NCBI RefSeq assembly: GCF_019721995.1
Contig: NZ_BLYC01000030.1
Span: 1 to 41,219 of the forward strand
Source of the DNA: Bathymodiolus japonicus methanotrophic gill symbiont
GTDB lineage: Bacteria > Pseudomonadota > Gammaproteobacteria > Methylococcales > Methylomonadaceae
DNA length: 41,219 bases
Direction: 5' to 3'
The position numbers were made by a program, and so were the translations under genes. Of this stretch, positions 1-41,219 are shown in pieces (within the stretch, counting starts at the first letter, position 1; the number at the start of each line of letters is the position of its first letter). The notes beneath the pieces are model-generated. The model ran no database searches. It was not told the DNA's origin and saw only the letters and a list, made by a program, of their open reading frames with translations.

Positions 1-289
1 AATGCAATGGCATACAAAAACAAAAAAATTCAAGAGCTATCCAACTCCGTTCTCTACTAGAGTAGGTGCATTTAATGCTTTTGATAATTTATTTAAAAAA
101 TTAAAAGATAGTATTTTGATTGTATCTTATTCATCTAACTCCTTACCTACCTTAAATGAAATGGTTGCTCTTATGGCAAAATATAAACAACATGTAGAAG
201 TTATTTCAATTGATTATCGCTATTCAGTAGGAAATCAAGGACACAGGTTAATAACAACAAAAATGAAGTTAAAGAATACTTATTTATAG
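1..289 (+). CDS. D12-class adenine DNA methyltransferase, C-terminal part (cut by window edge)
   Basis: C-terminal end of an N6-adenine DNA methyltransferase of the D12 (Dam-like) class. The visible segment carries the ILIVSYSSNS strand, a short helix (LNEMVALMAKY) and the YRYSVGNQG motif typical of the family's last lobe. The frame is open to the left edge, so the start lies outside the window. The normal C-terminus KNEVKEYLFIGY is encoded one frame over and would end at 297, two bases before the next gene. Reaching it needs one extra A in the A-run near 260, so there is either a recent frameshift, a slippage site or a sequence error. Its neighbour is a restriction endonuclease, so it is inferred to be the protective methylase of that pair. 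Confidence 0.75.
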   Translation, partial: MQWHTKTKKFKSYPTPFSTRVGAFNAFDNLFKKLKDSILIVSYSSNSLPTLNEMVALMAKYKQHVEVISIDYRYSVGNQGHRLITTKMKLKNTYL

Positions 290-298
290 GATATTGAT

Positions 299-2005
299 TT
301 GATAATTTGGTACTTAGGAAATACTACAGTAAGGAGTCCGTATCGTTTACGAGATGGGCTGATTGCGTTAAGTTCATCATCCCTACAAGGGAATTTAAGA
401 GGGGAAGAAAAAGAAAAGGAATTGTGTAAATTATTGGCAAATAATGGCATTGTTTCCTCAAAAGGTGATGTAACCTATAGTGTTGGAAGAAAATGGAGAT
501 CAGTACTTTCAAAACTAGGATTCTTATATCCTAAGCTAACAGGACAACAATCTAAGTTTCAAGATGAACTAGGATTAGCCGATACAATTACAGAAAATGG
601 AAAGCGTTTAATTAACTCTGAAATTGTAACGGGTTGGCAAGAATGTTTTTTACGTTCACTAGCTGCTTATTATATCCCTTCAGTTTTAGAAAATAGGCAT
701 AATTGCGAGGTGTTTTCTCCACTTCGGCATACCTTAGCCATAATGATCGAGCTAGAAATAAGAACTGGGGAAAGTAAACTTAATTTCTTAGAAATGGGAT
801 TAATAGTACAGATTACTTCTAAAAATGATGGTGTGACAACAGTTACAGATCGTATTTTAGGTTTTAGAGCAGATAGAGAAACAGCAAGTAGAAAACGAAT
901 ATTTGATCAAGAAGCACTAGATGCTGCCGCTAATACATATAATTTACAATCTGGAACATTTAAAGATTATGCCGATACAAATTTACGTTACCTAAAAGCA
1001 ACAGGCTTAGTACAAAGCAAAGGAAAAGGAATAGCTCTTGTTCCAGAAAAACGAATATTTATTGAAGAATTAGTCAACGACACTAGCATACCAAGTAATG
1101 ATTTATCATATATACAATCATTATGTTCAGGTGCTACTCTGCCTACAGATGAACCAGTTGGAGCAATGGCAGTCCTGAATGATTTAGTCTCTCAGCTAAA
1201 TAGCCGAGGAAATCCTTACTCTTTAGATGAAAAAAATACAGATACGCCAGCCGATATAGCTATTATTAGACATGAAATAGAAGCTCAACTATCAGAACTT
1301 AATGAATTAGATTATGCAACACAGCAATCGAACTATATAGAAGAAATAATAGGATATATGGATTTGCTTATTACAAGGAAATCATCAAAAGAATTAGCTA
1401 ATGGCAATACTATTGGAATTCCAAAATCAGAAGCCCCTGCTTATTTTGAATGGACAATTTGGCGTGCTTTCCTTGCTATTAATTCATTGGTAAACCAACC
1501 TTGGGAAGCAAGACGCTTTAAAATAGATCAAGATTTTTTACCTGTTGGTACCGCACCAGGAAATGGGTCTGATATAATTTTTGAATTCGATAATATGATA
1601 TTAGTCGTTGAAGTAACATTAACCACCTCATCTCGTCAGGAAGCAGCAGAAGGTGAGCCTGTACGTCGTCATGTAGCAAAGTATGTCGAATGTTTTTCCT
1701 CATCTGGTAAACAGGTGTTTGGACTATTTTTAGCCGTTAGTATTGATACTAACACAGCAAATACTTTTCGCCTTGGTGAATGGTATCTCAAAAATGACCA
1801 AAAGATTGATATTCATATTGTTCCTATAGCCTTAGCTGATTTTAGAGACATAATGATAGCTTCATCCGATGATGTATCGGTAATGCTTCCAAAGCTTCAA
1901 GAATTATTACGTAACTGTCGAATGTATAGCAATAAAGACGCTCCAGAATGGAAAATTAAAATATCAGAGCTTTCAAAGAATGTGGCTAAGAATATACATT
2001 CTTAA
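299..2005 (+). CDS. AlwI-family type II restriction endonuclease
   Basis: Complete 568-residue protein with a TTG start directly after the methyltransferase, so the two are probably cotranscribed. It resembles the AlwI/PleI/BspD6I family of type IIS endonucleases and nickases, which bind a 5-bp asymmetric site with the N-terminal half and cut a few bases away with the C-terminal half. Seen: the N-terminal NTTVRSPYRLRDGL signature, and a catalytic core with YFEW (E384), GNGSD (D425), VVEV (E438) and AAEGEPVRRH (E451), spaced as in BspD6I. All acidic residues of the active site are present, so the enzyme looks intact. Recognition sequence cannot be read from the protein; GGATC- or GAGTC-type sites are known for the family. 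Low GC content matches its neighbours. Confidence 0.85.
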   Translation: MIIWYLGNTTVRSPYRLRDGLIALSSSSLQGNLRGEEKEKELCKLLANNGIVSSKGDVTYSVGRKWRSVLSKLGFLYPKLTGQQSKFQDELGLADTITENGKRLINSEIVTGWQECFLRSLAAYYIPSVLENRHNCEVFSPLRHTLAIMIELEIRTGESKLNFLEMGLIVQITSKNDGVTTVTDRILGFRADRETASRKRIFDQEALDAAANTYNLQSGTFKDYADTNLRYLKATGLVQSKGKGIALVPEKRIFIEELVNDTSIPSNDLSYIQSLCSGATLPTDEPVGAMAVLNDLVSQLNSRGNPYSLDEKNTDTPADIAIIRHEIEAQLSELNELDYATQQSNYIEEIIGYMDLLITRKSSKELANGNTIGIPKSEAPAYFEWTIWRAFLAINSLVNQPWEARRFKIDQDFLPVGTAPGNGSDIIFEFDNMILVVEVTLTTSSRQEAAEGEPVRRHVAKYVECFSSSGKQVFGLFLAVSIDTNTANTFRLGEWYLKNDQKIDIHIVPIALADFRDIMIASSDDVSVMLPKLQELLRNCRMYSNKDAPEWKIKISELSKNVAKNIHS

Positions 2006-2236
2006 CATTAATTAAAAGGGTGAGGCTCTTGCAAAAATGAATAACAGACATAATATTATGCTTATTGACAGCATGAATTGCTTGGTTTAATCAAGCTTTA
2101 GCTTGCGCCCCTCGCCTTGCCCTTGGTTCATTTCTTGCCCACTGGAAACATCAAGGGGCTGTATCCCCCCGTGTCAGGATAGTTTTCGCCTTATTTGAAA
2201 AATAATAACTCAAACAAGGGGAAGAAAAATAAAACC
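2006..2236. other. Intergenic region, leading part of a broken IS
   Basis: No gene is visible. The block has a C-rich stretch and leads into a truncated transposase-like ORF, so it is probably the left end of an insertion sequence whose remainder was lost. I cannot define its terminal repeat. Confidence 0.35.
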
Positions 2237-2348
2237 ATGACAACTCAATACCCAAAAGAAAGAAAAGATGCCATCATTAACAAAATGCTTCCCCCCTTAA
2301 ATATGAGCGTACCTGAATTAGCTAAGGCCGAAAATATTCCTTACGGAA
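2237..2348 (+). pseudogene. Truncated HTH protein (transposase OrfA-like N-terminus)
   Basis: An ATG with a purine-rich leader (aaggggaagaa) opens a 37-residue stretch containing RKDAIINKMLPP and SVPELAKAENIPYG, the start of a helix-turn-helix typical of IS3-type OrfA proteins. The frame is cut exactly at the terminal TATA of the inverted IS3 element and stops one codon later. The rest of the gene is absent, so it is non-functional. Confidence 0.5.
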
Positions 2349-3654
2349 TATAGCACCCCAAAGAGTCAAGACAGATTTTTCAACAATCCTTATTCCATAT
2401 TCCTAAGCCGCTTCATTCTGCTGTTCATTAGCTAAAATACTTTCTCTATATACATTCATTGGTTTTTTATAGTCCAGGGTTTCATGAAACCGTTGATGAT
2501 TATAAAACTCAATATAGTCATCAACATCTTCTATTAACGCTCTAATTGAACCATATTCATTTAAATAAATACGCTCACATTTTGCACTTCGCCAAAACCG
2601 TTCAATACAAATATTATCCGTTGCTCGTCCTTTTCCATCCATAGAAATAGTAATGCCTTTGTTTTTTAGTCGTTGGGTATGAATTTCACTGGTGTATTGA
2701 CTGCCTTGATCCGTATTAAAAATTTCAGGTGTTCCGTAGAGAGAAAGCGCTTCATCTAATACATCCATAACTAAAAAAGAATCCATTGTGTTTGATATTT
2801 TATGGGCGAGCACTGCTTTTGAGTGCCAATCAATAATCGCCGCTAAATAAACCATCCCTTCTTTGGTTTTAATATAGGTTATATCTGTACTCCAAACTTG
2901 GTTAGCGTGTGATATATCAAGATCTCTAAGCTTATAAGTATATTTTTTATGTTCTTTTATGGGGATCGTTGTATTGACTTGTTTTACCGCTAATACGGCT
3001 TTCAAGCCCATCTGCTGCCGATAACTCGCCACCGTGTTTAAACTGACTTTAAAACCACCTTCAAGCAACTGCTGGTGTACTTTAGCCGCACCATAAATAG
3101 GGATGTCTTTAAAAATGTGATTAATCTGAGTTTTGATCTCTTCTTTCTTTTTATTCTCTCTTTTTTTGTAATAGAGATTGCTTCTATTTAATCCTAATAA
3201 TGCACACTGCTGTGTTAGAGGTAGAGTGTTAAGCTTGGGCTCAATCAACTGTTTTCTATCAGATGAGTCCAAGCTTTTTAGCTTTTTTTCGAGCCACTCC
3301 TTTTCAACCGTCATTTTTCCTACGATTTTTGTGAGCATCTCATTTTGTTCTTGAGCTGCTAATAGATCCTCTTTGTAATCTTTAACGGCTTTGGAGGGCT
3401 CCATTGCTATTTCTGCATTGTCTAAGAATATTTTTTTCCAGTTTTGTAGGTTCTTAGGTGTGATGTTATTTGCACTGGCAATTTCTTGCAGTGTTTTTTC
3501 ATTCTTTAAAACTTCTAATACCAACTTGCTTTTAAATTCAGCACTGTAGACCGTTCTTTTTCTGCTCATTTTAATACTCCAATTTTTTACAAATAGTAAC
3601 TAATTTGGAATAAGATTGCTTTGATTTCTTGTCTGGATTTGCTGGGGGATTATA
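2349..3654 (-). mobile_element. IS3-family insertion sequence, complete copy 1 (1306 bp)
   Basis: Left end (high coordinate) TATAATCCCCCAGCAAATCC and right end TATAGCACCCCAAAGAGTC form imperfect inverted repeats. Length and ends are the same as in the two complete copies at 19521 and 20968. The flanks (IS66 tnpC on one side, a different IS on the other) show no matching short duplication, so this copy was probably brought here by recombination between IS copies rather than by simple transposition. Confidence 0.9.
2403..3569 (-). CDS. IS3-family transposase, single fused ORF
   Basis: Complete 388-residue transposase. Residues 1-50 form the helix-turn-helix (TLQEIASANNITPKNLQNWKK), 60-105 a likely coiled coil, and 215-375 the rve/DDE core with WSTDITYI, FNTDQGSQYTS and CIERFWRSAK supplying the D, D and E. 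Many IS3 elements need a programmed frameshift between OrfA and OrfB; here both parts are one continuous frame. The protein is identical to those at 19606 and 21053, which indicates recent amplification. It is preceded by a GGAG ribosome site (aaattggagtattaaaATG). Confidence 0.93.
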   Translation of the reverse strand: MSRKRTVYSAEFKSKLVLEVLKNEKTLQEIASANNITPKNLQNWKKIFLDNAEIAMEPSKAVKDYKEDLLAAQEQNEMLTKIVGKMTVEKEWLEKKLKSLDSSDRKQLIEPKLNTLPLTQQCALLGLNRSNLYYKKRENKKKEEIKTQINHIFKDIPIYGAAKVHQQLLEGGFKVSLNTVASYRQQMGLKAVLAVKQVNTTIPIKEHKKYTYKLRDLDISHANQVWSTDITYIKTKEGMVYLAAIIDWHSKAVLAHKISNTMDSFLVMDVLDEALSLYGTPEIFNTDQGSQYTSEIHTQRLKNKGITISMDGKGRATDNICIERFWRSAKCERIYLNEYGSIRALIEDVDDYIEFYNHQRFHETLDYKKPMNVYRESILANEQQNEAA

Positions 3655-4703
3655 GTTTGAGCCAGCCCCATTTTATTCTTGCGACTCTCTTTAGGGAGGG
3701 CTTTTAGCGCTTCATCGAATTTACGCCGCGCATGTGCCATACACCCCACGAGGATACAATCATCTGATGCCAGTGCATGATAGCCTGCATAGCCATCTAC
3801 CTGCAAGTGACCTGAAAAGGCCCGCAAGAAGCTTTCAGCATGCGCTCCTGCCCGCGTTGGCTGATAATCATACAAAACGATCGGGTGCTCGGATTCATGC
3901 CCACCACTCTGATAGAGCCACATATAGGATTTCGATTTCGTCTCTCGACCATCCCGAATCACATTTAAGGTTGTTTCATCGGCCTGGAGGATCTTCTGTA
4001 GAATCAGCAGAGCATGCAGTCGATCATAAAAGGGCAGGAGCAATTCAGCGGACTTTAATACCCAGTTAGATAGCGTGGCACGAGAAAGGTCAACACTTAA
4101 GCGCTTGAAAATGGTTTCCTGCCGGTAAAGTGGCAGGCTATCCATGAACTTGGCGACAATAATGTAAGCTAATAAACTTGCCGAGGCAAAACTACGAGGA
4201 ATGGGCTGTGCGGGTTTTGGTGCACTGATAATGCCATTTTCACAGGTGCGGCAGCCATACTTGATCTGTATATGTTCAATGACTTTGATCTGGGCAGGAA
4301 TGATTTCTAGCTGCTCTGACTTGTCTTCGCCAGCCTCATGCAATGCATGACCGCAGGCACAAAAACGCTCTGCTTCAGGTAATTCATAACGGATAACTTC
4401 GCGCGGGATATCTCTGGATAATGGCTTGCGGCCTGGCTTTTTACGCTGATAGCTTAGGGTTTCTTCAGGGTCGGAATCATCCTGCTTTAAGCTATCAAGA
4501 ATGGACTCCGCTTCATTAAACAACTCCATTTGACCCGGACATTTCTCACTGGAGGTGCCAAAACGCTTATGTTGCAACAGACGAAACTGCTCCTCATACC
4601 ATGTCAGTTTTTCCTGTAATTGATCCACTGTCGACTGATAGTCCAGCACCATTTTGTGCAGTACATTCGTCTCGTCTGGCAGTGTTTCAGGAAGTGATTT
4701 CAT
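3600..4703 (-). pseudogene. tnpC: IS66 transposase TnpC, C-terminally truncated
   Basis: N-terminal two thirds of the IS66 TnpC transposase. Seen: a coiled-coil leader (residues 10-50, including the HKRFGTSSEK motif), the zinc-finger-like CACGHAL...CRTC segment (about 115-155), and the first part of the DDE domain (QADETTLNVI and QVDGYAGYHAL). The IS3 copy cuts the gene at 3655, so the last 17 residues (TIIPQQIQTRN...) come from IS3 DNA. The missing end, with the catalytic glutamate region, is not adjacent; a similar C-terminal piece lies at 8353. Inactive. Confidence 0.88.
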
Positions 4704-4791
4704 GGTGTTTATTATACCACCAAACAGGGTTAAATAAGCATTTAACTGGCTGTTTTATTAGATATTTTCCACGTAAAATAACGGCAACAAA

Positions 4792-5148
4792 TCAATTATT
4801 TATTAAGCCAGAAATAGCGGTATGAGCTTGCGCTTGCCGATAGGATAAACCCTCCAGTAATCAGTGTAATTCACGTAAGGTTAATGATAACGGATGTTCG
4901 TTTAACTCGGTTGGCCACTGAAACTTCCCCTTATCCAGGCGCCGATAATAAAGCCAGAACCCATTACACTCCCAATAGAGTATTTTCAGTTTATCGCGAG
5001 AGCGGTTACAAAAGACAAAAATACTTCCGGCAAAGGGATCATGGCCAAACTGTTCCGAAACAATCAGTGACAGACCATTGATAGATTTACGCATATCAGT
5101 AACGCCGGTCGCCAAAAACACTTGATTAACAACAAGCCCGTTTATCAT
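4792..5148 (-). pseudogene. tnpB: IS66 accessory protein TnpB with an internal stop
   Basis: IS66 Orf2 (TnpB, also called IS66 Orf2-like), needed with TnpA and TnpC for transposition. MINGLVVNQVFLATGVTDMR and FVFCNRSRDKLKILYWE are family hallmarks. After LRELH a TGA replaces the expected TGG (tryptophan); the same frame continues as LLEGLSYRQAQAHTAISG to the natural end. The protein is therefore cut at 95 of about 118 residues by one point mutation. Confidence 0.85.
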
Positions 5149-5486
5149 GAGATAGACCTAACCAGTTTCAGTAGCGGCTTTAATGATGCAAGTTCTGTAC
5201 TGGCACAAATTTCCAGACTGAAGCCATTAGAATGAGTCACTTTGATAACTGATGAATCAGCAGGTACGCCTGATCCGTTCAACATGTCCTCTGCAACCAG
5301 TGTTACCGGAACCAATTGCTTGGCTTGTAACACTGGTGGAGCGAGCGAACTGAATTGCTTTTTGTAATAACTGAAGATATGCGGCTTGATATCATGGGCT
5401 TTGCAATACCCGACCTGAGTTAAACGACTGGCTTGCCATTGCGGTATATGATTTTGCATAGCCGCTTTATTTTGAGATGGACTCAT
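5145..5486 (-). CDS. tnpA: IS66 accessory protein TnpA
   Basis: 113-residue IS66 Orf1 protein with a helix-turn-helix-like N-terminus (WQASRLTQVGYCKAHDIKPHIFSYYKKQF) and the conserved SVIKVTHSNGFSLEI strand. The start is supported by an upstream caggag. It overlaps tnpB by four bases, implying translational coupling. The protein itself looks intact, although the element cannot move because tnpB and tnpC are broken. Confidence 0.87.
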   Translation of the reverse strand: MSPSQNKAAMQNHIPQWQASRLTQVGYCKAHDIKPHIFSYYKKQFSSLAPPVLQAKQLVPVTLVAEDMLNGSGVPADSSVIKVTHSNGFSLEICASTELASLKPLLKLVRSIS

Positions 5487-5598
5487 AAATTACTCCTGAG
5501 TTAATTGGAGGTATTAGTCTGCCATTTTTTATATTGGTTTAGAATGTGTACTTTAATTGACGCTTACAGATATACTGGGTATAAGTCCACAAAACAAA

Positions 5599-5934
5599 AT
5601 GCTTATCCGTTTATATGCACCAGCAATAATATGCATGGCTAGTTCTCTGATTATTCAAACTATAGGGCAAATATTTTATGAGCGCATGACAGCTTCACGA
5701 AATCTATTTGTTTTAGCAGAAAATATATAAACAGGATCAAGCTGGATTAGTTTAATTATTCTGGTTTTAGGTGTTCTTTTATTTATCGTCTTTACCTTTC
5801 GTTTGTGGAAATGGGATAAAGGTGAAGAGCTAGAAGTTTGTCATGTATGTAGCGGTATGCTTTCATAAAAAAATGGTAGATTTGGTGTTTATTATAAATG
5901 TTTGGCTTGTAGCTCTTCGCATTCAAGAAAATAA
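5599..5934 (+). pseudogene. Decayed small membrane protein with C-terminal zinc ribbon
   Basis: One frame of 112 codons has two in-frame TAA stops (5728 and 5866). The conceptual product has two hydrophobic segments (APAIICMASSLIIQTIGQIF; SLIILVLGVLLFIVFTF) followed by CHVCSGML...GRFGVYYKCLACSS, a topoisomerase-type four-cysteine zinc ribbon. Coding signal continues across both stops, so this is a recently inactivated gene, not a chance ORF. No family could be named. It begins immediately outside the IS66 left end. Confidence 0.55.
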
Positions 5935-5977
5935 AAAGTAACAAATTTCCCCTTAAATAATATAGGAAACATTGAAT

Positions 5978-6058
5978 ATGTCAGAATCAGAAAGCATCAA
6001 AGCAAACATTGCTTTTCACGAGAAAATGTTTTTTGCCGCTATCGCCGCTTTAATGCAC
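5978..6058 (+). pseudogene. N-terminus of a small membrane protein, cut by IS4
   Basis: ATG with an upstream aggaaac leader. The product begins MSESESIKANIAFHEKMFFA and enters a hydrophobic helix, as in small two-helix membrane proteins of unknown function. The IS4-type terminal repeat begins after 27 codons and the rest of the gene is lost. Confidence 0.45.
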
Positions 6059-6075
6059 CTCCTTACACACAAGTC

Positions 6076-6621
6076 CTAAAATACGCCTTTTAGCTTTCTG
6101 GCCATTTGAATACCATATACGCAGTCCTGAATCCTCTGAAAACCGATCCAAATACTTTTCGCACCAGGGTCACCATCTGATTTACGCCCTAAAAAACCAC
6201 CCAATGTCGCTAAATTTCTTAACACGGCATTCAGTGTAGGCACTTTTTTGGGTATCTTTTTGTCCAATAAACCATAAGATGATTTCCATTCTAAAGGATC
6301 AAAGATTAATTCAGCAGGCAAGTCAGGACAGATGCGACCTAAGCGCATAAGATACATCACCCGCCAAGCAATAACCATGGCCATGACTAAGGCTTTTTCA
6401 ATGCGCTCTTTACTGGATAATTGAAGCTTTTCAACCTTGCAGCCCACTTTCAAAATATCAAAAAACATTTCTATTTCCCAGCGACAGCGATACCAGTCAA
6501 TCAACTCACAGGCTTGATCTTCACTTTCTACCCTTCGATTGCTTAATAAGCGCCATATGAGCGGTGACTTCCCTTTAGGCGGGTTGATTTCTTTTGCCTG
6601 AACCAAAGTTACTTCAATACC
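6076..6621 (-). pseudogene. IS4-family transposase, C-terminal fragment
   Basis: Encodes the C-terminal part of a Tn5/IS50-like transposase. WYRCRWEIEMFFDILKVGCKVEKLQL carries the catalytic glutamate of the Y-R-E signature (YxxRWxIExFF). The open frame runs to the IS3 junction without its own start. Inactive. Confidence 0.8.
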
Positions 6622-7042
6622 TATAATCCCCCAGCAAATCCAGACAAGAAATCAAAGCAATCTTATTCCAAATTAGTTACTATTTGTAAAAAATTGGAGT
6701 ATTAAAATGAGCAGAAAAAGAACGGTCTACAGTGCTGAATTTAAAAGCAAGTTGGTATTAGAAGTTTTAAAGAATGAAAAAACACTGCAAGAAATTGCCA
6801 GTGCAAATAACATCACACCTAAGAACCTACAAAACTGGAAAAAAATATTCTTAGACAATGCAGAAATAGCAATGGAGCCCTCCAAAGCCGTTAAAGATTA
6901 CAAAGAGGATCTATTAGCAGCTCAAGAACAAAATGAGATGCTCACAAAAATCGTAGGAAAAATGACGGTTGAAAAGGAGTGGCTCGAAAAAAAGCTAAAA
7001 AGCTTGGACTCATCTGATAGAAAACAGTTGATTGAGCCCAAG
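6622..7042 (+). mobile_element. IS3-family element, right-truncated copy
   Basis: Begins with the intact left terminus TATAATCCCCC and matches the complete copies until codon 112 of the transposase, then switches abruptly to IS4-type DNA. The encoded fragment (6707-7051) holds only the helix-turn-helix and coiled coil, with no DDE domain. Confidence 0.85.
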
Positions 7043-7051
7043 TTCACCTAA
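6707..7051 (+). pseudogene. IS3 transposase, N-terminal fragment
   Basis: 112 residues identical to the N-terminus of the 388-residue IS3 transposase, then two foreign residues and a stop. It keeps the DNA-binding helix-turn-helix but lacks all catalytic residues. If expressed it could only bind IS ends. Confidence 0.85.
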
Positions 7052-7093
7052 ATCTAAATTACAAAATTCCATTTCTGCCCAAGTCTCAGTCAT
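7043..7093 (-). pseudogene. IS4-family transposase, N-terminal fragment
   Basis: Short frame starting ATG with the product MTETWAEMEFCNLDLGE. WAExEF..xdLG is the N-terminal signature of Tn5-like transposases. It is the other end of the gene whose C-terminus lies at 6076. Confidence 0.6.
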
Positions 7094-7156
7094 CGTTACT
7101 AAATAATGAGATTTTACACTCTTATATCAGACTTGTGTGTAAGGAGATGAGCTCAG

Positions 7157-7912
7157 ATGGTGGAGCTAGAATCACCACCGGTTGATATTTCGGATAGTAT
7201 AAAAAAATCCAAAGAGCACGTATCGGGGAAAGAGTCATTAAGAATAGCTCTCTTGTATTTTTCTACTGTATATATCCCCCTTAGTTTTAAAGATATCAAA
7301 GAAATTGCGCAAAAGTTAATAGAAAATCCATCTATTATCAATGATATTACCTCGACAATAATAGCTCAAGATGGTCGTTGTGTTGCAAATGTACCTGGCA
7401 TAAGTTCTGATGGCGAGGATGCTGCTCTCAATCATCAAATTCAAACAAACTTTCGGATAAATACATTTTTTGCTGCAGAAGGACATATTTTACCCGCTTT
7501 ATATAAGCTTCATGATGAGTATTCAGTTACCCTGCCTATTTTAATCTCTCTATGTGAGTGCTCGGTATTAGTTCCTAAAGGCAGAGAAAATTTAACCGCT
7601 TACGCTTTGTGGTTGGGTTTTAATCGTGATTTTGGTAATGCTATTCATTTACTTTGCCCCCAATTTGAAAACATGATTCGTGTTGAATTAAAACGAGTTG
7701 GAGCTCATACACGTCCTATAACTAACAACCACATTGAGCATGAAATATGTCTAAGTAGTTTGATGGACTTACCTGAGTGTAAAGAAGTGTTTGGTGAAGA
7801 TTTGGTATTTGAAATAAAATCGATTTTTACCGACCCTTTGGGGAGTAATTTACGCAATGATGTAGCTCATGGTTTACTAGATGATAGCAGTTCCTCAAGC
7901 ATCCAACGCTGA
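7157..7912 (+). CDS. DUF4209 (HEPN-like) domain protein, truncated
   Basis: 251-residue frame whose second half matches the DUF4209 pattern: a CPQFENMIRVELKRVGAHTRP helix and a terminal NLRNDVAHGLLDD motif. R233 and H238 form an R-x4-H pair, the HEPN ribonuclease-type motif; DUF4209 proteins are usually 500-600 residues and frequent in defence islands. The first 150 residues are not recognised. The N-terminus is probably missing, as the frame begins 10 bases after an IS4 end and has no convincing ribosome site. The C-terminus is cut by a repeat that starts at 7907, so SSSSIQR includes foreign codons. Probably non-functional. Confidence 0.6.
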   Translation: MVELESPPVDISDSIKKSKEHVSGKESLRIALLYFSTVYIPLSFKDIKEIAQKLIENPSIINDITSTIIAQDGRCVANVPGISSDGEDAALNHQIQTNFRINTFFAAEGHILPALYKLHDEYSVTLPILISLCECSVLVPKGRENLTAYALWLGFNRDFGNAIHLLCPQFENMIRVELKRVGAHTRPITNNHIEHEICLSSLMDLPECKEVFGEDLVFEIKSIFTDPLGSNLRNDVAHGLLDDSSSSSIQR

Positions 7913-7953
7913 AAATCAGGGAAACGTAGCCTAAGCGAAGTGATGATTTTTAG
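7907..7953 (-). repeat. 3' terminal fragment of a type A/B GC-rich element
   Basis: Reads CGCTGAAAATCAGGGAAACG...GATTTTTAG, the 3' hairpin of the YAGGCGCGCC/CAGCG family in reverse orientation. The arms CTGAAAATCA and TGATTTTTAG pair. It ends the DUF4209 frame. Confidence 0.75.
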
Positions 7954-7982
7954 TTTGATTTTTTAACATGGGTTTTATTAAC

Positions 7983-8185
7983 CTGAAGTTTCCCAATAAT
8001 TATTTATGGTAAAATTGAAACTATGCTACAACTATATGAAAAAAATAGTCTTTCATTCGTTTCAAATGCTATTGCCTAAGGGGAATTAAGTAGGGGTTTG
8101 CTATAAACATGGCAAAACCACCTAAAATAAACCTCGATACACCAGCATGGTGTATTTCAGCTACTCAATAATTGGGAAACTTCAG
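7983..8185 (+). mobile_element. MITE with CTGAAGTTTCCC ends, copy 1 (203 bp)
   Basis: Terminal inverted repeats CTGAAGTTTCCCAATAATT and its complement (perfect over 19 bp) flanked by a perfect 8-bp target duplication ttattaac (7975-7982 and 8186-8193). It contains no transposase; a 20-codon frame (MAKPPKINLDTPAWCISATQ) may be the start of the lost parental gene. A near-identical copy lies at 11634. Confidence 0.9.
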
Positions 8186-8195
8186 TTATTAACTA

Positions 8196-8313
8196 TCTTC
8201 CATAATTTCTTCAAGGTCGCGATACGAAACGCCATACCTGACATAAAAGAAAACAGCATAAAGAATGACATCTTTTTTGGAAAGTGAGTGCCTTTGAAGC
8301 TGAGCATATGATC
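8196..8313 (-). mobile_element. IS6-family element, 5' fragment
   Basis: Reverse-oriented piece matching the start of the IS6 transposase gene seen at 28318 and 33576, from upstream of the ATG to about codon 30. It has one extra T-run base relative to the intact frame. An IS66 end joins it at 8314. Confidence 0.75.
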
Positions 8314-8710
8314 GTAAGCGTCAATTCTCTCCACCTAAACAAGCTGCCCCAATTACTTTAGAGGCTTAATTTTTTCAATCAAGTTCCAGGGCAAAAACTG
8401 ATCCAGTGCTTCTGGTTCATAATGCCTACCCAGCTTGGGTAGTTCAGTTAATAGGTATTTCAGGTAATCAAAAGGTTCCAGGTTATTAGCAACGGCTGTT
8501 TGCACAAGACTGTAAAGTAGTGCGCTGGCATTTGCACCGCGTGGTGTCTGGTTAAACAGCCAGTTTTTACGTCCAATCACAAACGGTTTGATATGCCGTT
8601 CAGCTGCATTATTATCAATTTGTATATTACCGTCATCAATATAGCGGATCAAGCTACCCCACTGGTTAATAGTGTAACGAATGGCTTTACCTAACAACGC
8701 AAATGATAAG
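8314..8710 (-). mobile_element. IS66-family right-end fragment
   Basis: Begins with the IS66 terminus GTAAGCGTCAATTCTCTCC and contains the 3' part of tnpC. On the other side it passes into AT-rich palindromic DNA, where the rest of the element is missing. Confidence 0.75.
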
Positions 8711-8748
8711 TAATTTATATTCATTGATTTATTAAGAAAAAAAACCAA
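8353..8748 (-). pseudogene. tnpC: IS66 transposase TnpC, C-terminal fragment
   Basis: About 115 residues from the C-terminus of IS66 TnpC: GKAIRYTINQWGSLIRYIDD, IDNNAAERHIKPFVIGRKNW (the catalytic glutamate is in NNAAER) and the IS66 C-terminal LLTELP...LDQFLPWN. The first ~15 residues of the open frame are encoded by the adjoining AT-rich repeat and are not transposase. It may be the other half of the gene broken at 3655, but this cannot be proven. Confidence 0.82.
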
Positions 8749-9345
8749 AAAAAATCAAAACCCAAAACCTCTAAAACTTTATTAAAAACAATATCTTAAG
8801 TGGAATATTCTCAACTATAAATGCATTATATATAAACATAAAAACAAAAACCAAGAAAAAGCAAAACAACGTAAATGACAAAGGGTTTATATCTCATTGT
8901 ATATATATATTTATTGATTTCTTAAAAACAAAAACCCTAAACCCTTAAAAACCTGTTAAAGACGCCCCCCCCCCTTAAGGGGGGGGGGCGTCTTTAACTA
9001 TAAATGTATTTTATACAGCTATAAAGGGTATAGATTAAGCTTTCTTCTAAAGCCTTCTCCTTATTAATTTGTTTTGCTTTTTCTTGGTTTTTTCTTTTAA
9101 GAAATCAATAAATATATATATACAATGAGATATAAACCCTTTGTCATTTACGTTGTTTTTATTTTTCTTGGTTTTTATGTTTATATATAATGCATTTATA
9201 GTTAAATACAATCCCTTTAAGGGGTTGTTTTTAATAATGTTTTAGGGTTTATGGTTTTGATTTTTTTTTGGTTTTTTTTCTTAAGAAATCAATAAATATA
9301 TATACAATGAGATATAAACGAATTATCACTTAGGTTGTTTTGGTT
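8712..9345. repeat. AT-rich inverted-repeat array, no gene
   Basis: About 630 bp without coding content. A segment near 8867-8935 is repeated inverted at about 9084-9165; it contains aatgagatataaac, cctttgtcatttacg and the run gaaatcaataaatatatat. The AT-rich segment appears again, without the second motif, at 9281-9345. Blocks with ...ttgtttttaataa and actataaatgcattatatata lie around three short palindromic centres: cttaag (8795), C10-TTAA-G10 (8965-8988) and ccctttaagggg (9211). The whole could fold into a cruciform. Function unknown. Confidence 0.75.
8955..8998. repeat. Perfect 44-nt palindrome with C10-TTAA-G10 centre
   Basis: gttaaagacg, ten C, ttaa, ten G, cgtctttaac: every base pairs. 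Such homopolymer arms are striking in a low-GC background and would be hard to amplify or sequence, so the exact tract length should be treated with caution. Confidence 0.85.
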
Positions 9346-9449
9346 TTTTTTGCGTAGTTGAGGCGTCTACTCTTTAAAAGAAACTTACCCATCATTGCTT
9401 ATATCAAAAATGTAGTTTAGCTTCCTATGATGAAGCTAGTACTTGAACA

Positions 9450-10263
9450 GGTTCTGTCGCATAAAGTTCACTTCTCCGCGTTACCTGCTATCATGAGTCT
9501 CAATTCGAATAAAATAAGGTTCATATGCTTAGTTTTAAATGGCGTCATTTTGAAAAAGAAATCATTCTCCTAAATGTCAGATGGTACTTGGCTTATCCAC
9601 TCAGTTATCGCAATCTTGAGGAAATAGCTGAAGAACGAGGCTATCATGTTGACCACAGCACCCTTAATCGGTGGTTGATAAATTATGCACCTGAATTAGA
9701 GAAAGAATTTCATAAAAAGAAGCGTCCTGTTAATGGACGGTGGCGGATGGATGAAACCTATATTAAAGTCAAAGGAGAGTGGAAATATTTTTATCGTGCC
9801 GTTGATAAAGAAGGCAATACCATTGACTTCTTACTCACCGCAAAGCGTGATATGAAAGCAGCCAAGCGCTTTTTTAAGAAAGCCATTAAGAGAAATGGCC
9901 GCCCTGAATTAGTCAATATTGATAAGAGTGGTTCCAATAAAGCAGCGCTTAATAGCATCAATAAGGAAGACTCAGATACCCCTAAAGTGGAACCCATTGT
10001 AATCCGTCAATGTAAATATTTGAATAATATTATCGAACAAGATCATAGGAACATTAAACGAATAACTCGCCCTATGTTGGGTTTTAAAAACTTCCATAGC
10101 GCCCAAAAAACATTAGCAGGTATTGAGATAATGAAAATGATCAAAAAAGGACAAATGTTCGGAGGGGATGGTTTGTCTCCTGCAGGACAGTTTTATTCAT
10201 TAGCTGCATAAAGGTCAGTTATAACCAAGTTTTGCCGTCACGATAAGTTCTTGCCACAGAACC
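9450..10263 (+). mobile_element. IS6-family insertion sequence (814 bp)
   Basis: Terminal repeats GGTTCTGTCGCATAAAG (left) and its counterpart GGTTCTGTGGCAAGAAC (right, reverse complement), as in the IS6/IS26 group. One intact transposase fills it. The 8-bp flanks do not match, so the copy probably resulted from cointegration or recombination. Confidence 0.85.
9525..10211 (+). CDS. IS6-family transposase
   Basis: Intact 228-residue DDE transposase of the IS6/IS26 family. Seen: an N-terminal helix-turn-helix (SYRNLEEIAEERGYHVDHSTLNRW) and the catalytic triad in WRMDETYIKVKGEW, NIDKSGSN and IIEQDHRNIKR. The start ATG follows aataaggt. It differs substantially from the other IS6 transposases in the window, so it is a separate IS. 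It appears functional, unlike the others. Confidence 0.92.
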   Translation: MLSFKWRHFEKEIILLNVRWYLAYPLSYRNLEEIAEERGYHVDHSTLNRWLINYAPELEKEFHKKKRPVNGRWRMDETYIKVKGEWKYFYRAVDKEGNTIDFLLTAKRDMKAAKRFFKKAIKRNGRPELVNIDKSGSNKAALNSINKEDSDTPKVEPIVIRQCKYLNNIIEQDHRNIKRITRPMLGFKNFHSAQKTLAGIEIMKMIKKGQMFGGDGLSPAGQFYSLAA

Positions 10264-10326
10264 CCAGGTTAGAAAGTAGCCCTGTTTATGAAGGGATTAA
10301 GACTGACCTTTTCAGGATTTCGTATT

Positions 10327-11437
10327 TATAATCCCCCAGCAAATCCAGACAAGAAATCAAAGCAATCTTATTCCAAATTAGTTACTATTTGTAAAAAATT
10401 GGAGTATTAAAATGAGCAGAAAAAGAACGGTCTACAGTGCTGAATTTAAAAGCAAGTTGGTATTAGAAGTTTTAAAGAATGAAAAAACACTGCAAGAAAT
10501 TGCCAGTGCAAATAACATCACACCTAAGAACCTACAAAACTGGAAAAAAATATTCTTAGACAATGCAGAAATAGCAATGGAGCCCTCCAAAGCCGTTAAA
10601 GATTACAAAGAGGATCTATTAGCAGCTCAAGAACAAAATGAGATGCTCACAAAAATCGTAGGAAAAATGACGGTTGAAAAGGAGTGGCTCGAAAAAAAGC
10701 TAAAAAGCTTGGACTCATCTGATAGAAAACAGTTGATTGAGCCCAAGCTTAACACTCTACCTCTAACACAGCAGTGTGCATTATTAGGATTAAATAGAAG
10801 CAATCTCTATTACAAAAAAAGAGAGAATAAAAAGAAAGAAGAGATCAAAACTCAGATTAATCACATTTTTAAAGACATCCCTATTTATGGTGCGGCTAAA
10901 GTACACCAGCAGTTGCTTGAGGATGGTTTTAAAGTCAGTTTAAACACGGTGGCGAGTTATCCGGTAGCAGATGGGCTTGAAAGCCGTATTAGCGGTTAAA
11001 CAAGTCAATACAACGATCCCCATAAAAGAACATAAAAAATATACTTATAAGCTTAGAGATCTTGATATATCACACGCTAACCAAGTTTGGAGCACAGATA
11101 TAACCTATATTAAAACCAAAGAAGGGATGGTTTATTTAGCGGCGATTATTGATTGGCACTCAGAAGCAGTGCTCGCCCATAAAATATCAAACACAATGGA
11201 TTCTTTTTTAGTTATGGATGTATTAGATGAGGCGCTTTCTCTCTACGGAACACCTGAAATTTTTAATACGGATCAAGGTAGTCAATACACCAGTGAAATT
11301 CATACCCAACGACTAAAAAACAAAGGCATCACTATTTCTATGGATGGAAAAGGACGAGCAACGGATAATATTTGTATTGAACGGTTTTGGCGAAGTGCAA
11401 AATGTGAGCGTATTTATTTAAATGAATATGGTTCAAT
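10327..11437 (+). mobile_element. IS3-family element, right-truncated and frameshifted copy
   Basis: Starts at TATAATCCCCC and follows the 1306-bp element to about codon 342 of its transposase, then joins an IS6 3' end at gttcaat. Several substitutions separate it from the three identical copies, so it is older. Confidence 0.85.
10412..11437 (+). pseudogene. IS3-family transposase with frameshift and missing end
   Basis: Same protein as the 388-residue transposase, but one extra base near 10963 (tatccggtag against tatcggcag) shifts the frame after NTVASY. The DDE half is still readable in the next frame from 10971 and is cut at LNEYGS by IS6 DNA. Non-functional. Confidence 0.87.
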
Positions 11438-11583
11438 GATGGAATTGAAACGGCACATATGATCCGAAAGGGACAGTTGTCTGAGGAAAATATTCCTGCT
11501 TATAAGCAGTTTATGGCTTTAGCAGGATAGTTATGCCTGAAGACCAGGAGGTCTGCGCTTTTGATGATTATTGCGACAGAACC
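11438..11583 (+). mobile_element. IS6-family 3' end fragment
   Basis: Last ~30 codons of an IS6 transposase (MELKRHI/ MIRKGQLSEENIPAYKQFMALAG in the original frame), then the right terminal repeat ending tgcgacagaacc. Confidence 0.8.
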
Positions 11584-11633
11584 AATTAGTTTATTCTGAT
11601 GTAAGAAAATAATTCCATGCTATACTACTAAAA

Positions 11634-11837
11634 CTGAAGTTTCCCAATAATTATTTATGGTAAAATTGAAACTATGCTACAACTATATGAAAAAAATAGT
11701 CTTTTCATTCGTTTCAAATGCTATTGCCTAAGGGGAATTAAGTAGGGGTTTGCTATAAACATGGCAAAACCACCTAAAATAAACCTCGATACACCAGCAT
11801 TGTGTATTTCAGCTACTCAATAATTGGGAAACTTCAG
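11634..11837 (+). mobile_element. MITE with CTGAAGTTTCCC ends, copy 2 (204 bp)
   Basis: Near-identical to the copy at 7983, with the same 19-bp inverted ends and its own perfect 8-bp target duplication tactaaaa (11626-11633 and 11838-11845). Two copies with different, intact duplications show that the unit itself transposes, using a transposase in trans. Confidence 0.9.
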
Positions 11838-11875
11838 TACTAAAAGGTACTACCTCATAATAAAGGATATTTTCC

Positions 11876-12149
11876 ATGGCTACATCAGTCAAACTTGATG
11901 ACAATTTAAAAAAATCGCATTCAACATCTTGCAAACTTACGTCACCGTTCAGCACACTGGATTATGCGTGAAGCAATAAAAGATTATGTTGACCGTGAAG
12001 AAGCAAGAGAAAATTTCAAACAGGAAGCTTTAGATTCATGGAAGTCTTATCAAGAAACGGGACGACATTTAACGGGTAAAGAAGTCAGCAGTTGGTTGAA
12101 AGAGTGGAGCACAGATGATGAAAAAGAGATTCCTCCATGTCATGAGTAA
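11876..12149 (+). pseudogene. Ribbon-helix-helix antitoxin (CopG/ParD-like), frameshifted
   Basis: Starts at ATG after an aaagga ribosome site: MATSVKLDDNLKK, then a one-base insertion near 11918 (aaaaaaatcgc) shifts the frame; the next frame continues RIQHLANLRHRSAHWIMREAIKDYVDREEARENF...TDDEKEIPPCHE. Together these form a ~90-residue ribbon-helix-helix antitoxin with a toxin-binding tail. The frame from 11964 is only its C-terminal part and lacks the DNA-binding strand. A toxin remnant overlaps its stop codon. Confidence 0.7.
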
Positions 12150-12292
12150 TCATTACCGAAAGAGGCAGCCCAGGAACTAGAACGTTGCCGACAATTCCTT
12201 TCTGAAAAAACCTTCATGCAATGAAACGAGCAGGTTTTGCAATTGAGCATAAATTTATAGTTTTTGAAACAGAGACAGAAATAGGTAGACCA
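12142..12292 (+). pseudogene. ParE/RelE-type toxin remnant
   Basis: Overlaps the antitoxin stop, the usual arrangement. Recoverable pieces in different frames are LPKEAAQELERCRQFLSEK and KNLHAMKRAGFAIEHKFIVF, matching the start of ParE-family toxins. At least two frameshifts are needed to join them, and the C-terminus is replaced by the GC-rich element at 12293. Non-functional. Confidence 0.55.
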
Positions 12293-12577
12293 CAGGCGCG
12301 CCATGCTACCTCACAACATTCTGGGACTCCTGTCACCAACATTCATTCGCCTACGCAGCGAATGGGAGATGCCTTGGTCGCCCTGCGGCCCTCTACAACT
12401 ACGCGCAAAACCCTGCTCCGTTAAGGCTCCCACACATGGCTTGACGGCTATTCGGAATGCAATTCTTTGCCTCCCTCGCGCGCTGCTAGCGCACTTCGGA
12501 TTGGCGAATTGCCCTGTCGCCTACCACGGACTAAAAATCATCACTTCGCTTTGGCTCCGTTTCCCTGATTTTCAGCG
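12293..12577 (+). repeat. GC-rich element type A1, full copy (285 bp)
   Basis: Begins CAGGCGCGCCATGCTACC and ends CCCTGATTTTCAGCG. It contains several GC-rich hairpins (for example gcgcgctgctagcgc) and the 3' hairpin ctaaaaatca...tgattttcag. No gene. It cuts the toxin remnant on the left and stops one base before the start codon of the lipoprotein gene on the right. This copy is about 5 bp longer and more diverged than the other A1 copies. Confidence 0.85.
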
Positions 12578-12578
12578 A

Positions 12579-12875
12579 ATGAAGTTTATTTATGTGGTAC
12601 TTGCTATTGCAGTATTAAGTTTATTTGGTTGTACTTCTTCTCCACGTAATGAGGTGATAATTAATGATCAGACTGCAAGCTTTGGGGTTTGTGCATTGAC
12701 TGAACCTGAAGTAGTAGCCAGCAGTAATGTCCATATTGTGATCCGTTACCTTGATAAACATAGAAAAACAGCTGTTGGTCTAGCAGAGCGTTGGTGTTCT
12801 GAAAGAGGCTTGCAGGCAAGCGAAGAGATAACTAGTTGTGCTGGTTGCTGCAAAATGGGAGTTAATTGTCGATGA
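12579..12875 (+). CDS. Small lipoprotein, first gene of the exported-protein cluster
   Basis: 98-residue protein with a type II signal peptide: MKFIYVVLAIAVLSLFGCTSS, where LFGC is a lipobox and C18 the predicted lipidated residue. The mature part contains seven further cysteines, including a CAGCCKMGVNC cluster near the C-terminus, suggesting disulfides or metal binding. No known family recognised. The frame is open upstream into the repeat, but the lipoprotein signal fixes this ATG. Because the GC-rich element ends one base before it, the native promoter and ribosome site have been replaced by repeat DNA. It overlaps the next gene (ATGA), so translation is coupled. Confidence 0.75.
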   Translation: MKFIYVVLAIAVLSLFGCTSSPRNEVIINDQTASFGVCALTEPEVVASSNVHIVIRYLDKHRKTAVGLAERWCSERGLQASEEITSCAGCCKMGVNCR

Positions 12876-14065
12876 GTTATTTTATCAACAGCACTCATCC
12901 TAGAGGCTTATCCTTTTATATTATTAGCTTTTTATCTTTATTAGCTTTTTCAGTATCAGTAAGTGCTCAAGACTTTCATTGGGCTGGTGTCGGCTTTATG
13001 GGGGATTATGCAAAAAGGGATACACTGTATCCTTACTCTTCAAGAGTGTTTGATGATCATTCATGTGATAACACGTCATGCTTTGAAGTATTTAGTCGTA
13101 CTGTGTTCAAGGGCCAAAAAATTGCAGGTGGAAAGGTTAAATTTACACAAGCAGAGCCGGGAACTAATGCTATTGGCGTTGCTTTAGCCATCACTTATGA
13201 ACGCCTGATTGTTGATGAAACAGTAAACTCTCATTATACGAATAAAAATACACTTAACTCGATAGCTATCTTTGGAAGCCTTTTATTTATGGATTTAGAT
13301 AGCAACAAGTTGGTTGGCGCGGTTCCAACATATATTCGTTACGACACGGCATCGAACGGCAAGATTTCCGACAAAGAAATGTACGGCATTGTAAAAGCGA
13401 TGCTTGTAAGCAATGAGTTGAAAATAAATTTTGCTTCAGATGCACTTAGTCGCGCTAAGAAATATTCATTACCTAGTGACAAGGTTCGTAGAGCGCAAAT
13501 TGTTGAAGTCAGTAGCAGTACTAAAGTTAATGATGTGATTGGCTATAGTAAAGATGCTATGAATTATTTTACTATGCAGCTAGCTCAGGTGTTCGAAGGT
13601 GTATTAATGACTGAAACTGGCATTCAAATGCTACCATCTAGTGTAGGGCATATTGTTGGCGGAAAACTCAAAACTCGTCTTAGTTCTGGAAATAGAGTAA
13701 TAGAGCTACCTGAACCAGATGTTGCAATAAAATTGAATTTAGCGAAATTGGGCAAATTGCAGAAGGAAAAAGCTAATGGTAGTGGCAATACTGTTTGTCA
13801 TGCAGCTCGTCTAAATTTTTCAGTTGAAGATAGTTTTGGAGATAGTATCTTAGATTTACCTTTAAAAAGTATGCCTTGTCGATTTTATCGTAAAGGAACG
13901 CAAATTAATGACCAAACACAATACGAAAAAACATTGTTGGCTCTTTTGTCAAATATAGCTAAAGCACTAAATATGCCTGACGATAGTGATGATTTTTACA
14001 AAAAGTCGTCGAAGAATCAAAACCAAACAAAAGAAGCATTTTCCATGTTCATGAAGAACTTTTAA
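12872..14065 (+). CDS. Exported protein of unknown function (397 aa)
   Basis: Start chosen at the ATG that overlaps the lipoprotein stop as ATGA; a TTG six bases upstream is less likely. The product has a signal peptide (hydrophobic FYIISFLSLLAFSVSVSA, cleavage before QDFHW) and no further membrane segment, so it is periplasmic or surface-located. The middle part is mixed alpha/beta (AIGVALAITYERLIVDE; IAIFGSLLFMDLD) and the tail is lysine-rich and polar. Two cysteine pairs (CDNTSC; CHAARLN...MPC). I do not recognise a domain. Its position in a run of exported proteins beside a CsgG-like protein suggests a role in envelope assembly or secretion; this is inference only. Confidence 0.75.
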   Translation: MSYFINSTHPRGLSFYIISFLSLLAFSVSVSAQDFHWAGVGFMGDYAKRDTLYPYSSRVFDDHSCDNTSCFEVFSRTVFKGQKIAGGKVKFTQAEPGTNAIGVALAITYERLIVDETVNSHYTNKNTLNSIAIFGSLLFMDLDSNKLVGAVPTYIRYDTASNGKISDKEMYGIVKAMLVSNELKINFASDALSRAKKYSLPSDKVRRAQIVEVSSSTKVNDVIGYSKDAMNYFTMQLAQVFEGVLMTETGIQMLPSSVGHIVGGKLKTRLSSGNRVIELPEPDVAIKLNLAKLGKLQKEKANGSGNTVCHAARLNFSVEDSFGDSILDLPLKSMPCRFYRKGTQINDQTQYEKTLLALLSNIAKALNMPDDSDDFYKKSSKNQNQTKEAFSMFMKNF

Positions 14066-14079
14066 ACTAATTCAGATAA

Positions 14080-15174
14080 ATGGTGCTACTTATGAATCAA
14101 CTAACTAAACAAGCATTATTATTAATGCTGATAGTCACGTTTTCCACATCATTATATGCAAAAGAGATTACAGCAAGAGCAAGTTTGCCTTACAAATCTT
14201 ATAACAGCGATACTCGAGAGAAAGGCTTGGCAAAAGCGCGTATTTCAGCTTGGAAAAAATATGTAGGCGGTTTTTCGGTAGCGAGAAAATCAACTTATCG
14301 TTCCAATAAAGAAGAGATTTTAAGAAACCTTGAAGATCTGATAATGGAAGAGATAGTTGTTCAAGAGAAAAATGATAAAGAAGCAAAAAACTATAAAGTT
14401 TCTTTACGTGTAAGTTTCGATGATGGGAGTGTAACTGCCTTATTTAATGATTTGAGTGCTAGCGGAAATCAAGGGTTGGGTATGGCTTCTGATTTTGGCA
14501 GTGTTCTAATTGCTAGAGTGAAAATATCTTCAAAGGGATATGATAAAAAGCGGGTTGATGTTAAAGAATCTGAAGGGCTTAATAGCGTATCCGAACAGGC
14601 TGCATCTAATGGCAATAAGACAGTCGACTCGGTAGGATCTAAAACTTTTTCTCGTCGTGCATCAGGTGGATCTACTACTCGAAAGCGCACTGCTAGCACA
14701 TGGGAAATTGATGAAAGTTATCAGGAAACACTCTCTGGCGCGATTGAAGAATCACTAATCAATGCTGGCTTTGAACCAATGGAATACAATGATCTTTCTG
14801 ATTACGGTGCCCCCTACATGGATGAAATTTATGATCAGGCTACAGATAAAGGTGTGCTTAAAGGTCGCACTAAATCGGCGATTAAAAATGCTGTAAGAGA
14901 TGCTGAGTGGAGTTATTTAGGCATGGGCAGAGTTGATCTAGACCTGCCAATTACAGATGCTGCTACAGGGTTGTTCAAGGTGGCTGCGAGTGTTAATTAC
15001 CAAGTCTATATGTTCCAAAACGGTAAATCTAGAGCTATTGCAAAAGTAAGTGCAAAGCAAGTTTATGGGCTTGGGGAAACTGAAGATTACGCAACCAACG
15101 AAGCTCTTAATAAGTCCGCTCTAGCCGCTGTAACCATCGTGGTTGATCAACTACAAAAAAAAGGTGTTCGTTAA
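14080..15174 (+). CDS. Exported protein, FlgT/LPP20-like N-terminal region (about 360 aa)
   Basis: Signal peptide LTKQALLLMLIVTFSTSLYA is followed by mature KEITARASLPYKSYNSD. The start may be this ATG or the one 12 bases downstream (MNQLTKQ), which fits the signal peptide better. Residues about 30-115 (AKARISAWKKYV, then YKVSLRVSFDD) resemble the small alpha-beta repeat domain found in FlgT, LPP20 and related outer-membrane-associated proteins. A serine/arginine-rich linker (about 165-210) separates this from a second domain with LGMGRVDLDLPITDAATGLFKVAASVNYQVY, reminiscent of CsgG/TolB-like folds. Family assignment is tentative. Fifteen bases separate it from the preceding gene. Confidence 0.7.
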   Translation: MVLLMNQLTKQALLLMLIVTFSTSLYAKEITARASLPYKSYNSDTREKGLAKARISAWKKYVGGFSVARKSTYRSNKEEILRNLEDLIMEEIVVQEKNDKEAKNYKVSLRVSFDDGSVTALFNDLSASGNQGLGMASDFGSVLIARVKISSKGYDKKRVDVKESEGLNSVSEQAASNGNKTVDSVGSKTFSRRASGGSTTRKRTASTWEIDESYQETLSGAIEESLINAGFEPMEYNDLSDYGAPYMDEIYDQATDKGVLKGRTKSAIKNAVRDAEWSYLGMGRVDLDLPITDAATGLFKVAASVNYQVYMFQNGKSRAIAKVSAKQVYGLGETEDYATNEALNKSALAAVTIVVDQLQKKGVR

Positions 15175-15199
15175 TTTAATAATTATGAGGAAATTTAAA

Positions 15200-15892
15200 A
15201 TGAAGAAGGTTTTTGAAAAACAACTAACCTCAGGTGCTATCGCAATGACATTTGCCCTGGCTCTGCCAATCTCAAATGCTAATGCATTCGGTTTACCTGA
15301 CATCAAGGTGCCTGGCGTAAGTACGGGGAGTGCCGCTTCTAATGTCAACTGGGGAGATCTGGCATCAACGGGTGATAGCGCTGAAAAGAAGGTTTATACT
15401 GGAACGCGTCTGTTGGCCCTTAGTAGTATCACAATGGCTGAAGCTCTTGGTTATAAAGAAGATGCAGCAGCTTTAAAGGCACAAGTTGAAGCAATAACAA
15501 AAGACGGTTCAGTATCTGGAAGTTTTAACTTGGGTGAAACTGCAGAAGCTTCTGGTTCGATCATGGAAAAGATTAGCGGGGATAAAGAGCAGCTTGCATC
15601 TTTGAGTGAAGAGCAGAAAGCTAAGCTAACTGAGTCTATGTTTCAGTATGTTATTGGTGGTGTTAAATACCTTGAAGGTGTAAAGGGTGTTAGTGATGTT
15701 GCCTCAAAAGCTGCAGATGCCCCAATGACACAAATGGCGAACTTTGTAGGCGTAATTAAGCTAGCTCCAGTTGCGGCAACCGGCGCAAAAGACTTCTTTA
15801 TGAAAGTTCCTGCTGTTGTCAATATGATGATGGCTGCGGATATTGCTATGCCAGATAACATTAGCGATATGCCCGGCGCATCGGATTTTTAA
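15200..15892 (+). CDS. Exported alanine-rich protein of unknown function (230 aa)
   Basis: Start at the ATG preceded by gagg (ttatgaggaaatttaaaATG). The longer frame from 15143 is rejected because it overlaps the previous gene and lacks a ribosome site. Signal peptide: QLTSGAIAMTFALALPISNANA, cleaved before FGLPD. The mature protein is alanine-rich and largely helical (TRLLALSSITMAEALGYKEDAAALKAQVEAI), ending in small residues, methionine and aspartate (MPDNISDMPGASDF). No cysteine and no known domain. A hairpin follows the gene and may lower expression of the downstream genes. Confidence 0.78.
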   Translation: MKKVFEKQLTSGAIAMTFALALPISNANAFGLPDIKVPGVSTGSAASNVNWGDLASTGDSAEKKVYTGTRLLALSSITMAEALGYKEDAAALKAQVEAITKDGSVSGSFNLGETAEASGSIMEKISGDKEQLASLSEEQKAKLTESMFQYVIGGVKYLEGVKGVSDVASKAADAPMTQMANFVGVIKLAPVAATGAKDFFMKVPAVVNMMMAADIAMPDNISDMPGASDF

Positions 15893-15909
15893 TATAAATT
15901 ACGAAAATA

Positions 15910-15931
15910 GCCGGTCGGGTTACAGACCGGC
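15910..15931 (+). terminator. Hairpin between cluster genes
   Basis: gccggtc / gaccggc: a 7-bp perfect GC-rich stem with an 8-base loop, 17 bases after the preceding stop. There is no U-run, so it is more likely an mRNA-stabilising or attenuating hairpin than a full intrinsic terminator. Confidence 0.5.
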
Positions 15932-15966
15932 ATGATTACCAATCATTTACAATAAGAGCCTTCAGT

Positions 15967-17493
15967 ATGACACGAATAATAATTGCTTTTAGCTTTGGCT
16001 TCCTTCTCTCAGTCGATGTGTATGCAAATGTTTGTGATGATTATCTAGCTGAAGCTAATGCTATTTCAGGAATTGTCCCTCGTATAGAAAATGGCCAATT
16101 AAGATCTTTATCTATGTATGGCATACAATCATTTATTGCCCCTAAAAGCAGTCTTATAAATAAAGCCAGGCGCCAGGCAGAATTAAAGGCAAAACGTAAT
16201 TTTTCAGAATGGATTAAAACAAAAATCAAAGCGGGTACATTCAATGAGGAATTGATGGAAAATCTAGAAAAAACATCGAGTGATGGATCAACTGAAGGAA
16301 ATGCTGAAGAAATTACTAAATATGCAGATCAAATATCCAGTAATACTAGCTCGGTTCTTTCAGGCATAATTAAGCTTGATGAATGTGTCGACAAAGTTGA
16401 TAAGGCTGTTTATGTTCGCATGGGGTGGAAGCCAAGCCTTTCAGAGATGGCAGCAAGAGCTGCTCAAACGATTAAATCACCATCTTCAGCCCAAGATCAG
16501 AACGACTCTAATCTAAAAACCAATAGTACTGTTACACCGACGGCTGATGGAGCTGGAGTAAAAATTATTTCAGTAACAGTTGAAGGTACTGGGACGAATT
16601 CTGCCCAAGCGTTAAATACAGCCCTTAAGCAGGCAATATCTCAAGTTTTTGGACAACAGTTTTCAACATCAACAATGAATATGGATAGTCTGGTTTCTGA
16701 AGAGAAAACTACCTCTAAAGGTGGTAATGATGGTTCTGCTCTTGAAACAACAGTCATGACAGAGGCTATTAGAACAAAAACCAAGGGCATGATTCATTCA
16801 TACAATATCGTCTCAAGTAAGGCAATTGATACAGGAGTGTTGGTAACTGTAAGTGTAAACCTTGCCAAATATGACAAAGGTATTGATACGAGTAAAAAAA
16901 CGCTTGTGATATTGCTGCCAACGTATAAAGCAAAAAATACAAATGTTGATACGAAATTATTTACTGAGAGCTTGCAAGACTCAATAGAAAGCCAACTTTC
17001 ATCATCTAACTACTTCAATATATTGGATCGTGAAAGTCTCCCAGAAATTAAGAGTGAAATGGAGTTTATTGCCAAAAATGGTGATATTTCAGAAATAGCT
17101 CGAATTGGTAATATGGCTGGTGCCGACCGCATAGTTATTACGAGTGTAATGCATTACTCACCTGAAAAACGACATCGAAAAGTCGGTGATATGACAATTA
17201 TAAGTAATGAGTTTAATGCAACTATTGCCATTAAAGTTATTGATCCAGCAACATCACGAGTCGTTTTATCGCGGAATGTAGTTTTTAATCGTCATAAGCT
17301 TACTGGTAAGGCAGGTATACAGGCGCACATTAATATGATTGCAAATAAGTCCGTCTTGCTGATCAACAAGCTATCAGGTAAAGTCCCCAAACAAAAATAT
17401 TCTCACAATAGAGGCCACACTGTTTCACGCACTGAAAAAGAAATAAATCAAAAATTTGAAAAACTAAGGAGTAAATCCAATAATGATTGGTAA
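15967..17493 (+). CDS. Exported CsgG-like protein with duplicated N-terminal domain
   Basis: 508 residues with a signal peptide (IIIAFSFGFLLSVDVYA, cleaved before NVCDDYL). Residues 20-165 form a domain (VCDDYLAEAN...SLINKARRQAELKAKRNFSEWIKTKIKAG...YVRMGWKPSLSEMAA) shared with the next gene. A serine/asparagine/threonine-rich linker follows (about 160-195). Residues 200-470 look like CsgG/curli-secretion and TolB-N type domains: KKTLVILLPTYKAKN, SSSNYFNILDRESLPEIKSE, ADRIVITSVMHY and a basic tail. CsgG itself is an outer-membrane pore lipoprotein; this protein lacks a lipobox, so a periplasmic accessory role is equally possible. It overlaps the next gene by 11 bases. Confidence 0.75.
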   Translation: MTRIIIAFSFGFLLSVDVYANVCDDYLAEANAISGIVPRIENGQLRSLSMYGIQSFIAPKSSLINKARRQAELKAKRNFSEWIKTKIKAGTFNEELMENLEKTSSDGSTEGNAEEITKYADQISSNTSSVLSGIIKLDECVDKVDKAVYVRMGWKPSLSEMAARAAQTIKSPSSAQDQNDSNLKTNSTVTPTADGAGVKIISVTVEGTGTNSAQALNTALKQAISQVFGQQFSTSTMNMDSLVSEEKTTSKGGNDGSALETTVMTEAIRTKTKGMIHSYNIVSSKAIDTGVLVTVSVNLAKYDKGIDTSKKTLVILLPTYKAKNTNVDTKLFTESLQDSIESQLSSSNYFNILDRESLPEIKSEMEFIAKNGDISEIARIGNMAGADRIVITSVMHYSPEKRHRKVGDMTIISNEFNATIAIKVIDPATSRVVLSRNVVFNRHKLTGKAGIQAHINMIANKSVLLINKLSGKVPKQKYSHNRGHTVSRTEKEINQKFEKLRSKSNNDW

Positions 17494-18124
17494 ACAAAAT
17501 GTACTTTTATTTGGACTGCTTGTAGCATCCACTGCTGTAATGGCTGGCTCTTGTGATGATTACTTGGCAGATAATGGGACGACATCAGGTGTGGTCCCCA
17601 ATATGTCAGAAGATGGAAAGATTCGATCATTTTCTATCTTTGCAGAACAATCATTTATTGTACCTAAGCGTAGCCTTATAAATAAAGCAAGACGGCAAGC
17701 TGAAATGAAAGGTAAACGCGACTTTTCAGAATGGATTAAGACAAAAGTTAAAGCAGGTACGCTGAATGAAGAGCTAATGGAAAGTGTAGAGAAAACATCG
17801 GGGGATGGATCAACTGAAGGATATGCTGAAGAAATTACTAAATATGCAGACTTTATTGGGGCAGAAACAGAATCAGTATTATCTGGCATTATTAAGCTGG
17901 ACGAGTGCATGGACCCAGATGGGAAAACTATTATGGTTCGTATGGGCTGGAAAGATTCATTGTCAGAAGCGGCCGCAGATACTCGCGCCACAATAGATAA
18001 TAGTGTTGCTAGAGGTGAATCTGGTCAAAGGTCTGAAGGGGCTTCTTCTAGCTCAGCTAGCGGCACAAAGATAAAAAAATCTGAAGGTTATCGTTCTAAA
18101 ACTAAATATGCCGATGATTTCTAA
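17483..18124 (+). CDS. Exported short paralogue of the CsgG-like protein
   Basis: 213 residues. The signal peptide NVLLFGLLVASTAVMA precedes GSCDDYLADNGTTSGVVPN. About 150 residues closely match the N-terminal domain of the preceding protein (FIVPKRSLINKARRQAE, DFSEWIKTK, GDGSTEGYAEEITKYAD, VRMGWKDSLSEAAA), but the CsgG-like half is absent and replaced by a 45-residue serine/lysine-rich tail. This is a tandem duplication followed by loss or gain of the second domain. The ATG lies inside the end of the upstream gene, implying coupled translation. The shared domain may be a partner-binding module; function unknown. Confidence 0.78.
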   Translation: MIGKQNVLLFGLLVASTAVMAGSCDDYLADNGTTSGVVPNMSEDGKIRSFSIFAEQSFIVPKRSLINKARRQAEMKGKRDFSEWIKTKVKAGTLNEELMESVEKTSGDGSTEGYAEEITKYADFIGAETESVLSGIIKLDECMDPDGKTIMVRMGWKDSLSEAAADTRATIDNSVARGESGQRSEGASSSSASGTKIKKSEGYRSKTKYADDF

Positions 18125-18141
18125 TGTGCTAGGGTTAATTA

Positions 18142-18756
18142 ATGTTTAGTCGCGCTTCGTTTTTATATTGGAATAATCAAGTAAGATTAAAGGTTACTAT
18201 TGGATTGCTAATTATCGGTAGTTGTTCATCGGCCGTTGCCGGTTGTTTAATTCGGGATGTTGAAACCCTAGGATCATTTAAGACTTATTATTTTTGTAAA
18301 AACAGCCTAGCAAGGCCTAGTTATCAAATAAGCAGTTATCTTAATGATGATCAATCATTTAGCCTTTTTAATTTTGATGCACGTGGTGTGAGTGTTGTAT
18401 GTCATGAATATGATATTCATGATGAGATGAATGTGAAATGCCAATCAGCATTCCCTAATTTTAGAAACTTGAAGAAAAGATACACAAATAATAATTCTAC
18501 AGTCATCCTCTATGATCTGAAAAATGATAGAGATAAAGAAGAGCTTCTAGATAAGCTGGGCAATAGGCTGGATTTTAGAACGGGGAGAAATTCAGATGAT
18601 GTAGAAGCAATAGGTTGTTTTAGCGGAATTAATCTTAAAAAAAGAGAGGTTTACCTCGGCTTTACAAAAGATGGTTTTAATGACCTTCAAATGTGCTTGA
18701 TTCAACTCGAAAAATACTTTGCAAAAAACAAAAAGGGAATGATTAGCCTTTTGTAA
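18142..18756 (+). CDS. Exported cysteine-containing protein, last gene of the cluster
   Basis: 204 residues; start follows taggg. The N-terminal hydrophobic segment VTIGLLIIGSCSSAVAG precedes C35, so VAGC is a possible lipobox; otherwise signal peptidase I would cut after AVA. The mature part has several cysteines and is strongly charged in the middle (LYDLKNDRDKEELLDKLGNRLD). No family recognised. The last residues (KKGMISLL) may be altered, because the DNA after about 18735 reads as part of a different gene on the other strand and an IS6 end follows at 18824. Confidence 0.65.
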   Translation: MFSRASFLYWNNQVRLKVTIGLLIIGSCSSAVAGCLIRDVETLGSFKTYYFCKNSLARPSYQISSYLNDDQSFSLFNFDARGVSVVCHEYDIHDEMNVKCQSAFPNFRNLKKRYTNNNSTVILYDLKNDRDKEELLDKLGNRLDFRTGRNSDDVEAIGCFSGINLKKREVYLGFTKDGFNDLQMCLIQLEKYFAKNKKGMISLL

Positions 18757-18823
18757 TGCTTGCCAGTGTTCTTCATCATTTTGCATGGCAGAGGCTACGA
18801 TAAGTTCTACCAGGTGTTCAATA
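18735..18823 (-). pseudogene. Fragment of an unrecognised gene
   Basis: The minus strand reads EPIEHLVELIVASAMQNDEEHWQALQKANH without stops, with protein-like composition. It is cut by IS6 on one side and by the exported-protein gene on the other. Family not identified. Confidence 0.3.
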
Positions 18824-19520
18824 GGTTCTGTCGCAATAATTATCAAAAGCTCAGACTTCCTGGTCTTCAGGCATAACTATCCTGCTAAAGCCATAAACTG
18901 CTTATAAGCAGGAATATTTTCCTCAGACAATTGTCCCTTTCGGATCATATGTGCCGCTTCAATTCCATCAATGGTTGCTTGAGCGGAGTGAAACGCTTTA
19001 AATCCCATCATCGGTTTTGTTATTTTTTTGATAAAGCGGTGATCCTGTTCGATGATGTTATTCAAATATTTAACCTGTAATATGTCGAAAATATTGGCAA
19101 ACCCAGCGAGGATTAACAAGAGGTTAATATTGGATAATCCTGCATAGTTAGCGCCACTTTTATCCATAACGACCTTATCAGGAAAGCCATTATTGTTAAT
19201 CGTTTGTTTGAAAAATGCGGTTGCAGCCTCTTCATCACGGTGCTCAGAAAGCATGAAATCAAGCGTATCCCCGTGACTATCAACAGCTCGGTATAAATAG
19301 GTCCACTGCCCCTTCAATTTGATATACGTTTCATCCATGCCCCACGATTTATTGGTTTCTCGTTTCTGAGATTTAGCTTTTACAGCAATGGCAGGAGAAT
19401 AACGGATAACCCAACGATTGAGCGTAGCATGATCCACTTCAACACCTCTTTCTTCCATAATTTCTTCAAGGTCGCGATACGAAACGCCATACCTGACATA
19501 AAAGAAAACAGCATAAAGAA
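18824..19520 (-). mobile_element. IS6-family element, 5' end removed by IS3
   Basis: The 3' terminal repeat GGTTCTGTCGCAATAATTATC is intact; the other end stops where IS3 begins. Confidence 0.85.
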
Positions 19521-19554
19521 TATAATCCCCCAGCAAATCCAGACAAGAAATCAA
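18877..19554 (-). pseudogene. IS6-family transposase, N-terminally truncated
   Basis: Matches the IS6 transposase at 28318/33576 from codon ~15 (ILYAVFFYVRYGVSYRDLEEIMEERG) to the end. DDE residues lie in WGMDETYIKLKGQW, VVMDKSGANYAG and IIEQDHRFIKK. The first 11 residues of the open frame (MISCLDLLGDY) come from IS3 sequence. Catalytic residues remain, but the true start and promoter are lost. Confidence 0.85.
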
Positions 19555-20826
19555 AGCAATCTTATTCCAAATTAGTTACTATTTGTAAAAAATTGGAGTA
19601 TTAAAATGAGCAGAAAAAGAACGGTCTACAGTGCTGAATTTAAAAGCAAGTTGGTATTAGAAGTTTTAAAGAATGAAAAAACACTGCAAGAAATTGCCAG
19701 TGCAAATAACATCACACCTAAGAACCTACAAAACTGGAAAAAAATATTCTTAGACAATGCAGAAATAGCAATGGAGCCCTCCAAAGCCGTTAAAGATTAC
19801 AAAGAGGATCTATTAGCAGCTCAAGAACAAAATGAGATGCTCACAAAAATCGTAGGAAAAATGACGGTTGAAAAGGAGTGGCTCGAAAAAAAGCTAAAAA
19901 GCTTGGACTCATCTGATAGAAAACAGTTGATTGAGCCCAAGCTTAACACTCTACCTCTAACACAGCAGTGTGCATTATTAGGATTAAATAGAAGCAATCT
20001 CTATTACAAAAAAAGAGAGAATAAAAAGAAAGAAGAGATCAAAACTCAGATTAATCACATTTTTAAAGACATCCCTATTTATGGTGCGGCTAAAGTACAC
20101 CAGCAGTTGCTTGAAGGTGGTTTTAAAGTCAGTTTAAACACGGTGGCGAGTTATCGGCAGCAGATGGGCTTGAAAGCCGTATTAGCGGTAAAACAAGTCA
20201 ATACAACGATCCCCATAAAAGAACATAAAAAATATACTTATAAGCTTAGAGATCTTGATATATCACACGCTAACCAAGTTTGGAGTACAGATATAACCTA
20301 TATTAAAACCAAAGAAGGGATGGTTTATTTAGCGGCGATTATTGATTGGCACTCAAAAGCAGTGCTCGCCCATAAAATATCAAACACAATGGATTCTTTT
20401 TTAGTTATGGATGTATTAGATGAAGCGCTTTCTCTCTACGGAACACCTGAAATTTTTAATACGGATCAAGGCAGTCAATACACCAGTGAAATTCATACCC
20501 AACGACTAAAAAACAAAGGCATTACTATTTCTATGGATGGAAAAGGACGAGCAACGGATAATATTTGTATTGAACGGTTTTGGCGAAGTGCAAAATGTGA
20601 GCGTATTTATTTAAATGAATATGGTTCAATTAGAGCGTTAATAGAAGATGTTGATGACTATATTGAGTTTTATAATCATCAACGGTTTCATGAAACCCTG
20701 GACTATAAAAAACCAATGAATGTATATAGAGAAAGTATTTTAGCTAATGAACAGCAGAATGAAGCGGCTTAGGAATATGGAATAAGGATTGTTGAAAAAT
20801 CTGTCTTGACTCTTTGGGGTGCTATA
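19521..20826 (+). mobile_element. IS3-family insertion sequence, complete copy 2 (1306 bp)
   Basis: Ends TATAATCCCCC and GGGGTGCTATA. It forms a direct tandem with the next copy across a 141-bp spacer. The outer left flank (gaa) does not match its right flank (gat). Confidence 0.92.
19606..20772 (+). CDS. IS3-family transposase
   Basis: Intact 388-residue single-frame IS3 transposase, same protein as at 2403 and 21053: HTH at 20-50, DDE in WSTDITYI, NTDQGSQYTS and CIERFWRSAKCE. The ribosome site ggag sits 9 bases upstream. Likely active. Confidence 0.93.
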   Translation: MSRKRTVYSAEFKSKLVLEVLKNEKTLQEIASANNITPKNLQNWKKIFLDNAEIAMEPSKAVKDYKEDLLAAQEQNEMLTKIVGKMTVEKEWLEKKLKSLDSSDRKQLIEPKLNTLPLTQQCALLGLNRSNLYYKKRENKKKEEIKTQINHIFKDIPIYGAAKVHQQLLEGGFKVSLNTVASYRQQMGLKAVLAVKQVNTTIPIKEHKKYTYKLRDLDISHANQVWSTDITYIKTKEGMVYLAAIIDWHSKAVLAHKISNTMDSFLVMDVLDEALSLYGTPEIFNTDQGSQYTSEIHTQRLKNKGITISMDGKGRATDNICIERFWRSAKCERIYLNEYGSIRALIEDVDDYIEFYNHQRFHETLDYKKPMNVYRESILANEQQNEAA

Positions 20827-20967
20827 GATTGATAGCATGATCTTCAAACTCGTGTCTTAAATCTTAGGTCGCTCAAACGATCCTGACTAAAAGAACAGCT
20901 GAATGACATCTTTTTGAAATAGTGCTTTAGCGAGCAGTGATACTTTTATTGAAATGATCATGATGAT
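20827..20967. other. Spacer between tandem IS3 copies
   Basis: 141 bp bounded by gat on both inner sides. The right half (gaatgacatctttttgaaa...cttttattgaaatgat) resembles the 5' end of the local IS6 elements in reverse but is strongly diverged. No gene. Confidence 0.5.
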
Positions 20968-22273
20968 TATAATCCCCCAGCAAATCCAGACAAGAAATCA
21001 AAGCAATCTTATTCCAAATTAGTTACTATTTGTAAAAAATTGGAGTATTAAAATGAGCAGAAAAAGAACGGTCTACAGTGCTGAATTTAAAAGCAAGTTG
21101 GTATTAGAAGTTTTAAAGAATGAAAAAACACTGCAAGAAATTGCCAGTGCAAATAACATCACACCTAAGAACCTACAAAACTGGAAAAAAATATTCTTAG
21201 ACAATGCAGAAATAGCAATGGAGCCCTCCAAAGCCGTTAAAGATTACAAAGAGGATCTATTAGCAGCTCAAGAACAAAATGAGATGCTCACAAAAATCGT
21301 AGGAAAAATGACGGTTGAAAAGGAGTGGCTCGAAAAAAAGCTAAAAAGCTTGGACTCATCTGATAGAAAACAGTTGATTGAGCCCAAGCTTAACACTCTA
21401 CCTCTAACACAGCAGTGTGCATTATTAGGATTAAATAGAAGCAATCTCTATTACAAAAAAAGAGAGAATAAAAAGAAAGAAGAGATCAAAACTCAGATTA
21501 ATCACATTTTTAAAGACATCCCTATTTATGGTGCGGCTAAAGTACACCAGCAGTTGCTTGAAGGTGGTTTTAAAGTCAGTTTAAACACGGTGGCGAGTTA
21601 TCGGCAGCAGATGGGCTTGAAAGCCGTATTAGCGGTAAAACAAGTCAATACAACGATCCCCATAAAAGAACATAAAAAATATACTTATAAGCTTAGAGAT
21701 CTTGATATATCACACGCTAACCAAGTTTGGAGTACAGATATAACCTATATTAAAACCAAAGAAGGGATGGTTTATTTAGCGGCGATTATTGATTGGCACT
21801 CAAAAGCAGTGCTCGCCCATAAAATATCAAACACAATGGATTCTTTTTTAGTTATGGATGTATTAGATGAAGCGCTTTCTCTCTACGGAACACCTGAAAT
21901 TTTTAATACGGATCAAGGCAGTCAATACACCAGTGAAATTCATACCCAACGACTAAAAAACAAAGGCATTACTATTTCTATGGATGGAAAAGGACGAGCA
22001 ACGGATAATATTTGTATTGAACGGTTTTGGCGAAGTGCAAAATGTGAGCGTATTTATTTAAATGAATATGGTTCAATTAGAGCGTTAATAGAAGATGTTG
22101 ATGACTATATTGAGTTTTATAATCATCAACGGTTTCATGAAACCCTGGACTATAAAAAACCAATGAATGTATATAGAGAAAGTATTTTAGCTAATGAACA
22201 GCAGAATGAAGCGGCTTAGGAATATGGAATAAGGATTGTTGAAAAATCTGTCTTGACTCTTTGGGGTGCTATA
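20968..22273 (+). mobile_element. IS3-family insertion sequence, complete copy 3 (1306 bp)
   Basis: Same length and ends as copies 1 and 2. Its right terminus lies 69 bp before the ATPase gene and contains an outward TTGACT that could act as a -35 box. Confidence 0.92.
21053..22219 (+). CDS. IS3-family transposase
   Basis: Intact 388-residue transposase identical in sequence to the copy at 19606, with the same HTH and DDE motifs and ribosome site. Two identical active-looking copies in direct orientation can mobilise or delete the 141-bp spacer by recombination. Confidence 0.93.
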   Translation: MSRKRTVYSAEFKSKLVLEVLKNEKTLQEIASANNITPKNLQNWKKIFLDNAEIAMEPSKAVKDYKEDLLAAQEQNEMLTKIVGKMTVEKEWLEKKLKSLDSSDRKQLIEPKLNTLPLTQQCALLGLNRSNLYYKKRENKKKEEIKTQINHIFKDIPIYGAAKVHQQLLEGGFKVSLNTVASYRQQMGLKAVLAVKQVNTTIPIKEHKKYTYKLRDLDISHANQVWSTDITYIKTKEGMVYLAAIIDWHSKAVLAHKISNTMDSFLVMDVLDEALSLYGTPEIFNTDQGSQYTSEIHTQRLKNKGITISMDGKGRATDNICIERFWRSAKCERIYLNEYGSIRALIEDVDDYIEFYNHQRFHETLDYKKPMNVYRESILANEQQNEAA

Positions 22274-22342
22274 AAGTTACTAGATTGTTTATTGATTCTT
22301 TGAAGTCCGAAACTTTAGTTATATTTAAATAGAGTATTACCG

Positions 22343-24523
22343 ATGCAAAAAATTACTGTACATATCAAAAATTGCTATGGCATTCGATCTTTCGATGCTG
22401 AATTTGATTTTTCAAAAAAGAAAGCAAATTTAATTTATGCACCAAATGGCATGATGAAAACCTCATTTGCTCGTACTTTTAAGGATTACAGCGATAATAT
22501 TCAAAGTAAGGACAGAATGTATCCAGATAGAAACCCTGTTCAAAAAATCACCGATGAAAATAGTAATGCTATTAATGTAGATGAAATATTTGTCATTGAG
22601 CCTTATGTTTCTGATTATGAATCAAGCCGAATCTCTACTTTGATGGTTAATAAAACACTAAAATCCGAATATGATAGAATATTAAAAACTATAGAAAGCA
22701 AAGAAAAAGATTTTGTCCAACTTTTACGTGACTCATCTGGAATAAATAAAGGTCTTGAAGACATCGTTTCTATTGTATTTTCAAAAGAAAAAGATAATTT
22801 TTTAAGAGCACTTGAACGAGTACGAACAGAAGTAAATGAAGAAGAAAGTCTATTAGCTAACATATCATATATAAACATATTTAATGAAAAAGTTGAAAAG
22901 TTTTTATCTACGAAAGATTTAAAAGATAAATTAAGTGAATACACAAAAAATTATGATTCGCTTTTAGATAATTCTGCATTTTTTCGTAAAGGGATATTTA
23001 ATCACTATCAAGCTGGAGAAATCGCAAGACAATTAAAAACACACGGATTTTTTAAAGCAGACCATACAATATATCTTAATGCAGACACAGAAAAGAAAGA
23101 AATCACCTCAGAAGACCAGCTTAAAGAAGTAATCGCTGATGAAATGAGATCCATAATGGATGACCCAAAACTTAAAAAATCATTCACAGAAATTGATACT
23201 AAATTAAAAGCAAATCAAGATTTACGCTCTTTTCGAGAGTTTTTACTTAATAATATGAGTATAATTCCAGAGCTTACTAATCCAGAATTATTTAAAGAAA
23301 AACTTTGGAAAGCATATATTATAAAACACATAGAGTCATTCAACCTACTTATGGCTGAATATGATAATGGCAAGAAAAGAATAGAAGAGATTACCGATAC
23401 AGCATCTACTCAAGTGACAAAATGGCAAGAAGTTATAAATATATTCAATAGTCGTTTTTCAGTTCCATTCAAAGTAAGTATAGCTAACAAACAAGATGTA
23501 ATCCTCAAACGTGACACACCAAATATTGAGTTTCAGTTTTCAGATGAAGGGGGAGAGCCTGTTTCAGTTGATCGCAAAGACCTTATTGATATTCTCAGTA
23601 ATGGTGAAAAGCGTGCGCTTTATATCCTTAATATTATTTTTGAAGTCGAAGCCAGGAAACAAGGTAATATACCAACACTTTTCATTGTAGATGATATAGC
23701 CGATTCTTTTGATTATAAAAATAAATATGCCATCGTAGAATACCTACATGATATTTTGCATGAAGGAGACTTCAAACAAATTATACTAACTCATAATTAC
23801 GACTTCTACCGAACAATCTGGAAACGCTTTGACTTAAATGGAGCAAACTTTCATATTTCAAAGAACGCTGAAAGTATTAGCTTGATAAAAGAATCAATGT
23901 ATAAAGATCCTTTCCAAAAATGGAAGGCACAGATACATAAAGAAAATAACGAAGAAATACTCATTGCCATGATACCTTTTGTGAGAAATTTGGCTGAATA
24001 TTGCGGATTTGATGAAGAATTTAAGCAATTAACATCTTTATTACACATTAAGAGGGATACCGATAATATTACAGTTAAATCATTGATTGATATATTCGGT
24101 AAAATTCTTAAAGGGCAAGATTTTGGAAATCTTACCCAAAGTGAAGACAATGTTAAAAACCTGATTTTTAATGAGGCGACTAAAATAACTCAAAATGGTT
24201 CTTTTAATGATTTAGAAAAAAAGATTGTTCTGTCTATTTCAATAAGGCTGAAAGCAGAAGAATTTCTTATTTCAAAAATAAACAATCCAGATTTGGTCGC
24301 AAATATCAACTCGAATCAAACAGATAAATTAATCAAAGAATATAAGGTTTATTTTGAATCAATAGATACTGAATCAGACAACATTAAGCTTATTGAACAA
24401 GTAAACTTAATGACACCAGAGAATATCCACATTAATTCTTTTATGTTTGAGCCATTATTAGATATGTCAGGAGAACACCTCTCTAGGTTGCATAAAAAAA
24501 TAGATAGTTTAGAGGTGACTTAA
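22343..24523 (+). CDS. Large ABC/AAA-type ATPase, PrrC/RloC-like, probable defence protein
   Basis: Complete 726-residue protein. An N-terminal ITVHIKNCYGIRSFDAEFDF strand leads into a Walker A variant APNGMMKTS (33-41). A long helical, coiled-coil-rich insertion (about 100-350) precedes the ABC signature LSNGEKRAL (418-426), Walker B LFIVDDIADSFD (D450, D451; the usual catalytic E is D) and H-loop THNYDF (H484). This is the AAA_13/SMC-like architecture of PrrC and RloC anticodon nucleases and related anti-phage ATPases. The C-terminal 230 residues (WKAQIHKENNEEILIAMIPFVRNLAEYCG onward) are helical; no nuclease motif could be assigned. It stands alone between IS3 and an IS4-interrupted repeat, so a partner gene may be lost. 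Confidence 0.75.
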   Translation: MQKITVHIKNCYGIRSFDAEFDFSKKKANLIYAPNGMMKTSFARTFKDYSDNIQSKDRMYPDRNPVQKITDENSNAINVDEIFVIEPYVSDYESSRISTLMVNKTLKSEYDRILKTIESKEKDFVQLLRDSSGINKGLEDIVSIVFSKEKDNFLRALERVRTEVNEEESLLANISYINIFNEKVEKFLSTKDLKDKLSEYTKNYDSLLDNSAFFRKGIFNHYQAGEIARQLKTHGFFKADHTIYLNADTEKKEITSEDQLKEVIADEMRSIMDDPKLKKSFTEIDTKLKANQDLRSFREFLLNNMSIIPELTNPELFKEKLWKAYIIKHIESFNLLMAEYDNGKKRIEEITDTASTQVTKWQEVINIFNSRFSVPFKVSIANKQDVILKRDTPNIEFQFSDEGGEPVSVDRKDLIDILSNGEKRALYILNIIFEVEARKQGNIPTLFIVDDIADSFDYKNKYAIVEYLHDILHEGDFKQIILTHNYDFYRTIWKRFDLNGANFHISKNAESISLIKESMYKDPFQKWKAQIHKENNEEILIAMIPFVRNLAEYCGFDEEFKQLTSLLHIKRDTDNITVKSLIDIFGKILKGQDFGNLTQSEDNVKNLIFNEATKITQNGSFNDLEKKIVLSISIRLKAEEFLISKINNPDLVANINSNQTDKLIKEYKVYFESIDTESDNIKLIEQVNLMTPENIHINSFMFEPLLDMSGEHLSRLHKKIDSLEVT

Positions 24524-24636
24524 TTTAAATTAAAACCCACGTCAGAAGCTCTTTGTTTTTTAAATTCTAATTTAACCATAGAGTTTCATTCTTTCTTTGA
24601 AAACTCCGAAATTGTAGCTTGCAAGGAAACTTCCCT

Positions 24637-24690
24637 CGCTGAAAATCATGGAAACGGGGCTTAGCGAAGTGGTGATTTTTAGTCCCTGAT
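24637..24690 (-). repeat. GC-rich element type A1, 3' part (split by IS4)
   Basis: Reads CGCTGAAAATCATGG to tccctgat, the 3' hairpin end of an A1 element in reverse orientation. The remainder continues at 26227 after the IS4 element; together they make 280 bp, the same as the copy at 33818. Confidence 0.85.
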
Positions 24691-26223
24691 ACTCGATGTT
24701 CAAGTTTTTCCATCCCATTGCCATCAAACTCTTACCTTCACCCAGTAGAACAATACTTTAATGATGCTGTTGGCCCTAAGCGCCCTAAATCTCTGCCAAT
24801 CATATGTTTTCCTGATGGCAGCAGTTGAAACACATCCTTTATTAATTCACCTAACTCTTTCAGCTTATCACCAGGATCTGGAAACTCTAGCAATGACGTG
24901 ATGAACTCAAGCAGTACATCCATTTGAGACTTGCGCTGTAAGCTTCCTACGGTATACGCAGGTAGTTTGCTTTCAATGCGGGCTATTTGCTCTGGGTGAA
25001 GGAGGAGGCAATGGTCAAACAAAAGACTCAGAATCAGGCCACGGCTTGATCCCTCTTCATCTAATTGTTTGGCCTCACGCCCCCATCCTTCATAAAGCTT
25101 CCAGTCCTCAAAGAAAACCTCAATCAGCCATCTCAACGTATAGGCTTGAATAATATCTTGTGTGCGCCAAGTCAGGTCTGTCGCCACTAAATAGCGATAG
25201 TCGTTTTCACCGTCATATTTTAAGGCAATGACAAAGCGTTTTTTACTGTGAGAACTCACCTTTAATCGTGCACTGCTGACAGTCACTTTAATCTCTTTGC
25301 CGCCACGTACACGTATTATCTGATCAATGCCTTTGTTAATCGAATTAAAGTAGCTCTCGACTGACCTTATTCTACCTCTATATTCAATTTTTTGGTTTTT
25401 ACGTAATTGGCTAATCACCTGCGAGCCTCCAGATTCTTTAGCGGCTTCGTCCATAAAGGCTTTTTCACCATACAGCGCATCAGCCAGTACGCCTTTAATT
25501 TTAATCAGGCTATGCGCAACTTTAAACTCTTTTAATAAGCCTAATGCAATCTCTGTTTTGGTCGGGTAGGCACTGTCACGTTCAGGCTTAATAGGCCGAT
25601 CTTTTTTTGCTATACCGCTCTTTTTCAACCGTTTATCTTCTTTATCCCACTGCTTTAAGGCTGGATCCGGCATATAAAAGAAAAAACCGACAGGCACTGT
25701 AATGGATGAGGTAACTAGCAGCAATAATACTATCGTTTGTCCATTAACATACCCGCCGGAGCCTTTGTGTTTCTGCTTGTAAACCTTATAAATACGTTTT
25801 GTAGACTTAGATCGTGCTCGGTCTGATTCATCAAAGGCCAACACACCTTCAGTAATGCCATAACGTTTTAAAATTAAGACCACACTCACCCGTAGCAACC
25901 AGTCCCAGGGTATACTTGCTTTACGAAACACCCAGGATAATGCGGCTACTTTGCAATCTCCAAGGCTTGCTCGCTCAAACTTAGCCCAGCAAACAGAGTT
26001 CATTAGCAGTATGCACGTTAAACAAGTGCCCAACCAAGCGGCTTGAATCCGTGTCAAAGCGGCTCCGGGTTTTAGCTGATTGAGCGCATCATTTAAATCG
26101 TCAATATAGCTTTGGATAAAGGTGGCTGGGGCATTCATTAACATGGGCTTACACCGATAAAATTACAACAACCTCAGAATACCTGATTTTACCTTCTCAA
26201 TATCAAAAACTTGAACATCGAGT
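24691..26223 (-). mobile_element. IS4-family insertion sequence (1533 bp)
   Basis: Perfect 19-bp terminal inverted repeats ACTCGATGTTCAAGTTTTT. Flanked by the direct repeat gat (24688-24690 and 26224-26226); removing the element and one gat restores a continuous A1 repeat. One intact transposase gene. Confidence 0.9.
24738..26144 (-). CDS. IS4-family transposase
   Basis: Intact 468-residue DDE transposase. Seen: LAFDESDRARSKSTKRIYKVYK (first D), IKGVLADALYGEKAFMDEA (second D) and LRWLIEVFFEDWKLYEGWGREAKQLD (YREK-like E). Hydrophobic TIVLLLLVTSSITVPVGFFFYM lies between. It starts at an ATG near the right terminal repeat and ends 44 bp inside the left repeat. Partial copies of this gene occur at 29072 and 35377. 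Probably active. Confidence 0.9.
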   Translation of the reverse strand: MLMNAPATFIQSYIDDLNDALNQLKPGAALTRIQAAWLGTCLTCILLMNSVCWAKFERASLGDCKVAALSWVFRKASIPWDWLLRVSVVLILKRYGITEGVLAFDESDRARSKSTKRIYKVYKQKHKGSGGYVNGQTIVLLLLVTSSITVPVGFFFYMPDPALKQWDKEDKRLKKSGIAKKDRPIKPERDSAYPTKTEIALGLLKEFKVAHSLIKIKGVLADALYGEKAFMDEAAKESGGSQVISQLRKNQKIEYRGRIRSVESYFNSINKGIDQIIRVRGGKEIKVTVSSARLKVSSHSKKRFVIALKYDGENDYRYLVATDLTWRTQDIIQAYTLRWLIEVFFEDWKLYEGWGREAKQLDEEGSSRGLILSLLFDHCLLLHPEQIARIESKLPAYTVGSLQRKSQMDVLLEFITSLLEFPDPGDKLKELGELIKDVFQLLPSGKHMIGRDLGRLGPTASLKYCSTG

Positions 26224-26452
26224 GATAGGCGACAGGGCAATTCGCTGATTCGACGTGTGCTAGCAGCACGCGAGAGGAGCAAGAATTGCATTCCGAATAG
26301 CCGTCCAGCCAGTGAGGTAGTAATGACGAAGCGGCTTTTGTGCGTAGTCGTTGCGGACGCAGGGCGTTCAGGGCATCTCCCATCCGCTGCGTAGGTGAAC
26401 GAATTATGGCGACAGGAGTCCCGGAATTTCGTGAGGTAGCATGGCGCGCCTG
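26224..26452 (-). repeat. GC-rich element type A1, 5' part (split by IS4)
   Basis: Ends ...tagcatGGCGCGCCTG, the 5' cap in reverse orientation. It is inserted in the IS66 tnpB gene after HDPFTG. The first three bases are the gat duplicated by IS4. Confidence 0.88.
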
Positions 26453-26570
26453 TAAATGGATCATGTTCAAACTGTTCCGAAACAATCAGTGACAAGCCAT
26501 TAATCGATTTACGCATATCAGTCACGCCTGTCGCCAGGTATACGTAATTAACAGACAGTCCGTTTATCAT
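26453..26570 (-). pseudogene. tnpB: IS66 TnpB, N-terminal fragment
   Basis: MINGLSVNYVYLATGVTDMRK...SEQFEHDPFTG, the first ~40 residues of IS66 TnpB; the frame then enters the A1 element and translates it as nonsense (APCYLTKFRDS). The rest of tnpB is not found on the far side. It overlaps the tnpA pseudogene by four bases as in an intact IS66. Confidence 0.82.
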
Positions 26571-27169
26571 GATACCGACCTAAGTAATTCTAATAATGGC
26601 TTTAAAGATGAAAGCTCCGTATCGGCAAGGATTTCCAGGCTGAAACCATTACTATGAGTTATTTTGATCACTGACAAACCAGCAGATAACCTTGAGCCGA
26701 TGAGCGTGTCTTCAGTCGCTGTCAGCCCCGGGCGGGATGATAGTCTCCAGAAGGCGCAGGGAAATTTGCCAATCCGAAGTGCGCGATAGCGCGCGAGGGA
26801 GGCTAAAATTTTATCCCGAATAGCCGTAGAGCCATTTGTGGTAGCCATGACTGAGCTGCTTTGTGCTCAGTCTGTGGCGGACGCAGGGCGGCTGGAGCAT
26901 CTCCTATTCGCTGCGTAGGTGAACGAATTACGGCGACAGGAGTCCCGGGATTTCGTGAGGTAGCATAGGCGCGCCTAAACAAGTTTTACTGGAACTAATT
27001 GGCTGGATTGTTTCACTGATGAGGTCGCTGAGCTGAATTGCTTTTTGTAATAACTGAAAATATGCGGCTTGATATCATGGGCTTTGCAATACTCGATCTG
27101 AGTTAAGCTACTGGCTTGCCATTGCGGTATATGGTCTTGCATAGCCGATTTATTTTGAGATGGGCTCAT
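26567..27169 (-). pseudogene. tnpA: IS66 TnpA split by a type A2 element
   Basis: N-terminal part MSPSQNKSAMQDHIPQWQAS...QLVPVKLV (27169 to 26978) and C-terminal part TEDTLIGSRLSAGLSVIKITHSNGFSLEI...LLRSVS (26716 to 26567). Deleting the 261-bp element joins them in frame as PVKLVTEDTL, corresponding to PVTLVAEDML in the intact copy at 5145. So the gene is complete apart from the insertion. Confidence 0.87.
26717..26977 (-). repeat. GC-rich element type A2 (261 bp) inside tnpA
   Basis: On the minus strand begins TAGGCGCGCCTATGC and ends GGGGCTGACAGCG. The target is CTTGTT^ACTGAAG with no duplication and no base lost. Its 3' hairpin is ctatcagcccg/cggggctgacag rather than the ctaaaaatca type. 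Confidence 0.88.
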
Positions 27170-27280
27170 TAAGGTTCTGTCGCATAAATCCCCATTCTCC
27201 GCGTTATCTGCTATCATAATTCTCATATTTCAATAAAAGGTGGATCACATGCTCATCTTCAAAGGTACTCACTTTCCAAA

Positions 27281-27575
27281 CGCTGAAAATCCTGGAAACG
27301 GAGCTTTAGCGAAGTGAAGATTTTTAGTCCGCGATAGGCGTAGGGCCGTTATTTTGTCGGAGTCTGAGCGTTAGCGAAGGTGGAGACAAAATAAAAGGCC
27401 ATCCGACACGGCGTCAAGTCATTTGGAGCCTATGTTCCGACCCCTTGTTGGGTCGGGACGAGGTGACGAGGACGAATCGGGGCCGCCGGAGGCATAAGTG
27501 GTCGCGTTAAGTTTTTGCTGCTTGCTTGGGCTGGGATGCCCAAAACAAGCTTTCGCAAAAATAGCGACTCCCCAA
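27281..27575 (-). repeat. GC-rich element type B (295 bp)
   Basis: Reverse orientation; ends in ...GCGACTCCCC at the 5' side and starts CGCTGAAAATCC at the 3' side. Contains hairpins gcttgttttgggc/gcccaagcaagc and ccgaccccttgttgggtcgg. Inserted in the IS6 transposase at ctttccaaaagatg; the A-run hides the exact boundary, so a 2-base duplication cannot be excluded. Confidence 0.87.
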
Positions 27576-27652
27576 AGATGTCATTCTTTATGCTGTTTTC
27601 TTTTATGTCAGGTATGGTGTTTCGTATCGCGACCTTGAAGAAATTATGGAAG

Positions 27653-28207
27653 TCGGGGAGTCGCTATTTTTGCGAACGCTGTCAGCCCCGGACGGGCTGA
27701 TAGTCTCCAGAAGGCGCAGGGAAATTTGCCAATCCGAAGTGCGCGATAGCGCGCGAGGGAGGCTAAAATTTTATCCCGAATAGCCGTAGAGCCATTTGAG
27801 GTAGCCATGACTGAGCTGCTTTGTGCTCAGTCTGTGGCGGACGCAGGGCGGCTGGAGCATCTCCTATTCGCTGCGTAGGTGAACGAATTACGGCGACAGG
27901 AGTCCCGGAATTTCGTGAGGTAGCATGGCGCGCCTGAGCTTGTTTTGGGCATCCCAGCCCAAGCAAGCAGCAAAAACTTAACGCGACCACTTATGCCTCC
28001 GGCGGCCCCGATTCGTCCTCGTCACCTCGTCCCGACCCAACAAGGGGTCGGAACATAGGCTCCAAATGACTTGACGCCGTGTCGGATGGCCTTTTATTTT
28101 GTCTCCACCTTCGCTAACGCTCAGACTCCGACAAAACAACGGCCCTACGGCTATCGCGGACTAAAAATCTTCACTTCGCTAAAGCTCCGTTTCCAGGATT
28201 TTCAGCG
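27653..28207 (+). repeat. GC-rich element type B (295 bp), itself interrupted by A2
   Basis: Pieces 27653-27676 and 27937-28207. It starts TCGGGGAGTCGC and ends CCAGGATTTTCAGCG. The empty IS6 site is TATGGAAG^AAAGAGG, with no duplication or loss. Confidence 0.87.
27677..27936 (-). repeat. GC-rich element type A2 (260 bp) inside type B
   Basis: Inserted into the 5' hairpin region of the type B element at GCGAA^AGCTTG, restored exactly in the other three B copies. No duplication, no loss. Almost identical to the A2 copies at 26717 and 31428. Confidence 0.9.
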
Positions 28208-28242
28208 AAAGAGGTGTTGAAGTGGATCATGCTACGCTCAAC

Positions 28243-29053
28243 GGTTCTGTCGCATAAATCCCCCTTCCCGACGTTATCTGCTATCCTAATTCTCAATTTC
28301 AATAAAAGGTGGATCATATGCTCAGCTTCAAAGGCACTCACTTCCAAAAGATGTCATTCTTTATGCTGTTTTCTTTTATGTCAGGTATGGCGTTTCGTAT
28401 CGCGACCTTGAAGAAATTATGGAAGAAAGAGGTGTTGAAGTGGATCATGCTACGCTCAATCGTTGGGTTATCCGTTATTCTCCTGCCATTGCTGTAAAAG
28501 CTAAATCTCAGAAACGAGAAACCAATAAGTCGTGGCGCATGGATGAAACGTATATCAAAGTGAAGGGGCAGTGGACCTATTTATACCGAGCTGTTGATAG
28601 TCGCGGGGATACGCTTGATTTCATGCTTTCTGAGCGCCGTGATGAAGAGGCTGCAACCGCATTTTTCAAACAAACGATTAACAATAATGGCTTTCCTGAT
28701 AAGGTCGTTATGGATAAAAGTGGCGCTAACTATGCAGGATTAGCCAATATTAACCTCTTGTTAATCCTCGCTGGGTTTGCCACTATGATCGACATATTAC
28801 AGGTTAAATATTTGAATAACATCATCGAACAGGATCATCGATTTATCAAAAAAATAACAAAGCCAAGGATGGGCTTTAAAGCGTTTCACTCCGCTCAAGC
28901 AACCATTGATGGAATTGAAACAGCACATATGATCCGAAAGGGACAATTGTCTGAGGAAAATATTCCTGCTTATAGGCAGTTTATGGCTTTAGCAGGATAG
29001 TTATGCCTGAAGACCAGGAGGTCTGCGCTTTTGATAATTATTGCGACAGAACC
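28243..29053 (+). mobile_element. IS6-family element, full length (811 bp) but inactive
   Basis: Terminal repeats GGTTCTGTCGCATAAATC and ...ttgcgacagaacc. It follows the truncated IS6 directly. The 8-bp flanks do not match. Confidence 0.87.
28318..29000 (+). pseudogene. IS6 transposase with N-terminal frameshift
   Basis: One T is missing near 28341 (cacttccaaa against cactttccaaa), shifting the frame after MLSFKGTH. The rest (EERGVEVDHATLNRWVIRY...) is open from 28419 with DDE residues in WRMDETYIKVKGQW, VVMDKSGANYAG and IIEQDHRFIKK. A slippage event could restore it, since the site is next to a short homopolymer. Confidence 0.87.
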
Positions 29054-29071
29054 AGTTTGCGTTCCACAAAT

Positions 29072-29154
29072 GCCAACACACCTTCAGTAATGCCATAACG
29101 TTTTAAAATTAAGACCACAATCACCCGTAGCAACCACTCCCAGGGTATACTTGC
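29072..29154 (-). mobile_element. IS4 transposase gene fragment (83 bp)
   Basis: Matches the region of the complete IS4 transposase encoding RVSVVLILKRYGITEGVLAF (around 25840-25925) with a few substitutions. No terminal repeat is present. Confidence 0.75.
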
Positions 29155-29290
29155 ACTGTATATATTTTATTCATTTATTTTAAACCTTTGGATTCTGTCG
29201 CAATACTTATCAAAAGCGACCCACCCCCGATTTTATATTAAAATACCTCGCACAGTCACGAATGCGGGGTATATGTGGATAAACATCCCA

Positions 29291-29323
29291 AGTTGTTCAA
29301 TAAGAAGATCACGATTTGAACAA
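29291..29323 (-). terminator. Hairpin after the membrane-protein gene
   Basis: gttgttcaa / ttgaacaac, a perfect 9-bp stem with a 15-base loop, 13 bases beyond the stop codon of the minus-strand gene. No U-run, so termination is only probable. Confidence 0.4.
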
Positions 29324-29335
29324 CCACCTAAATTC

Positions 29336-30304
29336 TTAATCTATAGGTACTGAACGTGCTAAATTTAAGAATTCCTCTTTCATTTCTTTACTACTTGATG
29401 CGTTTTTCTCTAGGGTTAATTCATAATATTTAGAATCTGTTGTCCATACTAGGGAAGTTGTAGCTTTCCCGCTGGGACTTATCCCCACTTCGTATATAGC
29501 AGGATTCCCATTAATATTTTCATTAACTGCCTCTTCGGTAAATACCACTTTACCCCCTCCGGTATGATAATCATCCTCCGAAAGTTGAACCAAGCTTAAA
29601 TTGTCAAACTCATAAACTCTTGTTAAAGTAGTCCACTTCCCTTCATCATAGAGCCCGCTCACCTGTCTGGAAACCACCTTTTTACCTTCGAAGGGTGTTT
29701 CATCTAAATTAGTGGGTTCTACCGTTAAAAGTTTAACCGCTTCCTCATGGGTCTTCTCAAATTTTTTACTTTTTGGAGTCATCTCGTCTCGGATTGGAGT
29801 TATACTATTTTCAGTCATATCAACATACCCCCGTTCTTTCATTTGTCGTATAGACAACTCCGTTTCCTTTTTAACATAGTCAGGTATAGGAAAATCCTCC
29901 ATTGGAGCGAAGGATACATCCTCTTCCTGCCCCCCAAAGAACTCTTCCATAGCTTCAAATTCTGACTCTATATTCTTTTTATTTTCATCGGAATGTTCAG
30001 TATCTGAATTTTCAGTATCAGGATATTCAGTATAGGCATATTCCATATCTGAAGGTGGCTCCCACGCCTTATATCCCGAATGCACCTTCTCTGATACCTC
30101 AGGGGGTTTTTGGGATGGGTTATGACGAATTTTTTCTGGAACAAAAGTTGGTGAAACTTTTTCAACTTTACTTACTTTTTCAATTACACCTCCCTCTTCA
30201 GAATTACCTTCGTCCCCGGTTAATGTGTATCTCGCATAAGCTAAAATTGAAAACAAGCCTACTAGAAAAAACACTGTTAACCCGTATTTTTTACATGTAC
30301 TCAT
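29336..30304 (-). CDS. Membrane-anchored protein of unknown family, paralogue 1
   Basis: 322 residues. One N-terminal transmembrane helix (YGLTVFFLVGLFSILAYARY) with a short basic cytoplasmic start predicts a periplasmic protein. Residues 35-150 are a low-complexity acidic/proline linker (PSDMEYAYTEYPDTENSDTEHSDE). The C-terminal 170 residues are a folded domain (IRQMKERGYVDM; EPTNLDETPFEGKKVVS; VYEFDNLSLVQLSEDDYHTGGGKVVFTEEAVNE; TDSKYYELTLEKN; LARSVP) clearly shared with the gene at 35558. No known domain recognised. A hairpin upstream and an IS on either side isolate it as a single-gene unit. Confidence 0.75.
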   Translation of the reverse strand: MSTCKKYGLTVFFLVGLFSILAYARYTLTGDEGNSEEGGVIEKVSKVEKVSPTFVPEKIRHNPSQKPPEVSEKVHSGYKAWEPPSDMEYAYTEYPDTENSDTEHSDENKKNIESEFEAMEEFFGGQEEDVSFAPMEDFPIPDYVKKETELSIRQMKERGYVDMTENSITPIRDEMTPKSKKFEKTHEEAVKLLTVEPTNLDETPFEGKKVVSRQVSGLYDEGKWTTLTRVYEFDNLSLVQLSEDDYHTGGGKVVFTEEAVNENINGNPAIYEVGISPSGKATTSLVWTTDSKYYELTLEKNASSSKEMKEEFLNLARSVPID

Positions 30305-30323
30305 AGTTCTATCCTATTGATAG

Positions 30324-30360
30324 TTAAAACGATGTAATCCTCTGAGCTACATCGTTTTAA
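30324..30360. terminator. Strong 13-bp hairpin upstream of the membrane-protein gene
   Basis: ttaaaacgatgta / tacatcgttttaa, perfect, with an 11-base loop. It is A/T-flanked on both strands, so it could terminate transcription in either direction, or be an operator for the gene that starts 20 bp away. Confidence 0.55.
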
Positions 30361-31427
30361 GGTTAAGTTAAAGAAAAATTACAGTAACTACTCAGCGAAG
30401 CTGAGTAGCCCAATGAAATTATAAAGCAAATTCAGGTAACTTTCCCTCAAAGACCAGGGTCATTGCCTGAGTTGCACTTAGACCTTGTTTACGGCAAGTT
30501 GATAAATACCCTCTGACACGACAAAATATCTCTGCACCCTTGGTACTACGAAAGCAGCCGGATATTTTCTGTTGAACCTTGGTCATCCGAATCGAATTTT
30601 CTGCGGCATTATTGGTAAATGGCACCCAGGTATTTGTCATGAAGCGCAAGACATCCTCTTCATAATTAATCAGCCTTTCCAGTAAGTTTCTAGCTTTACT
30701 GCGTTTTATTCGCCCCCGTTTTACTTCTTTAGGCTTATCGGGTGGTGGGCATTCAATCTCCGCTTTGCCAAGTAATTCTCTGTATTGTACTTTCCATTTT
30801 TCTGCTTCTTTATGTAGTAGCATGCCACCTGCTTCATTGACGGCATCATTCATTTTTTCAAGTAGTCGTTTCATTTCAAGCGCCCACTCCTGTTTATCCT
30901 GCTCCCAGGCGCGCGTTAATTCCCTCAAATGATGTGCATTACAAAGCGAATGAGTACAGTCATATTTATAGTAGGGCTTCCAATGATCATGACATAAAAT
31001 CCCATGAAAATGGAGTAAAATCCCAATGTCATTCATTGCCTCTGTGCCACGTTTGGCATGGGGAAAGAAGTGTGTCCACTGATCATTGGACGTCCCATGT
31101 AGCCAATGGCGCTTACCATTAATATTAATGCCTGTTTCATCCGCATGAATGCACGGTGATTCGACTAAGTGTTCTTTACTGATAGTTTCAAACCCAGCCA
31201 ACTTCTCATAGGCCAGTTCATTGAAATTATAGATAGAGCCTTCACTAATCGGCATACCTAATTGATCAGCGAAATACTCCTGTATTCGGTTGTAGGGCAA
31301 TAACTGATATTGCGAAAGATAAACCACATGGGCTTTTATCCCATTACCATATTGCGCAGCCTTAGTAACCTCATCTGGAAAAGGAGCGATAAAACACTGA
31401 CCTTTTTCATTTATCAACCGTTGCGCC

Positions 31428-31687
31428 CGCTGTCAGCCCCGGACGGGCTGATAGTCTCCAGAAGGCGCAGGGAAATTTGCCAATCCGAAGTGCGCGATAG
31501 CGCGCGAGGGAGGCTAAAATTTTATCCCGAATAGCCGTAGAGCCATTTGTGGTAGCCATGACTGAGCTGCTTTGTGCTCAGTCTGTGGCGGACGCAGGGC
31601 GGCTGGAGCATCTCCTATTCGCTGCGTAGGTGAACGAATTACGGCGACAGGAGTCCCGGAATTTCGTGAGGTAGCATGGCGCGCCTG
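31428..31687 (-). repeat. GC-rich element type A2 (260 bp) inside tnpC
   Basis: On the minus strand starts CAGGCGCGCC and ends GGGGCTGACAGCG. The restored target is AATACCA^GGCGCAAC, with no duplication or loss and the reading frame restored. Confidence 0.9.
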
Positions 31688-32070
31688 TGGTATTCTGTCA
31701 CTACCCTTGAGATATCAATATCGAATACCTGGCGTGTTTCAAAGCCATCTGCCGTGTATCGCCCTTTTGGCAAGGTACGGCGATCAATGGTAATGATCTC
31801 GATTTCATCCGGGTCATCTATTTTTTGAAGTGTCGTGCCGACATGCGATTCTTGTCCGCCAGAAGGCTTATCTGATTTTTTGCGATTCCCTTTTTTACGG
31901 TTGGGATCACTTGCAGGTGGTTTACTGCTATTTTTGCTGTTCAGTGTCACTCGATTGAGTAATACCGTGATTAATAATAGAATCACTTCCAGTGCTGATT
32001 TTAGCGCAGGAGATATATCACGCTCAGTTTCAAGTAACTGTTTGGCATGACTGATTGCGGAATCAACATC

Positions 32071-32365
32071 TCGGGGAGTCGCTATTTTTGCGAAAGCTTG
32101 TTTTGGGCATCCCAGCCCAAGCAAGCAGCAAAAACTTAACGCGACCACTTATGCCTCCGGCTGCCCCGATTCGTCCTCGTCACCTCGTCCCGACCCAACA
32201 AGGGGTCGTAACATAGGCTCCAAATGACTTGACGCCGTGTCGGATGGCCTTTTATTTTGTCTCCACCTTCGCTAACGCTCAGACTCCGACAAAACAACGG
32301 CCCTACGGCTATCGCGGACTAAAAATCTTCACTTCGCTAAAGCTCCGTTTCCAGGATTTTCAGCG
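32071..32365 (+). repeat. GC-rich element type B (295 bp) inside tnpC
   Basis: Starts TCGGGGAGTCGC and ends CCAGGATTTTCAGCG. The restored target is TCAACATC^GATGAAGTC, again without duplication or loss. Opposite orientation to the A2 copy in the same gene. Confidence 0.9.
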
Positions 32366-32644
32366 GATGAAGTCTATTTTCAAAGGGTAACCTGTATTGC
32401 TTTAAGGACAGGCTTATTATCTCATGGGTTTTAAATCCCGAATTTTCCTTGTTTTAAGCGATTGTAAGGCGAATAAAAAAGCTCTTCGAGGTCGTAGATG
32501 TTTAAGGGGACATTTTGTGATGACTATAGCGATAGAAGCAATAAAGCGTGGATTAATCGACTGTTGGGCAGTTCACTAAAAATCACAAAAACCAGGCTAA
32601 AACCCTGTCAAGAACTTTTTTAATTATTTACGCTGAGTAGTTAC

Positions 32645-32692
32645 AAATTACAATTGTTAAGTTTAGTACGGTAAAGAAAAATTACAATTGTC
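32645..32692. repeat. Tandem near-repeat next to the ISBst12 insertion
   Basis: aaagaaaaattacaattgt occurs at 32673-32691; without the IS the same string would also span the insertion site (30371-30383 joined to 32653). The target of the IS was therefore a short duplication at the 3' end of the secreted-protein gene. Confidence 0.6.
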
Positions 32693-33061
32693 AGTTTGGC
32701 TACGTTTAGAAAGGAACGTTTTATTATTTCCAGATTTCAAATAATGGAATCCCACAACAGTCCATAAGGATTGACCTGTATTATCTCTATGGGCTGCCCC
32801 GTTATTATTCCATAAATATTCCCATCCAGTGTCAAGCTGATGTCTCATCTTTCCATGCTTATAGTGCCTGCTAAAAACCCTCGACAATCTCTTCTCCGAG
32901 CTCATGAATGTTATTGACTCATTTCCATAATCAGCTCCTCCCGGCGGAAAGCAATTTGCTCTACTAAACTGCCACAACTTAGCACTAGAAACACTACTAA
33001 ATGACATTAAACCTACAGTTAACACGATAGGCAGTGAACGGAACAATTTTGATTTTTTCAT
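32663..33061 (-). CDS. Small secreted protein of unknown function
   Basis: 132 residues. Signal peptide KLFRSLPIVLTVGLMSFSSVSSA is followed by KLWQFSRANCFPPGGADYGNES. The mature protein is rich in aromatic residues, histidine and arginine (FSRHYKHGKMRHQLDTGWEYLW) and has two cysteines, which may form a disulfide. No family recognised. The C-terminus (DNCNFSLPY) lies in the duplicated 3' segment. No close neighbours in the same direction; the upstream gene is a Sel1 fragment. Confidence 0.7.
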   Translation of the reverse strand: MKKSKLFRSLPIVLTVGLMSFSSVSSAKLWQFSRANCFPPGGADYGNESITFMSSEKRLSRVFSRHYKHGKMRHQLDTGWEYLWNNNGAAHRDNTGQSLWTVVGFHYLKSGNNKTFLSKRSQTDNCNFSLPY

Positions 33062-33166
33062 TTTAATTTACCATTAAACTAAGAATCTGTCTCATCAGTA
33101 TCAGGAGATAATCCCGGATAGACGCTTCTCAGCGTTTCGACTTGGTTAGGATGTTAATACCATAGG

Positions 33167-33330
33167 CTACAGTCCATTTTCTACCCTTACCAAATTTTTT
33201 TGCGCGCCAGGATGCCCTTGTTCTGCCGCCATCCTGTACCACTTAACGGCTTCTTTGTCGTCCGGATCAACACCTTTACCATGTTCGTACATCATTCCTA
33301 ATATAAATTGTGCACCCGCACGCCGCAGAA
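33167..33330 (-). pseudogene. Sel1-repeat protein, C-terminal fragment
   Basis: The minus strand reads AGAQFILGMMYEHGKGVDPDDKEAVKWYRMAAEQGHPGAQKNL followed by VRVENGL and a stop, one and a third canonical Sel1 repeats. No start is visible; the frame loses coherence near 33330. Remnant of a larger Sel1-like repeat protein. Confidence 0.65.
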
Positions 33331-33364
33331 TTTGCAAAATGCGCCCTGTGGCGATATATAGCCG

Positions 33365-33499
33365 TTAAATGAATAGTGTTTCTTGTGCTCTTGAATATAC
33401 TTGTTCACCACTAGGATTACAGAGACTTTCGTCCATATATGCCCAGATTACGTTTATTGAAATAATATCAACTTTGCCCACTACCCATTGTGTTAATTG
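33365..33499 (-). pseudogene. C-terminal fragment of a small protein, cut by IS6
   Basis: Reads LTQWVVGKVDIISINVIWAYMDESLCNPSGEQVYSRAQETLFI and a stop. The pattern W-x2-GKVD...LCNPSG faintly recalls Rap1a/Tai immunity proteins, but the fragment is too short for assignment. The 5' part is replaced by the IS6 left end at 33500. Confidence 0.3.
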
Positions 33500-33575
33500 G
33501 GTTCTGTCGCATAAATCCCCATTCTCCGCGTTATCTGCTATCATAATTCTCATATTTCAATAAAAGGTGGATCAC

Positions 33576-34448
33576 ATGCTCATCTTCAAAGGTACTCACT
33601 TTCCAAAAGATGTCATTCTTTATGCTGTTTTCTTTTATGTCAGGTATGGTGTTTCGTATCGCGACCTTGAAGAAATTATGGAAGAAAGAGGTGTTGAAGT
33701 GGATCATGCTACGCTCAACCGTTGGGTTATCCGTTATTCTCCTGCCATTGCTGTAAAAGCTAAATCTCAGAAACGAGAAACCAATAAATCGTGGCGCATG
33801 GATGAAACGTATATCAACAGGCGCGCCATGCTACCTCACGAAATTCCGGGACTCCTGTCGCCATAATTCGTTCACCTACGCAGCGGATGGGAGATGCCCT
33901 GAACGCCCTGCGTCCGCAACGACTACGCACAAAAGCCGCTTCGTCATTACTACCTCACTCGCTGGACGGCTATTCGGAATGCAATTCTTGCTCCTCTAGC
34001 GTGCTGCTAGCACACGTCGAATCAGCGAATTGCCCTGTCGCCTATCAGGGACTAAAAATCACCACTTCGCTAAGCTCCGTTTCCATGATTTTCAGCGGCT
34101 GCAACAGCCTTTTTCAAACAAACGATTAACAATAATGGCTTTCCTGATAAGGTCGTTATGGATAAAAGTGGCGCTAACTATGCAGGATTAGCCAATATTA
34201 ACCTCTTGTTAATCCTTGCTGGGTTTGCCACTATGATCGACATATTACAGGTTAAATATTTGAATAACATCATCGAACAGGATCATCGATTTATCAAAAA
34301 AATAACAAAACCGATGATGGGCTTTAAAGCGTTTCACTCCGCTCAAGCAACCATTGATGGAATTGAAACAGCACATATGATCCGAAAGGGACAATTGTCT
34401 GAGGAAAATATTCCTGCTTATAAGCAGTTTATGGCTTTAGCAGGATAG
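33576..34448 (+). pseudogene. IS6 transposase with ~91 bp replaced by an A1 element
   Basis: N-terminal part MLIFKGTHFPKDVILYAVFF...SWRMDETYI and C-terminal part from about AATAFFKQTINNNGFPDKVVMDKSGANYAG to FMALAG. Compared with the copy at 28318, about 91 bp between tatatcaa and gctgcaac are missing where the 280-bp element sits. The start ATG follows aaaaggtgg. Confidence 0.87.
33818..34097 (+). repeat. GC-rich element type A1 (280 bp)
   Basis: Starts CAGGCGCGCCATGCTACC and ends CATGATTTTCAGCG. Nearly identical to the copies at 24637/26452 and 37633. The only copy in the window where target DNA is clearly deleted beside it. Confidence 0.9.
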
Positions 34449-34501
34449 TTATGCCTGAAGACCAGGAGGTCTGCGCTTTTGATAATTATTGCGACAGAAC
34501 C

Positions 34502-34584
34502 CGTCGAATCAGCGAATTGCCCTGTCGCCTATCAGGGACTAAAAATCACCACTTCGCTAAGCTACTTTTCCATGATTTTCAGCG
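34502..34584 (+). repeat. GC-rich element type A1, 3' fragment
   Basis: Starts inside the element (cgtcgaatcagcg) directly at an IS6 end and runs to ttttcagcg. The 5' two thirds are missing. Confidence 0.82.
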
Positions 34585-34705
34585 AAAGAATGACATCTTT
34601 TTGAAAGTGAGTGCCTTTGAAGCTGAGCATGTGATCCACCTTTTATTGAAATTGATAATTATGATAGCAGATAACGTCGGGAAGGGGGATTTATGCGACA
34701 GAACC
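34585..34705 (-). mobile_element. IS6-family 5' fragment
   Basis: Reverse-oriented left end of an IS6: terminal repeat gcgacagaacc at the right, leader, ATG and the first few codons, ending at gaatgacatc. It cuts the ParA-like gene. Confidence 0.8.
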
Positions 34706-34891
34706 CCATAAAAAGGGTTGTCTTGCATCATAATACATATAAGGCCGCCCATTAACCTCTATAGGCTCTCTGTCGTCTGTGTGCATTAAATAAGCAGGGG
34801 TATTCTTCCATGCTGCGCCTAACGCTAAAAGATGGGCTATAGAAGTTTTCCCTACTCCGCCCTTAGTTCCAACTATTGCTATACCTTTCAT
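34706..34891 (-). pseudogene. ParA/MinD-type partition ATPase, N-terminal fragment
   Basis: MKGIAIVGTKGGVGKTSIAHLLALGAAW contains the deviant Walker A of ParA/Soj ATPases (KGGVGKT, residues 10-16). ParA proteins move plasmids along the nucleoid with a centromere-binding partner. After about 60 residues the gene is cut by the IS6 end (the last three residues are foreign), so motif A' and Walker B are missing. It overlaps the upstream RHH gene by four bases (ATGA), a typical partition operon. Confidence 0.75.
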
Positions 34892-35130
34892 ACTTTCGCG
34901 CTCCTGTCTCTTTGAATGATATATCTTAGGGCTTCGCTTGCGCTAACAACTTTCCCAACCTCTTGCGCCATTATCACCGCTTGAGCATTGATATAGTCAA
35001 TATCCCTTTGCTGTAGAGAAAAGGTTTTTTTTGCTGCCTTTTGCCCCTTGTCACTCTCGGCCTGTGCTGTCTGTGTAAAAGCATCATCAGGCGTTAGCCC
35101 GTCTAAACTTTTTATGTCTGGTTTTTTCAT
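34888..35130 (-). CDS. Small ribbon-helix-helix-type partition protein
   Basis: 80 residues; start chosen at the ATG behind aaaggtgagg, not the longer frame. The charged, flexible N-terminus (KPDIKSLDGLTPDDAFTQTAQAESDKGQKAAKK) is followed by TFSLQQRDIDYINAQAVIMAQEVGKVVSASEALRYII, a strand plus two helices, as in ParG/CopG-type ribbon-helix-helix proteins. Upstream lie repeated GAAAGTATGA boxes, its probable binding sites. With the ParA fragment it forms a type Ib-like partition module; the module is inactive because ParA is truncated. Confidence 0.68.
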   Translation of the reverse strand: MKKPDIKSLDGLTPDDAFTQTAQAESDKGQKAAKKTFSLQQRDIDYINAQAVIMAQEVGKVVSASEALRYIIQRDRSAKV

Positions 35131-35150
35131 TGCCTCACCTTTCAATACAC

Positions 35151-35246
35151 GAAAGTATGAAGGTATGCTGCTACTTTCATACTTTATGAAAGTTATAGTA
35201 TACATGTTGTTTATGGCATATCAATACACATAATATGAAAGTATGA
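35151..35246. promoter_or_regulatory. GAAAGTATGA repeats, probable partition site/operator
   Basis: Boxes at 35151-35160 and 35237-35246 (direct), an inverted ctttcatacttt near 35174 and a partial tatgaaagttat beside it. The same motif also spans the ATGA overlap at 34886-34897. Spacing upstream of an RHH gene is what is expected for a parS/operator. Confidence 0.6.
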
Positions 35247-35276
35247 ATAAGAAAATAATCCTATTTTTTTGTAGTG
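35243..35276 (+). pseudogene. Start of an exported protein gene, cut by an A1 element
   Basis: ATG within the last GAAAGTATGA box; MNKKIILFFCSA looks like the start of a lipoprotein or signal peptide. The frame then enters the repeat. Confidence 0.35.
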
Positions 35277-35376
35277 CAGGCGCGCCATGCTACCTCACGA
35301 AATTCCGGGACTCCTGTCGCCTATCAGGGGCTAAAAATCACCACTTCGCTAAGCTCCGTTTCCATGATTTTCAGCG
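35277..35376 (+). repeat. GC-rich element type A1, internally deleted (100 bp)
   Basis: Has both termini (CAGGCGCGCC, TTTTCAGCG) but lacks about 180 bp between two direct copies of CCTGTCGCC, one of which remains. Confidence 0.88.
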
Positions 35377-35470
35377 GGCGCTTAGGGCCAACAGCATCAT
35401 TAAAGTATTGTTCTGCTGGGTGAAGGTAAGAGTTTGATGGCAATGGGATGGAAAAACTTGAACATCGAGT
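35377..35470 (+). mobile_element. IS4-family 3' end fragment
   Basis: Encodes the last residues of the IS4 transposase (GRLGPTASLKYC) and ends with the terminal repeat aaaaacttgaacatcgagt. The rest is replaced by the A1 element. Confidence 0.82.
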
Positions 35471-35557
35471 AACAGTTGTAATTTTTAATTAGTATAGATA
35501 AATGACCATGTGAAACTAGGATTCCCTAGTTTCATTAAAAATATAGAGGATGAGAAG

Positions 35558-36421
35558 ATGGCATATTACAAAGAACACGTTATTATTATACCTGCATTGC
35601 TGTTGGTATTTGGTACAGCTTATGCATTATCAGGTTGGGGCAATAAACCTGATATACCAGTAAGTGAGACTAAGCAACCACGGACTGCTGAGGTTGTCAG
35701 AGAAACCTTTACTGATTATGTCCCAGAGGTGCCTAGCAAACCAAAGGTGCATGTGGAGATTGATCCTGATCATGATCAGGAAGAGTTAGACTTAAATGAT
35801 CCATTAGCAAGTCCCTCTTTTGATACGATGGAGGAGGGGGTTTCAATAGTTTCATATAAAGACCAACCAATACCTCAACTATTTAAAGATCTGACAAAGA
35901 AGGCTGTTGAAGAGATGGCAGAACGAGGATACGCGTCAGTTGAGGAATCAAATGTACGTACGATTTCTAGAGTCCTTGAGCCTAGATTTAAACATCTGAT
36001 GTTATCTTATGACGAAGCCGCTAACCAACTGGTTAAAGAACCCGCAAACTTAGAGGGTACGCCATTTGATGATGGGGAACTACTTGGCGCACACACGGGA
36101 GGCTCTAATCATGACGGAAAATGGACAGATATAGACCGTTTTTATAAATTCGATGATTTGGGAGTAGTGAAACTGAGTGAAGTTGATTATATTACGAGTG
36201 GAGGTCGCATACAAATGACTGAGGAGTTAATTAATGAAGAGGTTCACGGTGTACCTGCGGAATACAGAGTTAATGTGAGTAATTCAGGGGCCGCTGTATC
36301 TTTAGTCTCTTGGGTAACGGATTCAAAAGATTACACACTGTATGTTGAGAAAAACGGGGCTAAGGATGAGGGGGTGAGACAGAGACTCCTAGAATTGGCA
36401 CGATCTATCCCAGCGGGTTAA
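35558..36421 (+). CDS. Membrane-anchored protein of unknown family, paralogue 2
   Basis: 287 residues; this ATG is chosen because gaggatgagaag precedes it, not the upstream in-frame ATG at 35510. N-terminal helix HVIIIPALLLVFGTAYALSG, acidic/proline linker (about 25-95), then a C-terminal domain matching the gene at 29336: MAERGYASVEES, KEPANLEGTPFDDGELL, KWTDIDRFYKFDDLGVVKLSEVDYITSGGRIQMTEELINEEVHG, TDSKDYTLYVEKN, LELARSIP. The linkers have diverged almost completely while the domain is conserved, so the domain is under selection. Next to a plasmid partition module; function unknown. Confidence 0.77.
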   Translation: MAYYKEHVIIIPALLLVFGTAYALSGWGNKPDIPVSETKQPRTAEVVRETFTDYVPEVPSKPKVHVEIDPDHDQEELDLNDPLASPSFDTMEEGVSIVSYKDQPIPQLFKDLTKKAVEEMAERGYASVEESNVRTISRVLEPRFKHLMLSYDEAANQLVKEPANLEGTPFDDGELLGAHTGGSNHDGKWTDIDRFYKFDDLGVVKLSEVDYITSGGRIQMTEELINEEVHGVPAEYRVNVSNSGAAVSLVSWVTDSKDYTLYVEKNGAKDEGVRQRLLELARSIPAG

Positions 36422-36472
36422 AGCACACAGGCGGGTTCTGTCGCAAAAGATACGTATTTGTGTAAACCTGGT

Positions 36473-36767
36473 ACGGGGAGTCGCTATTTTTGCGAAAGCT
36501 TGTTTTGGGCATCCCAGCCCAAGCAAGCAGCAAAAACTTAACGCGACCACTTATGCCTCCGGCGGCCCCCATTCGTCCTCGTCACCTCGTCCCGACCCAA
36601 CAAGGGGTCGGAACATAGGCTCCAAATGACTTGACGCCGTGTCGGATGGCCTTTTATTTTGTCTCCACCTTCGCTAACGCTCAGACTCCGACAAAACAAC
36701 GGCCCTACGGCTATCGCGGACTAAAAATCATCACTTCGCTTAGGCTACGTTTCCCTGATTTTCAGCG
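36473..36767 (+). repeat. GC-rich element type B (295 bp)
   Basis: Starts acGGGGAGTCGC and ends CCCTGATTTTCAGCG. Its last 50 bases carry the A1-like variant (atcatcacttcgcttaggctacg), unlike the other three B copies, suggesting exchange between subtypes. A lone IS6-type terminal repeat (ggttctgtcgca, 36434) lies just upstream. Confidence 0.87.
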
Positions 36768-36790
36768 TATGAACCTGTTTTTTTTCTTCG

Positions 36791-36820
36791 CCCAGGGGGT
36801 AAGTAACTTTTTTATCGTAT
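36791..36820 (+). repeat. CCCTAGGGG-AAGTAACTTTTTT box, copy 1
   Basis: cccagggggtaagtaactttttt followed by atcgtat. Two short palindromes (CCCAGGGG and AAGTAACTT) side by side. Copies 2 and 3 follow at intervals of about 370 and 395 bp. Confidence 0.6.
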
Positions 36821-36951
36821 CTGTAATCTTCTATCTTGGGCGCGCCTGATGTTTTTACAATTGAATCCGAGTACTCTAAAAAGGATAACTCACAGTACAC
36901 ATGGCGCGCCAGCTCTTCGCTAAGGCGCTTTATATCGCTTTTAAGGCACTT

Positions 36952-37076
36952 TAACAGCTAACCCCTACCATATACACCAATTAAGGGTTTTTGTGGGTCT
37001 TTAAGGGGCTTACATGCCCGCCAATAAGCGATTGACTAATTTGGGTGTGTGGTATGTGGTTTGTTATAGCTGTTGC
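36952..37076. repeat. Long imperfect inverted repeat
   Basis: aacagcta-acc-cctaccatatacacc pairs with the complement of gggtgtgtggtatgtggtttgttatagctgtt; the inner part aattaag/ctaattt also pairs. It could form a cruciform or a long RNA hairpin. Confidence 0.5.
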
Positions 37077-37160
37077 AGAAAACAAAGATTAAACGGTAAA
37101 CCATTCCAAAATAAAGGGTTGGCTTATTGCAACAAGCAACAGTATTCTGGGGACTCTTTA

Positions 37161-37183
37161 CCCTAGGGAGGAAGTAACTTTTT
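37161..37183 (+). repeat. CCCTAGGGG-AAGTAACTTTTTT box, copy 2
   Basis: ccctagggaggaagtaacttttt; same layout, same orientation as copies 1 and 3. Confidence 0.6.
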
Positions 37184-37210
37184 AAACTTCATAATAAAAC
37201 GCTATTTAGT

Positions 37211-37256
37211 GTACAATATAACACAGATTGTACTATATCTATAATCCTTTTATAAT
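37211..37256 (+). promoter_or_regulatory. Promoter overlapping an inverted-repeat operator
   Basis: Inverted repeat gtacaat-n9-attgtac (37211-37233). Its right half contains TTGTAC (37228-37233), which is 17 bp from TATAAT (37251-37256), a good sigma-70 arrangement. A repressor bound to the inverted repeat would block the -35 box. The small ORF starts 20 bases after the -10 box. Confidence 0.5.
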
Positions 37257-37276
37257 CAAAGACTAGGGTTACTGTC

Positions 37277-37354
37277 ATGTACAACCTATGGATATTTATA
37301 CGAAACATTACATTTACAATTTATGGTTTTATAGTTACTCCTCTTTGGGGATAA
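37277..37354 (+). CDS. Small hydrophobic peptide (25 aa), possible
   Basis: MYNLWIFIRNITFTIYGFIVTPLWG. The ATG follows agggt at a suitable distance and the promoter described above. A single hydrophobic helix with aromatic ends is the form of small membrane-active peptides such as type I toxins, but no homologue was recognised and the length is short enough for chance. Confidence 0.3.
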   Translation: MYNLWIFIRNITFTIYGFIVTPLWG

Positions 37355-37555
37355 CACGCGTATGACTTCATTTCAACTAATTATTAAACGTGAATGAAAT
37401 CAATTTCTTGCTCAATTAGGATAAATTATCATGGCTAAGGGGAACCATAGATTCCCTTTGGGTTTAATTACTGCAATCCCTTAAACTGTATAATATAACC
37501 AATCGCTTGTTCATCAGAGCAATTTGAGTAGACCTTTAATTTAGCAGACTCTCAG

Positions 37556-37580
37556 CCCTAGGGGAAAGTAACTTTTTTTA
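37556..37580 (+). repeat. CCCTAGGGG-AAGTAACTTTTTT box, copy 3
   Basis: ccctaggggaaagtaactttttt followed by tagcgtatac, resembling the atcgtat after copy 1. Confidence 0.6.
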
Positions 37581-37632
37581 GCGTATACTCGATATATGAA
37601 GATTCCCTTATATAAGAAAATACAAGGGAATC

Positions 37633-37909
37633 CAGGCGCGCCATGCTACCTCACGAAATTCCGGGACTCCTGTCGCCATAATTCGTTCACCTACGCAGCG
37701 GATGGGAGATGCCCTGAACGCCCTGCGTCCGCAACGACTACGCACAAAAGCCGCTTCGTCATTACTACCTCACTGGCTGGACGGCTATTCGGAATGCAAT
37801 TCTTGCTCCTCTAGCGTGCTGCTAGCACACGTCGAATCAGCAAATTGCCCTGTCGCCTATCAGGGACTAAAAATCACCACTTCGCTAAGCTACGTTTCCA
37901 TGATTTTCA
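37633..37909 (+). repeat. GC-rich element type A1, last few bases missing
   Basis: Starts CAGGCGCGCC and is nearly identical to the copy at 33818, but ends at tgattttca and lacks the final GCG. The stop codon of the VapE gene is 8 bp away, so the helicase's 3' flank has been replaced. Confidence 0.88.
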
Positions 37910-37916
37910 TCTGACT

Positions 37917-39122
37917 CTAATGGGTTGAGCTATCAGCTTTACTTAAAGGCGGCATAAAATAAGTCCTCCTATTGTGCTTCACATTAAGACCCGTTAACAC
38001 TTTTTTTACAGCCATCTGGTTCGATCTGTTATTTATTATATTCTTAGGTAACTCATTTATTATCTCGGAGCTAGTCATTTTTATTGTTCTATTGCTAAGT
38101 GCCTCACCAGTTTTGTCAGCAGTAAACTCAAACACCTCCAAAACTATATCTTTCAATGACCTATTGTCAGGATAGCCTAAGATTTCCGCACGTAGAGCCT
38201 CTTCTTCGGGCGTAAGCCACCATTGCCCACCATGTGTATAGGCATGCCAGATAAACGCCCACAAGTCTGTATAATCAAAATTAGAAACGCGTGGATAATC
38301 TAACCGACCTTTAGCAATAACGGGTAGAAGCCTTCTATCCCACCTAGCACCTTTGGGTGGATATTCTCCCTCAACAGAAGTCATACACGATACATGCCTA
38401 CGTATGACTGTAGGTTTCCTAGCGTACGTTAATCTTATTTCATCCACCTCTTTTGCCAAAAATCCTTTTAACTCGGGCAGCCCTTTCTTCTTCAACGCAG
38501 GATCTAGGCCTGCAAGTTCAGGTATCCAACACCTAATAATATTAAGCATAGAATCCCGGTCTTTTGTATCTAGGCGAACAGAGTCTTTTATGTATTTATG
38601 AAGTTCCGCAGGGAGTAGGTATTTAATAAATGAAGTTTTATGGAGTCCTTGATCTCCACCTAGCACCAGCACACATTCATATTTGGGGATAGCATCTGGA
38701 TGCTTACCTTCATGCTTTGCCATATCAGCGGCTGCACAGCATTGTATTAGCCATCTATACATGGCGACCTTAACCCATTCCTTATCTTCCACTGGCAAGT
38801 TATCTACAAGTTCATGGACTGGGTTATTTGTCTTGGTGCGTGTAATGCCTGTAAGCCAATCTCTAACGGGATTAATAACATTGCTTTCAATGATAGATCC
38901 TAACTGTTCATCAACAATCGTCCTGCTAAGCTTGTAGTTCCTGCAAATAACTTTGGTGTACGCTATCAAGTCTTTCAGTTCATTTCCTTCTACGCCTGAA
39001 GAGCCTTTTATTACTGGCGCGTTTGAAATTTCATTATAACTGGCATCCACGCCAAAGCGTTTCATCAGTCCTTCAAGTTCTCCACGTTCCCCGGGGTGCA
39101 ACAGGGGTGTTTTTTTGTCCAT
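37917..39122 (-). CDS. VirE/VapE-type helicase (plasmid or phage replication)
   Basis: 401 residues matching the virulence-associated E (VirE, PF05272) family of superfamily 3-like helicases, usually found with primases on phages, satellites and plasmids. Seen: CVLVLGGDQGLHKTSFIKYLLP (Walker A GGDQGLHKTS, 155-164), WIPELAGLDPALKKKGLPELKGFLAKEVDEIRLTYARKP (Walker B-like region and the conserved DxxRxPYxR-type segment) and RRHVSCMTSVEGEYPPKGARWDRRLLPVI (sensor and arginine finger). The primase half typical of larger homologues is absent; a separate fragment with replication-protein character lies at 39446. Start ATG follows an agaga leader. Likely replication gene of the element in which the partition module sits. 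Confidence 0.8.
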   Translation of the reverse strand: MDKKTPLLHPGERGELEGLMKRFGVDASYNEISNAPVIKGSSGVEGNELKDLIAYTKVICRNYKLSRTIVDEQLGSIIESNVINPVRDWLTGITRTKTNNPVHELVDNLPVEDKEWVKVAMYRWLIQCCAAADMAKHEGKHPDAIPKYECVLVLGGDQGLHKTSFIKYLLPAELHKYIKDSVRLDTKDRDSMLNIIRCWIPELAGLDPALKKKGLPELKGFLAKEVDEIRLTYARKPTVIRRHVSCMTSVEGEYPPKGARWDRRLLPVIAKGRLDYPRVSNFDYTDLWAFIWHAYTHGGQWWLTPEEEALRAEILGYPDNRSLKDIVLEVFEFTADKTGEALSNRTIKMTSSEIINELPKNIINNRSNQMAVKKVLTGLNVKHNRRTYFMPPLSKADSSTH

Positions 39123-39242
39123 TTCTCTATATCCTTTGCAGTGTTAATTTATTTATTAATCTAAGTTATGTCGCTTTTCAGTCAAGCCAACCTCGGGTTG
39201 TGCTGTTGGCTCCTCTGGGTAGTGATATTCCCGTGTTTGCTG

Positions 39243-39295
39243 AAAGGGGACAGATGAATAGGTTGTGTTATATAAACAGTTTATCTGTCCCCTTT
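39243..39295. terminator. Intrinsic terminator-like hairpin
   Basis: aaaggggacagat / atctgtccccttt, a perfect 13-bp stem with a 27-base loop followed by a T-run on the plus strand and an A-run/T-run on the other. It can stop transcription on both strands. It separates the VapE gene from the upstream fragment. Confidence 0.65.
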
Positions 39296-39445
39296 TTTAA
39301 TGAATACGTGGGGCTGTAGACCTTTACCCTGTAATAAACTCATAGCTGAATAAAATATTATCATTTGGCTAGTGGCATAAGTCCGGTCTTTAGGGACTAT
39401 CTTTATTGTCCCCTCATATTAGTTCTGAAACTTTCGATGACTTTT

Positions 39446-39769
39446 TTAGGCAGCCATCTTTATTCCATCTATGCTTTTAGACCATGCCTGCGACTGATTA
39501 TAGACACTGATTTTCTTTGCTTTACGGCGTTTATTAATATCCTGCATTTGAATTAATGAGTCCTCAGTTATCTGGTAATTCCCGGCGAGGTTTTTTCCTA
39601 CGCGCTTATGTTTCAACCCGAATCTCTTTAAAAATTGTCCTAATGTACGTGTGTCTAACTTTCGATTAACAGCCTTGAAATTGCCTAGCCCTGCTGCGTG
39701 TACCTCTTGATAATTGTCTTGCAAAAAGTCAATAGCGGCTTTTATTCGCTCCGCATCATAACGCTGTAG
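39446..39769 (-). pseudogene. C-terminal fragment of a replication/primase-like protein
   Basis: The open frame runs from the IS3 junction: LQRYDAERIKAAIDFLQDNYQEVHAAGLGN...LDTRTLGQFLKRFGLKHKRVGKNLAGNYQITEDSLIQ, ending KSIDGIKMAA. The LGQFLKRFGLKHKRVG...GNYQI winged-helix-like end resembles the C-terminus of DUF3631/primase-helicase proteins. The N-terminal part was replaced by IS3. A TTG start inside is possible but not convincing. Confidence 0.5.
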
Positions 39770-40783
39770 TTAGCAGCTCAAGAACAAAATGAGATGCTCA
39801 CAAAAATCGTAGGAAAAATGACGGTTGAAAAGGAGTGGCTCGAAAAAAAGCTAAAAAGCTTGGACTCATCTGATAGAAAACAGTTGATTGAGCCCAAGCT
39901 TAACACTCTACCTCTAACACAGCAGTGTGCATTATTAGGATTAAATAGAAGCAATCTCTATTACAAAAAAAGAGAGAATAAAAAGAAAGAAGAGATCAAA
40001 ACTCAGATTAATCACATTTTTAAAGACATCCCTATTTATGGTGCGGCTAAAGTACACCAGCAGTTGCTTGAAGGTGGTTTTAAAGTCAGTTTAAACACGG
40101 TGGCGAGTTATCGGCAGCAGATGGGCTTGAAAGCCGTATTAGCGGTAAAACAAGTCAATACAACGATCCCCATAAAAGAACATAAAAAATATACTTATAA
40201 GCTTAGAGATCTTGATATATCACACGCTAACCAAGTTTGGAGTACAGATATAACCTATATTAAAACCAAAGAAGGGATGGTTTATTTAGCGGCGATTATT
40301 GATTGGCACTCAAAAGCAGTGCTCGCCCATAAAATATCAAACACAATGGATTCTTTTTTAGTTATGGATGTATTAGATGAAGCGCTTTCTCTCTACGGAA
40401 CACCTGAAATTTTTAATACGGATCAAGGCAGTCAATACACCAGTGAAATTCATACCCAACGACTAAAAAACAAAGGCATTACTATTTCTATGGATGGAAA
40501 AGGACGAGCAACGGATAATATTTGTATTGAACGGTTTTGGCGAAGTGCAAAATGTGAGCGTATTTATTTAAATGAATATGGTTCAATTAGAGCGTTAATA
40601 GAAGATGTTGATGACTATATTGAGTTTTATAATCATCAACGGTTTCATGAAACCCTGGACTATAAAAAACCAATGAATGTATATAGAGAAAGTATTTTAG
40701 CTAATGAACAGCAGAATGAAGCGGCTTAGGAATATGGAATAAGGATTGTTGAAAAATCTGTCTTGACTCTTTGGGGTGCTATA
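39770..40783 (+). mobile_element. IS3-family element, left-truncated copy
   Basis: Begins inside the transposase gene at ttagcagctcaag and runs to the intact right terminus GGGGTGCTATA. About 290 bp of the left end are missing. Confidence 0.88.
39794..40729 (+). pseudogene. IS3 transposase, N-terminally truncated
   Basis: Codons 77 to 388 of the IS3 transposase, identical to the full copies, with the complete DDE domain. The helix-turn-helix and ribosome site are missing; an internal ATG (MLTKIVGK) begins the readable frame. Cannot bind the IS ends specifically. Confidence 0.87.
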
Positions 40784-41106
40784 ATTCTCCGTAATGCTGG
40801 TTGGTCAATAATTTGTGATATTTCGAAATCAGAAGCAACCGCCATCCCCCGCTCTATTTTTTCAATAATAGGCTGTTGGTTACTATTTATTTCTAAAGCT
40901 ACCGTAAGGCAAGAGTCTTTTTTTAGGTAACCTTTTATTAAAGATTGAAAGAACTCAATTGATTCAGGGTGACGGTGTTGTTCGCCAATAATTGTAATGG
41001 AGTGAGGTTTTATAGAATTAAAAATAGGTTCGCTATTCCCAGCAGTAACGAGGTTAGGGAATAGCAATAATATGATATAGTATGATATGAGACTATATCG
41101 AATCAT
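40784..41106 (-). pseudogene. ChaN/Tiki-like (haem-binding uptake superfamily) protein, C-terminally truncated
   Basis: Signal peptide YSLISYYIILLLFPNLVTAG, then SITIIGEQHRHPESIEFFQSLIKGYLKKDSCLTVALEINSNQQPIIEKIERG. GEQHRHPES resembles the GExH motif of the ChaN/Tiki fold (PF04187 and relatives), which includes haem-binding lipoproteins and metalloproteases. The IS3 right end cuts it after about 105 residues, and the remaining codons of the open frame are IS sequence. It starts one base after the stop of an upstream gene, so the two form an operon. Confidence 0.55.
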
Positions 41107-41107
41107 A

Positions 41108-41219
41108 CTACTTTGTTAGCTCTTTGATTTTATTATCAATTTCTTTCTCTATTAAATCAATACAAAACTTCTGCATGCTATCTGGTGTGTTTTCAGCAAT
41201 AAATTTAAGCTTCAATAAA
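41108..41219 (-). CDS. C-terminal end of a protein gene running off the window
   Basis: Open frame ending LLKLKFIAENTPDSMQKFCIDLIEKEIDNKIKELTK and a stop; the start is outside the window. Helical, lysine/glutamate-rich tail. Family unknown. Probably cotranscribed with the ChaN/Tiki-like gene. Confidence 0.5.
   Translation of the reverse strand, partial: LLKLKFIAENTPDSMQKFCIDLIEKEIDNKIKELTK

Follow-up and report, generated by a model that had tools for sequence, protein, structure and literature searches.

Gene-less elements in the window

The window, i.e. the whole stretch of DNA analysed here (contig C30, 41,219 bases, of a genome of 4.97 Mb in 109 contigs), carries copies of short mobile elements without genes. 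Three full-length subtypes were distinguished, namely A1 (280 bp), A2 (260 bp) and B (295 bp). All copies listed in an earlier note on this DNA were present. The copies and fragments are:

7907..7954, − strand: 3′-end (hairpin) fragment
12293..12577, + strand: diverged A1-like element
24637..26452, − strand: A1 element split by an independent DDE insertion sequence (gene 24738–26144, −)
26717..26977, − strand: A2-like element whose 5′ end differs slightly (TAGGCGCGCCTATG)
27281..27575, − strand: full B element within a copy of an IS240/IS6-type insertion sequence
27653..28207, + strand: B element split by A2 (at 27677–27936)
27677..27936, − strand: A2 element, 260 bp, nested in B
31428..31687, − strand: A2 element adjoining an IS66 transposase gene (30419–31417)
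32071..32365, + strand: full B element, 295 bp, adjoining an IS66-type transposase gene region; empty site found
33818..34097, + strand: A1 element, 280 bp
34496..34584, + strand: 3′-end fragment of A1
35277..35376, + strand: A-type deletion derivative of 100 bp, composed of 5′ and 3′ parts
36473..36767, + strand: full B element
37633..37912, + strand: A1 element with a mutated 3′ end

The copy previously given as 24637/26452 is a single A1 element interrupted by the DDE transposon, with a TGATA duplication recognised by eye. Other features of the window are a type II hammerhead ribozyme match near the element cluster (33081–33142, −; 37.6 bits, Rfam gathering score 37), an AlwI restriction endonuclease match across almost the whole profile (299–2005, +) and a protein carrying a VapE-like domain (37917–39122, −).

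As had been described, the ends of the elements are asymmetric and the 3′ end is a hairpin followed by CAGCG. The left-end hairpins take several forms, mostly CGCTG...TAG. A1 and A2 are about 82% identical across 242 bases. The length of exactly 295 bp reported for B was correct and is composed of 293 bp and a variable 5′ dinucleotide, which was TC in 68, TT in 21, GC in 16, AC in 6 and another pair in 4 of 115 copies. These two bases are element-borne and not target-derived, as copies sharing an internal haplotype differ in them. The sizes of the three subtypes proposed earlier stood, whereas the list itself was incomplete: an additional B-like class with a different 3′ hairpin (5 loci read) and solitary hairpins of 28–49 bp also exist.

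Copy number and age of the elements

Genome-wide, AGGCGCGCC occurred 864 times compared with 2 occurrences of a reversed-pattern control, indicating that the abundance of the element is not due to chance. In a sample of 1,170,059 bases of the same genome, we found 331 paired 5′ ends, 272 of them at a full length (B 115, A2 87, A1 70). Pieces of the element made up 94,155 bases of this sample (8.0%). Because some stretches had been picked for holding hits, density and coverage were taken from contigs C2 (complete) and C3 (310,000 of 311,776 bases). Here, 47,560 of 635,804 bases (7.5%) are element-derived and 135 full copies are present, a density that implies about 1,050 full copies when extrapolated to the genome. 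More than half of the A2 copies (52 of 87) are identical to the consensus, and the median number of differences from the consensus is 2 for A1 and 3 for B. Judged from the identical A2 copies, the burst looks recent. In mussel methanotroph symbionts, insertion sequences account for more than 20% of each genome and most transposase genes are disrupted, according to PMC8788690. The elements described here add a high-copy mobile family, which occupies 7–9% of the sampled contigs and lies inside many insertion sequences and other frames.

Insertion is exact

To compare occupied with empty sites, the flanks of 271 copies were joined and used as queries. An empty site spanning the junction with at least 90% identity was present in the sampled DNA of the same genome for 139 queries. 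No gap was found within five bases of the junction in 134 of these 139 sites, and the remaining five contain gaps of 1–6 bases. A smaller first sample had provided 63 spanning matches from up to 117 queries, a few of them of low identity. Insertion leads neither to duplication nor to loss at the target, which bears out what had been read from individual junctions in the window. The empty sites within this genome thus show no target duplication, in agreement with the earlier decision to set aside ordinary DDE transposition.

Junctions were located in a stop-free frame of at least 450 nt in 120 of 247 cases compared with 828 of 1235 random positions. Thus, open frames are hit below chance or such hits are lost.

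A single base defines the target

The earlier note had seen no target consensus. Alignment of the flanks revealed one: 267 of 272 full copies carry G at position +4 downstream of the 3′ end, and in four of the five deviating copies there is a G at +3. C occupies +1 in 3% of the copies and G occupies +5 in 5%, and the 5′ flank displays no strong consensus. Written for the other strand, the rule reads DCNNH^CGCTG with insertion three bases 3′ of the C (CNNN^). HUH transposition had been set aside on the ground that it needs a target motif; such a motif exists, namely a single C at −4 relative to the insertion on the folded strand.

The rule extends beyond this genome. It was followed at 23 of 25 ends in relatives and at 15 of 17 further loci, the other two of which have no recognisable CAGCG end; one of these 15 loci is also among the order-wide rows and several derive from one genus. 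All 32 order-wide rows complied, a set drawn from genomes, plasmids and IMG/VR that includes the own genome, two duplicate rows and five rows that share a single source, either IMG/VR-derived or close to the own genome. Among 28 distant members retrieved with a covariance model, of which the target flank is not a part, C was present at −4 in all 19 with a CGCTG-like start (one of these belongs to the same order, and in two the start lies 7 and 10 bases away from that of the model), the nine without such a start being left unscored. These nine (L303, L304, L307, L309, L310, L312, L314, L318 and L326), several of which carry GCGACGCCCC after the first hairpin, possibly represent a second left-end class.

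The solitary hairpin candidates (n = 7) had C at −4 in all cases and G at +4 in five. Of the two without this G, L149 resembles what is left after a deletion, and L130 may not belong to the family.

One strand of the element folds into a conserved structure

Comparison of 33 diverse B-like sequences revealed that the 5′-CGCTG...CCNN-3′ strand folds better than its complement (alignment score −194 vs −172). On this strand, 277 cells contain G.U and 32 contain A.C, whereas each combination occurs in 71 cells on the opposite strand. Thirty aligned sequences share a structure of 61 pairs, in which 95.7% of the cells are paired compared with 86.5% after shuffling and 39.9–49.0% after sliding; a shift by one to three columns abolishes the structure. 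Two-sided changes were found at 25 of the 61 pairs. The covariation score was reached by none and the number of pair types by one of 500 shuffles, which do not preserve the relatedness of the sequences. The first hairpin is missing from the 61 pairs because its short variants align badly.

Moreover, pairing between the far end of the element and an internal CGGGG, which directly precedes the last hairpins on their 5′ side, is formed in 95.3% of the cells, with no two-sided changes among the aligned sequences. The variable B dinucleotide and its internal partner showed no covariation; the partner is the same in almost all of the 115 copies.

For the first half of the element, a covariance model was trained on 25 B-like sequences (a single one from this genome), using the structure without the first hairpin; its E-values are rough. 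In the window it gave 14 matches, strong ones for B, A1 and the fragments and weak ones for the three A2 copies (E about 0.001). With Rfam 15, no family reached its gathering score on the elements of the window, and none was found up to an E-value of 1 over the elements at 31400–34700 or at 12 distant loci. The analysis of the aligned pairs shows that the 5′-CGCTG...CCNN-3′ strand has a conserved, covarying structure.

Orientation follows the GC skew

On contigs C1, C2, C3 and C5, 207 of 251 full copies are oriented the same way relative to the GC skew. In C1 and C2, which have a positive skew, 67 and 77 copies lie on the − strand and 22 on the + strand, plus nine further + copies in C2. In C3 and C5 (negative skew), 63 copies lie on the + strand and 13 on the − strand. 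Small samples of C10, C14 and C16 displayed the same sense of orientation in 10 of 15 cases. A DDE transposon served as control (43 matches to a probe from the insertion sequence at 24738–26144 of the window); on the same four contigs, 21 of 43 copies had the same sense, i.e. there was no strand bias. The association is weaker when calculated by 20-kb stretch than by contig (p 3e-5 for all subtypes together, p 0.10 for A2 taken separately). On the usual reading of GC skew, the 5′-CGCTG... strand would be located on the lagging-strand template.

Distribution in other bacteria

A-like DNA was detected in 16 of 61 genomes (3 of 30 genera). B-like DNA, often partial, was present in 111 of 201 genomes and 31 of 48 genera of the order, which was taken as Methylococcales. 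The covariance model matched 31 of 369 genomes (25 of 272 genera) drawn from the class, taken as Gammaproteobacteria and including the own order (both ranks were deduced from the plasmid matches with names); at the threshold of E 0.001 per genome, less than one chance match is expected across the 369. In G540, G235, G538 and G562 many model matches lie at contig ends, so that copy numbers in draft genomes are probably underestimated.

The elements also occur on plasmids. Four Methylococcales records contain them, with a 90% identical A1 copy on the Methyloprofundus plasmid pINp10, and two Legionella antarctica records contain three copies. A solitary hairpin has an exact match in the Bathymodiolus platifrons methanotrophic symbiont. 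This match and the pINp10 copy suggest that the genome analysed here probably belongs to Methyloprofundus, a genus of mussel symbionts. In IMG/VR, six stretches from three contigs carried a B start and none an A start. Phage sequences searched with A1 and E. coli genomes searched with one distant member gave no match.

The earlier note did not recognise the family, and no named repeat family was matched in Rfam or in the titles and opening lines of abstracts that were found; none of these describes such elements. For comparison we used PMC6006769, PMC8788690, PMC5896051, PMC3116915, PMC4853749, PMC9755519 and PMC3733652.

Search for the mobilising enzyme

A longer autonomous version with a gene between the same ends had been proposed. 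It was not found in the 1.17 Mb sampled. The distance between paired ends exceeds 330 bp in 39 of 331 cases, and in 18 of these it is also greater than 2,000 bp. Comparison of the 21 closer pairs with A1, A2 and B identified several nests, others being adjacent copies or end motifs that had been paired computationally; locus L081 is an A1 element with an insert of about 320 bp. On visual inspection, frames of at least 100 aa in all 39 wide pairs resemble those of host genes or DDE transposases. A profile scan covered ten proteins of the window set, one of them that of L164.

Y1 transposases show no enrichment with the element: they were detected in 24 of the 31 genomes that carry it and in 217 of the 338 that do not (Fisher p 0.17), leaving seven positives in which none was found. 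Reverse transcriptases (RVT_1) are encoded by 21 of 31 positive and 116 of 338 negative genomes (p 0.0004). Four positives (G235, G242, G355 and G540) revealed neither gene; as draft assemblies can miss genes, such absences weaken both candidates but do not exclude them.

The Y1 genes of the own genome appear to be mainly decayed IS200-type copies with other ends, one of which retains a nearly full domain with a stop near its start. The sole gene judged intact is of the RAYT type (L164 1201–1869, −, contig C5). This gene is flanked by inverted AAAGGGGACG..TACCCTTT-like hairpins, which did not recur in the 1.17 Mb sample. In the genus, 28 Y1 loci were examined of more than 150 listed matches and, apart from L186 and L204, showed no ends in common with the elements. 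L186, which looked like a tnpA within a B-like element, was rejected because a second copy showed that an independent insertion sequence had landed there. At L204 (1329–1460, G016), a RAYT-like gene with an in-frame stop is preceded by a B start of 35 bases, some 95 bases upstream of it. L192 (1320–1848, G003) and L205 (1323–1839, G017) each contain a Y1 gene of 171–175 aa, whose flanking hairpins have CGCTGGCTTCAGCC/GGCTGAAGCCAGCG-like arms and ends resembling the solitary hairpins of the family, with arms CGCTGG/CCAGCG or similar. The B start at L204 and the hairpins at L192 and L205 are leads to a Y1 enzyme. An intact member of the 171–175 aa class was not found in the own genome.

Two genes are probably neighbours by coincidence: a TnpB-like gene adjoining the Methylobacter plasmid copy and an IS91 gene beside one of the Legionella antarctica copies. 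At L306 (G541), an element directly adjoins a group II intron reverse transcriptase gene together with an intron match, which lies outside the element. No driver enzyme was found among the candidates searched.

How the elements may move

The elements constitute a large family of gene-less mobile elements, unnamed in the searches made, that insert exactly beside a C, are biased in the direction of replication and have a conserved fold. We give roughly even chances to single-strand, HUH-like transposition with the enzyme acting in trans. According to this model the element would move as the folded single strand 5′-CGCTG...CCNN-3′, the complement of the strand first written, and the chemistry of HUH transposases would be most similar to the observed behaviour. 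A G that directly precedes the first hairpin on its 5′ side and is invariant in the sequences compared is a candidate for a one-base guide that could recognise the target C. Several observations argue against HUH-like movement. No driver was found among the candidates searched, Y1 transposases do not follow the element, and the only Y1 gene of the own genome judged intact has other flanking hairpins. IS200/IS605 elements have a target of four bases, whereas one is fixed here, and the fold along most of the element exceeds the needs of end hairpins. Furthermore, two-sided changes are lacking in the far-end pairing, and the orientation association weakens when calculated by 20-kb stretch.

A tentative, clearly less probable proposal gives the fold a greater part. 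The folded strand of 260–310 nt, as DNA or RNA, might itself be the moving machine or guide, and the elements would then represent an unnamed kind, present in many gammaproteobacterial groups, that inserts at a single C and has no dedicated transposase of a known family.

An RNA route seems rather unlikely. Here, a ribozyme- or guide-like transcript would be inserted by reverse splicing or target-primed reverse transcription, with a reverse transcriptase provided in trans. Group II introns are known for exact insertion and a replication-strand bias, and both properties are found in the elements together with a covarying structure and G.U pairs on one strand. The enrichment of reverse transcriptase genes in element-positive genomes points in the same direction but may merely reflect genomes rich in mobile DNA. 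Moreover, no RVT_1 match was found in 10 of the 31 positives, among them G235, G540 and the single-contig genome G246, in which 9 element matches were scored; the elements contain no intron match, and the target is one base and not an exon-binding sequence.

It is quite unlikely that a tyrosine recombinase acts on the folded single strand, in the way an integron integrase acts on attC, using loose sites and a single strand exchange that is resolved by replication. Integron integrases have relaxed secondary sites, which the exact insertion and the one-base rule resemble, and the conserved structure fits a folded substrate. However, no attC boxes were noticed by eye, and attC sites are far shorter than the structure of the element.

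We regard it as distinctly improbable that the elements are large relatives of REP/REPIN sequences mobilised by RAYT transposases. They have in common many hairpins, GTAG motifs adjoining hairpins, solitary hairpins, a high copy number and single-strand action, as described for these systems in PMC6006769 and PMC3116915. The B start near the RAYT-like gene of G016 and the Y1 class of G003 and G017 with its flanking hairpins are further points in favour. On the other hand, the other RAYT flanks examined lacked ends of the element family, the element of G246 sits in what appears to be the RAYT's own REP, the own genome yielded no intact gene of the 171–175 aa class and Y1 was not found in seven of the 31 positives.

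Rolling-circle transposition by an IS91/Helitron-like Y2 HUH enzyme is very improbable. It would start at the hairpin end and terminate at the variable end, which agrees with one precise and one variable end without duplication, and one Legionella antarctica copy abuts a gene annotated as IS91-family transposase. On the other hand, the other two copies there abut different genes, the target is not a fixed tetranucleotide, and PF04986 (IS91-type) had no match in the own genome, although the control was equally silent.

Irrespective of the mechanism, one-base-target insertion tied to the direction of replication and to a covarying structure, be it a DNA substrate or an RNA, provides a clean testable case. 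The enzyme, once identified, could turn out to be a new recombinase or a single-strand transposase that is very permissive.

Comparison with known systems

The element was assigned to none of the known classes because it deviates from IS200/IS605 in target length, from DDE MITEs in duplication and from group II introns in the Rfam core, and because a tie to RAYT is unproven. Like DDE MITEs, it is short, gene-less and present in many copies; unlike these, it has differing 5′ and 3′ ends and generates no target duplication. The Coxiella QMITEs and the Thiomargarita MITEs, in contrast, are described with direct repeats. With ORF-less group II introns the element has in common exact insertion, a preference for one replication strand and a structured single strand, but there is no Rfam intron match and no exon-binding target was seen. 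HEARO or omega RNA elements are mobile structured non-coding elements of similar size; the Rfam searches gave no HEARO match.

REP, BIME and REPIN sequences with their RAYT enzymes are likewise folded, non-autonomous and of high copy number, and rely on single-strand chemistry. The element differs from REP in being about ten times longer, in its CGCTG ends and in having no clear link to a RAYT gene, and from REP/BIME/REPIN in that about half of its insertions (120 of 247) lie in open frames.

IS200/IS605 elements recognise a tetra- or pentanucleotide, whereas only the C at −4 is fixed for the element described here, with weakly biased neighbours. In addition, the element is structured over most of its length, and no Y1 gene was found between such ends. 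Shared with IS200/IS605 and their gene-less derivatives are the lack of a duplication, the end hairpins, the orientation relative to replication and a guide-like pairing of the right end. In IS200/IS605, guide and cleavage site pair with each other, as described in PMC6006769, and the pairing of the far end of the element with the internal CGGGG can be likened to this interaction.
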